From Balneola sp. (GTDB lineage: Bacteria > Bacteroidota > Rhodothermia > Balneolales > Balneolaceae): 64,000 nt of DNA. The notes under the pieces were generated by a model. That model was not told the origin of the DNA and ran no database searches. It saw nothing but the letters and a program-made list of their open reading frames with translations. The stretch covers positions 1-64,000 of the forward strand of contig JAEPPZ010000004.1 in assembly GCA_017640785.1 (NCBI GenBank), given 5' to 3'. Positions 1 through 64,000 of this stretch are shown here, piece by piece. The translations under genes and the position numbers were made by a program. Position 1 is the first letter of the stretch, and each line of letters opens with the position of its first letter.

Positions 1-1080
1 CTGTCTCATGTTTTAGAAAAAGAAGGGTTTCGGGTAGAGAAGAGTTACGATGGTGATGAAGCTTTAAAGAAAATAAAAGAAGTTAATCCGGATATTATAC
101 TTTTGGATATTATGATGCCAAAAATGTCAGGCTTAGAGGTTGGAAAGGCGTTAAGGGTTTCTGAGTTTGAAGACATTCCTATTATTTTTCTAAGTAGTTC
201 AAATGAATCTGTTGATAAGGTAAAAGCATTTGAAGCCGGGGGAGTAGATTTTATAAATAAACCTTTTGACAAGGATGAACTTATTATAAGAGTCCGAAAC
301 CATTTGATGCTTAAGGTGTTGAAAGAAGAAAGAGAGGAGCAGCTCCGGGTCTTAAAAGAAAGAGAAATAGAGCTAAGCGAGGCTAACCAAAAGAAGCATA
401 AGTTGATGAGGATGCTTAGTCATGACTTCAAAAATCCCATTTCAGGTATAATGGGATTGGTCACTATCTTAATAGAAGATGACGAGTTAGATGAAGAAGA
501 GAAGAGCGAAATGTTGGATCTTATAAAACAAAGTAGCGAAACATTACTGGATCTTGTAAAAGACCTTTTAGATAAAGAAGTTATAGGAACAGAGTTTGGA
601 GCTTTGGAGCTGAAAGAGGTAAATATTATTGACCTTGCACAAAAGGTTATAACAGCTAATAAGCCAAAAGCTGCACTCAAAAAAATAAATCTAAGTTTGA
701 GCACTTTTCAGGATGAACTTTTCGTGAATTTAGATAAAGAGAAGATCCAGTATGTGCTAAATACGCTAGTTTCTAATGCAGTTAAATTCACGCTTGTAGA
801 TGGAGAAGTAAATATTGAATTTATTAGTTCAGACGATGATTCATTTTTAATAAAAATCAGCGATACGGGAATAGGAATTCCTAATACAATGCTACCTAAT
901 TTTTTAATATCATCTAATAAAGAACAACAATCTAACTCCGCGGGTATTTTGGGAAGTGGACTTGGACTTGAAGATGTACAGTCTTATGTCGATGCTCATG
1001 AAGGAAAGATATGGGTAGAGTCAGAAGAAAATAGCGGCACAACCTTTTTTATAGAACTACCACTGGGAAATTTACAATAA
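1..1080 (+). CDS. hybrid receiver-histidine kinase, 5'-partial
   Basis: The reading frame is open from base 1, so the gene starts upstream of the window; the first in-frame ATG at 103 lies inside the receiver domain and is not the start. Counting from base 1, residues 1-90 are the C-terminal part of a receiver domain with phospho-acceptor Asp36 in ILLDIMMPKMSG and the KPF signature near residue 88. A helical linker follows, then a HisKA domain with the H-box MLSHDFKNPISG (His about 141), and a HATPase domain with the N-box (SNAVKFT), G1 (DTGIGIP) and G2 (GSGLGLE). There is no membrane segment in the visible part, so it is a soluble kinase that receives phosphate and autophosphorylates. It sits 2 bp before the next receiver gene and heads the exopolysaccharide operon, so control of that pathway is inferred. 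The cognate input is outside the window. Confidence 0.93.
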   Translation: MSHVLEKEGFRVEKSYDGDEALKKIKEVNPDIILLDIMMPKMSGLEVGKALRVSEFEDIPIIFLSSSNESVDKVKAFEAGGVDFINKPFDKDELIIRVRNHLMLKVLKEEREEQLRVLKEREIELSEANQKKHKLMRMLSHDFKNPISGIMGLVTILIEDDELDEEEKSEMLDLIKQSSETLLDLVKDLLDKEVIGTEFGALELKEVNIIDLAQKVITANKPKAALKKINLSLSTFQDELFVNLDKEKIQYVLNTLVSNAVKFTLVDGEVNIEFISSDDDSFLIKISDTGIGIPNTMLPNFLISSNKEQQSNSAGILGSGLGLEDVQSYVDAHEGKIWVESEENSGTTFFIELPLGNLQ

Positions 1081-1082
1081 AT

Positions 1083-2015
1083 ATGTTGCATACAATTTTA
1101 GTAATAGATGATGACGAACCGATTCACATCATGGCAAAGAGTTTACTCGGTAAAGAATTTCAACTTGTTAATGCGAGAGACTCTCAGGAGGCTATAAATA
1201 TACTTTCTGAAACTCCGGTAAATTTAATTTTATCAGATATTCATATGCCGGGGTTATCCGGTTTAGAATTATTGGAGTCTATCAGAGATGATAAAGAAAA
1301 AAGTAAGATTCCTGTCCTTATTATGACCAACCTTCCAACTGTTGAGAAGGAACAAAAAGCATTAGACTTGGGCGCGGTTGATTTTATCAAAAAAGAGCGC
1401 TTCAATACAGATCGTGAAGGAGTTATTGAGTTAGTGAGAATGAAAATTCTAACTGATGTTAATGTAAAAGGATTGGATGAAGATCTTGAGAAAAGTAAGA
1501 ACAAGCTTGTAATGAAATTGATGGAATCAGCAATAAAAGGATCATTTATTGATACTGCTGAAACTTTTTGTTCTTACCTATCCGACATTCTAAATAGTGA
1601 TCTTTTGACTTTCTTTGTATTGGAAGACGGAAACCCTAAACCGCTTATAGTTCATGGGGATAATAAACCATCAGATGCTGATTTTGCCAGCTTTCAAAAC
1701 TCGAACTCTTTTGATCACTTAAATGCTAAAAAAGAATCTTATTTAAGCAATCATATTTATAATGAAGAATTCGGATGTTTTCTTGATTTCTCAACAAAAA
1801 ATGAAATGCCTGCAGAAATAGGTGTTCCTTTATTTTCAGCAAATGAGAAAGCAATGCTTATGAATAATCTCAGCGCTCCAACAGAATCAGAGCTTTTTGG
1901 GATGTTGATCATAAAACGATCTAAACTGTTTTCAAGTAAAGAATTCGAATTAATTTCCAGATTGGTAACACAAACGGGAGCAATACTTTGGAGGCTTTAC
2001 CAAAAGAATAAATGA
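1083..2015 (+). CDS. response regulator with C-terminal GAF-like domain
   Basis: 310 residues. The N-terminal 120 residues form a receiver domain: acidic pair Asp10/Asp11, phospho-acceptor Asp52 (LILSDIHMPGLSG), switch Thr82 and Lys103. Residues about 145-305 look like a GAF/PAS-type sensory fold with no DNA-binding helix-turn-helix or GGDEF/EAL motif, so the output is probably through protein contact or ligand binding. ATG follows the kinase stop by 2 bp, and its TGA overlaps the ATG of the next gene, so the three are co-translated. Likely the partner of the upstream kinase. Receiver assignment is firm; the GAF call rests on length and pattern only. Confidence 0.85.
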   Translation: MLHTILVIDDDEPIHIMAKSLLGKEFQLVNARDSQEAINILSETPVNLILSDIHMPGLSGLELLESIRDDKEKSKIPVLIMTNLPTVEKEQKALDLGAVDFIKKERFNTDREGVIELVRMKILTDVNVKGLDEDLEKSKNKLVMKLMESAIKGSFIDTAETFCSYLSDILNSDLLTFFVLEDGNPKPLIVHGDNKPSDADFASFQNSNSFDHLNAKKESYLSNHIYNEEFGCFLDFSTKNEMPAEIGVPLFSANEKAMLMNNLSAPTESELFGMLIIKRSKLFSSKEFELISRLVTQTGAILWRLYQKNK

Positions 2016-3199
2016 ACCTGAATAATACTTCTGTTTTACTGATAATTGAAGGAACCTATCCCTGGTATAGAGGGGGAGTGAGTGAATGGGTCTATCAATA
2101 TCTGAAAGAATTGAGTAGTTATGATTTTCATATTCTTCAGGTAGCTACAGATGAATTTAAACAGTTGGATCCTTATAACGCACTTTATCCAATTACCGAT
2201 AATGTTAAATCCTTTACTCGAGTTCCGCCTCCTACATTGAAATCTGATTGGGAAACGGCTAAAGAGACCTGGTTTCAATCTATTGTTGAATCGGTGCCTG
2301 TTTATAAATATGACACCATTCATGTGACCAATACTGGTTTTGCAGGGTGGCTTGGTATCCGTTTATCTGATATTTTTAATACTCCACTAGTTCTTACGGA
2401 ACATGCTTTATACTGGAAAGAGGTGGAAAAGGGAGCTGTGGCTCTGGAATGTGGCTATCAAATACCCGATAATTTCGAAGCAAAATCAGAAATCGTAGAT
2501 ATTTTCAAAGAAATTGCATCTGAGGTTTATTCTTCGTCAGAAGAAGTAGTATCGGTTTCAAGAGTTAATATTCCTTATCAGAAACAATTTGGAGCAGACT
2601 CACCAAAGTATATTCCTAACGGTGTTCCTGTTGATCTGTTAACTCCTGACAAGATCAGAAAAGAAACCCCGGTTATAGGATGGATTGGGAGATGTGCGGA
2701 AATGAAAAATCCTAAACTATTCTTTGAGATAGTGGAAGTGTTTCAAAGCAGATCTTTTGATGCAAGCTTTATTATGATGCTTAGCGATGCAAATGAAAAA
2801 GAGCTTGAACAGGAAGTGAGAGCATTGGCAAAAAAGTTTCCTGAAGTAACCATGATCTGGAATGAACCGGCACATCATTATCTGCATCAGTTTGATATGC
2901 TTTGCATTACCAGTCATAACGAGTCTCAGCCTTTAGTTATGTTTGAAGCACTTTCGAATAAAGCTTTGCCTATTGGCTGGGAGGTTGGAGATCTTACATC
3001 TGAATTTGGCTTTGTTGTCCCATCAGGGACTAGCACCAACACTCTGGTTGATCAGGTAAGTGCTCTTTGGGAAGACTCATCAAAATTCAATGAGTTGACA
3101 GAAAGTAAGTATGATCTGGTAGCTTATAATCATACATGGACTTCCATTTTTAAGAAGTACGACGAGCTTTTCCGGAAACTTTTAGTTGAAGATGCATAG
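2012..3199 (+). CDS. PelF-like GT4 glycosyltransferase, short paralogue
   Basis: 395 residues. The N-terminus has the DUF3492/PelF pattern EGTYPWYRGGVSEWV (residues 13-27); the C-terminal Rossmann domain carries the retaining-GT4 EX7E motif (Glu304 to Glu312, ESQPLVMFE). PelF is the cytosolic UDP-sugar-dependent polymerase of the Pel pathway; this copy is shorter than the PelF next to it (529) and than Pseudomonas PelF (about 507). It lacks the long middle insert seen in the neighbour. ATG overlaps the previous stop (ATGA), and the next gene begins 2 bp after its stop. It could be a second transferase adding a different residue or a non-catalytic partner. Soluble; no membrane segments. Confidence 0.85.
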   Translation: MNLNNTSVLLIIEGTYPWYRGGVSEWVYQYLKELSSYDFHILQVATDEFKQLDPYNALYPITDNVKSFTRVPPPTLKSDWETAKETWFQSIVESVPVYKYDTIHVTNTGFAGWLGIRLSDIFNTPLVLTEHALYWKEVEKGAVALECGYQIPDNFEAKSEIVDIFKEIASEVYSSSEEVVSVSRVNIPYQKQFGADSPKYIPNGVPVDLLTPDKIRKETPVIGWIGRCAEMKNPKLFFEIVEVFQSRSFDASFIMMLSDANEKELEQEVRALAKKFPEVTMIWNEPAHHYLHQFDMLCITSHNESQPLVMFEALSNKALPIGWEVGDLTSEFGFVVPSGTSTNTLVDQVSALWEDSSKFNELTESKYDLVAYNHTWTSIFKKYDELFRKLLVEDA

Positions 3200-3201
3200 C
3201 G

Positions 3202-4791
3202 ATGGAAGAAGTAAAACCGGTTGTATTATTTGAAACAGAGGGTTCTTATCCATTTAGTGGTGGTGGAGTAAGCACTTGGGCTCATATACTATGTACAGAA
3301 TTGCAGGAAGAAGTGGATTTTCATCTAATGGCAATTACCGGTAATCCATTTGTGGAACCTCGTTATAAACTTCCGAAGAATATCACGGATATTATCCATA
3401 TTCCGCTTTGGGGAGTTGAAGAACCGGTCCATTATTTTGATAAAACAATTCCATTCTCAGGTCAAATTGAAAAAAAAGCAAGAACTACAAAAGAAGTAGT
3501 AAAACAGCGCTTTCTTCCATTATTTAGAGATTTTATTTCATGTTTAAATGATCCATTTCAGGATGTAGACAAGATCAGTGATATCATATATGGGTTCTGG
3601 AAATTTTTTCAATATTACGATTATAAAATAACCATGAAAGAGCCTATGCTTTGGGTGGTTTTCAAGGATTCACTTATAGAAAAGTATGTTGAAAATTATG
3701 ATCCTGAGCTAGGAGATACGCCAAAAGTGATTGATATGACTTTTGGTATGAGATGGTTGTACCATTTTTTAATGCCGATTGCGTCTCCGATACCGAAAGA
3801 AGTTAATATTTCTCATTCTACTTTAGCAGGCTTTCCGGCTTTAGCTTCTATAGCAGCAAAGTATGAATATGGTATTCCCAGTATGGTAACGGATCATGGA
3901 GTGTATATGCGTGAACGTCTTATCAATGTTGGCCGGTCTGATATGACTTTCTTTTCCAAAAAAATGCTTGTAGATCTCTCTACAATGATAACAAGAGCTG
4001 TTTATCATACTGCTGATCAGATTTCTCCTGTTACTACGGCAAATCAAAAATGGGAAGAACGCTTTGAAGCCAAACCCGAGAATATTTTGCCGATTTATAA
4101 TGGTGTGGATACAGATCTGTTTAAACCTACGCCAAAACCTACTAAGACTGAAGGTACGCCAACGGTAATAGCTGTGGCACAGGTTTTTCCACTAAAAGAT
4201 ATCGAGACTATGATCCGAACTTGTGCAGTAGTACGGAAAACAATTCCAAATGTACAGTTTACAGTATATGGCAGTTTGGATGTGGATACAGATTATGTTG
4301 AAACATGCAGAGAACTTATCAAAGAGCTTGATCTGGAGGAAAATTTTACGTTTGGAGGTTTTCATAACAATCCAAGTATGATCTTTAATGAAGGGGATAT
4401 CTCAATTTTAACATCGATATCTGAAGGGTTTCCATACACCGTAATTGAATCAATGAGTTGTGGCCGACCTGTAGTTGCTACTGACGTAGGAGGAATAAAA
4501 GATGCTTTAGAAGGCTGTGGAATTCTTTGTAAACCGCGTTCTCCGGAAGAAATTGCAGAGGGTGTAGTTAAGTTATTGGAAGATACAGACTTGAGAATTG
4601 AACTAGGAAATAAATCTCGTGAAAAAGTACTTCTTAATTTTACTACAGACAGATCAGTTAAAAATTATCTAGAGTCTTATAAACAATTGGCCGCTAAGCC
4701 AAGAGTGCCTTTAAAAGAGAAAGTGAAAACAGAGTCAGTATTAAACCTGCTTGAATATTTAAGGGTTAAGAGGTTGGCTCATGCAAACTGA
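3202..4791 (+). CDS. pelF: PelF-type polysaccharide polymerase
   Basis: 529 residues, the expected PelF length. The DUF3492 N-terminal domain opens with ETEGSYPFSGGGVSTWAH (residues 10-27), followed by a GT4 domain with the EX7E motif at Glu408-Glu416 (EGFPYTVIE) and the downstream SCGRPVVATDVGG. In characterised Pel systems PelF is the cytoplasmic glycosyltransferase that builds the amino-sugar-rich chain and works with the PelG membrane complex. The gene overlaps pelG by 11 bp, which supports that pairing. Substrate (UDP-GalNAc/GlcNAc in Pseudomonas) is inferred by family, not seen. Confidence 0.92.
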   Translation: MEEVKPVVLFETEGSYPFSGGGVSTWAHILCTELQEEVDFHLMAITGNPFVEPRYKLPKNITDIIHIPLWGVEEPVHYFDKTIPFSGQIEKKARTTKEVVKQRFLPLFRDFISCLNDPFQDVDKISDIIYGFWKFFQYYDYKITMKEPMLWVVFKDSLIEKYVENYDPELGDTPKVIDMTFGMRWLYHFLMPIASPIPKEVNISHSTLAGFPALASIAAKYEYGIPSMVTDHGVYMRERLINVGRSDMTFFSKKMLVDLSTMITRAVYHTADQISPVTTANQKWEERFEAKPENILPIYNGVDTDLFKPTPKPTKTEGTPTVIAVAQVFPLKDIETMIRTCAVVRKTIPNVQFTVYGSLDVDTDYVETCRELIKELDLEENFTFGGFHNNPSMIFNEGDISILTSISEGFPYTVIESMSCGRPVVATDVGGIKDALEGCGILCKPRSPEEIAEGVVKLLEDTDLRIELGNKSREKVLLNFTTDRSVKNYLESYKQLAAKPRVPLKEKVKTESVLNLLEYLRVKRLAHAN

Positions 4792-6409
4792 AGGAAGAGA
4801 TATTATTTTTGAAAAGGAAAATCTGTCAGTTATTGAAGAATTGACTCAGCAGGTTTATGATCTGATCGGAAATCCATTAAGTGTTTGGGCAGTGGCAGCT
4901 ACCATTGAGTCGTTAGGGGTAAGAGATGTCGACGCAAATACTGATTATGGATTTAAAAGTGTTTTTGATTTAGCAGAAGAAGTATATAAAAAGCTTAAAA
5001 AGCATATTAAGGGCAAGTATGAAGAAGAAAGTGAATCAGAGTTTAAACTCGGTGATGTAGGAGAAAGTTTTAAACTCTTCTTCAAGCATTTTGGTATGGG
5101 TGTGCTTTTTACAATGCCGATGATTTCTCAGATTGTAGCAATCATTATTTTTGAATATGCGCTTTGGGCATGGTTTAGGTTTAATGTAGCTCAAGCAACT
5201 ATGATAGCAATGGGGACCATAGGCGCATTCATCATTACCGGTGGTTTTATTCAGGTGCTAGGAAGGCTTGTTTCAAAATATATGGGGGAAACTAATTACT
5301 ATTTAAGCTGGAAAGCTATTAAAGCAGTTATGTATTTTGCCATTCCTCTTGTTCTGGGAATTGCCGCTCTCGTTTTTATAGTAAATGTAATTCTTCCTTT
5401 TTATCCTCAAAGAATGGTAACAATAGGGCTTACCTATTTTATTCTGATCTCAAGTATGATGCTTTCAGCGGCTGTTTTATATGCTTCTCAACAAAAACTG
5501 ATCATTCTAGGCAGTATTTTAGTCGGAACATTGGCAGTAGCTTTTGGAATGGAAGTACTTGATTGGGGGATTTATCTATCACAATGGTTAGGAATCGGAA
5601 TAACTACTGGATCTCAGATTATTTACATAATAATTTATTATCAGTATAAGATAAGGTCTAATCGACAGCGCCTCTTTAAACAATCTTTACCAAACCTTGA
5701 AGTGAGCTACTATAACACTTACAGATACTTCTTGTATGGATTCGGGTATTTTACTTTTCTGTTTGTAGACAGAATTTTGGCTTGGTCTGCCGGACCGCCG
5801 CCACCGCCGTATATCATTTGGTTCAACACTCCCTATGAACTGGGAATGGACTGGGCATTATTGAGCTTTATATTTACAATAGCATTACTGGAATTTATAA
5901 TTCATTTATTTTCACACAGAATAATACCTGCTCAAAAGAAAACAGAAATTGATAAGCTTAAAAGATTCAATTTATACTTTAGCAGTTTTTATTCATTACA
6001 GTTAGTGCTACTCTTTTTTGTTGGGATTCTCTCCATAGTATTGACTTATTACGGAGTAGAAGCTTTAAGAGTTTTTGAAGATGATTACCCGGAAATAAGA
6101 GACTTCTTTGCAAACCCGATAACCTTTAAGGTTTTTTGGATGGGAAGCATTGGTTATTTGTTTTTGGTTTTTGGACTACTTAATTCGCTATTCTTTTTTA
6201 CAATGAATAGGCCGGAATTTGTACTTTATTCTATGCTCGCTGCACTAGCAGTTAATGCACTAACAGGCTATATATGTAGCAGAGTAATAGGATTTGAATA
6301 TGCTGTAGTAGGTTTAATTGCAGGCTCTATTACATTTGCAGCAGTTACCGGATTAATCGGTAAAAGATTTTTTAAACATTTGGACTATTTTTATTACTCT
6401 GCATACTAA
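4781..6409 (+). CDS. pelG: PelG-like polysaccharide transporter with N-terminal extension
   Basis: 542 residues with about twelve hydrophobic segments from residue 105 onward, as in PelG/Wzx-type MOP-superfamily exporters. The first roughly 100 residues are hydrophilic (ending in a Glu/Ser-rich stretch before KHFGMGVLFTMPMI), making this protein noticeably longer than Pseudomonas PelG (about 456). The proline-rich loop GPPPPPYI near residue 340 faces the membrane surface. Overlap of 11 bp with pelF and 9 bp gap to the next gene put it in the operon. Role inferred: moving the growing polymer across the inner membrane with PelF. The extension may replace contacts made by PelD/PelE elsewhere. 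Confidence 0.88.
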   Translation: MQTEGRDIIFEKENLSVIEELTQQVYDLIGNPLSVWAVAATIESLGVRDVDANTDYGFKSVFDLAEEVYKKLKKHIKGKYEEESESEFKLGDVGESFKLFFKHFGMGVLFTMPMISQIVAIIIFEYALWAWFRFNVAQATMIAMGTIGAFIITGGFIQVLGRLVSKYMGETNYYLSWKAIKAVMYFAIPLVLGIAALVFIVNVILPFYPQRMVTIGLTYFILISSMMLSAAVLYASQQKLIILGSILVGTLAVAFGMEVLDWGIYLSQWLGIGITTGSQIIYIIIYYQYKIRSNRQRLFKQSLPNLEVSYYNTYRYFLYGFGYFTFLFVDRILAWSAGPPPPPYIIWFNTPYELGMDWALLSFIFTIALLEFIIHLFSHRIIPAQKKTEIDKLKRFNLYFSSFYSLQLVLLFFVGILSIVLTYYGVEALRVFEDDYPEIRDFFANPITFKVFWMGSIGYLFLVFGLLNSLFFFTMNRPEFVLYSMLAALAVNALTGYICSRVIGFEYAVVGLIAGSITFAAVTGLIGKRFFKHLDYFYYSAY

Positions 6410-6418
6410 GGACATCCT

Positions 6419-8041
6419 ATGAGTAAAGACGTAAAAGACTATATAAATATAATAGGAAGCAGGCTTGGAAAAGCCTTTGCGATAGATTCGTTTGGAACTG
6501 AAGAAGAGCTGGAGTTTTGGGCTCTTTCAGCAGAACATATGTCTCGTAAGGAAAACCCTACTTTTCAGAATATAATTACCTGGATAGATTTGTTGTACCA
6601 GGCTCCGGTGCACTTTGTTTATAAACTGGAAAAAGAGCACTTAATACTTATTAAACGGCAATTGATTTCAGAAAATCTACTTCCTGAAAAATCCGGAGGT
6701 GGAAAGCCAGGGAAGGTAGACTCTCAAAGAACTCAGTTTATTCAGGATTTTGAAAATCAAATGCAGAATCTTGAGAAAAAGAGACAATGGGATGAAGACT
6801 TTAAAGAACATGGAGTTTCAGCTCATACAATAGGAAATTGTGAACATATCCCACTCTACAAAAAGAACGGAGACTTTTGGGGGATATATGTAATAGGGCC
6901 AAATATTAAGAGCCCGGAAAATATGGTCCCTAAATTTTCAATTGTAAGCAGATTATTGTCTTCTTGGCTAATTAAGTTAGATGAGCAGGAAAAAGAGTCT
7001 CAAAAAGAGTATCAAGACAAAGTTCATGGATTAGTTAGAGAACTTGGGACTGGAGCGTTAAATACAAAGGGGATTTCCGAGCTCTTACTTTTATATATAA
7101 TAAATTCCTTGCAGGCTAAATCCGGTGCAGTTGTTGAATATAAAGATGGCGCTCCGGTACTTATCGCTTCAAATAATCTTGATGAGCAATATCTGAAAAC
7201 ACTTCTCGGACTATCGGGTGATAAAATGTATGATCTTACTGAAAATGGATTCAGTATTTCAGAAGCAGGAAAAGAGATCGTAAATAAGCTGGAAGTTGAG
7301 CCTTTGTTTTTGCCTTATATTTCTGATGAAGTAAAAGGCTTTATTTGGATAAACAGAAGTGAATTAAATGAGAATAAAGATTCAAATCCTGTATTAAGCG
7401 ATATTTCTGTTATTGTGGCAAAGCTTTTTGAATTCAGAGATGTTAATAAAAGCTTCTCAGATGATTTGCTTGACGCATTTTATAAAATGTTGCGAGCAAT
7501 TGAGATGAAAAGAGAGAAAACTAAATATCATTCGCCAAGAATGATCGCTTTTGTTGAAATGTTCGGAATGCTTTTTGGCCTAGATAGTAATGAAATGGAC
7601 ATCATTAAAACTACAGCAAAATTACATGATATAGGATATGTAGGTGCTGCAGGAATAAGTTCCTTGGCGAGTATAGGCTCTGAACTGGCTCACCCTATTG
7701 CCGGAGCAACTATGATAAGCAACCTGCCTGTTCATAATGATATCATTGAAGGTATTAAAACTCATCATGAATGGGTTAATGGGAAAGGTACTCCTAATGA
7801 GATCAGAGGGGAAGATATTCCATGGACGGGTAAGATCATATCTGTGTTTGAATTTGTGGTAGACTTCTTCGAATCAAATCCTGATGTAGCTCCTGAAAAA
7901 GAAGAAGAAATGTTGGAGAAGTTGAAATCCAACTTAATAGAGCGCGCAGATATTCAATTTGATATGGTATTAATTCCTACAGTTATACAACAACTAACAA
8001 TGCTTGGTTGGTCAGGTTGTGCGGAATTGGGAGTTGAATAA
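6419..8041 (+). CDS. GAF-like and HD-domain protein, degenerate HD-GYP
   Basis: 540 residues, no membrane segment. Residues about 200-345 resemble a GAF domain; residues 350-520 form an HD-type phosphohydrolase with His371, His403-Asp404 (KLHDIGYVG), His425 and His449-His450 (THHEWVNGKGTP). Compared with canonical HD-GYP (HDIGK; HHExxDGxGYP; VxDxxD), the Lys is Tyr, GYP is GTP and a late Asp is Glu478. Metal binding looks possible, classical cyclic-di-GMP phosphodiesterase activity is uncertain. Pel systems are normally gated by cyclic-di-GMP bound to PelD (GAF plus degenerate GGDEF); no PelD is present here, so this cytosolic protein is a candidate replacement sensor. It lies 9 bp after pelG and 9 bp before the hydrolase gene. 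Confidence 0.8.
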   Translation: MSKDVKDYINIIGSRLGKAFAIDSFGTEEELEFWALSAEHMSRKENPTFQNIITWIDLLYQAPVHFVYKLEKEHLILIKRQLISENLLPEKSGGGKPGKVDSQRTQFIQDFENQMQNLEKKRQWDEDFKEHGVSAHTIGNCEHIPLYKKNGDFWGIYVIGPNIKSPENMVPKFSIVSRLLSSWLIKLDEQEKESQKEYQDKVHGLVRELGTGALNTKGISELLLLYIINSLQAKSGAVVEYKDGAPVLIASNNLDEQYLKTLLGLSGDKMYDLTENGFSISEAGKEIVNKLEVEPLFLPYISDEVKGFIWINRSELNENKDSNPVLSDISVIVAKLFEFRDVNKSFSDDLLDAFYKMLRAIEMKREKTKYHSPRMIAFVEMFGMLFGLDSNEMDIIKTTAKLHDIGYVGAAGISSLASIGSELAHPIAGATMISNLPVHNDIIEGIKTHHEWVNGKGTPNEIRGEDIPWTGKIISVFEFVVDFFESNPDVAPEKEEEMLEKLKSNLIERADIQFDMVLIPTVIQQLTMLGWSGCAELGVE

Positions 8042-8050
8042 GTTTCGTTA

Positions 8051-8905
8051 ATGCATAATAAGTTACCACTGATAATTATCTATTTGCTCACTGTAAATTG
8101 TATATCGTCCAGTAACAAGCTGTCAGAAGATCCCATCTATGACTCCTTTGGAGTAGTATATTCTGATATTAATCCTTCTGTGGTGTCGGGTTATAAACTT
8201 TTGATAGTAGAGCCATATTTTTACACCAAGCAAGAAATAGCTGAATTTAATTCAAGAGGAATAAAGGTTGTAGCCTATCTTTCTTTGGGAGAAGTAAATG
8301 AATCACGTAGATACTTCAGTGAGTTTAAAGAGATTGGTTTAATAGGAAAAAATGAAAATCATGGCTCTTACTTTATAAACCTTTCAGAGCCTAGCATAAA
8401 AGAAAAATTTGTTAATGAAATTGTCCCGGAATTGCTTTCATATGGCTATGATGGTCTTTTTCTTGACACCATTGACGCTGTAGCGCCATATACGCTTAGA
8501 AGAAATATGGAACAGGATATGGTTGATCTGATATCCGCTATAAGATCACGTAATCCTGATAAGTTGTTAATTCAAAATGCAGGATTATTTCTCTTGGATA
8601 AAACAGCTGCTCATATTGATGCTGTGACGGTTGAAGCTGTAGCTTCGGGTTATGATTTCGATAAAAATGAATATCAAATCAAATCGGTAAAAGAGTATGA
8701 AGAAAGGCTTGAATTCATAGATTCTTTACATGATACCTACAAAGTTCCGTTTTTGATCATAGATTTTGCTGAGAATTACGGTAACTCTCTACTTATAAAA
8801 AACAGATTAGAAGAATCTGGTCATCCTTTTTTTATCAGTAATATTGAATTTAGAGGTTTACCTGTCGTGACCGGTAGATCTAAATCATTAAAGAAGGGAG
8901 CTTAA
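8051..8905 (+). CDS. GH114-type endo-alpha-1,4-polygalactosaminidase lipoprotein (PelA hydrolase-like)
   Basis: 284 residues. The N-terminus is a lipoprotein signal with Cys17 (LTVNC). The body matches the GH114/TM1410 barrel: VEPYFYT, KVVAYLSLGEVNESR (72-86), YDGLFLDTIDAV (133-144) and AVTVEAVASGYDF with Glu195 as a candidate catalytic acid by analogy with the PelA hydrolase domain. In PelA this domain trims or releases Pel. Here it is a separate membrane-anchored protein rather than the N-terminal half of PelA, while the deacetylase-like half is in the large gene downstream. It is separated from its neighbours by 9 bp and 1 bp. Confidence 0.85.
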   Translation: MHNKLPLIIIYLLTVNCISSSNKLSEDPIYDSFGVVYSDINPSVVSGYKLLIVEPYFYTKQEIAEFNSRGIKVVAYLSLGEVNESRRYFSEFKEIGLIGKNENHGSYFINLSEPSIKEKFVNEIVPELLSYGYDGLFLDTIDAVAPYTLRRNMEQDMVDLISAIRSRNPDKLLIQNAGLFLLDKTAAHIDAVTVEAVASGYDFDKNEYQIKSVKEYEERLEFIDSLHDTYKVPFLIIDFAENYGNSLLIKNRLEESGHPFFISNIEFRGLPVVTGRSKSLKKGA

Positions 8906-8906
8906 T

Positions 8907-10967
8907 ATGCCATATTGGTTGATTGTGTTTCTTTCTATTGCCCGACTTGTACTCTTTTTTGTGATCCTGTTTTCATGGATAGGCCCAAAATTCCTTCCTC
9001 ATACCAAAAAGTTACATGGAATTGATAAGATGCTATATAGCTGGATCGGAATTGGGGGGACTATTATTCTCACAATCTTCATTCTTACGATCCTTCATTT
9101 ATATGATTTGATAAGTTTATTTGTTGTTTTGATTATGATCCCGATCCTTATTTCTCTTTTCAAAGAATGGAGAAGTGGTACATCTCTTGGATCTATTTTT
9201 AAAGTAATAGAGAATAAAATAGTAGCTAATCAAGTAAGGGTTATTGAATCTATAAAAGTATTCACCTATCAGGGATTAAAAGATAGATTTTCTGACAAAG
9301 GTGAATTTTCAATTTATGATAATAGATATAATATTGCCGCAGTTGTTATAGGTATAATTTCTTGCGTTGTCCGTGTTATTCCTGTTTTAAAGAACGCAGC
9401 ACCGTACAGCAGAGCGTGGTATTTCGAACTTGATGAAGTCAAAAATATCAGACTACAGCAATATTTCGGTGAGCTACCAATACCTAAAGGGATGCATTCT
9501 TTGGTAGGAATGTTTAGTAACCTTACACAAGTAGGACCGGAGCTTACCTTAAGCTTGCTTGGTAGCTTAACCAGTTTTCTTTTGACCATTATCATATTTT
9601 GGCTGATTCGGGAAATAACAAAAGGTAAGCGATTAACAGCTGCATTATTCGGGGCCAGTATCTTTGCTCTCATTCCGACATTATTATTACCTATAAGTCT
9701 TGAAGCTGAAACCGGTATTAATACAATTTTACTGGCGCTTTGTTTTGCTTTGCCAACAGCTTTTATTTTTGTAAGGAACCTCAGGTCGGTTGATAAGGCT
9801 CCATGGTTTTATGTAACTATGGGAATTATTGCTACAGCACTCACAGATATATTTGTTCTTTTAGTAGTGTTATTACCTTTTTTGATATATGGTTTATTAG
9901 CGATTCCTAGAAAGAGGTTTGGTATTAATTTGCTTAAAGTAGTTGCTTACTTGGTTATTGTTTTTACAGTTTCCTTAAGTCCTTATTTCATTCATTTAAT
10001 AACAATGGGACTAGATATTAATTCATTTTTTGGGTCACAGCTTTTAGACACTCTTATATTCAGCTATTTTCCATTCTTAATTACAGATATAGAAGCTCTG
10101 AGTTCGATATACCTTTATATAACCGGGGGCTTATTTATTATCTTTTTGATTCTTCATTTCGTTCAAAAAAAGAAACGTTTTGCAGATGAATTGGTCTATT
10201 TTGCAATGTTCGGATCCATGGCTTTTCTGTATTCCACTCATAATAATCTAGGTATATCATTTATTGATTTAGATCAACTCAATGCTTTTTATGCAATTCT
10301 GATTTCTGTTCTATGTGGATTGGTCTTTTATGCTATATATACATTAATAGAAGTAGTTATAAATATAAATCATCGTTTCGTCAGCTACAGCCAACCAATA
10401 CTAATGGTATTATTAGTGTCAGGAGGATTATTCCTTGCCGGTGGAGTAAATACAGGAAAAACATTGCCACAAACACTACCAAATGGCTTTTTTGAATCTT
10501 ACTACAAAATAATCAATGAAAGGCTTCCTTTTACTTATGCTACAGTAAGTCCACCCATTGATAATGCATTGTCTAAGAACAGGCATTACTTTATGAATTA
10601 TGATTTTTTTCTTGGAAGCTATGGGAACATTGATTCACTGTATCAGGAGTATCTTGAACTTCCCAAAGAGCTCAGACCTGATACCGCAAATATTCCTCCT
10701 GCAAGTATATTCGTTTTTATACAAAAACCGCCTTATGAGTCTATACAGCAAGGAATATTGTTTGAACCGGGCGAACAGATGCAAGCTTTAAGTGATTGGA
10801 TTTCTAAATATAGTTCATTACCCGGTAGAGAAGTTTTCATATATAATGAAACAGAGGATGCGGTTGTCTATGAGATAATCAATCAGAAAGAAGGATCTAA
10901 CATAGGTGATATTTTAATGAATATTTATCCAAAAGAGGAAGGGCGTGCAGCTAAGCTATTTAAATAA
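8907..10967 (+). CDS. large polytopic membrane protein of the EPS operon, GT-C-like
   Basis: 686 residues. About twelve or more hydrophobic helices in residues 1-550, and a soluble C-terminal tail of about 135 residues. A loop after an early helix reads RAWYFELDEVKNIR (about 168-181), an acidic-rich first extracytoplasmic loop as seen in GT-C glycosyltransferases, but I find no family-defining motif. An AAGGGAG ribosome-binding site precedes ATG. It lies between the GH114 lipoprotein and the DUF2194/barrel gene and overlaps the latter by 23 bp. Possible roles are a membrane glycosyltransferase, a modification enzyme, or a structural stand-in for PelD/PelE membrane parts. Function not recognised. 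Confidence 0.72.
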   Translation: MPYWLIVFLSIARLVLFFVILFSWIGPKFLPHTKKLHGIDKMLYSWIGIGGTIILTIFILTILHLYDLISLFVVLIMIPILISLFKEWRSGTSLGSIFKVIENKIVANQVRVIESIKVFTYQGLKDRFSDKGEFSIYDNRYNIAAVVIGIISCVVRVIPVLKNAAPYSRAWYFELDEVKNIRLQQYFGELPIPKGMHSLVGMFSNLTQVGPELTLSLLGSLTSFLLTIIIFWLIREITKGKRLTAALFGASIFALIPTLLLPISLEAETGINTILLALCFALPTAFIFVRNLRSVDKAPWFYVTMGIIATALTDIFVLLVVLLPFLIYGLLAIPRKRFGINLLKVVAYLVIVFTVSLSPYFIHLITMGLDINSFFGSQLLDTLIFSYFPFLITDIEALSSIYLYITGGLFIIFLILHFVQKKKRFADELVYFAMFGSMAFLYSTHNNLGISFIDLDQLNAFYAILISVLCGLVFYAIYTLIEVVININHRFVSYSQPILMVLLVSGGLFLAGGVNTGKTLPQTLPNGFFESYYKIINERLPFTYATVSPPIDNALSKNRHYFMNYDFFLGSYGNIDSLYQEYLELPKELRPDTANIPPASIFVFIQKPPYESIQQGILFEPGEQMQALSDWISKYSSLPGREVFIYNETEDAVVYEIINQKEGSNIGDILMNIYPKEEGRAAKLFK

Positions 10968-13900
10968 ATACTTACTTAGTTCATTACTGTTTTTTGTTTT
11001 AATGGTTTTAAATAAACCGTTAAATGCACAAAACGAAATAGCTCCAATTTTAATTCTTCAGAGTACGTCTGATGAATTTTCAGTTGAAGTTACCAACGAG
11101 TTGATTGAAGCATTTAAATATCCCGAGTTTAAGTATGAAATTATAGATCTGGATAAATCCAAAAATATTCCAATAGATAAAAATACCAACCTTCTTATCA
11201 ATACCAGCTCGAATATAACTTCAATAGATGATAAAGAGTTAAACAAGGTTATAGACTATTTGGGAAAAGGGGGCAAAATGATCTTTTTTGGTACTGTAAC
11301 AGATGAGAGATTTGCATATATACAAGGGATCAAGGCCGGAGCTGATTACACCATTGATCAGACAGTTCGCGGAATTAAAGGAGTTGAAAATATATTCCCG
11401 GGTTATAAAGGGATGGAATTTTATTCAAATTTCAGTGTTCCTCATAACCGCTTAAAGAAGAGTAGTTTTATCGATCAAATCAGACTGCTGGCAACAGCTG
11501 TAACCGACGAAGATTATCCTATTCTTTTTGAGAATAATATTGGTCTTGGTACAGTATTGGTATTTAACAGTTATGTTCTGTATGAAAAGGATTACAGAGG
11601 CTTAATGTTTTCGTCGGTAATTAAAATGTTGCCACATTTACCTTACAGAAATGCAAATGTGGGTACTATTTTTCTGGATGACTTTCCGGCTCCACTATAT
11701 AATACTAAGTTAGAGCCTATTGCTACAGAATACGATGTAGAGCAAGCAGACTTTGTCGCAAATATTTGGTGGCCGGATATGCAAAAACTTGCTGATTCTT
11801 TGCTTATCACATATTCTGCTATGACGGCGTTTAATTATAATGCTAATATAGTACCTCCATTCGATTACATAGAGTGGACATCTGCAACAATCAGAAGAAA
11901 GAACAGGCTCATTAATGCAAGTGTTTATCTGGCACAGGATATAGCAGAATCCAGGCATGAATTAGCATTTCATGGTTATAACCATTTTTCTTTATTGAAT
12001 GAAGAATGGGATTCGAATTCATCTTTCATGGAATCGGCATTAAACTCGGTAAAAAAGAGATGGAGAGTTGATGATCTTGGACCACTTCCGATAACTTATG
12101 TTCCTCCAACGAACTTTATAGATTCAACTGGGATACAGGCTTTAACAAGAGCAATGCCTTCTATAAAAGTACTTAGTTCTTTATATCTGGGAGAAAAAGA
12201 GTATGGTGGAGACAGAGGCTTTGGTCCCGACCCGTATTCAGATAAATTATTTAATTATCCAAGAATATCCAGTGGGTTTAATATAGATGGAAACTCAGTT
12301 TTTAATCAGCATAGTATGCAGTTACTCACCGGGGTATGGAATCATTTTGTTCACCCTGATGATGTATTTCAAGTTGTACAGCGAGATGCTGATGCATTTG
12401 AAAGTAGAAACCCTGATAATCTCGGATGGAGATCTACTCCGGATACTACCACTTCACTGTATAAGGAGTTTCTTAAAAGATTAAGCCACACAAAAAAACA
12501 GTATCCCTTTTTGCGTTTGGTTTCTGCAGACTATGGAGCAAATATAGCTCAGGATTGGTTGAATGCAGATTCTGAATATCTGGAAACGGATGATCAGTAT
12601 CTCGTAAATGTAACACCACCTGATACTTATAAATCTTCAAGTGCGGACAAAGACGAAAAATATTGGTTTATGTATGTACCAAGGGAAGATCGCGCTGATA
12701 TTGAGAAACATTTAAGTAAGATCATAGACGGATATACTTTTTCCAGATTTTGGGATGGGTACCTTTTCCAATTTTATTCGAAGAAAAACCTGATAAATAT
12801 TCCTAAGCCAAAGTCGAATGAAAGAACTTCCAGGGAGCAGGAATCAGGTTTAGCATTGGCAAAGAATAGATTTAATACTTACCTCACAAATCCTTTTTAT
12901 TTAGCCGCTTCCTCTGTTGCCGTTGAACCAGAAATTACCTTTGAACAACAGCTTTCGGATGCGATAAACAGATATTTACGAAATCCTAAAAGTGTTCAGG
13001 CTCAGGAAGAATTAATTGAACTTAGCATTGAAAATGATGAAGCTATGCGTGCTATTCAAATTCTTGAGTTCAGGTTAAAGTCTAGCCCTGACTGGCAAAA
13101 GAGTGACATAGACCGACTAGTTACTTACTATGGATTTGAAAGCGCTTATACAAGAGCTGAGAACTTTCTGGAAGAGCTTTGGAGAAAATATGGTGATGAG
13201 AAGGTTATTCTTTTAAAAAACAGAATAGCTGAACAACTTGGTTTGTACTCACCTGAATTTGTAAAGAGATGGAGACTTAGAGAAATTGAAGTTTATGGTG
13301 AAACCAATGAAACCGTTCTTGCTTATGTAAATGCTGTTGAAAGTGTTGAAACCTGGCCGGAGATAAAACAAAGGCTAAGGAGTCTGATAAATAACGATCC
13401 GCGAAATGATAGCTTGTACGCATATACAATTCAGAGATCATTTTATTATGAAGCGGCAGATAGTACTATTGCATTACTGGAAGAGTTTCCTGAATGGTCT
13501 CATAGCCAGTTAAATGAATTTGCAGGGCAGTTTGCTAATATATATGGTTATCAGCTATTTGATTACGATAAAGCTTTGTATTGGGCAGAACGATCGGATA
13601 GTATTTCAAACCGAACTAAATTAGAATGGATAGCTCAACAAAATGAACTGGATCAATTCTATGCCATCACTAAGGATTATTTACAGAATAATCCCGGCAA
13701 CGATTCCTTAAGAGTTTTTGCAGGTACAACTCTCTATTATCTTGGCTTTAAAGAAAGAGGATATGAAATCATGTATCCTTTATTCGGTAAAGGAAAGAGT
13801 ACGGACACCGAAGCTCATCAATTAATCGAAGAAGAGTTTAAGTTTATCACTTATAAGGACAAGAAGAATCTTTTCAGAAGATATCCGAACTTCTTTTCAG

Positions 13901-14832
13901 AGAAAGAAGAAGAGATATTTAAAACTGATTTACGATGGAATGAAGGAGTGAGAGCATCTTTGTTCGGTGAATACTTCTCTGACAATTTTGATAATCAATC
14001 TGCCAGAGGGGGCTTGTCGGTACAATTTGGAAACAGACTGGATAAATCTCACTTATTTAAATTGGAAGATATTTATGTAAATGACAGAGTTGGGAATCAA
14101 AATTTCTTTTCAAACTTTACAGGCATTGGATATGAATTCGAAAACAGAAAAGAAGACTATAGCCGTGTATTTAGATTTGGTCCATCTGTATTTTATGGAG
14201 AGGAAGGAATTTTAGCAGAAGCGTTTGTTTCCTACTCGATAAGCTATGATTCTACATTTACAGCACTCAATTTGTCGATTGAACCTGAGTTTACCCGCCA
14301 GGCAATTGTTCAGGATATCTATAAATTGAAGGGCGAATTCTATAGAGAAGATCCATGGTTAAAAAATAAATTTCTGACAACGGTGTCCGGATCGGGGCAG
14401 GTTTATACAAATGAAGTATTCGATTATTCTATAACAGGGAGGGGATACCTTCAGCCTTGGGGCACTGCTTTCAGAGGAAGATTGATTGGTGAGTTAGGTT
14501 GGCAGGATGCTTCAAAAAAATTCCCGAATGCAGAACCATTTTTTACTCAGGATAATTATTTACTAAAAGGTTTAGGCTTTGATTTGAGATATCGAAACCC
14601 TAATGATTTTAGCTATGATTCATTATTTGAACTGGAACTAATGGGAAAACATGCTTCAAGTGATGGATATTTTTTAACCGGACGAGCAAACGTAGAACAT
14701 AAATTCAAAAAGTTCTGGCAAATAAAAGTGGGTACTGAGTTTTCAACAAGTTCAGTTTATCAGTCAAACAGAATATTTTTTACCATTTCTCACTTTTTTA
14801 AATACAAACTAAAACGTCCCGAACAAAAATAA
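10945..14832 (+). CDS. DUF2194 deacetylase-like, helical-repeat and outer-membrane beta-barrel fusion (PelA/PelB-like)
   Basis: 1295 residues from a GTG at 10945 behind AGAGGAAGGG, overlapping the previous gene by 23 bp. Residues 1-28 are a signal peptide ending LNAQ. Residues about 30-620 match DUF2194, with carbohydrate-esterase-4-like elements: FLDDFP (Asp245/Asp246), AFHGYNH (His343, His347, spaced HxxxH) and YVPPTN (385-390). Residues about 670-985 are Glu-rich amphipathic helices like TPRs (for example YDKALYWAERSDSI). Residues about 990-1295 alternate polar/aromatic as an outer-membrane barrel and end in FFTISHFFKYKL. Pseudomonas PelA deacetylates Pel and binds PelB, whose TPRs lead to a C-terminal porin barrel; here both functions appear in a single chain. 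A frame break is excluded because the ORF is continuous. Confidence 0.83.
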   Translation: MQLSYLNKYLLSSLLFFVLMVLNKPLNAQNEIAPILILQSTSDEFSVEVTNELIEAFKYPEFKYEIIDLDKSKNIPIDKNTNLLINTSSNITSIDDKELNKVIDYLGKGGKMIFFGTVTDERFAYIQGIKAGADYTIDQTVRGIKGVENIFPGYKGMEFYSNFSVPHNRLKKSSFIDQIRLLATAVTDEDYPILFENNIGLGTVLVFNSYVLYEKDYRGLMFSSVIKMLPHLPYRNANVGTIFLDDFPAPLYNTKLEPIATEYDVEQADFVANIWWPDMQKLADSLLITYSAMTAFNYNANIVPPFDYIEWTSATIRRKNRLINASVYLAQDIAESRHELAFHGYNHFSLLNEEWDSNSSFMESALNSVKKRWRVDDLGPLPITYVPPTNFIDSTGIQALTRAMPSIKVLSSLYLGEKEYGGDRGFGPDPYSDKLFNYPRISSGFNIDGNSVFNQHSMQLLTGVWNHFVHPDDVFQVVQRDADAFESRNPDNLGWRSTPDTTTSLYKEFLKRLSHTKKQYPFLRLVSADYGANIAQDWLNADSEYLETDDQYLVNVTPPDTYKSSSADKDEKYWFMYVPREDRADIEKHLSKIIDGYTFSRFWDGYLFQFYSKKNLINIPKPKSNERTSREQESGLALAKNRFNTYLTNPFYLAASSVAVEPEITFEQQLSDAINRYLRNPKSVQAQEELIELSIENDEAMRAIQILEFRLKSSPDWQKSDIDRLVTYYGFESAYTRAENFLEELWRKYGDEKVILLKNRIAEQLGLYSPEFVKRWRLREIEVYGETNETVLAYVNAVESVETWPEIKQRLRSLINNDPRNDSLYAYTIQRSFYYEAADSTIALLEEFPEWSHSQLNEFAGQFANIYGYQLFDYDKALYWAERSDSISNRTKLEWIAQQNELDQFYAITKDYLQNNPGNDSLRVFAGTTLYYLGFKERGYEIMYPLFGKGKSTDTEAHQLIEEEFKFITYKDKKNLFRRYPNFFSEKEEEIFKTDLRWNEGVRASLFGEYFSDNFDNQSARGGLSVQFGNRLDKSHLFKLEDIYVNDRVGNQNFFSNFTGIGYEFENRKEDYSRVFRFGPSVFYGEEGILAEAFVSYSISYDSTFTALNLSIEPEFTRQAIVQDIYKLKGEFYREDPWLKNKFLTTVSGSGQVYTNEVFDYSITGRGYLQPWGTAFRGRLIGELGWQDASKKFPNAEPFFTQDNYLLKGLGFDLRYRNPNDFSYDSLFELELMGKHASSDGYFLTGRANVEHKFKKFWQIKVGTEFSTSSVYQSNRIFFTISHFFKYKLKRPEQK

Positions 14833-14853
14833 TTCAGAAGCGTATATTTCTTC

Positions 14854-15171
14854 ATGAAAAAAATCAGACCTCATATTGAGTGGGTTGCATTTACTACAGG
14901 TTTAGTTCTTATGGCTACGATGGATCCTCTAAGTAATGGGTCTTCATTGTGCTTTTTTGAGTTCATCGGAATCGAATTTTGTCCGGGAGAGGGGTTAGGG
15001 CACTCCATTGCCTGGATATTCAGAGGAGAGTTTGATAATGCAGTAACTGCGAATCTTTTTGGTATTCCGGCCGTACTCATTTTGAGCTTGAGAATTCTAC
15101 AGATCTGGAAAGATCTTTATATAAATAAAACTACTACACAAACAGGACATACAGATGGCAGAAGTTTATGA
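14854..15171 (+). CDS. DUF2752 membrane protein
   Basis: 105 residues with two to three hydrophobic helices. The pattern FCPGEGLGHSIAWIFRGEF (41-59) followed by a second helix is the DUF2752 signature, in which a Cys-Pro-rich loop precedes a helix ending RGxF. Function of the family is unknown. It begins 21 bp after the large barrel gene and overlaps the next gene by 17 bp, so it may be the tail of the same transcript, although nothing ties it to polysaccharide export. Confidence 0.75.
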   Translation: MKKIRPHIEWVAFTTGLVLMATMDPLSNGSSLCFFEFIGIEFCPGEGLGHSIAWIFRGEFDNAVTANLFGIPAVLILSLRILQIWKDLYINKTTTQTGHTDGRSL

Positions 15172-15496
15172 TTTTATACCTGAAGCAGAAGGAGATGAAG
15201 CACTTTATTTGGCTAAACTTCTAACTTCATTGGATGATGAGAATAAAAAAAGATTCTCTAATGTATACAGATCCAGAAGAAAAGACCCTCAGACTATTCT
15301 AGTGCTTTGTCTTTTAGGATTTGTAGGTCTTGCAGGAGTACACAGATTTATATTAAATCAGATAGGAATGGGAATTTTATACTTCTTTACTGCAGGTCTT
15401 TGTTTTATTGGAGTGATCGTTGATCTGGTCAACTATAAGGATCTTACTTTTCAATATAACAGAAAGGTTGCTCAGGAAGTTAGATCCCTTTTATAA
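15155..15496 (+). CDS. TM2 domain protein
   Basis: 113 residues. Residues about 45-95 form a TM2 domain: two helices around GLAGVHRFILNQIGMGILYF and a GLCFIGVIVDLVN second helix. TM2 proteins are small inner-membrane proteins of unknown role. The stop codon region overlaps by 6 bp the 3' end of the convergent DUF5777 gene. Confidence 0.85.
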   Translation: MAEVYDFIPEAEGDEALYLAKLLTSLDDENKKRFSNVYRSRRKDPQTILVLCLLGFVGLAGVHRFILNQIGMGILYFFTAGLCFIGVIVDLVNYKDLTFQYNRKVAQEVRSLL

Positions 15497-16348
15497 AAGC
15501 CCGAAAACGCGATTTACATTAAACCCGAATCTGAAGTTTGGTTCTAAAAAATCAGTTTCGGTTCGGGTTAATAAGTGCTGTTCGGTAAACCATCTTCCGG
15601 ACATAAAAAACATTTGAAATACATGACCACCGGTCTCTAACTCATAGACTAAGGCTGCGTGGTTTTTTGTGTCTGTAATTTTATCACCGATTACAGGGAG
15701 ATACTCAAATGAAATTGATTTTCTTTCATTGATCTTAAATCTTCCAGCAAAACCAAGTCCATAAACGGTATTATACAATTCTGAATCTTGTTTTGTCTTA
15801 ACTACAGTATTAAAATGAGAGACCATAAGGGAAACCTGAAAGCTAAAATTGTCGCTAAACTTACGAGCAATCATAACCGAACCTAGATAATTCAGCCTTT
15901 CTTGGAAGGTTAATCCAAAGGATTCTTTTTGAGTTCTGATTCCCGTGTTTCCTTTTAGCACAACGGAAACCGGAATCCTATCCAGTTTTGTCTGATGAAG
16001 GATTCTATAATCGATTGAAAAATCAATGTTGTCTTCCCGACTGGTTCGTCCAATTCCAATATTGAGATCATCAGTAAGTCCGTAACCAAAAGCGATACGA
16101 ACATTAGCTCCTTCGTCAACTCCGAAAAATGTTTCTATACCACCGCGAACATCCCCAAAATTGTGCTGTATCATACTATTCAGATCGCCTTTACCTAATA
16201 GCTGAACCGTTCCTAAACCGGCTATGTTTTTAGTTAAAAAAGTTTCAGCAACCGGGCCATCAGGATTTGCTCTTTTTCGTTCTAATTGAGCACTAACAAG
16301 GCTGGTCATAAAAAATGAAAACAATAATGTTGCTATACTTTTTCTCAT
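15491..16348 (-). CDS. DUF5777 family outer-membrane beta-barrel protein
   Basis: 285 residues with a signal peptide (MRKSIATLLFSFFMTSLVSAQ). The mature part alternates as beta-strands with Gly/aromatic turns (GVDEGANVRIAFGYGLTDD, VSVVLKGNTGIRTQK), typical of DUF5777 barrels. It is the last of three minus-strand genes after the haem lipoprotein and YceI; only 2 bp separate it from yceI. The grouping suggests a shared redox or oxidative-stress envelope role. Substrate or ligand unknown. Confidence 0.8.
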   Translation of the reverse strand: MRKSIATLLFSFFMTSLVSAQLERKRANPDGPVAETFLTKNIAGLGTVQLLGKGDLNSMIQHNFGDVRGGIETFFGVDEGANVRIAFGYGLTDDLNIGIGRTSREDNIDFSIDYRILHQTKLDRIPVSVVLKGNTGIRTQKESFGLTFQERLNYLGSVMIARKFSDNFSFQVSLMVSHFNTVVKTKQDSELYNTVYGLGFAGRFKINERKSISFEYLPVIGDKITDTKNHAALVYELETGGHVFQMFFMSGRWFTEQHLLTRTETDFLEPNFRFGFNVNRVFGLL

Positions 16349-16350
16349 AC

Positions 16351-16896
16351 TTACCCGTCTACTGGTTTTAATAGAGCATCTATTTTAATTTCTTGCTCTT
16401 TATCTACTTTAATAAATAAAATTTGTGGAGGCTCAATTTTATAATCTAACAAACTCAGAATCCAGCCGGCAGTAACATGTAAACCATTATCTTTCATTTG
16501 TAAGGTGCCTTCAACTTCGATTTCTTTTTCTACTCCATGGATCTTGAAGGTACCCCTCACTGTTACATCTTGTATTGCTGAAGATTCAGGATCAAAATCA
16601 GAGACAAGCTTACCAAAGAATTCTGCAAAAGGATATTTCTTTGTTTCTAAAGTGAGTTTCATGTCTTTATCACGCTTTCCATTTCCGGTATCCAACGTTT
16701 CCAGATCTATATAGAAATCTACGGTTTTTTCGTCTAGATCAATAAAACCTACCAAGTTCTCAGAGTTTCCTTCAAAGCTATGTAATGGAACTTTGGAGTA
16801 GAACGTAGCTTTACCTTCTTCAGTTTTAAAGCTTTGTGAATGACCTAAGCTCGATATAAAAAGACACAGAACTGTAGTAAAGATTATTTTTTTCAT
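16351..16896 (-). CDS. YceI-like periplasmic lipid-binding protein
   Basis: 181 residues. Signal peptide (residues 1-20, cleavage after GHS) then a YceI lipocalin-like barrel: GKATFYSKVPLHSFEG, GFIDLDEKTVDFYIDLETLDTG, MKLTLETKKYPFAEF and VRGTFKIHGVEKEIEVEG. YceI proteins bind long isoprenoid chains. It lies 13 bp after the haem lipoprotein and 2 bp before DUF5777 in the same orientation, so one transcript is likely. Confidence 0.88.
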   Translation of the reverse strand: MKKIIFTTVLCLFISSLGHSQSFKTEEGKATFYSKVPLHSFEGNSENLVGFIDLDEKTVDFYIDLETLDTGNGKRDKDMKLTLETKKYPFAEFFGKLVSDFDPESSAIQDVTVRGTFKIHGVEKEIEVEGTLQMKDNGLHVTAGWILSLLDYKIEPPQILFIKVDKEQEIKIDALLKPVDG

Positions 16897-16909
16897 AAAG
16901 AAGACCTAT

Positions 16910-17311
16910 CTAATTATTTTGTGCACCCTGATTTATCCAAGCAATTATTTTTCCAATTTCGGAGTTACTTAACGCAGACCGACCTTGTGGCATTCTGTTA
17001 CCAAATTCAGGGTTTTCACCTAGTTTATCGACTAAAGGGCTATTATCTGCATTATTTGGAACGACTATTAATCCACCATAACTAGTTCCTTCGCTGTTAA
17101 TTGTACTTTGGAAGCTATCCAAGTTTACTCCATTTACGTTATCACCATTGGTATGACAAAATCCTCCTCCACAATTCGAATTGAAAATAGGCTGGATATC
17201 GGTTGCATAACTTATTGGATCATCAGGAATCTCAGGAACTTGATCCTCAACATTGTTGACACAACTCATCAAAAATAAAAAAGCAGAAATAGGAAGGATA
17301 TAGTTTTTCAT
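16910..17311 (-). CDS. c-type-haem-like lipoprotein with CX4CH motif
   Basis: 133 residues. Lipoprotein signal with Cys17 (LFLMSC). The mature domain has DIQPIFNSNCGGGFCHTNG, a Cys-X4-Cys-His haem-attachment pattern, and a distal Met in GNRMPQG as candidate sixth ligand. The four-residue spacing differs from the usual CXXCH but occurs in Bacteroidota lipoproteins of this type. It leads the operon with yceI and the DUF5777 barrel. Probable periplasmic electron-transfer or sensor role; covalent haem is inferred, not proven. Confidence 0.75.
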   Translation of the reverse strand: MKNYILPISAFLFLMSCVNNVEDQVPEIPDDPISYATDIQPIFNSNCGGGFCHTNGDNVNGVNLDSFQSTINSEGTSYGGLIVVPNNADNSPLVDKLGENPEFGNRMPQGRSALSNSEIGKIIAWINQGAQNN

Positions 17312-17426
17312 TGCATAAGTATTTAATAATTATCTGTATTTAAAACTATTAACTCGAAATTAAATTACATCATCCTAATTACTCAACTATAATAGAAAAA
17401 GTATCACAGAACTCTAAAAAGATTGG

Positions 17427-17463
17427 AAAAATAAAAAACCCGAGTCGTTCAAAACTCGGGTTT
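17427..17463 (-). terminator. intrinsic terminator upstream of the haem-lipoprotein operon
   Basis: On the minus strand a 9-bp stem AAACCCGAG/CTCGGGTTT (17455-17463 with 17436-17444), 10-nt loop, is followed by TTTTTTATTTTT. It cannot end the operon, since it lies about 115 bp before the first gene (17311). It therefore ends a short transcript from the 17470-17600 region or acts as an attenuator. Confidence 0.8.
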
Positions 17464-17606
17464 ATCTTTAGGGCATTTGGTGCTTGTGCAGCATCCAAAA
17501 GCTCGATTGCTCTTCGTGTGTCGACTACGAAATAATTTATTATTAGTTACAGCCTTTTAAATTAATCATATTAAATGCTGCAAAGAGGTGGGTTTAAACT
17601 CAAGGG
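17464..17606 (-). ncRNA. possible small RNA or leader
   Basis: The non-coding gap between the haem lipoprotein and mltG. On the minus strand it contains a hairpin TTTGG-(A)-TGCT-loop-AGCA-CCAAA just before the intrinsic terminator. No tRNA, SRP, 6S or tmRNA signature is recognisable, and no clear minus-strand promoter could be placed. Either a stand-alone small RNA or the leader of the 17311-15491 operon. Confidence 0.35.
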
Positions 17607-17610
17607 TTGT

Positions 17611-17618
17611 TATCTTTG
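17611..17618 (+). promoter_or_regulatory. Bacteroidota -7 element of mltG, leaderless type
   Basis: TATCTTTG fits TAnnTTTG and ends 3 nt before the mltG ATG at 17622, so the transcription start would fall at or next to the start codon. No good TTG -33 element was found at the usual distance. Confidence 0.5.
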
Positions 17619-17621
17619 ATT

Positions 17622-18692
17622 ATGAACAATAAAAAGATATTAGATTTCACTACAAAAGAGTCAGCAATAGGTATAGCTGTAGTGCTTATTGTTTTCCTGA
17701 GTACATTTATTTCCCGAACTGCCAGAATTTCAAAATCAGAGGCTTTAGTTGGAACCCAGAACACTCAGATATATTTGCACGAAGACGTTAATCTAAGTGA
17801 ACTAGTAAGTATACTGGAGTTGTCAAATATTCAATTTGATGAAGAAGAACTACTTTGGGTTAGTCCTCTGCTTGGTTGGAGAACTTTCAAAAAAGGATAC
17901 TATGAGTTTGATGGAGAGTATTCCTACAATGACTTTTTAACCAAGCTAGCTTTTGGAAGTCAGGATCCTGTCTCAATTACAATTTTACCGGGTATAACAA
18001 TTGACAGGTTTGCCAGAAATTTAGGAAATGAAATGAGTTTTGACAGTTCTGAAGTCATGAATGTTTTTGATGACTCTCTATTTGTTGCTTCCAAAAATAT
18101 ATCCAAAGAACAATTGTTCGGAAGAATGTTACCAAACACTTATGATGTTTACTGGACTTACAGCCCAAAGCAAACAGTGGAAAAGATACTCACCGAATTT
18201 AATAATCAGGTTGCCAAAAGGTATAAAAGCAGAATTGATTCTTTGGATTATTCGATCGATGAGATCGTTGCAATGGCATCTATTGTAGAGTGGGAAGCTA
18301 ATATTGAAGAAGAAAAACCAATAGTAGCCGGTTTATATTGGAACAGGTTAAAAAGAAGAATGTACTTGCAAGCTGATCCAACTATTAGTTTTGCTGTAGG
18401 AGAGAGGCGCAGATTATTACTGGAAGATTACAAAGTTGATCACCCTTATAATACTTACACTAAATATGGATTACCTCCGGGACCGGTTACAAATCCCAGT
18501 TTACAAACTATAAAAGCGACATTGTATCCCGCGAAACATCAATATTTATACATGGTAGCAAGTCCTGAAGGGGGACATCTTTTCAACCGAACCTATGAAG
18601 AGCATTTAGTGGATGCTGAAAAATGGCGAAAATGGTTGAGGCAGCAGTACAGAATTAAGCGGCAAAGAGAACTGCAGGGATCAGGAGAATAA
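17622..18692 (+). CDS. mltG: endolytic murein transglycosylase MltG
   Basis: 356 residues from ATG 17622; a TTG five codons upstream is possible, but it lies in the promoter element. One N-terminal membrane helix (about 15-32) precedes a periplasmic YceG-like domain. The catalytic Glu is Glu223 in MASIVEWEA (E. coli ASIVEKE), followed by GLYWNRLKRRMYLQADPT and YNTYTKYGLPPGPVTNPS, all hallmarks. MltG cleaves nascent glycan strands and is proposed to terminate their extension. Divergent from the haem-lipoprotein operon and convergent with the next gene. Confidence 0.95.
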   Translation: MNNKKILDFTTKESAIGIAVVLIVFLSTFISRTARISKSEALVGTQNTQIYLHEDVNLSELVSILELSNIQFDEEELLWVSPLLGWRTFKKGYYEFDGEYSYNDFLTKLAFGSQDPVSITILPGITIDRFARNLGNEMSFDSSEVMNVFDDSLFVASKNISKEQLFGRMLPNTYDVYWTYSPKQTVEKILTEFNNQVAKRYKSRIDSLDYSIDEIVAMASIVEWEANIEEEKPIVAGLYWNRLKRRMYLQADPTISFAVGERRRLLLEDYKVDHPYNTYTKYGLPPGPVTNPSLQTIKATLYPAKHQYLYMVASPEGGHLFNRTYEEHLVDAEKWRKWLRQQYRIKRQRELQGSGE

Positions 18693-18705
18693 ATGTCAGA
18701 GCGTG

Positions 18706-20418
18706 TTATTCTTGCCTGTAAAGAGATTTAATAAGAACCTTTTGGTTTATATGCTCACTATCAAAACCAAACTGACCACTAAGACCACGGTAATTTTTCA
18801 ATTCATGCAGACCTTGCTTTAATAAATCAGGATTACCGACTCTGTTTAATGTACTTAAGACAAGTTTGGCTACATCGTAGCCGATAAAAGCAAACTGATT
18901 AGGTTCTGTTTGGAATCGTAACCTGAAATTCGAAGCAAACTCTTCTACATCAGTTTCACCATATCGTATTTCAAAACTCTGAGTATAGTGAATGGAGGTT
19001 TCCGGCAATCGTGTGTTTTCCAGGTCTGTGTCTGCCCATTCTTCTGAACCAAGGAGTATATAATCACTTCTTGAAGCTTCTAGATCAGTAAGCAGATTCC
19101 TGATCAAGGTTGGAGCTGCCGCACCTGTGAATGGGGCATAGATCGCTTTTAAACCAGGCGATGGTACCAATGTGTCAGTTTTAGACAGATACGCTGTGTA
19201 TTCAGAAATATCATAGCCATCAGACTCCAAATCGTTCAGAAAAAAGTGCTGAACAAATGCCCCTAAGCGTTCGGCTTCATGTCTGAATGCCAATGCTGAA
19301 GCTTCTCCTAGTGCATCCATTTCAGCCAAAACTGCTACGGTATCAAGACCTAAAGAATTGACAGCATATTGGGCCATTTTTTTGCCTTGTACTGCAAAAG
19401 TAGGGTTCGTTTGGAACATATAGTTATTGGCGATGCTCAGCGAATCAGAGTTTGCTAAAGGGGTAATTACTGGTACTTCATAAACTTCAGCCAGATCAGA
19501 AAATGATTTTGCTACATTAGAAAACAAAGGTCCAATTACCACATCTACATCTTTATTCCATATCAAATGATTTAAAATATCTTCTGATTGAACAGAATCA
19601 ACATTTGTTCTGGAAAAATTAATAAATGCCTTCTTATCAGGATGGTTTGCATTGAATTCTTCTACTGCAGTCTGAATTCCAAAATAGAGATGTTGTGGAA
19701 TTTCATAATTATCAGAGTTCATATCAAAAGAGGGTAGTGCAACGCCAATTTGATAAGACATTCCGGTAGGAGCGAATGAATACTTTTGGAATGGATATCT
19801 GGAAGCATAAGTAAGTGAGTCTCTCAATGCAGTTTCTATCTGAAACAGATCTACAGCATTACTGTCAATCAAAGAAGATTTTAACGAGTTGACCATAGTT
19901 TTGGCTTTCGAGAAATCGACTCTCCCTAAAGCACCGGAAATAACATCAGCTAAGATCTCAACATTCGAACTCTGTTTGAACACAGTCTTGATCTGATCAA
20001 TACTTAAATAGTTTAAAATCTGATCGTAGAAAGAAATAGCTCTGGTATAGTAAGGGTTACTTCTGCTATTGGATTTTAGCTCATATAAAAGCTCAAGAGA
20101 AGCTGCAAAATCACTATTCTGAAACAAAACCAAAGCCTTTGTATACTTGGCTTCCTGTACAAAAATATTCGTGCTTTCATCTGAATCAATAACCTTATTC
20201 AGGTAAGCTTTGGATTTAGAAAATTCACCTAAAGAAAAATAACTCTTCCCTGAAAATAGATTCGCTTCCGGACTATCGATTTGAGTGAATATTCTAAGCG
20301 CTCTTTCATAGTCTTCGTTTTGATAGAGGCTTTTACCTGCCTCAACAGATTGAGAATAAGCTGAGGTGGAAAAAAGCAGAATTAATAAAAAAGAGAAAAT
20401 TGAAAAAGTAGATTTCAT
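18706..20418 (-). CDS. periplasmic-binding-protein type 1 with N-terminal TPRs (LpoA-like)
   Basis: 570 residues. Signal peptide (to about residue 22, SAYS). Residues 25-200 are helical repeats (AGKSLYQNEDYERALRIF, SGKSYFSLGEFSKSKAYL), and residues about 215-565 form a Leu/Ile/Val-binding-like fold (IGVALPSFDMNSD, DVVIGPLFSNVAKSF, FAFIGYDVAKLVLS). This layout resembles LpoA-type activators of penicillin-binding proteins as well as ABC amino-acid binding proteins; no ABC permease is nearby. It follows guaA by 55 bp and may be on the same transcript. Confidence 0.7.
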   Translation of the reverse strand: MKSTFSIFSFLLILLFSTSAYSQSVEAGKSLYQNEDYERALRIFTQIDSPEANLFSGKSYFSLGEFSKSKAYLNKVIDSDESTNIFVQEAKYTKALVLFQNSDFAASLELLYELKSNSRSNPYYTRAISFYDQILNYLSIDQIKTVFKQSSNVEILADVISGALGRVDFSKAKTMVNSLKSSLIDSNAVDLFQIETALRDSLTYASRYPFQKYSFAPTGMSYQIGVALPSFDMNSDNYEIPQHLYFGIQTAVEEFNANHPDKKAFINFSRTNVDSVQSEDILNHLIWNKDVDVVIGPLFSNVAKSFSDLAEVYEVPVITPLANSDSLSIANNYMFQTNPTFAVQGKKMAQYAVNSLGLDTVAVLAEMDALGEASALAFRHEAERLGAFVQHFFLNDLESDGYDISEYTAYLSKTDTLVPSPGLKAIYAPFTGAAAPTLIRNLLTDLEASRSDYILLGSEEWADTDLENTRLPETSIHYTQSFEIRYGETDVEEFASNFRLRFQTEPNQFAFIGYDVAKLVLSTLNRVGNPDLLKQGLHELKNYRGLSGQFGFDSEHINQKVLIKSLYRQE

Positions 20419-20473
20419 AGAATTGCTAATTAATACAAATGCTTACACTCAGAATAAACGAATTTGTTCTGAT

Positions 20474-22021
20474 TTATTCCCATTCAATTGTTGCAGGAGG
20501 TTTAGAGCTAATATCGTAAACCACTCTGTTGATTCCCTTTACTTCATTAATAATACGATTAGAGACTGTTCCAAGGAAATCGTAGGGGAGATGAGCCCAA
20601 TCAGCAGTCATTCCGTCTACACTTGTAACCGCTCTGATCGCCGCAGTAAACTCATATGTCCGCTCGTCACCCATTACACCAACACTTTGAACAGGAAGTA
20701 AAACAGCAAGAGCTTGCCAAACATCATCATAAAGCCCCTGATTTTTGAGCTCATCGATAAAGATCTTATCAGCTTCGCGAAGCAGATCCAATCTTTCTTT
20801 ACTGAGTTCTCCTATTACTCTGATCCCAAGCCCTGGGCCAGGAAATGGATGTCGGCCAATAAAATGAGCAGGAATACCTAAAGCTTTCCCAACTTCACGT
20901 ACTTCATCTTTAAATAATTCCCGTACAGGCTCTATCAGATCAAGTTTCATTTTTTCCGGTAAACCACCCACATTATGGTGCGATTTTATAGTGGCGGATG
21001 GACCTTTGAAGGAAACACTTTCAATTACATCAGGATATAAAGTGCCCTGAGCTAAATATTTAAATTCTGATTGCCCGCCAATTTCCTTCTCGAAAACATC
21101 AATAAAAGTAACGCCGATGATCTTTCTTTTCTTTTCCGGATCAGAAACACCTGTTAATCTGGATAGGAATAGTTCACTTGCATCTACACCTCTTACAGGA
21201 AGTTCAAGATCTTTGATATAAAGATCGAGCACCTCATTGAATTCATCCTTTCGCAGCAAGCCGTTATCAACAAAAACGCACTCCAGCTGATCTCCAATAG
21301 CTTTGTGAATCAAGGTAGCAACAACTGTCGAGTCCACTCCGCCTGATAGTGCACAAAGAACCTTATCATTCCCGACTTTTTTTCTGATCGCTTCAATTTG
21401 TTCTTCCACAAAAGAATTTGCGGTCCAGTCTCCCGATAAACCACAGATATCGAAAGCAAAGTTATGGAGAATTTGTTTACCGCAGTCTGTGTGTGCTACT
21501 TCCGGATGGAATTGAACTCCGTAGATCTCTTTTTCTTTATGGTGAACAGCTGCAACTCCGGCATTATTTGTATGTCCTACAATCTCATAAGAGGATGGGA
21601 GTTCATGAATGTGATCTCCATGACTCATCCAGACAACAGAGTTGTCTTCTACATCTTTTAATATTCCATTGTTGTTATCAACGATTAGGTGTGCTCTCCC
21701 GAATTCACGTTTATCTGCTTTTTCAACACTGCCGGGAATCTGAGTATGAGCAAGAAGCTGTAATCCATAACAAACACCGAGAATTGGTACATCCCAATCC
21801 AAAATATCGGTTTGGAGGGATGGAGCATCGTCGTCATTTACACTTTTGGGGCTTCCTGAAAGAATAATGCCTTTAGGAACCGGTTCTGAAACCGTACTCA
21901 GATCGACATTAAAAGGATGGATTTCACAGTAGATATTGAATTCACGTAATCTTCTTGCGATAAGCTGAGTGAACTGAGATCCGTAATCAAGAATTAAAAT
22001 CCATTCGTTATGTCGGTTCAT
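20474..22021 (-). CDS. guaA: GMP synthase (glutamine-hydrolysing)
   Basis: 515 residues, normal length. Class I glutaminase domain with Cys84 (GVCYGLQLL), His172 and Glu174 (GVQFHPEVA); ATP-pyrophosphatase P-loop SGGVDS at 226-231; C-terminal dimerisation domain with [11 protein letters not shown] and the closing KPPATIEWE. Converts XMP to GMP using glutamine and ATP. It starts 15 bp after gcvH and is the distal gene of the efp-accBC-gcvH run. Confidence 0.98.
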
Positions 22022-22036
22022 TAAATTTGATAGTAT

Positions 22037-22417
22037 TTAAGCGATGATTTCTTTGTATTGGTCTGCTGACAGAAGAGATTCCAGTTGAGAGGTATCTGAT
22101 AGCTTTACTTTTACCATCCAGCCTTTCCCGTACGGATCTTCATTAACGATCTCAGGATTATCTTCAAGCTCCTCATTAATTTCTGAAATTTCACCATCTA
22201 CAGGCGCATAAAGCTCAGAAACTGTTTTTACAGCTTCAACAGTACCGAAAGTGTCATCGGCAGAAAACTCAAATCCTTCTTCTTCCAACTCCACAAAAAC
22301 GATATCTCCAAGTTCACCCTGAGCAAATTCTGTGATCCCAATAGTGGCTGTGCCGTCACCATTGTCTTTGATCCATTCATGTTCTCTGGTGTATTTTAAA
22401 TCACTTGGTACGCTCAT
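22037..22417 (-). CDS. gcvH: glycine cleavage system H protein
   Basis: 126 residues, usual size. The lipoyl-carrying Lys64 lies in [19 protein letters not shown]. The ATG overlaps the accC stop (ATGA). No gcvT or gcvP is nearby, so here H may act as lipoate carrier for other 2-oxoacid dehydrogenases or serve a gcv system elsewhere on the chromosome. Confidence 0.97.
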
Positions 22418-23769
22418 CTAACAGCCTCCGGGTTAAATTTGAAATTGTTTTCTAAATACTTAGTGGTGAATTTACCAGCTAAGAAGTTGGGATCATCCAT
22501 AAGTTGAATATGGTAAGGTATAGTTGTTTTAATGCCTTCTATGATAAATTCCTGCAACGCACGTTTCATCTTATTGATAGCTAATTCTCTGGTTGGTGCA
22601 TAAACAATTAGTTTAGCTATCATTGAATCGTAGTGAGGCGGGATGCGATATCCTGAATAAGCATGAGTATCCAGTCTCACACCATGTCCACCGGGTGGGT
22701 GAAATACCGTAATTTCACCTGCAGAAGGACGGAAGTTAAATTCAGGATCTTCAGCGTTAATTCTACACTCTATAGAATGGCCTCGCATTTCGATCTCACG
22801 CTCTTCGATCTTCATACCGGCAGCAACACGTATTTGCTGTTCAATAAGATCATAACCTGTTACTTCCTCAGTTACAGGATGTTCAACCTGAATACGAGTG
22901 TTCATTTCCATGAAATAGAAATTCTCATCGTCATCTACTAAATATTCAACAGTACCAGCACCTTCATAATCAACTGCTTTCGCAGCATTTATAGAAGCTT
23001 CACCCATTCTTTTTCTTAAATCCGGGGTCATAAGTGGGGAAGGAGATTCTTCCAATACTTTTTGATGTCGTCGCTGAAGAGAGCAATCTCTTTCACCTAA
23101 ATGAATAACATTACCATGCTGATCAGCCATTATCTGGATCTCAACATGATGTGGGTTTTGAACGAAACGTTCAATATATACTTCCGGGTTACTGAAGATA
23201 GTACCGGCTTCATTTCGGCACATTTCGAAGTTCTTCTTTAACTCACTTTCTTTTTCAACAACACGCATTCCACGACCACCGCCACCAGCAGAAGCTTTGA
23301 TAATAACCGGGAATCCAATGTCCTTGCACACTTTTACAGCTTCTTCATAAGTGTCAACTACACCATCACTACCAGGTACAACAGGTACCTTATTCTTGAT
23401 CATAGTTGCTTTAGCTACAGCTTTATCTCCCATTGAGTTAATAGCGTGAGGGGATGGGCCTATAAACTTTAGATCATGCTCAGAGCAAATCTTAGAGAAC
23501 TCAGCATTTTCAGCTAAGAATCCATATCCGGGATGGATCGCTTCGGCATTTGTGATTTCGGCTGCAGCCAAAATGCTTTGAATTTTCAGGTAGCTGTCTT
23601 TACCTGCTGGAGGTCCAATACATACAGCTTCGTCTGCAAATTTAACATGAAGGCTATCGGCATCAGCTGTTGAATAAACAGCTACAGTTTTAATGCCCAT
23701 TTCTCTACACGTTCGAATAATTCGAAGTGCGATTTCACCACGATTGGCTATTAATATCTTTTTAAACAT
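22414..23769 (-). CDS. accC: biotin carboxylase subunit of acetyl-CoA carboxylase
   Basis: 451 residues. ATP-grasp enzyme: N-terminal [20 protein letters not shown], glycine-rich [29 protein letters not shown], and [15 protein letters not shown]. It carboxylates biotin on AccB in the first step of fatty-acid synthesis. Starts 9 bp after accB and overlaps gcvH by 4 bp. Confidence 0.98.
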
Positions 23770-23778
23770 GCTGACTTA

Positions 23779-24261
23779 TTAGTCTTTGCTGATTATGAAA
23801 AGAGGTTGATCAAACTCGACAGCCTGACCATCGTCGATCAGAATCTCCTGAACAGTTCCACTAAATTCGGCTTCAATTTCATTCATGATCTTCATTGCTT
23901 CTACAATACAAAGAGTATCACCTTTTGATATCTTTGATCCTACTTTTACAAAAGGATCGGAATCAGGTGAAGCTGCTTTATAAAAAGTACCAACGATTGG
24001 AGATTTAACAGTTTCTCCTTTTGCTGATGAGCCACCTGATGATTCTGAAGCAGCACTACTATCTGGGGAAGCCGGAGCCTGTGGTTGAGTAGGAGCTGCA
24101 GGCTGAGCCGGAGCTGCTTGCATCGGTTGTGAGTAAGTAATCTGCTCAACAGTCCCGGTTTTTTTTACTTTAATTTTAAAATCACCTTCTTCGATAGCTA
24201 CCTCGTCTACATCGCTATCAGAAATTAGGTTTAGAATATTTTTTATCAGTTTTAAGTCCAT
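23779..24261 (-). CDS. accB: biotin carboxyl carrier protein
   Basis: 160 residues. N-terminal helical segment, an Ala/Pro/Gln-rich linker (about 43-80), and a biotinyl domain with Lys124 in VEAMKIMNE, the biotinylation site. Starts 6 bp after efp in the efp-accB-accC order common in bacteria. Confidence 0.97.
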
Positions 24262-24267
24262 AGTAAG

Positions 24268-24837
24268 TTATTTAGCTCGTTCCAGATAAGTTCCTGTTCG
24301 TGTATCTACTTTAATTTCTTCACCTTCATTAATAAAAAGAGGCACGTTAACAACAGCACCTGACTCTAAAGTTGCCGGTTTGCTTCCTCCTTGTGCAGTA
24401 TCACCTTTAACTCCGGGATCTGTTTGGCTTACAGTAAGTACTAAGTGATCCGGTGGTTCTGCGTATAAAACTTGTTCGTCGTCTGCATTAAATAATACAT
24501 TGCAGACCTGTCCTTCAATTAAAAAATCTTTTCTTTCAACCTGATTGGCATTAACGGGAATCTGCTCATAAGTGTCACTATTCATAAAGTAGAAAAGGGA
24601 ACCATCTTGGTATAAAAATTGATAGTTTCTGTTTTCTACACGAACAGCTTCGGTATTCTCTCCCGAGCGCCATGTTTTATCAATGTTTTTACCGTTTACA
24701 ATGCCTCTGAGCTTTGTTCTCACAAAAGCCGGGCCTTTTCCGGGCTTTACATGTTGAAATTCAGTAATTGAATACAATTCACCATCCATATTCAGAACTA
24801 ACCCATTTCTGAAGTCGGAAGTAGAAATTTTAGCCAT
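24268..24837 (-). CDS. efp: elongation factor P
   Basis: 189 residues, normal. KOW-like domain with the loop HVKPGKGPAFVRTKLR; Lys34 is the position modified in many bacteria. OB-like domains follow, including the LTVSQTDPGVKGDTAQGG motif of the family. EF-P relieves ribosome stalling on polyproline; GPPPPPYI in PelG of this window would be such a substrate. First gene of the operon, preceded by a consensus promoter and a GGAG ribosome-binding site. Confidence 0.98.
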   Translation of the reverse strand: MAKISTSDFRNGLVLNMDGELYSITEFQHVKPGKGPAFVRTKLRGIVNGKNIDKTWRSGENTEAVRVENRNYQFLYQDGSLFYFMNSDTYEQIPVNANQVERKDFLIEGQVCNVLFNADDEQVLYAEPPDHLVLTVSQTDPGVKGDTAQGGSKPATLESGAVVNVPLFINEGEEIKVDTRTGTYLERAK

Positions 24838-24864
24838 TAAAAATATCTCCGTTAATTAGTTGCC

Positions 24865-24895
24865 CAAAAATACAGCTAGGGAATTCCGATAACAA
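24865..24895 (-). promoter_or_regulatory. consensus Bacteroidota promoter of the efp operon
   Basis: On the minus strand TTG (24895-24893), a 20-nt spacer, then TATTTTTG (24872-24865), matching TTG/TAnnTTTG exactly, 27 bp upstream of the efp ATG. This is the best promoter in the window. Confidence 0.85.
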
Positions 24896-24900
24896 GTTAA

Positions 24901-26247
24901 TTAAAGAAAATTGGTAATAATGTTATATAGAATCGCCAGCGGGCAAACTACGTAAATGAATACTGGCCAGACTTTCGAAAATAATGTTTGTCTGATACCT
25001 GCAAAACCAAATTCCATCTCTGTAATTGCTGAGTCTGTCTTCCAAACAAAGGCAACAAATATACAGGTCAACAATCCTCCTATTGGTAATCCAAGGTTAT
25101 TGAATATGTTATCAAAATGACCAATAAGTGCCGGATAAAAGGAAACCACTATAGAAATAGCAAGCACTCCAAGTCCAACGCTCCAAGCTGCTTTTTTCCT
25201 TTTTACTTCGAATTCATCGATTACGAAAGATACAGGAACCTCAAGTAGTGATATAGTAGATGTCAACGCTGCGATACTTAACAATAGAAAGAATACAACA
25301 CCAAGAATTAACCCAACTGCTCCGCCAATAGTATGAAAGAGTGCCGGTAGAATTTGGAAAACCAGATCGGTACTGGAAGCCAGTTGATCGCCAACAAAGA
25401 TTTCAATTCCTGCGTTTTTAGCGACATACATTGCCGGAATTATTAAAAGTCCGGCTAAAAAGGCGATTCCAACATCAGCCAAGGTTACAAATGCAGCTGC
25501 CTGAGGAATGTTCTCTTTTTTATTCAGATATGAACCATAAGTGATCAATGCTCCCATACCAAGAGAAAGCGAGAAGAAAGCCTGACCCATTGCTGAAAAT
25601 ATCAGGTCTGCATTAATTTTTGAAAAATCAGGAAGCAGATATTCGCGAACACCTTCTGATGCACCTGGTTGAGTAAGTACATAACCGATCATTATTACAA
25701 TGATTCCGATCAATAAAGGCATCATAAATTTAGTAGCACGTTCAATACCATCACTGATACCACCGGTAATAATTTTAATGGTACCAAACATGAAAGCAGA
25801 GGCAATAATAGCATTTTTCCAGCCATTGCCTGTGTCAGTAAGTAAATCAGCGGCTTCTTGCCATCCGAAATAGTAGAAAATTTCTTCGAATGCGAATCCA
25901 AACGCCCAACCTGCAATTACAGTGTAGAAGGAGAGGATCATAACTCCACATATAACTCCCCATAAACCAACCAAGGGAAAAAACTTATTCGAAGAAAGAG
26001 CTTTAAACGCACCTACCGGGTTTTTTCCTGATTTTCTACCGATAGCCAGTTCAGCTACCATAACAGGAAAACCTATTAAAAATGTACAAATCAAATAAAC
26101 TATGAGATAAGCTGCGCCACCTTCAGTAGCTACTTTTGTTGGGAAACCCCAAATATTACCTAATCCTACTGCAGAACCGGCTGCCGCTAAAATAAATCCA
26201 AGTTTTGAATTCCATGCACCACGTTCGCTTGTTGATGTACCTGCCAA
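24901..26247 (-). CDS. neurotransmitter:sodium symporter family transporter
   Basis: 448 residues, eleven to twelve helices. TM1 has the sodium-site signature AAAGSAVGLGNIWGFPTKV and the unwound GGAAYLIVYL. The start is TTG at 26247, supported by AGGAGG at 26260-26255 with 7-nt spacing; no ATG fits. Family members import amino acids with sodium. A second NSS gene is at 50770; the two are not close copies. Confidence 0.93.
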   Translation of the reverse strand: MAGTSTSERGAWNSKLGFILAAAGSAVGLGNIWGFPTKVATEGGAAYLIVYLICTFLIGFPVMVAELAIGRKSGKNPVGAFKALSSNKFFPLVGLWGVICGVMILSFYTVIAGWAFGFAFEEIFYYFGWQEAADLLTDTGNGWKNAIIASAFMFGTIKIITGGISDGIERATKFMMPLLIGIIVIMIGYVLTQPGASEGVREYLLPDFSKINADLIFSAMGQAFFSLSLGMGALITYGSYLNKKENIPQAAAFVTLADVGIAFLAGLLIIPAMYVAKNAGIEIFVGDQLASSTDLVFQILPALFHTIGGAVGLILGVVFFLLLSIAALTSTISLLEVPVSFVIDEFEVKRKKAAWSVGLGVLAISIVVSFYPALIGHFDNIFNNLGLPIGGLLTCIFVAFVWKTDSAITEMEFGFAGIRQTLFSKVWPVFIYVVCPLAILYNIITNFL

Positions 26248-26295
26248 AAGATGTCCTCCTTTAAGAGTTGATTAAAGCACTAAAATATTTCTTGA

Positions 26296-28293
26296 TCACA
26301 TTATTCGCAACCTTCTTAATATAACACCGGAAGAAGGTGCTAGAGTATAAGAATTTTCAATAGTTATTTTAGCTTTATTTAGTTTGATAGAATTTTTATC
26401 TGCCACGAGCTCCCAATTCCCCGGAAGCAGATCAATTGAATGTTCTTTTTTTGGATTTCCATTCAACGAAATGAAATACTCGTATGGGTCTAGCTCTTCA
26501 TTCGTTTGTATTGAAAATGTAACATGAAGAGGGTCTTTATAAACTTTGAAGTTAATATCTGAGGGTAAAGCTTTTCTGAGAGCAGGGGAGCATAAACGGA
26601 GCTCAATGAGATCTTTATAATACTCAAACAAACCTTTATTGATCTCTATTTCATTGAAATTCAGCCAGTTAGTTTCGTTGTCTTTGTTGTAACTGTCATG
26701 ATCGAGCATTCGATTTCTTTTATCAAGATCTAAGGGATCGAATATCAGTTTTGATCGACCCCATTCCTGTCCCGCGTGTATCATGGTTACACCTTGACTC
26801 ACAAAAAGAGTGAGCGCTGCAAGTTTGGCCGTAGCTAATTCTTCCTGAGAGAGATGTGTAAGTGCTCTTTTGTTTTCAAACTTCTGTTCATTTTTAGAAT
26901 GATCTAAGGATATTCGGATGGAATCTCCAAGAGTGTACCCATCATGACTTTCAATATAATTGAGCGAATGAGCAGAGGTATTAAAAAGTCCCTTTTCATC
27001 TTCTTTAAGCGTTCCGCGGATAAAATTTTCTAAAGCAAATCGTGAAGTTTCATGATTCCATCCACCAAAAATAAAGCCTTTATCAGAAATAGGGTGAGAG
27101 CCTTTGATCCCGTTTCTGATCTTGTCATTCCAGGAGATCCATCCGTGATCCGAAAAGCCTGAAGGTTTATATTCTCCACCCCAGGGTTCAGCGATCAAAA
27201 TTACATCAGTATTGATCTTTTGTGCTTCTTGTTTGATCAAATCAATAGTTTCCCAATCTATTATTCCTGCCAGATCAAATCTGAACCCATCAATATGATA
27301 CTCTTTGATCCAATGAAGAAGAGATTCAACAATCAGCTTCCTGGAATGCTCAGATGTGGTATCAATGTCATTTCCTGTCCAGCTGTTGTTGATGAAATTC
27401 CCTTTTTCATCAAATTTGAAATAATGCTCTTTAGCCAGGATTTTGAGCGGATTTTGATCATAATGAGAAGCATGATTGTAAACCACATCCATTATAACAG
27501 CGATCTCATTTTTATGAAGCTCACGAATTAAACTTTTTAACTCTGAAATTGCATTCTCGGACTTCCCGATTACTTCATTTTCATTGAGGTTGGCATCGGA
27601 AGCGTACATGGTTTCAGGAGCATGAAAAAATGAGGTCATATAACCCCAGTAATTTCTCGCGTATGGATTCCAGGTATTCTTTATTCCTTCTTTAGTTTGC
27701 TCGTTAAACGGAGGCTCGAAATAAGCAAACTTTTGCAAGGGCAGGAATTCAACTGCATTTACGTTAAGGCGCTTTAGATGTGCAATACCACCGACTTCAG
27801 CTTCTCTGAAATCATTGTAGATTCCCTGAACAAATGTTCTTGCTGAGGAGTGAGCAACCATGTCTTTGATGTGAGTCTCATAAATAATGAGATCTCTTGG
27901 GTCTTCAACTTTAATAAAGCGATCATCCTGCCAATCAAATTCATTTGATCTAATGATCTTTGTTTTCGGAAACTGAAGGTGATGATTTGTAGTAGTTACA
28001 AATGTACTCCATGGATCAGCTGCATGTTGGATCTCACCATTTCCGGATACCCGGTAACAGTACCATTTATCAGACAGGTCTTCGGAAACAAGGGCGTTCC
28101 AGATTCCACTTTCATCTTTAGTGCAGGGATAAACAGAGCCTTCTTCATCTGAATAGTTATCATAAACTATTATTTCAATAGAATCAGATAAAGGGGAGAA
28201 GACTCTGAAGACCACACCTTTCTCAGTAATGGTATATCCCATTTTATAGATGTCAAAATCAACAGAAGTGACAGTTTGGGAATTCAAGCTCAA
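26296..28293 (-). CDS. pulA: type I pullulanase (GH13)
   Basis: 665 residues from a TTG that overlaps the metG stop (TTGA); an ATG at codon 18 (28242) is an alternative. No signal peptide, so cytoplasmic. CBM48-like N-terminal domain (about 18-110); the pullulanase YNWGYD region is present as NYWGYM (about 214-219); GH13 motifs VVYNHAS, DGFRFD (nucleophile Asp340), IAEPWGG (Glu369) and ESHDG (His450, Asp451). Debranches alpha-1,6 links of glycogen or maltodextrin. Coupled to metG by the 4-bp overlap, though unrelated in function. Confidence 0.92.
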   Translation of the reverse strand: MSLNSQTVTSVDFDIYKMGYTITEKGVVFRVFSPLSDSIEIIVYDNYSDEEGSVYPCTKDESGIWNALVSEDLSDKWYCYRVSGNGEIQHAADPWSTFVTTTNHHLQFPKTKIIRSNEFDWQDDRFIKVEDPRDLIIYETHIKDMVAHSSARTFVQGIYNDFREAEVGGIAHLKRLNVNAVEFLPLQKFAYFEPPFNEQTKEGIKNTWNPYARNYWGYMTSFFHAPETMYASDANLNENEVIGKSENAISELKSLIRELHKNEIAVIMDVVYNHASHYDQNPLKILAKEHYFKFDEKGNFINNSWTGNDIDTTSEHSRKLIVESLLHWIKEYHIDGFRFDLAGIIDWETIDLIKQEAQKINTDVILIAEPWGGEYKPSGFSDHGWISWNDKIRNGIKGSHPISDKGFIFGGWNHETSRFALENFIRGTLKEDEKGLFNTSAHSLNYIESHDGYTLGDSIRISLDHSKNEQKFENKRALTHLSQEELATAKLAALTLFVSQGVTMIHAGQEWGRSKLIFDPLDLDKRNRMLDHDSYNKDNETNWLNFNEIEINKGLFEYYKDLIELRLCSPALRKALPSDINFKVYKDPLHVTFSIQTNEELDPYEYFISLNGNPKKEHSIDLLPGNWELVADKNSIKLNKAKITIENSYTLAPSSGVILRRLRIM

Positions 28294-30323
28294 GTTATTG
28301 TGCTTCCTGATTCAGCTTCAGTGTCCACAAATTTAAGATTGCCTTCGGTATCTTCAGCCATCAGGATCATTCCGGCACTTTCAACACCCATAAGTTTTTT
28401 GGGAGCCAGATTTGCGACCACACTAACTTTTTGACCAACGATCTTATCCATATCCACGTGTTTGGCGATGCCTGAAACTATAGTTCGTATCTCGATGCCG
28501 ATATCAACTTTGAGTTTTAAAAGTTTATCTGATTTTTCAATTTTCTCTGCTTCTAAGATCTCTCCGGCACGAATGTCCAGTTTCATGAAATCTTCAAAGC
28601 CAATGTTTTCTTTCAATGGTGTAAATTTTGAGGTTGGATCATTAGCAGCAGCTCTTTCTTCTAATCTGGCTATCTGCGCTTCAATTTCTTCATCTTCTAC
28701 TTTAGTAAAAAGCACTTCTCCGGGATCTATCGAGTTTCCAACTTCCAACATAGAATCAGAAATACTGTCCCAGGAAACCTTTCCGGAATAAGAAAGCTGA
28801 TTTCTTAGTTTTTTCATGGAATCAGGGAGAATAGGCTCCATCAATACAGAAAGCGCAGCACATATTTGCAAACTTACATGTAAGGAGTTTGCACAAGCCT
28901 GAGGGTCGCTGTTTCTGGTTTTCCAAGGCTCAGTTTCAGTAAAGTATTTATTTCCGGCTCTGGCCAAATTCATCATTTCAGAAATGGCTTCCTTAAACTT
29001 AAATGTTTCAAGAGCTTGGGTTACTTTTTCTTTCTGGGTTTCGATGGATTTCAATGCATCCAGATCGATTTGTTGCGGATCAACTAGTTCAGGAACTTCT
29101 CCATCAGCAAATTTCTGTGTGAAAGAGAGTGCTCTGAATACGAAATTGCCCAAAACAGCTGCAAGTTCATTATTGACTCTGGCTTGAAAATCTTTCCATG
29201 AAAAATCTGAATCTTTACTTTCAGGAAGGGTAGTTCCCAGTGCATAACGAAGCAGATCCGGTGAAAAATCTTCTAAATATTCATGTAACCAAACTGCCCA
29301 TCCGCGTGAAGTAGAAAGCTTTTTACCTTCCAGATTCAAAAACTCGTTCGCAGGAACATTCTCTGGCATCACATAACCACCGTGTTCCATCAGGATGGTT
29401 GGAAACATGATGCAATGAAAAACGATGTTATCTTTTCCTATAAAGTGATAAAGTTCGGAATTTTCATCCTGCCAGTAATCCTTCCAGGCTTCAGGAGTGC
29501 CTTTTTGTTCGGCCCACTCTTTAGTTGCTGAGATGTAACCGATGGGAGCATCAAACCAAACGTATAATACTTTTCCTTTTGCGTTTTCTAACGGAACAGG
29601 AACTCCCCAACTTAAGTCTCTTGTGGCAGCTCTGTCTGCAAGCCCGTCATTGAGCCAACTCTTAACTTGACCCATTACATTAGGTTTCCAGTTTTTTCTG
29701 GTATCCAGCCATTTTTCCAGTTTTTCCTGAGTGTCTCCAAGCGGCATATACCAGTGCTCGGTTTCTTTCAATTCAGGCTTTTCTCCTGAAAGTGCCGAAA
29801 CCGGATCGATCAATTCAGTGGGGGATAGAGATGTGCCACACTTCTCACATTGATCTCCATAAGCTTCTGTGTAACTGCAATTTGGACAAGTTCCCTTAAC
29901 ATATCTGTCAGGTAAAAACATGTCCGCTTTGGAATCATAAAGCTGCTTTTCCGTCTTCTTTTTGAAGTAACCTTTGTTATTAAGGTTTGTGAAGAATTCC
30001 TGAGCTGTTTCATGATGAGTTTTGGAACTAGTCCTTCCGTAATAATCGAAAGAAATTCCGAATTCCTCGAACACATTCTTATTCATTTCATGAAACCGAT
30101 CCACTATGTCCTGAGGTTTCACACCTTCTTTTTCAGCTGCAATCGTGATGGGAACTCCGTGTTCATCAGAGCCACAAATAAAAACGATATCATCGCCTTT
30201 TAGCCTTTTATAGCGGGTATAGAAATCGGGAGTTAAATAAGCCCCGGCTAAATGACCTAGATGTAGTGGTCCGTTAGCATAGGGAAGGGCTGCAGTAACA
30301 AGAATTCGTTTATTGTCTGACAT
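28290..30323 (-). CDS. metG: methionyl-tRNA synthetase
   Basis: 677 residues. HIGH-like PLHLGHLAG near residue 20, zinc knuckle CPNCSY...CEKCG (about 145-162), KMSKS-like KKLSTSRG (about 330), anticodon-binding helices, and a C-terminal EMAP/tRNA-binding domain (about 575-677, MKLDIRAGEILEAEKIEKS). This is the long, dimeric form of the enzyme. Confidence 0.97.
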   Translation of the reverse strand: MSDNKRILVTAALPYANGPLHLGHLAGAYLTPDFYTRYKRLKGDDIVFICGSDEHGVPITIAAEKEGVKPQDIVDRFHEMNKNVFEEFGISFDYYGRTSSKTHHETAQEFFTNLNNKGYFKKKTEKQLYDSKADMFLPDRYVKGTCPNCSYTEAYGDQCEKCGTSLSPTELIDPVSALSGEKPELKETEHWYMPLGDTQEKLEKWLDTRKNWKPNVMGQVKSWLNDGLADRAATRDLSWGVPVPLENAKGKVLYVWFDAPIGYISATKEWAEQKGTPEAWKDYWQDENSELYHFIGKDNIVFHCIMFPTILMEHGGYVMPENVPANEFLNLEGKKLSTSRGWAVWLHEYLEDFSPDLLRYALGTTLPESKDSDFSWKDFQARVNNELAAVLGNFVFRALSFTQKFADGEVPELVDPQQIDLDALKSIETQKEKVTQALETFKFKEAISEMMNLARAGNKYFTETEPWKTRNSDPQACANSLHVSLQICAALSVLMEPILPDSMKKLRNQLSYSGKVSWDSISDSMLEVGNSIDPGEVLFTKVEDEEIEAQIARLEERAAANDPTSKFTPLKENIGFEDFMKLDIRAGEILEAEKIEKSDKLLKLKVDIGIEIRTIVSGIAKHVDMDKIVGQKVSVVANLAPKKLMGVESAGMILMAEDTEGNLKFVDTEAESGSTIT

Positions 30324-30422
30324 TAAAGTGATTAAATAGAAGGTTATTTTTATGCGAAGATAAAAATGAATGAGGGAATTATGAATTAATAATCAAATAA
30401 TCCCTTTATAAAGAACTAACTT

Positions 30423-31082
30423 TTAAATCCTCAAAGTGTAGCTTAAATAAAAATCGAAACCGGATCCGTTTAAGGATTCGAAAATAGGTGCTCCTGATTC
30501 GTAGTTATATTCAACATTATAATACTTAATACCGGCTGTTAAAAAACCTCTTTCGTAGTGCTCTTCATACTCAAAAAGGAGATGTAGTCCACTAGTATCC
30601 TCATACTTTGTGTTAGTTGAAAACCCCGCAATTTCATCTGCATCAATATTCATCTTTCCATTAAGATAGAAACCATACCCGCCACCAATGTTTAAATTTC
30701 TATTGGTGATCAATTCGATTGGGAATTTTATCTCCGGCGTGATCACAAGTCTTTTGAAGGAAGAGCTGGCATTTTCCAATGGCGGTCGAAGTTCACTGGC
30801 TTGATAATAAAAAGTAGATCCGAATTTGATATTTTTTTCAGTTAAATAATACAAACCTGTTCCTATAAAAAATCCTCCACCGGCACTAAGAGTAGATTCA
30901 TCTCCATCTTCTGTTTCAAAGATTCCTTTATTTTCTACTCCCAAACCAAACCCTGCTGTAAGATTAATACCAAAACCTGATTTAACATAATTTGGTATAG
31001 TTACTAAAGTAGAATCTGTTTGGGCTTTTGAACCGGTTGAAAGGAGGAGAATAGAAATAAATAGGAGAAGGGGAGTTTTCAT
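30423..31082 (-). CDS. outer-membrane beta-barrel protein, OmpA/OmpW-like size
   Basis: 219 residues, signal peptide ending GSKAQ. The mature part alternates as eight or so beta strands (GFGINLTAGFGLGVENKG, GGGFFIGTGLYYLTEK, LNIGGGYGFYLNGK) and ends with an aromatic-terminated strand (GFDFYLSYTLRI). No known family motif. Isolated gene, 101 bp upstream of the next one. Confidence 0.65.
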   Translation of the reverse strand: MKTPLLLFISILLLSTGSKAQTDSTLVTIPNYVKSGFGINLTAGFGLGVENKGIFETEDGDESTLSAGGGFFIGTGLYYLTEKNIKFGSTFYYQASELRPPLENASSSFKRLVITPEIKFPIELITNRNLNIGGGYGFYLNGKMNIDADEIAGFSTNTKYEDTSGLHLLFEYEEHYERGFLTAGIKYYNVEYNYESGAPIFESLNGSGFDFYLSYTLRI

Positions 31083-31183
31083 TGGGCGGTTTTAGAATGT
31101 TAAGCCGACAATGATACAATAACTTGCTTCACTAAAGCAATAGATCATTTAGCTTTACTTGATTGGTAAACAACTAAAAGAGC

Positions 31184-31810
31184 TTAATTTGGGTCTTGAC
31201 AGGTACATTCGTTTTGAGAAGCATAATATTTGTTTATTTGTTCTTCATTAAATTCTTCGAATGATGCTTTAAATGCATCATTGGATATAGAACAAATAGG
31301 TTTAAGAGGATCTTCTTTATATATATTTATTGAATAAGCTTCTTCAAATTCTATAACATTACCATTTACAATAGTGCTGGCATTATATAAGCTTTTTATA
31401 TCACTAGTTTGTTGATTTGCCTTCTCTATAACTTTGCAAAAATCTGAAGTGACAATACTAACATTAGTTTCAGGTTTTGCCCGGTAGTTTTCGCATATAT
31501 ATCGATCTGTTTTTTCTACATGATTACAGCCAATGAATAATATCAAGGTGTTTTCAATGTATTCTTTATGTTGGTAAGTTTGATAGTTGCTTTTGTTTAA
31601 CAAGCTGGGGTCGAAGTAAGCATCACTTTCGTGGTATTTATAAGATTTGAATGTGTAGGAGATACTATACTTGTTCCCATCTTGGGAATTGTCCGGTTTA
31701 AAAAAAGTATGTACCGGTTTTTTAACAGGTCCCTGACCTTGTCCATGTAATAACGCCGGCATTGCTAAAGACAGATAAAATAATATAAAAAGTAGTATGA
31801 GGTTTTTCAT
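31184..31810 (-). CDS. secreted protein of unknown function
   Basis: 208 residues with a signal peptide (cleavage after ALLHG). Several Cys (GCNH, YICENY, DFCKV, ECTCQDP) suggest disulfides in an exported protein. No recognised domain. 65 bp from the next minus-strand gene. Confidence 0.55.
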   Translation of the reverse strand: MKNLILLFILFYLSLAMPALLHGQGQGPVKKPVHTFFKPDNSQDGNKYSISYTFKSYKYHESDAYFDPSLLNKSNYQTYQHKEYIENTLILFIGCNHVEKTDRYICENYRAKPETNVSIVTSDFCKVIEKANQQTSDIKSLYNASTIVNGNVIEFEEAYSINIYKEDPLKPICSISNDAFKASFEEFNEEQINKYYASQNECTCQDPN

Positions 31811-31875
31811 CTAAAATGCTTTAAGTGCAAGACATTCAAAAGATTATAGGTTTAAAAATACATTAATCTGATTAA

Positions 31876-32394
31876 TTAAAAAAAACCGGGATTCAGTATT
31901 CCAAAACGGTGCTCATCCAGATACACTTCATTCTTTATAAATCCTTTTTGTGAAACACCTTCTGAATTAAAACCTGAATTGATCAATACCTTCATTGATC
32001 CGGGGTTTCCTTCCATTACCGTGGCGTAGATACGGGCTAGTTTTAATTCTTCAAAACCGTATTTAACGATTTTTTGAATTGCTTTGGTAGCAAATCCATT
32101 TCCCCAATAGGGTTCACCGATCCAGTAACCAAGTTCTGCAGAATGTCTGTATATATCTTCCTGAGGCTTTAAAGAAATATTTCCAACAAGTTTATTCTGT
32201 GATTCGATGGCAAAAGTCAGGATCGGTTTCTGATGCGCTTTGGCATGGATGTATTTTTCCGCATCAGCTTCAGAAAAGGGATGAGGGAGGTAATCCCTCA
32301 CTTGATCCCATATCTTCTTGTTGTTTAACAATACAGCCAGTTCACGAATATCTGAACTATCAAATGGACGTAAATTTACATTTTCAGAATTCAT
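31876..32394 (-). CDS. GNAT acetyltransferase, RimJ/RimL type
   Basis: 172 residues: LRPFDSSDIRELAVLLNN, ELGYWIGEPYWGNGFATKAIQ (acetyl-CoA loop in the RimJ/RimL subfamily), FEELKLARIYATVMEGNPGSMKVLINSGF. Acetylates a small molecule or protein N-terminus; substrate unknown. Overlaps the amidase gene by 11 bp, so it is translated with it. Confidence 0.88.
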   Translation of the reverse strand: MNSENVNLRPFDSSDIRELAVLLNNKKIWDQVRDYLPHPFSEADAEKYIHAKAHQKPILTFAIESQNKLVGNISLKPQEDIYRHSAELGYWIGEPYWGNGFATKAIQKIVKYGFEELKLARIYATVMEGNPGSMKVLINSGFNSEGVSQKGFIKNEVYLDEHRFGILNPGFF

Positions 32395-33949
32395 AATTTC
32401 TAAACTCAGGGGCTTTCCTGACGTTAGTTAGTTGTTCGAAAGAATACGCCATCTCGATCATTTCAGGCTCCATCCAGGCTCCGCCAAAGAAAGTGATTCC
32501 AACAGGTAAACCATCAATGAATCCCATCGGAACAGTTATCGCAGCATATCCGGCTCTGGCAGCAGGAGAGCTGGACGAAGTTCCGAAGTTATCGCCGTTA
32601 GTATGATCGGTTTTCCATGCTGGTCCTCCGGTAATCCCGATAAAACCATCCAGATCATGTTCTTCCATTACTTTATCGATCCCGTCTTCCCGAGCTGCTT
32701 TCAGCATGTTTGCTCTGGCTTCAATGTATTCTTCTGAATCGAGATCGCCTTTTTTCTGTGCCTGAAGCAAAATATCATGATCAAATTTCATTTCAACAGG
32801 ATCAGCTAATGTTTTCTCAATGATCTCTTCCAGATCAGCAACCGTGGCATTTTCTCCAAGCGATTCCAGATATTTGTTGATACCATCCTTGAATTCATAC
32901 AGTAGCACATTATAGCCATCACGACCCGAAACATTGCCAATTCTATCAATTTCTACGATAGTAACTCCTTGCTCTTCCAGAAATCGGATAGTTTCGTACA
33001 TCAATGTATCCGTTTTGTGATCACTGCCAATGGATGGTTTATAAAGACCGAGCCTTTTTCCTTGCAGTGCTCCTGTTTTCAGAAACTGTGTGTAATCAGA
33101 ATGAAATTTCTCTTCGCTTTCATTAGTGTATGAATCGCGCTCATCAACTCCGACCATAGTTCCAAGCATAATAGCTGCATCGGTAACAGTTCTCGCCATA
33201 GGACCGGGCGTATCCTGAGTTTCTGAAATTGGAATTATTCCTGATCGACTGAGCAATCCAACGGTTGGTTTTATTCCTACAACTCCATTTGCAGATGAAG
33301 GACAGGTAATCGATCCATTTGTTTCTGTCCCAATAGATAACATAGAAAAGTTTGCGGATACTGAAGCTCCGGAACCGGCACTTGAACCACAAGGATTTCT
33401 AGTTATATCAAAAGGGTTTTTTGTTTGTCCACCCAAGCCACTCCAACCACTTGACGAATTATTGCTATGGAAATTAGCCCATTCACTTAGGTTAGCTTTT
33501 CCCAGAATTATGGCTCCGCTTTCACGAAGTTTTTGCACAATGTAAGCATCTTGCACGGGCATAGAACCTTCCATGACCCTGGAGCCGGCAGTGTTCGCCA
33601 TTTTGTCTTTGGTGTCGATATTGTCTTTGAGTAAAACCGGAATACCGTGCAAAGCTCCAACTGTATTTCCCTCAGCCATTTGTTTATCTAATTCCTCAGC
33701 GATGGCAATGGCATCCGGGTTAATGGTGATCACAGAATTGATCTCAGGTCCGTTTTGATCGTATTGTTCGATACGTTCCAGATAAGCTTCTACAACATCT
33801 TTAGCTGTATAAGTGCCATTCATGTAATTTTCGTGAAGTTCTTCAATAGTGGCTTCTTCTAAACCTAATTGATCAAATTTAGATTGAGATGGTTGACAGG
33901 CAATAAATGCAACAAGGATAAATAGAAAGGCAATTCTGGTCATTTTCAT
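32384..33949 (-). CDS. amidase-signature lipoprotein
   Basis: 521 residues; lipoprotein signal with Cys18 (FIACQPSQS). Amidase-signature Ser-cisSer-Lys triad: Lys108 (GIPVLLKDNIDT), Ser in GSSAGSGASVSANFS (about 188-202), and nucleophile Ser213 in GTETNGSITCPSSANG. Hydrolyses an amide in the envelope; substrate unknown. 11-bp overlap with the acetyltransferase that follows. Confidence 0.92.
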   Translation of the reverse strand: MKMTRIAFLFILVAFIACQPSQSKFDQLGLEEATIEELHENYMNGTYTAKDVVEAYLERIEQYDQNGPEINSVITINPDAIAIAEELDKQMAEGNTVGALHGIPVLLKDNIDTKDKMANTAGSRVMEGSMPVQDAYIVQKLRESGAIILGKANLSEWANFHSNNSSSGWSGLGGQTKNPFDITRNPCGSSAGSGASVSANFSMLSIGTETNGSITCPSSANGVVGIKPTVGLLSRSGIIPISETQDTPGPMARTVTDAAIMLGTMVGVDERDSYTNESEEKFHSDYTQFLKTGALQGKRLGLYKPSIGSDHKTDTLMYETIRFLEEQGVTIVEIDRIGNVSGRDGYNVLLYEFKDGINKYLESLGENATVADLEEIIEKTLADPVEMKFDHDILLQAQKKGDLDSEEYIEARANMLKAAREDGIDKVMEEHDLDGFIGITGGPAWKTDHTNGDNFGTSSSSPAARAGYAAITVPMGFIDGLPVGITFFGGAWMEPEMIEMAYSFEQLTNVRKAPEFRNYEF

Positions 33950-34403
33950 ATTCCGGAAGTTAGTTTTGTATAGTTAGTTCTTGGAATATAAAGCAGAGAA
34001 AGAGAAAAGGAAGTAAAATGTTATTAGTGAGGAGTGAGGAGTCTTGGATTTTGAATAAGGCTAATAAGTCATACTGATCCCGAAGTATCGGGACGAAGGA
34101 TCTGCACAATTCAATTTTAATCCCGGTTTAGTCAAATAAGCTTGATTTTAGAATCGACCAAGCGAGAAACTTGAAGTAGTTTAGATTCTAAAAGTCTAAC
34201 AAAAGCCTTTTCGCCGAGCCTGAAGGCTTTTCTGGTTTAAACGTCTAAATTGAAGAGTGTTAGCTAGTAGGACGTTTACGTCCGGTTGAGTTGTATATGC
34301 CTTGAAATAAATCCAGATCTCGGGCATTCGCCGCGAGATGACTAAAAGTTAAGAAAGTGAGAGATAATTATTTAAAAATTAATAACTCAAAATCCAGAAT
34401 TAC
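33950..34403. other. intergenic region with palindromic repeats
   Basis: 454 bp without a plausible gene. It holds the hairpin-forming TCCCGAAGTATCGGGA near 34077-34092, the palindromic cluster at 34216-34283, and otherwise AT-rich sequence with no promoter I can assign. Confidence 0.6.
34216..34283. repeat. palindromic repeat cluster, GAGCC...GGACGTTTACGTCC family
   Basis: Begins with GAGCCTGAAGGCTT and ends with the perfect 14-bp palindrome GGACGTTTACGTCC. The same two units, in the same order, bound the repeat at 40406-40592, so this is a dispersed family. Confidence 0.75.
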
Positions 34404-35546
34404 CTAATACAACTCATATTCCAATAACCTACACTCAATAGTAGAATTATAAAGCTCAATACGTTGATTGGTTCTTAAGCCTACTTTTTTGGCTAGATCG
34501 AAGTTTCCGGTGAAGACATATCCCCATTTACCACTGCAATCTTGTTTGAAGAAATCACCAATAGCGGTGTATAAACTTTCCAGTTGCTGATCGTGACCAA
34601 TGCGTTCCCCGTAAGGTGGGTTCATTACAACTACACCATCGCCGTAAGGAATTTCGGTTTCTCTGAAATCACACACTTTAAATTCAATTAAGTGATCAAC
34701 TCCGGCAGTTTTAGCATTTTTCTGTGCAGCTTGAATGGCTCGGCGATCATGATCGGTAGCCAAAATTCGACCTTCAAAATCTTTATTTCCCTGATATTTA
34801 AGATCGGTTCGTAAACTGTTCCATTCTCCTACATCAAAGCCAAGTATATGTTTGATGCCGTAATTAGGACGAAGGAGTCCTGCGGGCTTGTTAAGAGCTT
34901 TAAGAGCAGCTTCAATAGCAATGGTTCCGCTACCACACATCGGATTAACAAAATGTTGTCCCGGTTCCCACTTGCTAGCCTGTACAATGGTCGCAGCCAA
35001 TGTTTCTTGCATAGGAGCTGTATGATTTTGAACTCTGTATCCACGGCGTGAAATAGATTCTCCTGATGTATCAAGATAAACCATGGCTTCTTCATTTTTC
35101 CAGAACAGAAAAACTACTGTGTGATTCAGATCAGAACCGGAATCGGGTCTTGCACCTGTTTCTTGTCTGATTCTATCAACAATGGCGTCTTTAACTTTTA
35201 ATTGAGCAAACTGGGTGTTATCGATCGTTTTGTTTTTGATGAACGAGGTAACACTCACATATCCGCTTCTATCGATGTACTCTTCCCAGGGAATGCTTAC
35301 TAATTTCTCATGAAGTTGATCGGCATTATGCGCTTCAAATTTCTTCAGTAAAAAATGAACTCTGTGAGCTGTACTTAAACACAGATTCAATTTCATACAA
35401 TCATTTAAAGAACCTGTGATTTCAAGCCCTGCAAGACGTTCATGATCAACTTTGAATCCAAGATCTTCAACTTCCTTACGAAGATAGGGAGTCATTAATT
35501 TTGGACAGGTTATAGAAATCGTAGATTTTTGAGAAAAGTCAGCCAT
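34404..35546 (-). CDS. THUMP-domain 23S rRNA/tRNA guanine-N2 methyltransferase (RlmL/Trm14-like)
   Basis: 380 residues. N-terminal THUMP domain (about 1-165), then a Rossmann methyltransferase: FVNPMCGSGTIAIEAAL (SAM loop, about 198-214), LATDHDRRAIQAAQKNA, and the catalytic NPPYGERIG. Base and target RNA cannot be told from the sequence. Single gene between terminators. Confidence 0.9.
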   Translation of the reverse strand: MADFSQKSTISITCPKLMTPYLRKEVEDLGFKVDHERLAGLEITGSLNDCMKLNLCLSTAHRVHFLLKKFEAHNADQLHEKLVSIPWEEYIDRSGYVSVTSFIKNKTIDNTQFAQLKVKDAIVDRIRQETGARPDSGSDLNHTVVFLFWKNEEAMVYLDTSGESISRRGYRVQNHTAPMQETLAATIVQASKWEPGQHFVNPMCGSGTIAIEAALKALNKPAGLLRPNYGIKHILGFDVGEWNSLRTDLKYQGNKDFEGRILATDHDRRAIQAAQKNAKTAGVDHLIEFKVCDFRETEIPYGDGVVVMNPPYGERIGHDQQLESLYTAIGDFFKQDCSGKWGYVFTGNFDLAKKVGLRTNQRIELYNSTIECRLLEYELY

Positions 35547-35563
35547 AGTAATTATAAGATATA

Positions 35564-35596
35564 AAAAAGGCTGTGAGTTTATTTCACAGCCTTTTT
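35564..35596 (-). terminator. terminator of the FKBP gene (may work both ways)
   Basis: A 13-bp perfect stem AAAAAGGCTGTGA/TCACAGCCTTTTT with a 7-nt loop, flanked by runs of A and T, 11 bp after the FKBP stop. Confidence 0.9.
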
Positions 35597-35606
35597 GAGA
35601 GTGAAA

Positions 35607-36035
35607 TTATGCGATCTCTACTACTTCGATTTCGAAGGTAAGATCTTGTCCGGCAAGCGGGTGGTTAGCATCAAGTGTAACTTTTTCTTCGTTTACAGCT
35701 GTGATCTGAACCGGAATTGCTTGTCCGTCCGGCTGGTTCAATTGAAGTTGAACACCAACTTCTGGCTCAAGGTCTTCAGGAAGCTGAGCTTTTTCTACTT
35801 CCACAACCATTTGTGGATTTGGCTCTCCATAAGCTTCAGCGGCAGGAATTTCAGCAGTTGTTTTATCACCAACGGCTAAACCTTCAATTGCTTTCTCAAA
35901 ACCCGGGATCAATTGTCCTTGTCCCATTGTGAATTCTAGTGGATCTTTCTGGATGGATGAATCAAATACAGATCCGTCTTTTAGTTGACCTGTATAATGA
36001 ACTTTTACGGTGCTACCGTCTTTAATAGTTGACAA
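35607..36035 (-). CDS. FKBP-type peptidyl-prolyl isomerase, SlyD-like
   Basis: 142 residues from a TTG at 36035. FKBP half-sites KVHYTGQLKDGSVFDSS and GQGQLIPGFEKAIEGL surround a flap insert (residues about 65-120, SlyD-type chaperone domain), ending HPLAGQDLTFEIEVVEI. The His-rich metal tail of E. coli SlyD is absent, as usual outside Enterobacteria. Cytosolic folding helper. No ATG fits the conserved start. Confidence 0.9.
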   Translation of the reverse strand: MSTIKDGSTVKVHYTGQLKDGSVFDSSIQKDPLEFTMGQGQLIPGFEKAIEGLAVGDKTTAEIPAAEAYGEPNPQMVVEVEKAQLPEDLEPEVGVQLQLNQPDGQAIPVQITAVNEEKVTLDANHPLAGQDLTFEIEVVEIA

Positions 36036-36127
36036 AATATTTTCTTTCTTTTGGAATTATAATAATTATTAAGAGCTTAAAGATAAGGAATCGAACACAT
36101 AGTATTTGAAATCCAAAATCTAAGCTT

Positions 36128-36550
36128 ATGTCACTGAACACGCCTGATATCAATGAAGTTTTAAACGAATCCAAAACTATTGCCATCGTTGGATGTTCAG
36201 CCAGTGAATATAGAACAAGCAATTACATTGCCAAGTTTCTACAGGAGAGAGGTTATACGATAATTCCTGTCAATCCTGCAGAAAATGAAATACTTGGGAA
36301 AAAGTGTTACAATGCTTTGAACGATATCCCCGCTGAGACCACTATAGACATTGTTGACATCTTCAGAGCTAATGAACATACGGCAGGTGTTGTTGAAGAA
36401 GTTCTGGAATGGAACAAGAAAACCGGCCAAAAAGCAGTTGTTTGGACTCAATTAGATGTTTCCTCTGATGAAGCTGAGCAGATCGCTGAAGAATCTCAAA
36501 TTCCGTACGTGAAGAATAAGTGTATTATGGTGGAGTTGGAGAGAATGTAG
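36128..36550 (+). CDS. CoA-binding (YccU-type) Rossmann protein
   Basis: 140 residues: TIAIVGCSASEYRTSNYIAKFLQERGYTIIPVNP, CYNALNDIP, DIVDIFRANEH, VWTQLDVSSDEAEQIAEE, VKNKCIMVE, all matching the CoA_binding_2 family. Function in cells is undefined. Its stop codon lies in the long hairpin that follows. Confidence 0.9.
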   Translation: MSLNTPDINEVLNESKTIAIVGCSASEYRTSNYIAKFLQERGYTIIPVNPAENEILGKKCYNALNDIPAETTIDIVDIFRANEHTAGVVEEVLEWNKKTGQKAVVWTQLDVSSDEAEQIAEESQIPYVKNKCIMVELERM

Positions 36551-36619
36551 AATTAAGAATTCAAAATTAAGAATTGGCGGAGTACTACTGCTAATTCTTA
36601 TTCCTTAATTCTACATTCT
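36542..36619. terminator. long inverted repeat between convergent genes
   Basis: A 16-bp perfect stem (36542-36557 with 36604-36619, core GTAGAATTAAG) encloses a second stem TAAGAATT/AATTCTTA. It lies between the CoA-binding gene and yajQ and contains the CoA-binding stop codon. It is probably a bidirectional terminator, though the U-tract is weak. Confidence 0.6.
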
Positions 36620-36627
36620 TAATTCAA

Positions 36628-37116
36628 CTACTTCATATTCGTGAATTGTAACGGAACGCCCATATCTTTGCTTTTCAGATGTTGGATCACTGCTTGCAGA
36701 TCATCTATTTTTTTGCCGTTTACTCGAACCTGATCGTCCTGAATCTGAGGCTGCACTTTCATCTTTAGATCTTTGATCTCTTTAACGATCTTTTTTGCTG
36801 TTTCTCTGTCAATTCCTTCTTTCAGAGTTACATCCATTTTTAAATGACCTTGTGATGTTCCTTCTTCAGTTCCAAAATCCAGTACTTTAGAATCGACACC
36901 TCTTTTAATGAAGTTCTTAATCAGCATTTCCTGAACCGCTTTCATTTTCATACTTTCTGCCGCTACGAGATGGATCCTATTTTCTTTGCTGTGGAAGGTT
37001 ACTTCGGTATGCAGTCCTCTGAAATCGTAGCGTGTTGAGATTTCTTTCAGCGTATTATTGATCGCGTTATCTACTTCTTGAGTGTTTACTTCATTTACAA
37101 TATCGAATGAGGCCAT
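36628..37116 (-). CDS. YajQ family nucleotide-binding protein
   Basis: 162 residues, whole length YajQ-like: ASFDIVNEVNTQEVDNAINN, STRYDFRGLH, RGVDSKVLDFG, QIQDDQVRVNGKKIDDLQ. Members bind cyclic-di-GMP or RNA and affect gene expression in some species. It lies in a different transcription unit from the Pel-like operon. Confidence 0.95.
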   Translation of the reverse strand: MASFDIVNEVNTQEVDNAINNTLKEISTRYDFRGLHTEVTFHSKENRIHLVAAESMKMKAVQEMLIKNFIKRGVDSKVLDFGTEEGTSQGHLKMDVTLKEGIDRETAKKIVKEIKDLKMKVQPQIQDDQVRVNGKKIDDLQAVIQHLKSKDMGVPLQFTNMK

Positions 37117-37162
37117 GTTCTTACGTTTAGTTTGTTTTGATGTAATTTAGTTATTTTTTAGT

Positions 37163-37216
37163 CAGCTATCAGCTATCAGCTATCAGCTATCAGCTATCAG
37201 CTATCAGCTATCAGCT
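37163..37216. repeat. tandem heptanucleotide repeat (CAGCTAT)n
   Basis: Seven full copies of CAGCTAT plus five bases of an eighth, running through the stop codon of the minus-strand gene at 37204. The unit is not a multiple of three, so changes in copy number shift the frame at the very C-terminus. Confidence 0.95.
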
Positions 37217-37890
37217 TCTTTTTCCATCTTTTCGATCATTTTTTTAGACAGTAATTTTTCCACTTCTTTTTCATCTTCCGGAGCAACTACGCTTCGATGA
37301 ATCCGAATTTGATCTTTGTATTTAAACTCAAGCTCAATTACCTGCTCCTGATACCAATTGTACGAAATAAGATCTTTCCAGGGAATTTCTCTGTCCAGTA
37401 TCACAAATCCTTTTTTTCGAAGTTCCGGGGTTACTTTCAAGGTAATCGCATAAATCCCAACAGCAATCAATGAAACACCGGATGACATTCGAATAGGCGA
37501 AACAGGCAACTCGCTGAAAATAGAAGTCCGTGCGATTCCTAGGATTATAATGGTCAATGCTAGAAGATTTGGTAGCAGATCAGAAATAAAAGCAGTGTTC
37601 ACATAATCAATATCCCCAAGTTCTTTTTTCATTTTATACTGAGCATAAGCAGCGCCAAGAAAGAATCCCGAGAACGAAGAATAACAATTGGTCATAAAGG
37701 CTGCACCGACAGGCTGAGGAAAATATCCTAGGTTATTTAGATATCTTAGCACCAGAAATAATGCCATTCCTATAATACCGGCAAAAAGAAAGCGACGTAT
37801 TGATATTTGTTCGAGCTTGATAAATCGTTTTTCACCCAGCCAGATACTAACGAATAAAACTAAAACTGCTGAGATAATAGTCCAGATCAT
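37204..37890 (-). CDS. membrane protein of unknown function
   Basis: 228 residues. Four to five hydrophobic helices in the first 155 residues and a soluble C-terminal part (SYNWYQEQVIELEFKYKDQIRIHRSV) that reads like a PH-type domain. The last codons and the stop come from the heptamer repeat. Divergent from DUF971. Confidence 0.65.
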   Translation of the reverse strand: MIWTIISAVLVLFVSIWLGEKRFIKLEQISIRRFLFAGIIGMALFLVLRYLNNLGYFPQPVGAAFMTNCYSSFSGFFLGAAYAQYKMKKELGDIDYVNTAFISDLLPNLLALTIIILGIARTSIFSELPVSPIRMSSGVSLIAVGIYAITLKVTPELRKKGFVILDREIPWKDLISYNWYQEQVIELEFKYKDQIRIHRSVVAPEDEKEVEKLLSKKMIEKMEKEADS

Positions 37891-37894
37891 TTCT

Positions 37895-37902
37895 TAATTT
37901 TG
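37895..37902 (+). promoter_or_regulatory. -7 element of the DUF971 gene, leaderless type
   Basis: TAATTTTG fits TAnnTTTG and ends 3 nt before ATG 37906, the same spacing as before mltG. The predicted transcript would carry no leader. Confidence 0.45.
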
Positions 37903-37905
37903 AGT

Positions 37906-38232
37906 ATGGAAAATTCAGTTCAACCTACGGGTATAGAAGTTAGTAACAATGATCAAGTTCTGGAAATAGAGTGGTCGGATGGAGTAAAATCAGTTTATCC
38001 TCTTTTTGGATTAAGAAAAAACTGTCCTTGCGTAATGTGCAGGGGAGGACATGCGCATATGAATGAATTTGAGCCGAAGATGTTCTTTGTTGAAAATCCT
38101 TCGAAAATTGATATTAAAGATATTCAGCAGGTAGGAAATCATGCTATCCAGATAACCTGGGCTGATGGACACAATTCAGGGATGTACCGCTGGGAAACCT
38201 TGAGGTTTCTGGATCCGGAGAATCATAAGTAG
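37906..38232 (+). CDS. DUF971 protein
   Basis: 108 residues from ATG 37906 (a TTG two codons upstream overlaps the promoter). DUF971 pattern: LEIEWSDGVKSVYPLFGLRKNCPC, FFVENPSKIDIKDIQQVG, ITWADGHNSGMYRWETLRFL. This is the N-terminal domain found in gamma-butyrobetaine hydroxylases; stand-alone forms are linked to iron-sulfur metabolism. A CXXC (CPCVMC) is visible. Confidence 0.92.
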   Translation: MENSVQPTGIEVSNNDQVLEIEWSDGVKSVYPLFGLRKNCPCVMCRGGHAHMNEFEPKMFFVENPSKIDIKDIQQVGNHAIQITWADGHNSGMYRWETLRFLDPENHK

Positions 38233-38257
38233 GTTTTATATTTAGAGGGTCATCCTG

Positions 38258-38273
38258 TCCGCCAGCTGGCGGA
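38258..38273. repeat. 16-bp perfect palindrome
   Basis: TCCGCCAGCTGGCGGA, six bases downstream of a GTCATCC sequence that also starts the inverted repeat of the element at 38492. Probably one unit of a dispersed repeat. Confidence 0.7.
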
Positions 38274-38491
38274 TCGGGATCTTTGTGGAGGCGGGTAGTT
38301 TTTTCAATGCTTCCGGCTCTGTTTCTAACCCACCCCCGGGCTTGAACGCCCTTCTAGCATACATTTCGTTGCGTGATTTTAAAATAGCGGATCCTTCAGG
38401 TTCTGCGGTTTGCGATTTACCTGCCTTCAATCGCTGCGGGATAAATCCCTGGCTGGTGTACCTGAGTAAATCTAAATCATCACTATGTGAA

Positions 38492-39116
38492 GGTCATCCT
38501 TGTAGAAATTAGATAATTCACTTACAAAAATTGACTTGTTTATAATTCTGACAATTTCAGAAAAAGCTTCCAACTTCTCCGACCTTTAGAATTATTGGCG
38601 AGCCAAGAACGTAATGGAATTGGCGGCTCCGAAGGAGCAATCATTACACTCAGGCTGATCTGTGAATATGCATCATGCGTAGGAAGACCTTTTGTAATGA
38701 TTAGTCGATGTAATGAAGTTCGCGCCAATAATTCTTGTCGGGAGTTTTTGGTACTGGAGCCTGTGCTGAGGAAGCCCAGTAGCGGCACAAAAGTACATAG
38801 AACAAAGGAGCTGAACCCTATAAACACATCTAGCTTAGAATACGGACACCTACTTTTGTCTTGATATCCCGTTCGAACGGGACAAAAGATCAAGCCGAAG
38901 TATTTAAGACGGGTTCACTAATCCTGCTCTGAATAATCCTAAAGGTCGTCGTACATTCTGAGAAAGTGATGAGGCTCTTTATGAGAAAGGATTATTCCTG
39001 CTTCGCAGACGCATCCGGATCACGCTCTCTTGTTCGTCTTAAATACTAAGGGCGAATTTTCCATAACGATAACTATTAATCTGTCAACGAATTATCTAAC
39101 TTCTACAGGGATGACC
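38492..39116. mobile_element. 625-bp MITE-like element with 28-bp terminal inverted repeats
   Basis: Ends at 38492-38519 and 39089-39116 are inverted repeats identical at 26 of 28 positions (beginning GGTCATCC). Inside are two nested hairpin modules: GAATTATTGGCG (38589-38600) with its complement (38723-38734) around AATCATTACA (38639-38648/38693-38702), and GTATTTAAGACG (38900-38911/39035-39046) around GAATAATCCT (38931-38940/38988-38997). A CCCGTTCGAACGGG palindrome sits between them. No coding potential is convincing, and no target duplication is obvious. Non-autonomous transposon or large structured RNA. Confidence 0.6.
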
Positions 39117-39229
39117 CAATAGCGTTCATGATCTCGAGCAGACTTATATAAATCCACAAGTGTAACAGCTTTTCACATTTTAAAACAGATTAATCGCAAT
39201 TCTCTATTTAGATTCTCTCTAAATAATGT
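39117..39229. other. gap before the iron-binding lipoprotein gene
   Basis: AT-rich DNA between the MITE-like element and the promoter of the binding protein. I see no gene here. Confidence 0.5.
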
Positions 39230-39237
39230 TATTTTTG
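39230..39237 (+). promoter_or_regulatory. -7 promoter element of the iron-binding protein gene
   Basis: TATTTTTG, a TAnnTTTG match 33 bp before ATG 39271. No clear TTG at the -33 position. Confidence 0.5.
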
Positions 39238-39270
39238 ACTGAACTTAAAAGCTAAATCAAAAATTAACTA

Positions 39271-40287
39271 ATGAAATATTTATCGCTAATTGCTGCTGGT
39301 GTTGTTTTAGTGCTATCAGCTTGTAGTCAACCTAAGGAAGTAAACATATATTCAGCTCGCCATTATGAAACCGATCAGGCGTTGTATTCTGATTTCACTG
39401 AAGAAACCGGAATTAAAGTAAACTTGATCGAAGGTGGTTCAGATGAGCTCATTGAACGAATTAAAAGTGAAGGCGTAAATTCTCCCGCAGATATTCTGGT
39501 AACTGTTGACGCGGGACGAATTTGGAGAGCAGAAGAGGCAGGAATTTTAGGTTCTATTGAATCAGATATCCTTAACGAAAGAATCCCGAGTTCATTAAGA
39601 CATCCTGATGGACTGTGGTACGGAATCTCAAAAAGAGTAAGAGCTATTGTGATTAATCCTGCAAATGTAGCTAATCCTGAGTCTTTGACTTATGAAGATC
39701 TTGCTACTGAAGACTGGAAAGGAAGAGTTTGTATCCGTTCATCTAATAACATTTACAATCAATCATTAATGGCTTCTATTATCGAGTCTAATGGTGTTGA
39801 AGCAGCTGAAGCTTGGGCTACGGGAATTGTGAATAATATGGCTCGTCCACCTCAAGGTGGTGACAGAGATCAAATTCGAGCTGTTTCTGCAGGAGTTTGT
39901 GATGCTGCAATTGTAAATCACTACTATCTGGCTATGATGCTTACCGGTGATGAAGAGAATCAGGAAATTGCCAAAAGTGTTCAGCTTGTATTCCCAAATC
40001 AAAGTGAAGCTGGTCGTGGTGCCCATGTGAATATTAGTGTAGCAGGTGTACTGAAAGACGCTCCAAATCGAGATAATGCCATTAAGTTCATGGAATATCT
40101 TACTAACGAGACTTCTCAAAGTTACCTGACAGTTGATAACAATGAATATCCTGTTAACGATGATGCAACCTGGAATCCTGTTCTTCAAGGATTTGGTGAA
40201 TTTAAAGCGGATGAAATGAATGTTTCAGCTCTGGGAAAAAACAATCCTGAAGCTATCAGAATTATGGATAGAGCAGGCTGGAAGTAA
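39271..40287 (+). CDS. Fe(3+) ABC transporter substrate-binding lipoprotein
   Basis: 338 residues. Lipoprotein signal with Cys18 (LVLSACSQ). FutA/FbpA features: NIYSARHYETDQALYSDF, ADILVTVDAGRIWRAEEAG, NHYYLAMML with the Tyr pair that binds ferric iron. Captures Fe(3+) in the periplasm for the permease encoded convergently at 40613-42313. A hairpin terminator separates the two. Confidence 0.92.
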   Translation: MKYLSLIAAGVVLVLSACSQPKEVNIYSARHYETDQALYSDFTEETGIKVNLIEGGSDELIERIKSEGVNSPADILVTVDAGRIWRAEEAGILGSIESDILNERIPSSLRHPDGLWYGISKRVRAIVINPANVANPESLTYEDLATEDWKGRVCIRSSNNIYNQSLMASIIESNGVEAAEAWATGIVNNMARPPQGGDRDQIRAVSAGVCDAAIVNHYYLAMMLTGDEENQEIAKSVQLVFPNQSEAGRGAHVNISVAGVLKDAPNRDNAIKFMEYLTNETSQSYLTVDNNEYPVNDDATWNPVLQGFGEFKADEMNVSALGKNNPEAIRIMDRAGWK

Positions 40288-40337
40288 GATCACTGATTTA
40301 GTGACTAGTTGATTTTCGCTAAAGCTCAAATCAATTT

Positions 40338-40372
40338 AAAAGCACCTGTACTATGTATGGGTGCTTTTTTTT
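40338..40372 (+). terminator. terminator of the iron-binding protein gene
   Basis: AAAAGCACC/GGTGCTTTT stem followed by eight T residues in all, 50 bp after the stop codon. Confidence 0.9.
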
Positions 40373-40405
40373 GTGGGGCAGTAAAAAGTTTGCCCCTAAT
40401 TCTCC

Positions 40406-40592
40406 GAGCCTAAAGGCTCTACTTGTTTAAATGAATTCTTAATAATACTCCATTCTTCTCAATCTTAACCAATCTTTTCTCTTCAACAAGTTTCCATCAG
40501 CCGTGCATAGCCCGACAGATGGATGTATTATTACTGGTTTATTTTCAAAACCTGAAGATTAAAAGTCTTAAACAAGTAGGACGTTTACGTCC
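40406..40592. repeat. palindromic repeat element, 187 bp
   Basis: Starts with GAGCCTAAAGGCTC and ends with GGACGTTTACGTCC. Between them a 12-bp perfect inverted repeat CTACTTGTTTAA (40419-40430/40568-40579) brings both ends together. A shorter relative is at 34216-34283. Confidence 0.75.
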
Positions 40593-40612
40593 GCATTAAA
40601 GAATCCTGAAAA

Positions 40613-42313
40613 TTAATGTTCTTCAGTTTTTCGGGATCTTGTGATGGTCTTACTGAGGAGTATCACAGGAATAATACCCACCAGAACGATCGCTAGAGCT
40701 GCTCCGGCGGATTCACCCAGTCTTTCATCAGATGCAAGACGATAGACCTGTACCGCAAGTGTATCGAAGTTAAACGGTCGAATGATGATGGTTGCAGGCA
40801 GTTCTTTCATCACATCTACAAAAACCAATAAGAAAGCAGAAAGTAATCCTCCGGAAAGCATGGGAATATGAATTTTCCTCAGGATCTCTGAGAAAGAATA
40901 TCCCATTCCTCTTGAAGCTTCATCAACACTAGGAGAAATTTTCTGTAAACTAGAATTGATTCCATTGTATGACACTGAAAGAAAGCGAACCACATAGGCG
41001 AAAATCATTGCAAAAAGAGTTCCACTCAGCAGTAATCCGGTTGAAACCTGAAAATTAGAACGTGCAAACGAATCAATGGTATTATCAAGCCAACCAAAGG
41101 GGATAAGGACACCAACGGCTATCACAGACCCGGGAATAGCATAACCCAGAGCACCGAATTGATTTAGACCTTTTACTAATTTGGATGGATTAAGCCGGGA
41201 TGAATATGCCATCAGTAATGCAACAGATACTGTAATAAGTCCGGCAATTGCAGCAACGCTGAGGGTATTCAATGAGTATAATAAGAACCGTGTATTTACC
41301 GAATCTATATTATTAAAGAACATGGACAACAAAAGCGCAACGGGAAGAATGAATCCTAAAAAAACGGGAATGGCACACACTAAAAACGCTCCCCATTTTT
41401 TGAACCCGGTCAGATCAAATCTTTGAATCCTTTTGAAACGATTTGTAGCGTTGGTCTGGTCTTTAATTCTGGACCTTGACCAACGTTCGAGTAATATCAG
41501 AACAACAATAAAAAGTAATAAGAATCCGGCAAGTTGAGCTGCTGCTGGACGTTCTCCAAGACCAAACCATGTTCTATATATGCCCGTTGTAAATGTTTGC
41601 ACACCAAAGTATTGTACTGTTCCAAAATCATTCAGTGTTTCCATTAAAGCTAATGCTAACCCGGCTGCGATTCCGGGTCTGGCTAAAGGTAAAGCAATCT
41701 TAAAAAAGCTTTGAGTAGTGGTATAACCCATAATTCTGCTTGCCTCAAAAAGAGATACAGATTGATTCAGAAAAGCAGAACGCGCTAGCATATAAACATA
41801 TGGATAGAATGCCAATATCATAATGAAAATTGCACCCCATAAAGATCGGATTTCAGGTAAAACAAACTCACCAATACCTAAATCAAATGTTGAACGAATA
41901 GCAGTTTGTAAGGTGCCGGTTATTCCAAAGAAATCTGTATAAATATAGGCAAGCAAATAAGCAGGGATCGAAAAAGGAAGAACTGCAGCCCACTCAAAAT
42001 ACTTTTGTCCCGGAAAACTGCACATGGTAATGATCCATGCCAGAGTTACGCCAAGAAGAACCACTCCTGAAGAAACTCCTACAATTAACAAAAGAGAATT
42101 GGTTATGTAGTCTCCAAGTACAGTAGAAGCCAAATGACTCCATATCTCACCAGAGGAAACAAAAAATGATGAGAGAACCGAAAGAATAGGAATAGATACT
42201 AAAACGGCAATAATCCCGGAAACTACTGCCCATTTCTTTGATAGCGTAGCTGGATATTTATTAGAATCAGAAGATGTAAATGTACCGGCCAAAAACCGAA
42301 GTGCTTTAAACAT
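40613..42313 (-). CDS. iron ABC transporter permease (FbpB/AfuB type)
   Basis: 566 residues, about twelve helices as two fused permease halves. Both EAA-like loops are visible: EASRIMGYTTTQSFFKIALPLARPGIAAG (about 190-220, given in parts LFEASRIMGY and ALPLARPGIA) and VDEASRGMGYSFSEILRKIH. It pairs with the periplasmic protein at 39271. The ATPase subunit is not in this window, so it is encoded elsewhere or shared. Confidence 0.93.
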   Translation of the reverse strand: MFKALRFLAGTFTSSDSNKYPATLSKKWAVVSGIIAVLVSIPILSVLSSFFVSSGEIWSHLASTVLGDYITNSLLLIVGVSSGVVLLGVTLAWIITMCSFPGQKYFEWAAVLPFSIPAYLLAYIYTDFFGITGTLQTAIRSTFDLGIGEFVLPEIRSLWGAIFIMILAFYPYVYMLARSAFLNQSVSLFEASRIMGYTTTQSFFKIALPLARPGIAAGLALALMETLNDFGTVQYFGVQTFTTGIYRTWFGLGERPAAAQLAGFLLLFIVVLILLERWSRSRIKDQTNATNRFKRIQRFDLTGFKKWGAFLVCAIPVFLGFILPVALLLSMFFNNIDSVNTRFLLYSLNTLSVAAIAGLITVSVALLMAYSSRLNPSKLVKGLNQFGALGYAIPGSVIAVGVLIPFGWLDNTIDSFARSNFQVSTGLLLSGTLFAMIFAYVVRFLSVSYNGINSSLQKISPSVDEASRGMGYSFSEILRKIHIPMLSGGLLSAFLLVFVDVMKELPATIIIRPFNFDTLAVQVYRLASDERLGESAGAALAIVLVGIIPVILLSKTITRSRKTEEH

Positions 42314-42337
42314 AGGTCAAAAATAAGGAATGTTAAG

Positions 42338-43786
42338 CTACAAGGTGAGTTTTATTCCAAATTCATTTTTAAGAACAGATCTGGCAGCATTAAAACCAGA
42401 CATCCCATGAACTCCGCCACCCGGAGGGGTAGAGGATGAGCAAATATATAGATAATCAACGGGAAGTTTATAAGGATCCCATTTTAATAAAGGTCGACCA
42501 AATAACTGCTTTAAATTTTGAGCTCCACCGTTAATATCTCCACCAATATAATTCGGGTTATATTTCTCAAAATCCATTGCGTTCATTGTGGATGTTGAAA
42601 TGATTATATCTCTGAAACCCGGTGCGTATCTTTCAATCTGGTTAATGATCCGTTCTTCCATATTTTCAGTACTTCCATTTGGAACATGACAATAACTCCA
42701 AAGCACGTGTTTTCCTTCCGGTGCTCTGCTTTCATCAAATAAAGAGGGTTGAGATACAAGTACATAGGGTTTTTCGGAATGGATACCTTTCCAAACTTCT
42801 TTCTCAGAATCGGATATTTCCTTCATGGAGCCTCCTAAATGAAGAGTACCTGCTTTTTTACATTCTTCATTTAACCACGGTACAGGCTCTGAAAGGGCGA
42901 AATCAACTTTGAAAGCTCCCGGTCCATAATTATATCTTAGCAGTTTATCTTTTAAAGGATCCGGGATTTTATTATCTGCAATTGTGATCACTTGTTGAGG
43001 AGTTAGGTCAAAAAGGATCGGCTTGTCAGAAGGGAATTCATCTAAAGATTGAATATGAGTATTCAGCTCGATCTCACCACCCAAAAATTGAAAAAATCCT
43101 GCAAGTGCTTTCGTGATAGAGTGAGAACCATTTTTAGCAATAGGCCATCCCACAGAATGAACAGTTGTACCTAAAACTAAGCCAAAAGAAGCTGTAAAAG
43201 CATTTTCTAAAGGTAAAATACTATGTGCAGCCAAACCCGCGAAATAAGCTTTTGTTCGTTCCAGTTTAAAAAAACTGTTGGAGAGTAAACTGGAAGAAAA
43301 CATTCCGTACAAACCAAATCTCATCATAGCCAAAGGATGCTCCGGTATTCTGAGTGTCCCGAAAAGATCTTTTGAGAGATATTCCCATGAATCAATAAAA
43401 TCCTTAAAAAGCTTTCGGTAGTTTTTTGAATCAGCACCCAGACGTTCTAATGTATTTTGAAAAGACTTTTCAGCGATAACTGCTTCGCCATTATCAAGAG
43501 GATGAGCAATAGGGAAATCAGGATGAATCCATTCAAGACCATAATCTTTTAAGGGCAAGCTTTTAAAAAAGGGAGATGAAAGGGCGGTAGGATGAACAGC
43601 CGAACAAATGTCATGTTTAAAACCGGACTCCATCAATTCCTGAGTTCTGGTTCCACCGCCAACAGTATCTTTAGCTTCAAAAACTTTTACTTTCAAACCT
43701 TGTTGAGCCAACGCAATCGCTGCAGCTAATCCATTCGGACCCGAACCAATGACAAAGGCATCATAATTTGAAAGTGATGAACTCAA
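42338..43786 (-). CDS. FAD-dependent oxidoreductase, phytoene-desaturase-like
   Basis: 482 residues from a TTG directly after the protease stop. Rossmann FAD motif VIGSGPNGLAAAIALAQQG (12-30) with the acidic end KVFEAKD, and the C-terminal GGGVHGMSGFNAARSVL of the CrtI/NAD(P)-binding amine-oxidase group. No other carotenoid gene is nearby, so the substrate is unknown. Starts 0 bp after the preceding gene, implying co-translation. Confidence 0.85.
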   Translation of the reverse strand: MSSSLSNYDAFVIGSGPNGLAAAIALAQQGLKVKVFEAKDTVGGGTRTQELMESGFKHDICSAVHPTALSSPFFKSLPLKDYGLEWIHPDFPIAHPLDNGEAVIAEKSFQNTLERLGADSKNYRKLFKDFIDSWEYLSKDLFGTLRIPEHPLAMMRFGLYGMFSSSLLSNSFFKLERTKAYFAGLAAHSILPLENAFTASFGLVLGTTVHSVGWPIAKNGSHSITKALAGFFQFLGGEIELNTHIQSLDEFPSDKPILFDLTPQQVITIADNKIPDPLKDKLLRYNYGPGAFKVDFALSEPVPWLNEECKKAGTLHLGGSMKEISDSEKEVWKGIHSEKPYVLVSQPSLFDESRAPEGKHVLWSYCHVPNGSTENMEERIINQIERYAPGFRDIIISTSTMNAMDFEKYNPNYIGGDINGGAQNLKQLFGRPLLKWDPYKLPVDYLYICSSSTPPGGGVHGMSGFNAARSVLKNEFGIKLTL

Positions 43787-45433
43787 TTAATTCGATCCTG
43801 ATGATTTAATCTCTGCCAGTTTAAATGCTTCATATATATTTAAAATTCCTCCCGTAGAAGAAAGCGAGGAAAAAAGGACCGCTTGATCACTTCCTGGTCT
43901 GTACACTATATTCGAAGGTTTTGTAACTGTTTCCAGTAAAATCGTTTTTACTTCAAACGCTGATAAATTTGGATAGTATGCCATCAACAAAGCGGCTGCA
44001 CCGGCAACAGCAGGGCTAGCCATACTGGTTCCATCAAAAGATTCATAAGTATCATTAGGTGTTGCTGAGTAGATATCCACGCCGGGTGCAAATAGATCAA
44101 CACGCATTCCATAATTACTAAAGTTTGCAGCTAATAAAGAATCTCCCATCCATGAAGATGCTCCAACAGAAAGGAAGTTTTGCATCATCCCCCCATCTTC
44201 ATAGAATTTATTTGGATAGCTGAATGTGCTGTCAATGTTCTCTGCTGAGTTTCCGGCTCCTGTAACTAAGAGCACATCATTTTCATCAGCAAATTTAAAG
44301 GCTTCATCCACATAGAACTTTCTAGGGGAGTAGGCTTTGCCAAAACTCATATTGATAATATCAGCTCCGTTTTCAACAGCATATCGAATTGCATTCGCAA
44401 CGTCTTTATCTCTTTCATCTCCATCAGGAACTGTTCTGACGATCATTAATGAAACATAGTCCGCTATTCCATTCATTCCGAGGTTATTATTTCTGATAGC
44501 GCCTACAATTCCTGCTACATGAGAACCATGATCACTTCGGGGACCTTCCACATCATTATTTCCGTAAAATCTGTTTTCAAGATCTTCAAAATCATCACCT
44601 ACAATATATCGAGGATCAAAATCCGGGTTGTATGCGTAGTTATACATCTTATCAAATTGTTTGTAGGCGTCATTGATGTCTTCTTCAGTTACATCCAGAT
44701 CACGAAAATATTTAATGATCTGTTTTGCCTGTTTACGATAAGCTCCGTCATTGTAATTCGGTTCAAGTTCTTTATTAGAGACAGAGTCGATGGAGCTTAC
44801 TTTGAAAATATTTTTAGCACCGTCAATAGCATTTTTTACATTTTGAAGATTTTCAAAATTGGTTTTTGCCTCAGCTCTTTTTTCTTCAAATTCTGCTTTT
44901 ATAGTTTGATAATACTGATACTCTTCTTTTTCCTGAGCAGAAAAGTCTGAAGAACTTTTGCCTTTAAACTTGTCTCTTAACTTTAAATAAACTCTGGTGA
45001 GCTCATAAGTGTCTTTGTCTACATTATTCCCATCTTTTCCACCTATAAAGTTCCAACCATGAACATCGTCAACATAACCGTTTTCATCATCATCGATGCC
45101 GTTTCCCGGAATTTCGTCTTCATTAACCCATATATTTCCCGCCAGATCTTCATGTTCAATATCAGTACCTGAATCAATGATGGCTACAATTACTTTTTTT
45201 ACCGGAGTTTTATTGTTCAGGATTTCGGAGTAAGTTTTTTCTGTTCCTGCTCCTGTATATTCTGAATCTGAAGATAGATGATGCCAATCAGTAGGCGCGG
45301 TTTTGGAGGCTTCTGTTACTTTTGAAACAGGTTCTTCCGTTTCAGTTGGTGAGTTGTCAATTGTATTACCGGTTGAAGAGCATGCAGCAACCAAGAAAGA
45401 TGCCGCAAAGAGCACTAAATGAACTTTTTTCAT
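43787..45433 (-). CDS. S8 subtilisin-like protease, lipoprotein
   Basis: 548 residues; lipoprotein signal with Cys18. Catalytic triad Asp88 (IIDSGTDIEHEDL), His302 (DHGSHVAGIVGA) and Ser470 (DGTSMASPAVAG), with oxyanion Asn395 (TGAGNSAEN). The Asp-to-His distance is over 210 residues because of a Lys/Glu-rich helical insert (about 140-290), which is much longer than in ordinary subtilases. Surface or periplasmic protease, followed directly by the oxidoreductase gene. Confidence 0.93.
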   Translation of the reverse strand: MKKVHLVLFAASFLVAACSSTGNTIDNSPTETEEPVSKVTEASKTAPTDWHHLSSDSEYTGAGTEKTYSEILNNKTPVKKVIVAIIDSGTDIEHEDLAGNIWVNEDEIPGNGIDDDENGYVDDVHGWNFIGGKDGNNVDKDTYELTRVYLKLRDKFKGKSSSDFSAQEKEEYQYYQTIKAEFEEKRAEAKTNFENLQNVKNAIDGAKNIFKVSSIDSVSNKELEPNYNDGAYRKQAKQIIKYFRDLDVTEEDINDAYKQFDKMYNYAYNPDFDPRYIVGDDFEDLENRFYGNNDVEGPRSDHGSHVAGIVGAIRNNNLGMNGIADYVSLMIVRTVPDGDERDKDVANAIRYAVENGADIINMSFGKAYSPRKFYVDEAFKFADENDVLLVTGAGNSAENIDSTFSYPNKFYEDGGMMQNFLSVGASSWMGDSLLAANFSNYGMRVDLFAPGVDIYSATPNDTYESFDGTSMASPAVAGAAALLMAYYPNLSAFEVKTILLETVTKPSNIVYRPGSDQAVLFSSLSSTGGILNIYEAFKLAEIKSSGSN

Positions 45434-45452
45434 ATTCCCTAAAGATTGTTAG

Positions 45453-46604
45453 TTAGTTAACTATTGAATCTCTGTTTTTGATCCAATGGAGTAAAATATC
45501 TAACCCTAAGGTAATTGAAATTATAAGCACCAACAAGACAAGGCTACCAATTGGTTTCCAGATTATGAATCCTCCAAGTGTTCCAAGCACGGCTCCTAAA
45601 TACTGGATATACTGAAGTTGATCGTTACTGGCATTTTTAATCAGCTTTTCCAATCGCTGTTCATCGTATTCCCTTAGGTTGTCCTCAACCAAAGCGTGAA
45701 CATCCAATTGATTGATAAGCTTGTAAAGGAGAGAGGTAACAATGTTTTCAATGGTCGAGCTGTTTGCTTCTATTTTATCAGGAAGTGTATCCAGAAAACT
45801 GTCTAATTTATCTAAACCTTTTTCCACGCCGCCCGGAAGCTTAGTTAGAGCGTCTTCTACTAAAGATTGCATTTCCTGTCCTTTGATAAAACTATAAGCC
45901 TTTAGGGCTACTTTCTCGAAGGAATTCTCTTCTATATTATTTTCAATTTGATGAATAATTGATTCTGCAATATTGGCTCTTACTTCGGGCTGAGCTACCA
46001 TTTCATCTACATAGTTAACAGCAAGAGCTTTCAGATCGGTTCTGAATTCAGGATCATCAATTACTTCTCTGATATATTCTGTTGCCTGAGCTCTGTATTT
46101 TGATATAGCATTCGATTCCTGAATTTTTTGCTTAATGATATCAGGGTTAATAAGATCTTCAGATACAGCAGCAGCTAAGCGAAAGGCAATTCTGTCTTTT
46201 TGAGCAGGAACCAAGCCCTGACCAAATATGGGTCTTCGTTTAGCAGGACGAAAAAGCATTGTAATGGCAAGCCAGTTGGTAAGGAATCCGATCAATCCAC
46301 TAATTGAAAGTATTCTCATCAAACCTTCGAATTCAATGCTAAAACCCATTACTGTTGTTTGAACTCCATTAAAATCCCAATAAAAGGAAGTAATAAATGT
46401 ACCGATCAGCAGCAGAGGGAAGAGGAATAGAAGTTTAAGCAGGATCTTATGTTTCCCTTCCTTTTTAGGAGGACTTATTCTGGAAACCGGATCTTGCTCA
46501 CTATCAGTTTGCTTTTCGATCTGCTTTTGAAGAATACCCCAGAATTGCTTTCCGTATTCTTTAGTGCGCTCAGTAATGATATTTTTTTCTTGTTGTTCAG
46601 CCAT
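45453..46604 (-). CDS. DUF445 membrane protein (YheB-like)
   Basis: 383 residues. N-terminal hydrophilic tail, two helices near 55-115 with WLAITMLFRPAKRRPIFGQGLVPAQKD (in parts NWLAITMLFRP, GQGLVPAQKD), a long helical soluble part, and a C-terminal helix. The WLA..MLFRP and PxxKxxI pattern is DUF445. Envelope localisation; function not known. Confidence 0.85.
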   Translation of the reverse strand: MAEQQEKNIITERTKEYGKQFWGILQKQIEKQTDSEQDPVSRISPPKKEGKHKILLKLLFLFPLLLIGTFITSFYWDFNGVQTTVMGFSIEFEGLMRILSISGLIGFLTNWLAITMLFRPAKRRPIFGQGLVPAQKDRIAFRLAAAVSEDLINPDIIKQKIQESNAISKYRAQATEYIREVIDDPEFRTDLKALAVNYVDEMVAQPEVRANIAESIIHQIENNIEENSFEKVALKAYSFIKGQEMQSLVEDALTKLPGGVEKGLDKLDSFLDTLPDKIEANSSTIENIVTSLLYKLINQLDVHALVEDNLREYDEQRLEKLIKNASNDQLQYIQYLGAVLGTLGGFIIWKPIGSLVLLVLIISITLGLDILLHWIKNRDSIVN

Positions 46605-46645
46605 ACTATTAGTTTTGGCATTGCTACGAGTGAAAGAAGCTTAGG

Positions 46646-47095
46646 TTACTCGTAAAACATAGATAAATACAGATTTTCTAAATTTGTCATTTCCTCTTTT
46701 TCTGCATCAGACTGATCTTCATATCCGATCAGATGAAGTAAGCCATGAATTAATATTCTGAGGCATTCCTTTTCTGAAGTTTGGTTAAACTCCTTAGCCT
46801 GATCTATTATTCGTGACAAGCAACAATATAATGTGCCTTCGATCTTGGTATTAGAATCGTCTTCATCGTATCGGAACGAAATAATGTCAGTTACATAATC
46901 CCGCTTCAGAAACTCTTTGTTTATTCTTACGATCTCTTGTTCATCAACATAAGCAAGCTCAACCATTTCGAAGATCACTTTTTCATGTTGAGCAACAAAC
47001 TCGAATACTTTTCTGCAATCGATTTCTTTGCAAGGCAAATCGATATCTGTGGTATTGAATATTTGAAGAGGGTAGGTTTCGGCCACAATCAGCAA
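46646..47095 (-). CDS. ybeY: endoribonuclease YbeY (16S rRNA maturation)
   Basis: 149 residues from a TTG at 47095 (a GTG three codons later is possible). Zinc motif LIHGLLHLIGYEDQS: His-X3-His with Asp instead of the third His, as in Bacteroidota. Acts in 16S rRNA 3' processing. Starts 0 bp after the stop of the unknown gene upstream. Confidence 0.93.
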   Translation of the reverse strand: MLIVAETYPLQIFNTTDIDLPCKEIDCRKVFEFVAQHEKVIFEMVELAYVDEQEIVRINKEFLKRDYVTDIISFRYDEDDSNTKIEGTLYCCLSRIIDQAKEFNQTSEKECLRILIHGLLHLIGYEDQSDAEKEEMTNLENLYLSMFYE

Positions 47096-47542
47096 TTAAA
47101 AGCTGAAGTCATCATCCATTGATTCTGTGAGTGATAATGCAATGCCACACATCATCATATCTTCCGGAAGTTGAGTGAAGTCTCCGGTAAGTAAACTTTC
47201 ATCTACATTTGCATAGAGACTACAACCGGCTGCTTTTTCAACAATCAAACCGGATGTCTTTTCACCGGACTTCCCAAAAAAGGTAACTTGCTGAAGCATA
47301 TCACTTGCAACAAAAGCAGTGCAGTTATGAAGCTGGAGAAATGTATTATATGCATAAACAGATACCATATTCATTTCTTCGCCATTAACATCTAATCCCA
47401 GATGAATCTCGAGAGCAAGCTTTCGGTTTTCTTCTTCGTTTTTTACTTCAATTCTGAATACATCTTTTCCTAAGGGTTTTGGAGTAGCTCCAAGTACCTT
47501 TCCGATAGTTGAAATATTTTCTGCTGTAAATTGATGGATCAT
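47096..47542 (-). CDS. protein of unknown function next to ybeY
   Basis: 148 residues, soluble, acidic. A central stretch HLGLDVNGEEMNMVSVYAYN and TSGLIVEKAAGCSLYANVD are the most regular parts; no family recognised. Its stop is immediately before ybeY, so the two are co-translated. Could assist in ribosome or envelope work, but this is only position. Confidence 0.65.
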   Translation of the reverse strand: MIHQFTAENISTIGKVLGATPKPLGKDVFRIEVKNEEENRKLALEIHLGLDVNGEEMNMVSVYAYNTFLQLHNCTAFVASDMLQQVTFFGKSGEKTSGLIVEKAAGCSLYANVDESLLTGDFTQLPEDMMMCGIALSLTESMDDDFSF

Positions 47543-47600
47543 GATATAAAATTTTAGCTCTCAGAATATACAATACTGAGAGCTAACTATAAATAGATGG

Positions 47601-50591
47601 TTAATTTAAACCGAATTGAGTTCCTGTTCGAATACTTTCTTCCCGGTTTTTAGGAATTAAAGGTATTTGAGTGCCTTCAAACTTAGCGTTTGTCTCTTCT
47701 GCAATCTTCAAACCTTGTTCGTCATTACCGGCTCTGAAATATACATACTGTACAATTATCAATGCCTGACGTTCTCTCATTATATTTTGAGAAATACTTC
47801 TGGCTTGTTGAACTAATGTGTTATTTCGTTGAGTCAAAGTTCTTTGCGCTTTGATATCAGCATTTCTTCTTGCTTGCTCATATTGAGAAGAAATTTCAGC
47901 AAGCTCATTTTGAATATTTTGGAATCTGTCAAATTCTGTATCCAGTTTTTTAACATATCCATCCAGAGAAAAATCTAATAAACGCAAAGCATCTTCAGTT
48001 TTACCTAATTGAGCATATCTGTTTGCGTAAAGTGCAATGATCGTACTTACTTCTTCGTCTTCACGCAGAGGCACTACTCTTTCGCCGTGCTCTAACCAGT
48101 ACAAAGCACTGTCCGGCTGATTCTCAAGTATGAACTTTTCTGCCAGTTGCAGATAATTATAACGATAATTACCCATCATGCGGCGGATATTTTCATCTAG
48201 ATATACATCCGGATTTCCCCATTCGCGGTGACTAAAGTCACGAAACCTTCTGGCATGAATCTCAGCATCTATATATGCATTTCCAACTTCTGCTTCCATT
48301 TTCTTAGGAATCACACGATATGCTTTCCCTTCAGTACGGAAATAATCCTGAAGATTAAGTTGGCTCTGACTAGACACTGTATTAGCAAAATAAACAGGGC
48401 GTAACCAGTTATTACTTTCAAGTATTTCAAGGATTAATCTATCTTGAATTTGAAGATATCTGATGTCATTTCCTTCCTGATCTTTGCCATAATATCTTCC
48501 TTCGAGTCTCCAGCTAACTACATCATCTAATGAGTCAACAGGGATTTCGAAATCAGTACCTGATTGTAAGATAGGAATTTCACTACCCGCAACACCAATA
48601 GCCTCTTTGTAATCATTGTCTTCTGAAAATGCCTGTCGAAGCATTTCTTTATCTACAGGGATCGTTATATCCTGTGGTCTCCATCGGGAAATGCCAGAAG
48701 TAATTTGTTCAACTTCATCGTCTGTTAAATCGATTGGGAGAGGAGCGGACTCATGTGACCACTGGTCTCTTAACTGCTTGATGTACCAATCTGTATTCAA
48801 AAGGCTCAAACAAACAATACGAACGTCTGTTCTAACGCCTTCCACTTCCTGAGCATACCAAAGAGGGAAGGTGTCGTTATCTCCGTTTGTAAATACCAAT
48901 GCATTGGGCGCTAGTGAGTTCAAAAGGTTTTTAGCGTAATCAGGAGCAACGTAGCGGTCACTTCTGTCATGGTCATCCCAATTTTGATATCCCATCCAAA
49001 CAGGGGATGCCAGCAAACACAATCCTACTACAGCATACGCTGCCATAGAATTTTCTTTGATAAAGGACTTGAGCAGATCAACTAATCCGGTTACCCCAAT
49101 TCCAATCCAAATTGAAAATGCAAAAAAGGAACCGACATAGGCATAATCTCGCTCCCTGGGTTGATAGGGTGGCTGATTAAGATAGAAAATTACTGCCAGC
49201 CCCGTTACTACAAATAAGGAGAGGACGGCAAAAGCCCGTTTCTTATCCGTGGAAAAGTGATATATGAGTCCAAATAGTCCAAGCAGAAAAGGAATGTAGA
49301 AGTAGGAGTTACTTGCTTTATTACTCGGATATTTCGGAGCTGAAAAACCGGATTGCCAACCGGTGTCCTGTATATCTGAAGCCCGGCCTATAAAATTCCA
49401 GTTAAAATATCTTACATACATATGCACAACCTGGTAATTCCAGAAGAAATCCCAGTCGCTGTCATATCTGCCGTAATATTCAATATGACGCGGGTCTTGT
49501 GAATGACGTCGTGGAAAAAGCACTTCATTTTCAGGACCACGCGTTATTTGTCCGGTAGCGTCATCATAATTATTTCCTTTCAGAATAGGTGTATCACCAT
49601 ATTGATCTCTGTTCAGGTACTTTACAAAAGCTTCCACAGTTTCAGGATCATTCTCATCAATGGGAGGATCAGCAATAGAACGGATCATAATTACCGAGTA
49701 GGAAGAGAAACCCATCAAGATCATAGCGTAACTGATGATCGCAATATTTGCCAGACGATATTTCTTTTTATGGGTATACCAAACTCCCCAGGCTACCGCA
49801 AGCATTATTAAAAAGATGAATACGAGAGGATTGATCAGACCATAAGTGGCGCCTCCAACTTTGGACGACCAGTCCGGTATCCATTTTATAGTAGCGGGAT
49901 AAATCACAAAAAAGGAGGTAACCGCTAATATTCCCATTATGCCAAACGACATATACGTGAAATCTTTCTTCTTGAAATAAATAATGAGAGCTACAAAAAA
50001 GAGCGCAAGCAAATTCAACAGGTGGACGCCGATGGCCAATCCAAACATATATGCGATCAAAACCAGCCATTTTTCGTTATAAGGGTCCTCATGACGTTCA
50101 GACCATTTCAAAGCAAGCCAGACTACAATTGCCGTAAAGAACATAGAGAGTGCGTACACTTCTGCTTCCACGGCGTTAAACCAGAATGTATCTGATACTG
50201 CAAATGTTAGCGCGCCAACTAAAGCTCCACCGTACATTCCGATTTTGTCCATCAGGCTGAATTCTGAGACATCACCTTTCCATTCTCTTACCAATCGAAC
50301 AATGATTAGATATAGGAGCATAATAGTTAATGCAGATGCAAGTGCACTGATGAAGTTTATGCTCACAGCAACATATTCTGTAGGCATAAACATGGAGAAA
50401 ATTCTGCCAAGAATAGAGTAAAAGGGAGCTCCCGGAGGATGGTTTACCTGCAATCCGTGCGCAACAGCAATGAATTCGCCGGCATCCCAAAAACTGGCAG
50501 TGGGAGCAAGTGTAAGGCAGTAAATGATTAACGAAGTAAAGAAAGTGAATAAAGCGAGGTACTTATTGGTTGTTTTATGATCTGAAAACAT
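47601..50591 (-). CDS. DUF2723 protein, predicted O-mannosyltransferase-like GT-C enzyme
   Basis: 996 residues. N-terminal polytopic half with the DUF2723 signature YCLTLAPTASFWDAGEF and HGLQVNHPPGAPFYSILGR (residues about 24-65), the Asp-Glu pair on the first periplasmic loop being the GT-C catalytic site. A periplasmic C-terminal half has helical, TPR-like repeats and a coiled-coil region (about 890-945). Such proteins are proposed to attach sugars to secreted proteins in Bacteroidota. Divergent from the NSS transporter. Confidence 0.9.
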   Translation of the reverse strand: MFSDHKTTNKYLALFTFFTSLIIYCLTLAPTASFWDAGEFIAVAHGLQVNHPPGAPFYSILGRIFSMFMPTEYVAVSINFISALASALTIMLLYLIIVRLVREWKGDVSEFSLMDKIGMYGGALVGALTFAVSDTFWFNAVEAEVYALSMFFTAIVVWLALKWSERHEDPYNEKWLVLIAYMFGLAIGVHLLNLLALFFVALIIYFKKKDFTYMSFGIMGILAVTSFFVIYPATIKWIPDWSSKVGGATYGLINPLVFIFLIMLAVAWGVWYTHKKKYRLANIAIISYAMILMGFSSYSVIMIRSIADPPIDENDPETVEAFVKYLNRDQYGDTPILKGNNYDDATGQITRGPENEVLFPRRHSQDPRHIEYYGRYDSDWDFFWNYQVVHMYVRYFNWNFIGRASDIQDTGWQSGFSAPKYPSNKASNSYFYIPFLLGLFGLIYHFSTDKKRAFAVLSLFVVTGLAVIFYLNQPPYQPRERDYAYVGSFFAFSIWIGIGVTGLVDLLKSFIKENSMAAYAVVGLCLLASPVWMGYQNWDDHDRSDRYVAPDYAKNLLNSLAPNALVFTNGDNDTFPLWYAQEVEGVRTDVRIVCLSLLNTDWYIKQLRDQWSHESAPLPIDLTDDEVEQITSGISRWRPQDITIPVDKEMLRQAFSEDNDYKEAIGVAGSEIPILQSGTDFEIPVDSLDDVVSWRLEGRYYGKDQEGNDIRYLQIQDRLILEILESNNWLRPVYFANTVSSQSQLNLQDYFRTEGKAYRVIPKKMEAEVGNAYIDAEIHARRFRDFSHREWGNPDVYLDENIRRMMGNYRYNYLQLAEKFILENQPDSALYWLEHGERVVPLREDEEVSTIIALYANRYAQLGKTEDALRLLDFSLDGYVKKLDTEFDRFQNIQNELAEISSQYEQARRNADIKAQRTLTQRNNTLVQQARSISQNIMRERQALIIVQYVYFRAGNDEQGLKIAEETNAKFEGTQIPLIPKNREESIRTGTQFGLN

Positions 50592-50769
50592 CGAAAATTT
50601 TCTTAAGAAATTGTTTTTTGGATAGTCGTTTATTACCGTTATGCTTGGCTTGCAATTATAGGCATAGCCTTGTTCTATTCAAAATATAGAAACCACGAAG
50701 ATAATAATCTTCAGGTGAAGAAACGGCTACTTTAAACATGTATTTTTTCAATTAACATTATTTTTTAAA

Positions 50770-52266
50770 ATGAGCGAACCGAAACAAGTTTTTTCCTCCA
50801 AATTAGGCATGATTCTGAGTGTTCTTGGAATTGCTGTCGGTACAGGTAATATCTGGCGATTCCCTAGAATAGCAGCACAAAACGGAGGGGAAGATGGTGC
50901 AGGTGCTTTCCTGATAGCCTGGGCTATTTTCTTATTCATGTGGTCCATTCCTTTAATTATTGCAGAATATGGAATAGGTAGACACAGTCGGAAAAGTGTA
51001 GTTCAGTCTTTTGCGGATCTGATCGGTGAGAAAAAAGGATGGATGGGTGGCTTTATAGGTTTCGTAGCCACGGCCATTATGTTCTATTACAGTGTGGTAG
51101 CAGGATGGTGTTTGTATTACTTATCACAAGCTTTGTTTGCACCTCTTCCTGAAACTGCAGATCAGGCATTGGGAATCTGGAATAACTTTCAGGCTTCTAA
51201 CTGGCCGATCCTGACTCATGCAACAGTGATGCTGTTGGGTGGCTATATTGTTCTGAAAGGGATAAAATCCATAGAGAAGGTCAATAAATTCCTGATCCCA
51301 TCTCTTTTAGTTGTATTAGTGATCTCTTTAGTAAAAGCTCTAACTATTGAGGGAAGCGGAGCTGGTATTTCATATTTATTTACTCCGGATTGGAGTGATT
51401 TGAAAAATCCCAATTTATGGTTGGAAGCTTTAACCCAAAATGCCTGGGATACCGGAGCAGCATGGGGATTGATACTGACATATGCTACTTACATGAGAAA
51501 GCAGGATAATGTAACTGTTAGTGCTTTTCAGACCGGAATTGGAAACAATATGGTTTCCATTGTTTCAGCGATAATCATTTTCTCTACCGTGTTTGGTACG
51601 CTTGGAGCAACGATGTCCAATGCAGAAATTCTTGATGTAATGAAAACTTCAGGTCCTGCTTCAACCGGTTTAACTTTCATCTGGATGCCAAGATTGTTTG
51701 CGACCATGAGTGGAGGGGGCATTTTCTCTATTCTGTTTTTCTTAGGATTGACATTCGCCGCTTTCAGTTCTTTGATCTCTATGATCGAATTAGCAACCAA
51801 AGTGTTTGTAAATACAGGAATAAAAAGAAAGAAAGCAACCATGGTAATTTGTGTGGCTGGTTTTGCATTCGGTATACCTTCCGCAATGAATCTGAGCTTC
51901 TTTGCCAATCAGGATTTTGTATGGGGAGTAGGATTGATGGTTTCCGGTGCATTTATTAGTTATGCCGTTATCAAATATGGAGTACATAAATTCAGAACCG
52001 AATTGGTTAATACTGATCCCGAAGGAGTACAACTCGGAAGATGGTGGGAGATCATTTTGAAGTACATCGTGCCTGTTGAGGTTATCACGCTGCTTGGATG
52101 GTGGATGTTCTTAAGTGCAACCGAGTACGCACCTGACAGCTGGTATAATCCACTAAGTGCATTTTCTGTAGCTACAGTGCTTGTTCAGTGGGCAATTGCC
52201 TTCGGACTGGTGAAGTTCTTTAATAAGAAATTGGTCAGGAATAATTCAAAGGCTGACCAGGATTAG
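50770..52266 (+). CDS. neurotransmitter:sodium symporter family transporter
   Basis: 498 residues, twelve helices. TM1 shows GIAVGTGNIWRFPRIAAQNGG, the sodium-site signature with an Arg in place of the Gly-Phe-Pro of the 24901 paralogue. The family imports amino acids or related small molecules. Followed by a strong hairpin (52280-52317). Confidence 0.93.
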   Translation: MSEPKQVFSSKLGMILSVLGIAVGTGNIWRFPRIAAQNGGEDGAGAFLIAWAIFLFMWSIPLIIAEYGIGRHSRKSVVQSFADLIGEKKGWMGGFIGFVATAIMFYYSVVAGWCLYYLSQALFAPLPETADQALGIWNNFQASNWPILTHATVMLLGGYIVLKGIKSIEKVNKFLIPSLLVVLVISLVKALTIEGSGAGISYLFTPDWSDLKNPNLWLEALTQNAWDTGAAWGLILTYATYMRKQDNVTVSAFQTGIGNNMVSIVSAIIIFSTVFGTLGATMSNAEILDVMKTSGPASTGLTFIWMPRLFATMSGGGIFSILFFLGLTFAAFSSLISMIELATKVFVNTGIKRKKATMVICVAGFAFGIPSAMNLSFFANQDFVWGVGLMVSGAFISYAVIKYGVHKFRTELVNTDPEGVQLGRWWEIILKYIVPVEVITLLGWWMFLSATEYAPDSWYNPLSAFSVATVLVQWAIAFGLVKFFNKKLVRNNSKADQD

Positions 52267-52279
52267 AAATGACTTTCAT

Positions 52280-52317
52280 GATTAACAGGATTTCTATCGA
52301 AAAAAATCCTGTTAATC
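52280..52317. terminator. hairpin after the NSS transporter
   Basis: 14-bp perfect stem GATTAACAGGATTT/AAATCCTGTTAATC with a 10-nt loop. It can end the NSS transcript, but the sequence is also typical of a widespread palindromic repeat. Confidence 0.65.
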
Positions 52318-52351
52318 TACAATTTTGAGAATCCTGATTTGCTTGTTTCTC

Positions 52352-52375
52352 CATCCCAAGCTCCTGTTTGGGATG
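52352..52375. repeat. short palindrome CATCCCAA/TTGGGATG
   Basis: 8-bp inverted repeat with an 8-nt loop, one of several palindromes in the 425-bp gene-free stretch 52267-52691, which otherwise contains the direct repeat copy 1. Confidence 0.6.
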
Positions 52376-52421
52376 AAACCAAGGAGATCCTGTTCCAAAT
52401 ATCTTTTACGATGTGGTTTAC

Positions 52422-52631
52422 AAGGACTAAAGTCCTTTCTTGCTAATTATCGCGGAGTTTGTCATTTCGAGTTGAATCAGCCAGTAGCTGATGACCGAGA
52501 AATCTAAAATCGCTGTTGTAACAAATCTTTAGATTTCTCCCTCCGGTCGAAATGACAAAAGGATTGTTAGCTATTTCTTAGTTTGATAAACTTGTATACT
52601 AGCTGGATAGCGTGATGCTTGCGCTAGTTAT
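52422..52631. repeat. direct repeat copy 1, about 210 bp
   Basis: Begins AAGGACTAAAGTCCTT and ends GCGCTAGTTAT. It contains the inverted pair GTCATTTCGA...TCGAAATGAC. Copy 2 at 53130-53341 is closely similar over the first about 140 bases and again at the end. Contains no gene. Confidence 0.85.
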
Positions 52632-52691
52632 TTGCTCGATGTTATCGTGAAATTGGATTTGGCTAAGCTCTATCGATAAAAATTATTAGTT

Positions 52692-53093
52692 ATGGAATTA
52701 AAGTTTCTTTCCTCAAGAATATCCAAAGTACCTGTATGGTTATTTCAGCCTGTCTTACAGCTCATTCTATATGTTTTACTATATGAGATTACCTGGATAA
52801 TCATTTATCAATTCGAATTATACCAACCAACCATTCAATGGGGTATAAGTTCAAAATTTTACTTGAACATCTATTTTGTGTCGACTTTAATTCTGGGAGG
52901 GATGCTATTTTTCTTTAAAAATAGGTCTTTTATTTTAACCGGTGTTTCAATCTTGATCTTTTTTCTCATCACATTTTTTGACTTTATTGTATTACCCATA
53001 AAGGTTAGCATTGTTTGGGGTATAGTCTTGATAAGTACTCTGTTATCTTACGCTTTGGTTAATTATCAGGCGCATCATAAGTCAGTGTCTTAG
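52692..53093 (+). CDS. small membrane protein between the direct repeats
   Basis: 133 residues, four hydrophobic helices; no recognised family. It is the only gene between the two 210-bp repeats, so it may have been carried in or preserved by recombination between them. Confidence 0.55.
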   Translation: MELKFLSSRISKVPVWLFQPVLQLILYVLLYEITWIIIYQFELYQPTIQWGISSKFYLNIYFVSTLILGGMLFFFKNRSFILTGVSILIFFLITFFDFIVLPIKVSIVWGIVLISTLLSYALVNYQAHHKSVS

Positions 53094-53129
53094 TTCTCTA
53101 GAAAAAATCTCATTTCTATGTATTACACT

Positions 53130-53341
53130 AAGGACTAAAGTCCTTGCTTGCTAATTATCGCGGAGTTTGTCATTTCGAGTTGAATCAGCCAGTAGCTGAT
53201 GACCGAGAAATCTAAAATCGCTGTTGTAGCAGATCTGTAGATTTCTCCCTCCGGTCGAAATGACAAAATTGATTTTTAGCCATTTTTTAGTTGCTTAAAC
53301 TTAAAAACTAACTGCACAAGCGGGACGCTTGCGCTAGTTAT
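53130..53341. repeat. direct repeat copy 2, about 212 bp
   Basis: Same start, inner GTCATTTCGA/TCGAAATGAC inverted pair and end as copy 1, in the same orientation, 708 bp further on. A palindrome GTAGGCGGAAAAAGTCCGCTTAC-like hairpin follows at about 53358-53379. Confidence 0.85.
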
Positions 53342-53375
53342 GAGATTGTTAGCTTTGTAGGCGGAAAAAGTCCGC

Positions 53376-53579
53376 TTACCTGGGAAGTTTGAAATTATCT
53401 TTGCCGACTTTTATTTCCTTCAGACACTCAACACACAGGCAATCTTCAAATGTACCGCTGATAAATTCTCTGTCTTTTTCTGTGAGTGTTACCGTTGAGC
53501 ACTGACATTCAGAAATTGAATTCGCTTTACATTCAAAGCCTTTCTTACATCTAGGGCATTTTTGTTTAGAAGCTGTCAT
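53376..53579 (-). CDS. cysteine-rich CWC family protein
   Basis: 67 residues, eight Cys: CPRCKKGFEC, CQCS, CLCVEC. This is the CWC small-protein family, probably zinc binding. No membrane segment. Role unknown. The last residues lie just beyond the palindrome that follows repeat copy 2. Confidence 0.8.
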   Translation of the reverse strand: MTASKQKCPRCKKGFECKANSISECQCSTVTLTEKDREFISGTFEDCLCVECLKEIKVGKDNFKLPR

Positions 53580-53627
53580 TAGCTGACGAATTTATAATAG
53601 ATTTCCAGAGTCATCTTCAACGGTCTC

Positions 53628-53736
53628 GGCTAAGAATCGTGGGGCTTTTCGAAGTACATTTCTGTCCGCCCGTGACGAGCTAAGCTACGAAGTTTATTGC
53701 TGGCTTTCAGTGCGTGTCGCCCCATGTTTTCTTAGC
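53628..53736. repeat. imperfect hairpin, possible attC-like site 1
   Basis: GGCTAAGAATCGTGGGGC (53628-53645) pairs with GCCCCATGTTTTCTTAGC (53719-53736), about 15 of 18 positions with one bulge, around a 73-nt centre. It ends just inside the C-terminus of the small gene at 53732-54175. Confidence 0.5.
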
Positions 53737-54175
53737 GATTGTTGGTGGTAGTTTTTATTTTTTCAATTAAGGTTCGTTCAAATTTGTCTTTCAGCTCACT
53801 TATGATTTCCTCTTTTGAATTTGAGTAACCTCCTTCATTAATGGTCAAATCGAAAACTCCAATTAAGTCGATTTGTACTCGCTTTCGGTTGTCAATCGAA
53901 TATTTCATGTGATAAGCACAACTGTCAACATCGATAATTTTAAAATAGACATTGTAGTCGGTTGGAAATTGTCCTGTTGTATCCGTGATTGTGGTGTTCG
54001 CTAGGTTCTCTGGGAATTTTAGATTTTCTAGCAGTTCCTTTTCCGTTCCTTCGAATTTATATTCTTCGATAGGAGGGTAAACAGAAGTCATGTAGTCAAG
54101 GAAGAATAACCAAGTTCCAATTATCGTTAAGAGTCCGACAACAATTATCGCTAATATGGTTTTTGTCCATTTCAT
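53732..54175 (-). CDS. small membrane-anchored protein, unknown function
   Basis: 147 residues: one N-terminal helix (about 8-27) and an acidic extracytoplasmic domain. No family recognised. It is flanked on both sides by hairpins, and inverted ACCACCAAC sequences lie at its C-terminus (53740 area) and just upstream of its start (54185 area), as in a cassette. Confidence 0.55.
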   Translation of the reverse strand: MKWTKTILAIIVVGLLTIIGTWLFFLDYMTSVYPPIEEYKFEGTEKELLENLKFPENLANTTITDTTGQFPTDYNVYFKIIDVDSCAYHMKYSIDNRKRVQIDLIGVFDLTINEGGYSNSKEEIISELKDKFERTLIEKIKTTTNNR

Positions 54176-54189
54176 TTTTTAATTACCAC

Positions 54190-54285
54190 CAACGTGGCTG
54201 GGCTAAGTACAGTGGTTTTACCATTGAATTTAGTCCAAGTTGGGATGAGTTGCTACGCAACTTTGTACTTAGCCCAGCCACGTTG
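54190..54285. repeat. 22-bp perfect inverted repeat, possible attC-like site 2
   Basis: CAACGTGGCTGGGCTAAGTA... (54190-54211) pairs exactly with 54264-54285, spacer 52 nt holding a smaller AGTTGC/GCAACT hairpin. The pair CTAAG is also present in the hairpin at 53628. Confidence 0.8.
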
Positions 54286-54317
54286 AAGAAGAAGAGCGGA
54301 GCGAATTCTTCTTCAAC
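54282..54317. repeat. second hairpin GTTGAAGAAGAA/TTCTTCTTCAAC
   Basis: 12-bp perfect stem (54282-54293/54306-54317) directly overlapping the end of the 22-bp repeat, followed by CATTGGCATAACACGC. The rest of the gene-free stretch 54176-54522 is AT-rich and holds only the terminator at 54467-54493. Confidence 0.8.
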
Positions 54318-54466
54318 ATTGGCATAACACGCACTGTATTCATGTTATTCCCATTACATGTTTAAGTTTTATTCAGTTTATCCCGTTAATTCTCAGGAAT
54401 ATACTGAATAAACGGAGATTACCAACTTTTGAGTGTTATCATCATATTCCTGTTAGTCACACAAAC

Positions 54467-54493
54467 AAAAAAGGCCTCCAATCGGAAGCCTTT
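54467..54493 (-). terminator. terminator of the TPR gene
   Basis: On the minus strand AAAGGCTTCC-loop-GGAGGCCTTT then a T-run, about 30 bp after the TPR gene stop. Confidence 0.85.
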
Positions 54494-54522
54494 GATAAAA
54501 ATAATTAAGATCTGAAACTGAA

Positions 54523-55206
54523 TTAGTTAGCAGCCAGTGTTCCTTGAAGTTTTCTGCTGTTGGTAGCTTCAGGGCTGTCAGGGTATTCTTCAATGATGGT
54601 AGAAGTAATACTGCTTACTTTATCCATATTGCCAAGTTCCTTGTAAACATTAGCAGCTTTCAAAAGATTGAATGGGGTAGTGGAATCGTTTTTATCCCAG
54701 TTTGCCGCTTCTTCATATTTTTTAGCAGCTTTTTCAAGGCTTCCGTTTAGCTTCAGAAGCGTTGCATGGAAAGAAACAGACCCAACACCCATAATACCTT
54801 TCGGATGCTTGTATTCCTGAATGTAGCCTAAAGCTTCTTCGTAATTGTCCATTTTGAAATAAGAAACTGAAGCGTAATAAGCTGCAAGGTTTCCGGCATT
54901 TGTTCCTGAATATTCGTTCGCAATTGCAATGAATCCATAAGAAAGCGTGTACTCATCTCCGTTCAAAGCAGTTTGATAATCACTTGCAGAATAGCTTTGT
55001 TCTGCTGCTGCTAAGTAGTTTTGTGCTTCCTGCTCCTGACCTTCAGCATAAAATCTATATCCAATCAATACTCCGATAACAACTATAACAGTTACCGTTA
55101 GTGACAGAATCATAGTTCTGTTTGCATTAAAGAAGGATACCGTTTGTACATATTTGTCTAACAACGGATCGTGTTCTAACTCTTCTTTAGTAAATTTCTT
55201 CGTCAT
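54523..55206 (-). CDS. TPR-containing membrane-anchored protein (YfgM-like)
   Basis: 227 residues: hydrophilic N-terminus, a helix (about 33-53), then TPR-type helices on the periplasmic side (LAAAEQSYSASDYQTAL, AAYYASVSYFKMDNYEEAL, LLKAANVYKELGNMDKVSS). The layout matches YfgM, which supports envelope protein folding. It has its own promoter and terminator. Confidence 0.8.
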   Translation of the reverse strand: MTKKFTKEELEHDPLLDKYVQTVSFFNANRTMILSLTVTVIVVIGVLIGYRFYAEGQEQEAQNYLAAAEQSYSASDYQTALNGDEYTLSYGFIAIANEYSGTNAGNLAAYYASVSYFKMDNYEEALGYIQEYKHPKGIMGVGSVSFHATLLKLNGSLEKAAKKYEEAANWDKNDSTTPFNLLKAANVYKELGNMDKVSSITSTIIEEYPDSPEATNSRKLQGTLAAN

Positions 55207-55239
55207 GTTTTTTTAATTAAGTATGATTTTGATAGGGGG

Positions 55240-55247
55240 CAAAAATA
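55240..55247 (-). promoter_or_regulatory. -7 promoter element of the TPR gene
   Basis: TATTTTTG on the minus strand, 33 bp before the ATG. No well-spaced TTG was found. Confidence 0.5.
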
Positions 55248-55275
55248 AGGCTTTTAGCGGTCAACCGAAATTGAA

Positions 55276-55956
55276 TTAATCAATTGTTCCATTTTTTATT
55301 TCAAGGATGGTATCAGAACGTTCCGCAATATTTTTTTCGTGGGTAATTAACAGCACAGAAACACCGTCTCTGTCTCTTAATTCAAACAAAAGATCCAAAA
55401 TGATCTGTGTGTTGGCATCGTCTAAATTTCCGGTGGGTTCATCAGCAAGAATAAGTTCCGGATTGTTCATCAAAGCTCTTGCCATGGAAACACGTTGTTG
55501 TTCACCACCCGAAAGTTGAGTAGGGCGATGGAATCTTCGGTCTGCAATACTGAAGCGCTTCATAAGATCCAGTGCTCTGTCAGAAGCTTCTTTCATCGGA
55601 ACTCCGGATATCAGAGCAGGCATTGCGATATTCTCAATAGCAGTAAATTCAGGCAACAAATGATGGAACTGGAATACAAAGCCAATATTTTTATTTCTGA
55701 ACTCAGCTAACTTGTCAGAATTCATCAGGCTGATATCTTTATCACCCCAAAGCACAGAACCTTTGTTGGGTTTATCAAGTCCGCCCAGAATATGAAGTAA
55801 GGTACTTTTACCGCTGCCACTTGAGCCAACAATAGAAGTAATGGTTCCTTTTTGAACTTCCAGATTCACATTTTCGAGTACTTCTAGAGGCGGGCCACCA
55901 TTATCATCATCGTAGCTCTTATAAATCCCCTCAGCCTTTAATAATAACTCTGACAT
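55276..55956 (-). CDS. lolD: lipoprotein-releasing ABC transporter ATPase LolD
   Basis: 226 residues. Walker A GSSGSGKST (44-52), LolD-type Q-loop region VFQFHHLLPEFTA, signature LSGGEQQRVSMARAL, Walker B LILADEPTGNLD and switch His in LLITHEKN. Drives release of lipoproteins from the inner membrane with LolCE, which are not in the window. ATG overlaps the ymdB stop by one base. Confidence 0.93.
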   Translation of the reverse strand: MSELLLKAEGIYKSYDDDNGGPPLEVLENVNLEVQKGTITSIVGSSGSGKSTLLHILGGLDKPNKGSVLWGDKDISLMNSDKLAEFRNKNIGFVFQFHHLLPEFTAIENIAMPALISGVPMKEASDRALDLMKRFSIADRRFHRPTQLSGGEQQRVSMARALMNNPELILADEPTGNLDDANTQIILDLLFELRDRDGVSVLLITHEKNIAERSDTILEIKNGTID

Positions 55957-56771
55957 CAGCTTTCCTTGCTAGAATAAAATTCAGGATAAGTAACCTGTTC
56001 GATATGAACGCATTTGCCGGTTTCCGTATCCACTTTAGCAAATACTCCGCATAAATGATTATCACCTTCTGCTGCGCGATATTTTTGATGAACTCCTGTC
56101 GTAAATCTTTTTATGGCTACTTTTTTGTCCATTCCGATGGATGAATTAAAAGAACCTGTCATGCCTGCGTCGGTTTGATAACCTAAACCCTGTGGAAATA
56201 TTCTGGCATCTCCGGTTGGGATATGAGTATGCGTTCCAACCATTACCGAAGCTCTGCCGTCAACATGCCAGCCCATGGAGATCTTTTCTGCAGTTGCTTC
56301 AGCATGCATATCCACAAAAATGATATTCGTTTCTTCTTTCATTTTAGATAAAGCCCAATCAGCAGCAGAAAAAGGATCGTCAATTGCTTTCATGAACGTA
56401 CGTCCTTGTAAATTCAATACACCGATCTTAAAAGAAGTGCCCGGGATTTCATACACTCCAAAACCTGAACCCGCATTCCCTTTTGGATAGTTAAGAGGGC
56501 GGAGGATGGTGTTATTTTCCCGCATGTATGGAAACACTTTCCATTTGTCGAAAGAATGATCGCCGCCGGTAATTACATGGACTCCAAGATTATGAAGAGA
56601 CTTGATGATAGATTCGTTGATTCCATGACCTTCATGTGAATTTTCACCGTTAGCTATCACAAAATCAGCCTCATATTTCTTAATAAGACTTGGAAGTACC
56701 GTTTCTGTTAATTGTAATCCTGGAGAGCCAACGATGTCTCCGACAAACAAAATGCTGACAGTTTCAGCCAA
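55956..56771 (-). CDS. YmdB-family metallophosphoesterase
   Basis: 271 residues. TIGR00282 pattern: LFVGDIVGSPG (Asp12), VIANGENSHEGHGI, VITGGDHSFD, MHAEATAEKISMGWHVDGRASVMVGTHTHIPT. YmdB-type proteins are di-iron cyclic-nucleotide phosphodiesterases in Bacillus. Overlaps lolD and lies 15 bp after zapA. Confidence 0.92.
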   Translation of the reverse strand: MAETVSILFVGDIVGSPGLQLTETVLPSLIKKYEADFVIANGENSHEGHGINESIIKSLHNLGVHVITGGDHSFDKWKVFPYMRENNTILRPLNYPKGNAGSGFGVYEIPGTSFKIGVLNLQGRTFMKAIDDPFSAADWALSKMKEETNIIFVDMHAEATAEKISMGWHVDGRASVMVGTHTHIPTGDARIFPQGLGYQTDAGMTGSFNSSIGMDKKVAIKRFTTGVHQKYRAAEGDNHLCGVFAKVDTETGKCVHIEQVTYPEFYSSKES

Positions 56772-56786
56772 TGTATTTTTCCTTTT

Positions 56787-57083
56787 TTATTCTTCTTTGA
56801 TCTGAAGGAGAAGCTTTTCTAAGCTCTTGTTAACTCTCTCCATGGTATGGTGTTCGTTCTTTTCTAATTCGGAAGAGTTGTTTCTGGCTTCAAAAAGTTC
56901 TTCTGCAATACTAAGAGCTGCAAGCGACATAACCGTAGATTCCGGTTGTTTTACAAGCTGTTCGCGATAGGTTTTGAATCTTTCATCTACATAATTGCAG
57001 ATGCGGATCATGTTTTCTTCTTCGCTGTCTTCAACTTTCAGCGGATATTGCTTTCCGAGAATAGTGACTTTTATTGATTTCAT
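56787..57083 (-). CDS. zapA: cell division protein ZapA
   Basis: 98 residues: VTILGKQYPLKVEDSEE N-terminal head, ICNYVDERFKTYRE and a C-terminal coiled coil. It bundles FtsZ filaments at the division site. ATG overlaps the previous stop (ATGA). Confidence 0.9.
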   Translation of the reverse strand: MKSIKVTILGKQYPLKVEDSEEENMIRICNYVDERFKTYREQLVKQPESTVMSLAALSIAEELFEARNNSSELEKNEHHTMERVNKSLEKLLLQIKEE

Positions 57084-57334
57084 GATTCAGAACCCAAATG
57101 ATTATCAATTTTTTGAACAAGTCCCTGAATATGCTGACGCATTGCCAATCTTTCAGACTCATTTATAGCAGAGAAAATATCTGTTTGTTTGTCTCTTGCT
57201 TCAGTCAATTTTGTTTGAAGCTTGGAATTGTCTCGCTTCAGTTCTTTAATTTCATTCTTTAATTCTGAAATCTCTTCATTGATTTCACCCAGAAGTTCAC
57301 GAAATCGTTCAGTCTGTTTTGCAACCTTATTCAT
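57080..57334 (-). CDS. short coiled-coil protein, ZapB-like by position
   Basis: 84 residues, almost all coiled coil (EEISELKNEIKELKRDN and repeats). It precedes and overlaps zapA by 4 bp, as zapB-like genes often do. No motif proves this, so the role is inferred from place and shape. Confidence 0.7.
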   Translation of the reverse strand: MNKVAKQTERFRELLGEINEEISELKNEIKELKRDNSKLQTKLTEARDKQTDIFSAINESERLAMRQHIQGLVQKIDNHLGSES

Positions 57335-57344
57335 TGCTTATAAC

Positions 57345-59747
57345 CTAAGATCTAAGTTTAGCAGAGAATTGCTTCTCCAGTGATTTAACCACGCGCTGAA
57401 TAATAGGTTCTACTTCTTTGATATTCAAGGTTTTGTTGGGATCAATGAAATTTAGTCTGAAGGCAATACTTTTATTTCCTTCTCCAATTGATTCGCCTTC
57501 GAAAACATCAAATATATCAATGTTTTTTAATGTGTTACCTGCATTAGACTTTATAGAGTTCATAAGATCTCCTGCAGAAACTTCCTGTTCCACGATCACT
57601 GCAAAGTCGAATTCGAAGGCAGGGAATTTGGGAATTGGTGTGAATGATTTAGCTTTGTGCTTGGCAAGAGCTTCCGAAATCTTATCCAAACTGAATTCAG
57701 CAATATAAGTTTTGTGCTCTATATCATAGACATCCAACATAGACTCAGAAACAGTGGAAACCTTTCCCAGTTCTATTTTTTTGAAGCTGTACGTAAGCGA
57801 GTTCTCATCGATTGCTTTGATCTTGATACTTCCTGCCAAACCTAACTTGGTGAAGAACGCATTAATTTCGGATTTAAGATCAAATATGGAAAATGGCGTA
57901 GCTTTTCCTGTCCAGTGTTCTGAGTTTTTCAATCCTGAAAGACCAAACAGTAAATGAGTTTGCTCATTGATGCCATCATGATATGTAGCATCTTCGCTTT
58001 GTACAAACACATTACCAACTTCAAAAAACCGAATAGTTTCTGCTTTCCTGTTAAAGTTATAAGAAGCAGACTTCAGAAATCCATGCATCAAAGAAGGACG
58101 CATCGTACTCATATCCTTATTCAATGGATTTAATGTCTCGATCATTTGCTCTTCAGAAACAAAATTGAGCGCTTCTTTTTGGGAGATGAGGGAGTTGCTG
58201 TAAATTTCTTTAAATCCTAACTGAACGCCAACGTCTCTGGTTTTGGAAAGTAAAAGCTCCCAGTCAGTTAAAGGTTCAGTTGATACAAAGATCCCCTGAT
58301 TCTTTGACCCGATCTTGTTGTAATCAAATAATCTTCCAACTTCTTCAATCAGATCAACTTCACGTTCCAGGTCGGGACGGAAAGTTGGTATTTCAAAAGT
58401 AATGGTATCTTCATCTTTTGAAACTACATCAAGTTCAAGACCATTTACGATTTGGATGATCTCTTCAACAGACAGATCAGTACCTAACAATCTGTTCACA
58501 TAGCTTTTTCTTAAAATAAGCTGGTGGGTTCCCGTTTTTATAGTATGTACATCCGTGATCCCTGCTTCTGCTTCACCGCCACAAACTTCAATGATAAGAT
58601 CTGCAGTTCTTTGAGCAGCAATGGCTTGTAAATTTGGATCAATTCCTCTCTCAAATCTATAAGAAGCATCAGTTTGGAGAGTTTGTTGTTTAGATGTCTT
58701 TCGGATACTACCCGGATCGAAATAAGCACTTTCAATTAAAATGTTTGTGGTAGAATCACTTACTTCGGAATGCAACCCGCCCATAACTCCGGCTATTGCC
58801 ACAGGACCATTACCATCACAAATAAACAGTGTTCCCGGTTCACATTTTCTTTTAATGTGATCAAGAGTTTCAAACTCAATTTCTTTATCGAATTCTTTAA
58901 CGATGATCTTTCCGTTATTCAGATTGTCGAAATCAAAAGCGTGTAATGGTTGCCCAAGTTCGTACATCACATAATTAGTGATATCTACAACATTATTAAC
59001 AGGACGAAGTCCGATCGTTGTTAATTTATCCTGCAACCATTTTGGTGAATCCTCAATCGTTACATTTTTGACAAGCTTGCCGACATATCTGTGGCATTTA
59101 TCACATTCAACTTCAATGGAATAATCAGAAGTATTTGAAGATTCAGGTACTTTAACAGCAGGTTTAACCAACTCAAGATCTAAAGCCGCAGCAATATCTC
59201 GGGCTACTCCAAGATGACAAGTTGCATCCGGTCTGTTTGGAGTAATGGCGATTTCAATGATCGTATCCTGATACAGATCAAAGATGTCACTTATCGGAGT
59301 ACCTGTTTCCAGTGATGGATCCAAAACCATAATTCCATTGTGATCCGTACCGAGTCCAAGCTCGTCTTCAGCGCAAATCATTCCGTGAGATTCTTCGCCA
59401 CGGAGTTTTGCTTTTCTAAGAGTTAAAAAGCTTCCATCATCCAGTTTGATGGGCAGGGTAGAGCCAACGGTTGCTACGGGTACTTTTTGTCCTGCAGCTA
59501 CATTGTTTGCTCCGCAAACGATCTGAACTTTCTCGTCTCCAAGATCAACGGTACAAACCTTTAATCTGTCTGCATTAGGATGAGCTTTTGTTTCAAGAAC
59601 TTCACCAACGATCACGCCTTCCAGTGTACTACCAAACTCTTCAATTTCTTCGACCTCTAAACCGATCAAAGTAAGCTTATCTGCGAGTTCTTCAGGACTC
59701 AGATCCAGGTCAATAAATTCTTGTAGCCAGTTATATGAAATTTTCAT
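57345..59747 (-). CDS. pheT: phenylalanyl-tRNA synthetase beta subunit
   Basis: 800 residues, the long bacterial form: N-terminal tRNA-binding domain (about 40-155), B3/B4 editing region with the CDKCHRYVG Cys-pair, B5, a class II-like core, and the FDX-ACB C-terminal domain (LKNIDIFDVFEGESIG...). Starts 20 bp after pheS in the usual order. Confidence 0.97.
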   Translation of the reverse strand: MKISYNWLQEFIDLDLSPEELADKLTLIGLEVEEIEEFGSTLEGVIVGEVLETKAHPNADRLKVCTVDLGDEKVQIVCGANNVAAGQKVPVATVGSTLPIKLDDGSFLTLRKAKLRGEESHGMICAEDELGLGTDHNGIMVLDPSLETGTPISDIFDLYQDTIIEIAITPNRPDATCHLGVARDIAAALDLELVKPAVKVPESSNTSDYSIEVECDKCHRYVGKLVKNVTIEDSPKWLQDKLTTIGLRPVNNVVDITNYVMYELGQPLHAFDFDNLNNGKIIVKEFDKEIEFETLDHIKRKCEPGTLFICDGNGPVAIAGVMGGLHSEVSDSTTNILIESAYFDPGSIRKTSKQQTLQTDASYRFERGIDPNLQAIAAQRTADLIIEVCGGEAEAGITDVHTIKTGTHQLILRKSYVNRLLGTDLSVEEIIQIVNGLELDVVSKDEDTITFEIPTFRPDLEREVDLIEEVGRLFDYNKIGSKNQGIFVSTEPLTDWELLLSKTRDVGVQLGFKEIYSNSLISQKEALNFVSEEQMIETLNPLNKDMSTMRPSLMHGFLKSASYNFNRKAETIRFFEVGNVFVQSEDATYHDGINEQTHLLFGLSGLKNSEHWTGKATPFSIFDLKSEINAFFTKLGLAGSIKIKAIDENSLTYSFKKIELGKVSTVSESMLDVYDIEHKTYIAEFSLDKISEALAKHKAKSFTPIPKFPAFEFDFAVIVEQEVSAGDLMNSIKSNAGNTLKNIDIFDVFEGESIGEGNKSIAFRLNFIDPNKTLNIKEVEPIIQRVVKSLEKQFSAKLRS

Positions 59748-59767
59748 TTATAACGTATTGAGATCTT

Positions 59768-60775
59768 TTAATTAAACTGTTCTAAAAAGCGAATGTCATT
59801 CTCGTAGAATGAGCGAATGTCGTCGATTCCATGCTTTAAAATAGCGATGCGTTCAACACCCATTCCCCAGGCAAACCCGGTATATTTTTCAGGGTCAACT
59901 CCTGCAGCTTTGAATACATTAGGATCAACCATGCCGGAACCTAAAATTTCCAGCCATTTTCCTTTTTCTTTGGATCCCCACCAGATATCCATTTCTAAAC
60001 TTGGTTCTGTGAAAGGGAAGAAGCCCGGACGTAATCTGTATTTCACATCATTGCCATACATCAATTTAGCAAAAGTGATCAATGTATCTTTAAGATCAGC
60101 TACGCTAACATTCTCATCAACATAAAGAGCTTCAACCTGATGGAACAGGAAATAAGACTTCGGGCTTACAGCTTCGTTTCGGTACACTCTTCCGGGCATG
60201 ATAGCACGAATTGGTGGCTTTTGTTTTTCCATCAACCTGATCTGTACGGGAGAAGTATGAGTTCTCAAAACAAGATCGTCTACTTTCGGATCATCGTTCT
60301 TTCTTACAAAAAAAGTATCCTGTTCATCTCTTGCAGGATGATTAGGAGGAAAGTTCAGAGCAGTGAAGTTATGGAAATCATCTTCGATCTCAGGTCCATG
60401 AGAGATCGTAAAACCTAATCGGTAAAAGATACTCTTCATCTCTTCCAGTGTTTGGGTAAGAGGATGCAAAGAACCAACAGGAGAGAGAGGAGCGGTTAAA
60501 GTAATATCGTCTATAGCTGATCTTTCTGCAGTGGCTGAAGAAGCAAATGAAGATTGTAGCTCATCAAAACGATCCTGAGCAAAATTCTTGAGATCATTCA
60601 TGGACTTTCCAAAGGCAGCTTTATCTTCCTTAGCTACCTGACCAATCATTTTAAACATAGATTGTATCTTACCATTCTTGGAAAGGAACTCGAGGCGGAA
60701 ATTTTCAAGCTCATCGGAGTTTGAAACCGGGAAAGATTCTATTTCTTTTTTTAATGCTTCTACTTTATCGAGCAT
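59768..60775 (-). CDS. pheS: phenylalanyl-tRNA synthetase alpha subunit
   Basis: 335 residues. N-terminal coiled coil; class II motifs RVYRNEAVSPKSYFLFHQVE and GFAWGMGVERIAILKHGIDDIR; FAWGxGxER is the motif 3 Arg. Charges tRNA-Phe together with PheT. Confidence 0.98.
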   Translation of the reverse strand: MLDKVEALKKEIESFPVSNSDELENFRLEFLSKNGKIQSMFKMIGQVAKEDKAAFGKSMNDLKNFAQDRFDELQSSFASSATAERSAIDDITLTAPLSPVGSLHPLTQTLEEMKSIFYRLGFTISHGPEIEDDFHNFTALNFPPNHPARDEQDTFFVRKNDDPKVDDLVLRTHTSPVQIRLMEKQKPPIRAIMPGRVYRNEAVSPKSYFLFHQVEALYVDENVSVADLKDTLITFAKLMYGNDVKYRLRPGFFPFTEPSLEMDIWWGSKEKGKWLEILGSGMVDPNVFKAAGVDPEKYTGFAWGMGVERIAILKHGIDDIRSFYENDIRFLEQFN

Positions 60776-60811
60776 GTTTTTTGATTTAACTAAGTAATCT
60801 GTGGTTAAAAT

Positions 60812-60849
60812 AAAAAAACCGGTAAACCTAATTGAACAGATTTACCGGC
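60812..60849 (-). terminator. terminator of the thrS-infC-rpmI-rplT operon
   Basis: Minus strand GCCGGTAAA-loop-TTTACCGGT then seven T. It lies 20 bp after rplT and before pheS, so pheST needs its own promoter or read-through. Confidence 0.88.
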
Positions 60850-60869
60850 TTTAAATAGCAAGATAGCAA

Positions 60870-61217
60870 TTAAGCTGTAGCTTCCTTCACAATGGCAGCA
60901 AACGTATCGGCGTCGTGAACCGCTAAATCTGCAAGTACCTTACGGTTGATCTGCATATCCTTTTCTTTCATCGCGTGGATGAGCTTAGAATAAGAGATTC
61001 CGTTGATTCTTGCAGCAGCATTGATTCGAACGATCCATAATCTACGGAATGTACGTTTACGATTTTTGCGATCACGGTATTGGTACTGAAGACCTTTTTC
61101 AACCGCATTTTTCGCAATCGTATATACATTCTTTCGTTTGCCCCAGTAACCTTTCGCTTGAGAAATAATCTTTCTGCGACGGCGACGGGAAGCCACTAAA
61201 TTTGATGAACGTGGCAT
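60870..61217 (-). CDS. rplT: 50S ribosomal protein L20
   Basis: 115 residues, standard length: [27 protein letters not shown]... motif, [20 protein letters not shown]. In other bacteria L20 represses rpmI-rplT; no pseudoknot was traced here. Confidence 0.98.
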
Positions 61218-61236
61218 TTTTGTCTAGATTTTAGGA

Positions 61237-61437
61237 TTAAAATTTATAAGGGATAAGCTCTTTTACTTTTGGAGCATCTGCATCTGTAACGATAGTAGAT
61301 TCGCCGAGCTTTCTCTTGGTTTTACTGCTTTTCTTAGTAAGAATGTGGCGCTTAAAAGCTTTCTTACGTTTAATTTTACCGGAACCGGTAACCTTAAATC
61401 GCTTTTTAGCTCCACTGTTACTTTTCATTTTTGGCAT
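61237..61437 (-). CDS. rpmI: 50S ribosomal protein L35
   Basis: 66 residues: [20 protein letters not shown] and [16 protein letters not shown], diagnostic of L35. It lies 19 bp before rplT and 81 bp after infC. Confidence 0.98.
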
Positions 61438-61518
61438 TGTGTGTATACCTGCTTTGTGAAAATTATAAAGACTTCAAAGATAGGTAGAAATCATCGTGTA
61501 ATCAACGATTATAACAGT

Positions 61519-62052
61519 TTATTTTGGAGTGATCATCATTATCATTCGACGACCTTCCATATTAGGCTTAGTCTCAATCTTTGCTATGTCTTCAAGGCTT
61601 TTAGCGAGCTGTAAAAGAAGCAATTCACCCTTTTCGGTATAAAGCATATCACGCCCACGAAACTGAACGGTAGCTTTTACTTTGTCGCCGCTTTCTAAAA
61701 ATTCTCTGGCATGACGAGTTTTAAACTCAAGGTCATGATCGTCTGTGTTTGGTCTGAAGCGAAGCTCTTTAACATTTACAGTATGCTGCTTTTTCTTAGC
61801 TTCTTTTTCTTTCTTCTTTTTTTCATACATGTATTTGCCGTAGTCAATGATCTTACAAACCGGAGGGTTTGCATCAGGTGCAATCTCAACCAGATCCAAG
61901 TTGTATTGTTCGGCAATCTGTAACGCTCGTTCAGATGTAGTAATTTCATGTCCGCCATCAGGTTTAATTACCCGAACTTGTGCGGCTCTTACGTCTTCAT
62001 TAATTCTGGTTTTGTCAGCAGGTTCTGGTCTGCCAAATGATCTTCTTGCGAT
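61519..62052 (-). CDS. infC: translation initiation factor IF-3 with AUC start
   Basis: 177 residues if it begins at the ATC 62052-62050. The frame has no ATG, GTG or TTG before Leu51, well inside the conserved sequence, yet it reads RINEDVRAAQVRVIKPDGG, the IF-3 N-terminal domain, upstream of that point. AGAGG at 62063-62059 with 6-nt spacing fits the ATC; an ATA two codons upstream is too close to AGAGG. Known IF-3 genes use AUU, AUA or AUC starts, which IF-3 itself discriminates against for feedback. The downstream part (LVEIAPDANPPVCKIIDYGKY, KVKATVQFRGRDM, MEGRRMIMMITPK) is typical. It starts 20 nt after the thrS stop. Confidence 0.92.
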   Translation of the reverse strand: MARRSFGRPEPADKTRINEDVRAAQVRVIKPDGGHEITTSERALQIAEQYNLDLVEIAPDANPPVCKIIDYGKYMYEKKKKEKEAKKKQHTVNVKELRFRPNTDDHDLEFKTRHAREFLESGDKVKATVQFRGRDMLYTEKGELLLLQLAKSLEDIAKIETKPNMEGRRMIMMITPK

Positions 62053-62072
62053 ATTTATCCTCTTATGTTTTG

Positions 62073-64000
62073 TTAATCTTCAGGTAATGATTTTTTTTCA
62101 ATCTCATTTTCAACAGTTGAAAGAAAATCAGAAAATTTGAAAGTTCCAATATCTCCTTTGCGATGTCTACGAACAGAAACCGTGCCAGCTTCTTGTTCTT
62201 TGGCTCCAACGATCAGCATATACGGCACTTTGTCAGTTTCCGCATCTCTGATCTTGCCACCAATTTGTTCGCTTCGGTCGTCAAGTTTTACCCGAACTCC
62301 AATCTTCTTAAATGCATCAACGCATTTTTTTGCATAATCATTCTGATCATCTGATATCGGAAGTACACGAACTTGTTCCGGAGAAAGCCAAAGCGGGAAG
62401 TTTCCGGCAAAATGTTCGATCAATATACTGGTGAATCTTTCCATGGAGCCGAAAGGTGCTCTGTGAATAATAACAGGTCGGTGTTTTTCATTATCTGAGC
62501 CTACATAAGTAAGATCAAAACGTTCCGGCATTACGTAATCCACCTGAACAGTTCCCAACTGCCATTTTCTACCGATGGCATCACGAATTATGAAATCTAT
62601 CTTAGGTCCATAAAAACTAGCTTCACCGGGAGCGATAGTATAGTCCAGATTCATTTCGTCAGCTACTTCTTTGATCTCTTTCTGAGCGCGTTCCCATAAT
62701 TCAATATCTCCACCGTATTTTTCCTCATTATCATCACGGAAGGAGAGACGAATATCAACAGGCATACCAAATGTATCAAAAACAAAGTTTGTCAGGTCAA
62801 TTGTGTGCTTTATCTCCTGTTTCAACTGTTCCTGCATACAATAAATATGAGCATCATCCTGTGTAAAACCACGAACTCTTGAAAGTCCACTTAATTCACC
62901 GGATTGTTCATAACGATAAACAGTTCCAAATTCTGCCAAACGTAATGGCAGATCACGATAACTTCTCATCTCATTAGAATAGATCCTGTGGTGATGAGGG
63001 CAGTTCATAGGTTTCAGCATGTATTCTTCATCATCAACCTGAATGGGATCGTATTGAGAGTCAGAATAGTAGGGGTAATGCCCGGAAGTTTTGTACAACT
63101 CAATATTTCCAATATGAGGAGTGATCACTTCTTGATAGCCGCGTTCAAATTGTTCGTCTCTCAGGAAAGACTCTAATGTTCTTCTGAGTCTTGTTCCTTT
63201 AGGTAACCAAATAGGAAGGCCACTGCCCACCATTTTGTCGATCATATAAATACCTAGTTCTTTACCAAGCTTTCTGTGATCTCTTTTTTTGGCTTCTTCC
63301 ACCATCTCAAGGTGTTCCGTAAGCATTTTCTGCTTAGGGAAAGAGATGCCGTAAATACGTGTAAGCTGTTTACTGTTATTATCTCCACGCCAGTAAGCAC
63401 CTGCTAAACTTGTAAGCTTGATCGCTTTAACAATTCCTGTGTTTGGGACATGAGGTCCACGGCAAAGATCTGTAAAATTGCCTTGAGTATAGAATGTAAT
63501 CGACCCGTCTTCTAAACCTTCGATCAGATCAACTTTATATTCATTTCCATTATCCTTATAAAAAGAAAGAGCATCTGCTTTGGAAATATCTTTTCGCTCA
63601 AAGCTGTTTTTATTTCGGGCTACTTCAAGAAATTTCTGTTCGATTTTCCCGAGATCTTCCTGAGAAATATTTTTCTCACCAAAATCGATATCATAGTAAA
63701 AACCAGTTTCGATAGGAGGGCCTATACCAAATTTTGCTTCCGGATAAAGTTCCTGAACAGCTTCGGCTAAAATATGTGCAGATGAGTGCCAGAATGTATA
63801 TTTGCCATCTTCACTATCCCAGGTATTGATCGCTATTGTGGCGTCTTCATTTATTGGCCGGTCCAGATCAATGATGTCCCCGTTAACAGTGATACTTAGT
63901 GCAACTCTTGCTAATCCTGATGAAATTGATTCCGCAACCTCAAGCCCTGTAGTTCCCTTTTTATATTCTCGTTCGGAGCCGTCGGGTAAGGTGATAGTAA
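62073..64000 (-). CDS. thrS: threonyl-tRNA synthetase, lacking only its first codons
   Basis: The frame is open to the window edge: about 641 residues, beginning TITLPDGSEREYKKG, so only a few codons are missing. TGS domain (about 1-60), editing domain with HSSAHILAEAV, then the class II core: zinc site MNCPHH, motif 2 FGTVYRYEQSGELSGLSRVRGFTQ, motif 3 IHRAPFGSMERF, and the anticodon-binding domain (RVLPISDDQNDYAKK). The ATG at 63326 is internal. It opens the thrS-infC-rpmI-rplT operon. Confidence 0.98.
   Translation of the reverse strand, partial: TITLPDGSEREYKKGTTGLEVAESISSGLARVALSITVNGDIIDLDRPINEDATIAINTWDSEDGKYTFWHSSAHILAEAVQELYPEAKFGIGPPIETGFYYDIDFGEKNISQEDLGKIEQKFLEVARNKNSFERKDISKADALSFYKDNGNEYKVDLIEGLEDGSITFYTQGNFTDLCRGPHVPNTGIVKAIKLTSLAGAYWRGDNNSKQLTRIYGISFPKQKMLTEHLEMVEEAKKRDHRKLGKELGIYMIDKMVGSGLPIWLPKGTRLRRTLESFLRDEQFERGYQEVITPHIGNIELYKTSGHYPYYSDSQYDPIQVDDEEYMLKPMNCPHHHRIYSNEMRSYRDLPLRLAEFGTVYRYEQSGELSGLSRVRGFTQDDAHIYCMQEQLKQEIKHTIDLTNFVFDTFGMPVDIRLSFRDDNEEKYGGDIELWERAQKEIKEVADEMNLDYTIAPGEASFYGPKIDFIIRDAIGRKWQLGTVQVDYVMPERFDLTYVGSDNEKHRPVIIHRAPFGSMERFTSILIEHFAGNFPLWLSPEQVRVLPISDDQNDYAKKCVDAFKKIGVRVKLDDRSEQIGGKIRDAETDKVPYMLIVGAKEQEAGTVSVRRHRKGDIGTFKFSDFLSTVENEIEKKSLPED

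Follow-up and report, generated by a model that had tools for sequence, protein, structure and literature searches.

In Pseudomonas the deacetylase PelA and the pore protein PelB are separate proteins that bind one another; how modification of the polymer is linked to its export there is an open question, the meeting of PelA and PelB is known from modelling alone, and why the PelC ring is needed has no explanation (PMC12022489, PMC12141448). A different deacetylase is seen in Bacillus cereus PelADA, a protein of 610 residues combining CBM114 and CE26 domains, for which a crystal structure (PDB: 9ZAU) and the roles of the catalytic residues have been reported (PMC13254593). The joining of an enzyme to a pore has precedent, since a BcsZ-BcsC hydrolase-pore fusion has been reported in Zymomonas (PMC7112194). 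Here we describe a gene of Balneola sp. (Bacteroidota), found in a window of 64,000 nucleotides (GenBank assembly GCA_017640785.1, contig JAEPPZ010000004.1, positions 1 to 64,000), that joins a deacetylase to a predicted outer-membrane exporter; we found no published description of a deacetylase-pore fusion in the open literature searched.

Deacetylase, helical arm and barrel in one reading frame

The gene shares the first 23 bases of its frame with the end of the upstream gene and encodes, in order, a signal peptide, a CBM114-like domain, a CE26 deacetylase, a beta-sandwich, TPR-like helices and a 16-stranded barrel (Table 1). The original prediction, made from the sequence alone, that a deacetylase, a TPR-like region and an outer-membrane barrel lie in one polypeptide is confirmed. 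An AlphaFold (AF2) model of residues 225-1295 (the CBM-like domain lies outside this range; mean pLDDT 87.9) contains the deacetylase, the beta-sandwich, about 22 helices and exactly 16 barrel strands, so that both elements on which the prediction depended, a deacetylase fold at 230-400 and a barrel within 990-1295, are present; the pTM of 0.47 leaves the relative placement of head and arm uncertain. The fusion is not the product of a frameshift, an assembly error or chance read-through, since its relatives are likewise encoded in a single frame; among 296 genomes of the phylum, 23 of 23 full-length DUF2194 genes occupy frames of 1268-1349 codons. Most relatives of the Balneola protein display a lipobox at the signal-peptide site, and the linker between head and arm varies in length among them.

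Table 1. Features of the fusion gene and its operon (positions within the window)
Feature	Residues	Position	Strand	Basis
PelF glycosyltransferase		3202..4791	+	NF038011, 150.7 bits (cut-off 100)
PelG, divergent transporter		4781..6409	+	PF16933 matched by 7/16 aligned orthologues, best 4.7e-11
HD-GYP-like regulator		6419..8041	+	operon position
Separate PelA-type glycoside hydrolase (GH114/GH166-like), lipoprotein-like N terminus		8051..8905	+	PDB profile matches
GT-C-fold membrane protein of conserved core		8907..10967	+	structure matches, neighbourhoods
Fusion gene, GTG start	1-1295	10945..14832	+	single frame, profile matches, model
Signal peptide, Sec type in Balneola	1-28	10945..11028	+	sequence: VQLSYLNKYLLSSLLFFVLMVLNKPLNA followed by QN
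CBM114-like alpha/beta/alpha domain	about 32-232	11038..11640	+	profile match to 9ZAU, sequence only
CE26 deacetylase domain	234-525	11644..12519	+	sequence match to 9ZAU, model
MT1, D245 (base) and D246 (metal), PelADA D262/D263	245-246	11677..11682	+	alignment, PMC13254593
MT2, HxxxH, H343 and H347 (metal)	343-347	11971..11985	+	sequence, conservation
MT3, PPTN	387-390	12103..12114	+	sequence, conservation
R440, base-coordinating R458 of PelADA	440	12262..12264	+	alignment, conservation
MT5, H470 (acid) and D473, PelADA H488 and D491	470-473	12352..12363	+	alignment, conservation
Beta-sandwich domain, as in PelADA	542-620	12568..12804	+	model; PMC13254593
Low-confidence linker	648-665	12886..12939	+	pLDDT <50 in model
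TPR-like helical solenoid (first helix at 631)	667-1000	12943..13944	+	model; profile matches to TPR structures
16-stranded outer-membrane barrel	1003-1284	13951..14796	+	model, structure matches
Short helix between strands 7 and 8, position of PelB Plug-I	1118-1122	14296..14310	+	model

Residues 25-557 match the Pfam domain DUF2194 (E 3.7e-72), and the CBM114-CE26 structure of PelADA is recovered over residues 32-568 in a profile search (E 8e-73) and with E 3.8e-41 in a phmmer alignment. The PelADA catalytic set (D262, D263, HxxxH, P405, R458, H488 and D491) is retained in its entirety, and D245, D246, H343, H347, P388, N390, R440, H470 and D473 are invariant in 77/77 fusions, which, with these matches, puts the motifs well outside chance expectation. 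Judged by its sequence the deacetylase is of the CE26 type, that of Gram-positive Pel systems. The residues earlier described as CE4-like are exactly where they were placed (D245/D246, H343xxxH347 and the PPTN motif), although the family to which they belong is only fold-related to CE4: the CE4 profile Polysacc_deac_1 (PF01522) is not listed for the protein at E up to 10, and the deacetylase fold matches 3rxz (Z 16.0) and 3qbu (Z 15.7). Comparison with the CE21-type PelA of Pseudoalteromonas by hhalign gave a probability of 0.2 percent. Of the GalNAc-binding residues of the PelADA CBM, the alignment indicates that E115 is lost, W147 is replaced by F and D231 by E. A second genomic site of the DDFPAP DNA pattern, next to a gene resembling glucose-6-phosphate isomerase, has no relation to the fusion.

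The helical arm has a clearer counterpart in the distant full-length relative L033, which displays Pfam TPRs at 691-1051. The barrel, foreseen at about 300 residues, was compared with known structures using Foldseek and VIA, and matches BcsC (6tzk, Z 23.9), PgaA (4y25, Z 23.4) and PelB (9h80, Z 22.3; rmsd 3.8 over 270 aligned residues), the best other protein scoring 16.2. The PelB barrel profile PF24604 (B-barrel_PelB_C) matched two proteobacterial records and nothing in the Balneola genome or the 296 genomes of the phylum, and when the fusion profile was compared directly with those of PelB and PelA from Proteobacteria, no similarity emerged; L033 is the sole relative to touch the PgaA_barrel profile (E 0.0064, below its cut-off). 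Since the barrel fits BcsC, PgaA and PelB equally and has no PF24604 match, the pore does not reveal which polymer it carries, and the modelled barrel is best called PelB-like by fold and layout, with "PelA-PelB fusion" describing function and layout without implying orthology. The reading as a PelA/PelB fusion holds to the extent that a deacetylase, an arm and a PelB-like barrel are joined; its PelA part fails in that the deacetylase is not of the CE21 type and the hydrolase half is encoded separately.

Operon context and phyletic spread

Examination of the gene-neighborhood revealed that pelF adjoins pelG, whose members mostly score below the PelG cut-off. The best PDB matches of the upstream hydrolase are PelA, both full-length (9cgy, 8e-29) and as the hydrolase domain (5tcb, 9e-28). 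The hydrolase half of PelA is a gene of its own, two genes upstream of the fusion, which holds the deacetylase half alone. The HD-GYP-like regulator stands at the place expected for PelD in Balneolaceae-type operons, and the five-gene flavobacterial core examined contains no candidate for the c-di-GMP receptor PelD with its degenerate GGDEF domain. No PelC-like gene was seen in the operon, and a genome search with one query sequence, for which the phylum offered no positive control, recovered none. The gene for the GT-C-fold protein (Z about 21; the top 44 matches are all GT-C-type structures) is present in every complete operon, and was not found as a member of any pel operon in the literature searched; a large hypothetical protein beside pelF in Thermus, tried as a counterpart, has no similarity to it and is an Agd3-like deacetylase.

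Among loci whose contig reaches far enough, the full-length DUF2194 fusion genes have pelF, pelG, the separate PelA-type hydrolase and the GT-C-fold membrane protein nearby. The fusion is found in Balneolaceae, Roseivirga, Flavobacteriaceae and one distant member; of 132 loci in the genome scan, whose patterns are biased towards fusions, the best 80 were kept. Weak DUF2194 matches in other Bacteroidota were set aside, as they span only a minor portion of the profile. The fusion is the usual layout throughout the phylum, among its marine and freshwater members, rather than a peculiarity of the Balneola genome. This points to production of a Pel-like biofilm polymer by a large group of environmental bacteria, which surveys of pel systems based on PelC would have missed.

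A proposed one-piece modification and export machine

Taken together, these observations suggest that the fusion is probably a one-piece machine by which a cell with two membranes modifies and exports a Pel-like GalNAc polymer that is partly de-N-acetylated. The polymer would be synthesized in the cytoplasm by PelF and cross the inner membrane through PelG, possibly aided by the GT-C-fold protein. The CBM-CE26 head would then bind it in the periplasm and remove acetyl groups, whereupon the cationic chain would pass along the helical solenoid into the barrel, whose outer loops might gate its exit; trimming would fall to the separate lipoprotein-like hydrolase. With deacetylase, TPR-like region and exporter barrel encoded as a single polypeptide within a pel-type operon, the enzyme is physically tied to the pore, bearing out the expectation that a fusion would hold the modification enzyme beside the exit pore. 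Because head, arm and pore form one chain, lipid-anchored at its N terminus in most relatives, docking of the PelA-PelB kind would not be needed and the PelC ring may be unnecessary. A natural fusion of this kind sets the stoichiometry and constrains the geometry, allowing the path from active site to pore to be studied in a single protein, and its apparent independence of PelC offers a direct test of the purpose of that protein.

The nature of the polymer is where a different interpretation has most to draw on: the same one-piece deacetylase-exporter might handle a different amino-sugar polymer (one resembling PNAG, or a decorated HexNAc polymer), with the GT-C-fold protein adding a sugar from a polyprenyl donor or lipid-linking the chain in the periplasm. 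The GT-C fold and the constancy of its gene, which may point to a modified or different polymer, would fit this, as would the structural tie with PgaA and BcsC, the divergence of PelG and the partial retention of the CBM sugar-binding residues. We nevertheless consider it unlikely, given that PelF scores above its NCBIfam cut-off, the neighboring hydrolase matches PelA best among all solved structures and the closest deacetylase has shown alpha-1,4-GalNAc activity; furthermore, the GT-C-fold protein may be a scaffold, because GT-C enzymes usually carry an acidic residue in their first outer loop, and in this family that residue varies.

Two further possibilities concern the chain itself. The poorly modelled linker of variable length could be a place (640-666) where the chain is cut, leaving deacetylase and exporter to act as two proteins much as in Pseudomonas, but no processing signal came to notice in the sequence, and the frame is undivided in every full-length relative of the phylum sample, a constancy that a simple precursor would have no need of; such cutting is very improbable. 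That the CE26 head has lost its enzymatic function and simply binds the polymer and hands it to the pore is hardly credible, as neither its catalytic residues (base, metal ligands and acid) nor the supporting ones differ in any of the 77 relatives, which span several families. The one-piece modification and export of a Pel-like polymer is therefore the interpretation we favor.

Comparison with described systems

The fusion resembles B. cereus PelADA in its deacetylase family, catalytic residues, beta-sandwich and occurrence alongside pelF and pelG in a pel operon; however, PelADA ends after the sandwich, where the fusion continues into arm and pore. PelADA, which is proposed to dock on PelG, is also held in the cytoplasmic membrane by an N-terminal helix that is a feature of that protein and not of the CAZy family; in place of the helix the fusion has a cleavable-type signal peptide. 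With Pseudomonas PelA and PelB it shares a deacetylase, a TPR arm, a 16-stranded barrel with a helix between strands 7 and 8, and a hydrolase nearby, but not the division into two interacting proteins or a CE21 deacetylase joined to the hydrolase. Moreover, the Pseudomonas barrel, which belongs to the PF24604 type, depends on a PelC ring; neither a PF24604 match nor PelC was found for the fusion (for PelC, by the single-query search described above). PgaA and BcsC have a very similar barrel fold behind a helical arm, whereas the PgaB/PgaA and BcsZ/BcsC pairs involve other enzymes and operons, the PNAG deacetylase PgaB being a separate CE4 protein. The pel operons of the fusobacteria Cetobacterium and Fusobacterium (L139, L140) likewise combine CE26, pelF, pelG and a PelA-type hydrolase in a two-membrane bacterium; there, however, the CE26 protein is unfused (609 and 621 residues), has an N-terminal helix, and a separate beta-rich secreted protein of 305-316 residues is encoded after pelG. 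Speculatively, and with considerable doubt, Bacteroidota might run a third kind of Pel-type system, in which a Gram-positive-type deacetylase was joined to an outer-membrane exporter to give a PelC-independent, one-protein deacetylase, guide and pore, doubly anchored by an N-terminal lipid and a C-terminal barrel, with a periplasmic GT-C enzyme modifying or lipid-linking the polymer. The deacetylase, arm and pore known separately elsewhere appear here joined in one protein.

A deacetylase, helical arm and outer-membrane barrel in one chain

The fusion ORF shares 23 bases with the gene before it and lies in a 3.39 Mb assembly (99.7 percent complete), the window being the first 64 kb of one contig (C13). 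Among the matches listed, the closest named relatives of its protein are from Balneola (95-96 percent identity). Residues 25-557 match the Pfam family DUF2194 (E 3.7e-72), and with a profile built from 20 relatives residues 32-568 recover PDB 9ZAU (E 8e-73), the sole strong match of the deacetylase among solved structures. This is Bacillus cereus PelADA, the founding member of CBM114 and CE26, with demonstrated de-N-acetylation of alpha-1,4-GalNAc oligomers (PMC13254593). Alignment maps its catalytic residues to D245 (base), D246, H343 and H347 (metal) and H470 (acid), as well as P388, R440 and D473; these and N390 are invariant in 77/77 fusions, while the sugar-binding CBM residues are kept only in part. 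A comparison with a proteobacterial PelA using hhalign showed no similarity to this deacetylase. The residues named in the original prediction (D245/D246, H343 and H347, PPTN at 387-390) are present, but the PelADA match and the invariant catalytic set identify the enzyme as CE26, not CE4.

An AlphaFold2 model of residues 225-1295, built from 58 sequences, has a mean pLDDT of 87.9 and a pTM of 0.47, the latter too low to place the head against the arm. It contains the three predicted elements, namely the CE domain, a helical arm of ~22 helices between residues 631 and 1000, and a barrel of exactly 16 strands (1003-1284), along with a beta-sandwich at 542-620, as in PelADA, and a disordered linker at 648-665. 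In VIA-align comparisons the barrel matches BcsC (Z 23.9, rmsd 3.0, 277 aligned), PgaA (Z 23.4, rmsd 3.6, 272 aligned) and PelB (Z 22.3, rmsd 3.8, 270 aligned), the next barrel being CymA (Z 16.2); the three exporters are about equal as matches. A short helix between strands 7 and 8 (1118-1122) takes the position of PelB Plug-I, which sits between the same strands (PMC12141448). The PelB barrel profile PF24604 matched neither the fusion nor anything in 296 Bacteroidota genomes, and matched both proteobacterial control plasmids. Support for this layout that does not depend on modelling comes from a distant relative (L033; 22 percent identity), in which Pfam places TPRs at 691-1051 and, weakly, PgaA_barrel at 1153-1283. 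The single frame, profile matches and model bear out a deacetylase, TPR-like arm and barrel in one chain; the broad interpretation was largely right, with its family labels needing correction.

Conservation and operonic context

The fusion is ordinary for its phylum. DUF2194 exceeds the cut-off in 24 of the 296 genomes; 23 matches are long, include the CE domain and lie in open frames of 1268-1349 codons, the remaining one being weak, partial and in an unrelated frame. Named hosts include Balneola, Fodinibius, Gracilimonas, Roseivirga, Flavobacterium, Maribacter, Salegentibacter and Mesonia. Most fusions bear an N-terminal lipoprotein signal, and that of Balneola itself an ordinary signal peptide. 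Fodinibius sediminis (L071) has a second, divergent copy in which the barrel is followed by ~250 extra residues, with a SPOR-like stretch at their end.

Wherever the contig extends far enough, the fusion has as its neighbours pelF and pelG together with genes for a PelA-type hydrolase and for a membrane protein of 650-700 aa; inspection of the operon showed no gene for a PelC-like lipoprotein. PelF of the window exceeds its NCBIfam cut-off, and PelG is divergent (PF16933 matched by 7/16 orthologues). As the separate hydrolase best matches PelA, PelA is split here, with the hydrolase alone and the deacetylase joined to the pore. The membrane protein matched no Pfam family; for its model (pTM 0.87) the 44 highest-ranking matches are all GT-C-type structures (STT3-type at Z ~21), and the first unrelated structure follows at Z 5.6. 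Its gene is present in every complete operon and absent from pel operons described in the literature examined. GT-C enzymes usually carry an acidic residue in their first outer loop; here that residue is not strictly conserved, so the protein could act either as an enzyme or as a scaffold.

An HD-GYP-like protein, whose window copy has GTP instead of the GYP signature, occupies PelD's expected place and is absent from five-gene flavobacterial operons. A second PelF-like gene occurs mainly in Balneolaceae-type operons, and in nearly all relatives from the Balneolaceae the operon begins with a histidine kinase and a response regulator.

Features of the fusion operon and of related loci
Feature	Locus and positions	Strand	Remarks
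Histidine kinase + response regulator	window 103-2015	+	
Second PelF-like glycosyltransferase	window 2012-3199	+	shorter; just under PelF cut-off
HD-GYP-like protein	window 6419-8041	+	
PelA-type hydrolase	window 8051-8905		best solved-structure match PelA, E 8e-29
GT-C-fold membrane protein	window 8907-10967	+	686 aa; fold from model
Fusion ORF	window 10945-14832	+	GTG start, uninterrupted frame, 1295 residues
Second fusion copy	L071 9983-14743		
Genes before fusion	L033 8962-12898		SpoIIE phosphatase, receiver-domain protein, GAF-HD protein, small anti-sigma-factor-antagonist-like protein
PelG with long C-terminal tail	L139 15939-18050; L140 16021-18339		
Secreted beta-rich protein	L139 18040-18957; L140 18340-19290		directly after pelG
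CBM87 + Agd3-type deacetylase proteins	L143 15793-20358; L144 7909-9999		near pelF

The domain make-up of the fusion and its conservation are shown here; from PelADA and PelBC we infer the activity, polymer and path of the chain. On the best reading, the CBM-CE26 head would take up the polymer emerging from PelG and deacetylate it, the solenoid would guide the deacetylated polymer, and the gated barrel would release it, placing all steps after PelG in one chain.

Comparison with other pel systems

We found no description of this architecture in the open-access literature searched, against which a deacetylase-pore fusion is apparently undescribed. Because its query was PelC, an earlier survey (PMC7112168) was limited to PelC-containing systems; a later HMM survey leaves Bacteroidota unmentioned in its main text, its enzyme-pore fusion being BcsZ-BcsC (PMC7112194).

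In fusobacterial pel operons (L139, L140), CE26 is unfused and has an N-terminal helix, whereas in the fusion it is joined to the arm and pore. These operons also encode a separate secreted beta-rich protein (305-316 aa) that matched no Pfam family and is possibly the unfused pore of that system. The tail of their PelG comprises a lipobox-like segment, after which a motif of the YDxxGY/NxxGxN type recurs many times. Deinococcus and Thermus plasmids (L143, L144) encode proteins with CBM87 and Agd3-type deacetylase domains, familiar from the fungal galactosaminogalactan enzyme. The two pel records examined from Proteobacteria, in contrast to the fusion operons, lack DUF2194 and have a PelB of the PF24604 kind. 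One reading of the putative origin of the fusion is that joining a CE26 deacetylase of Gram-positive type to an exporter adapted it to a cell with two membranes.
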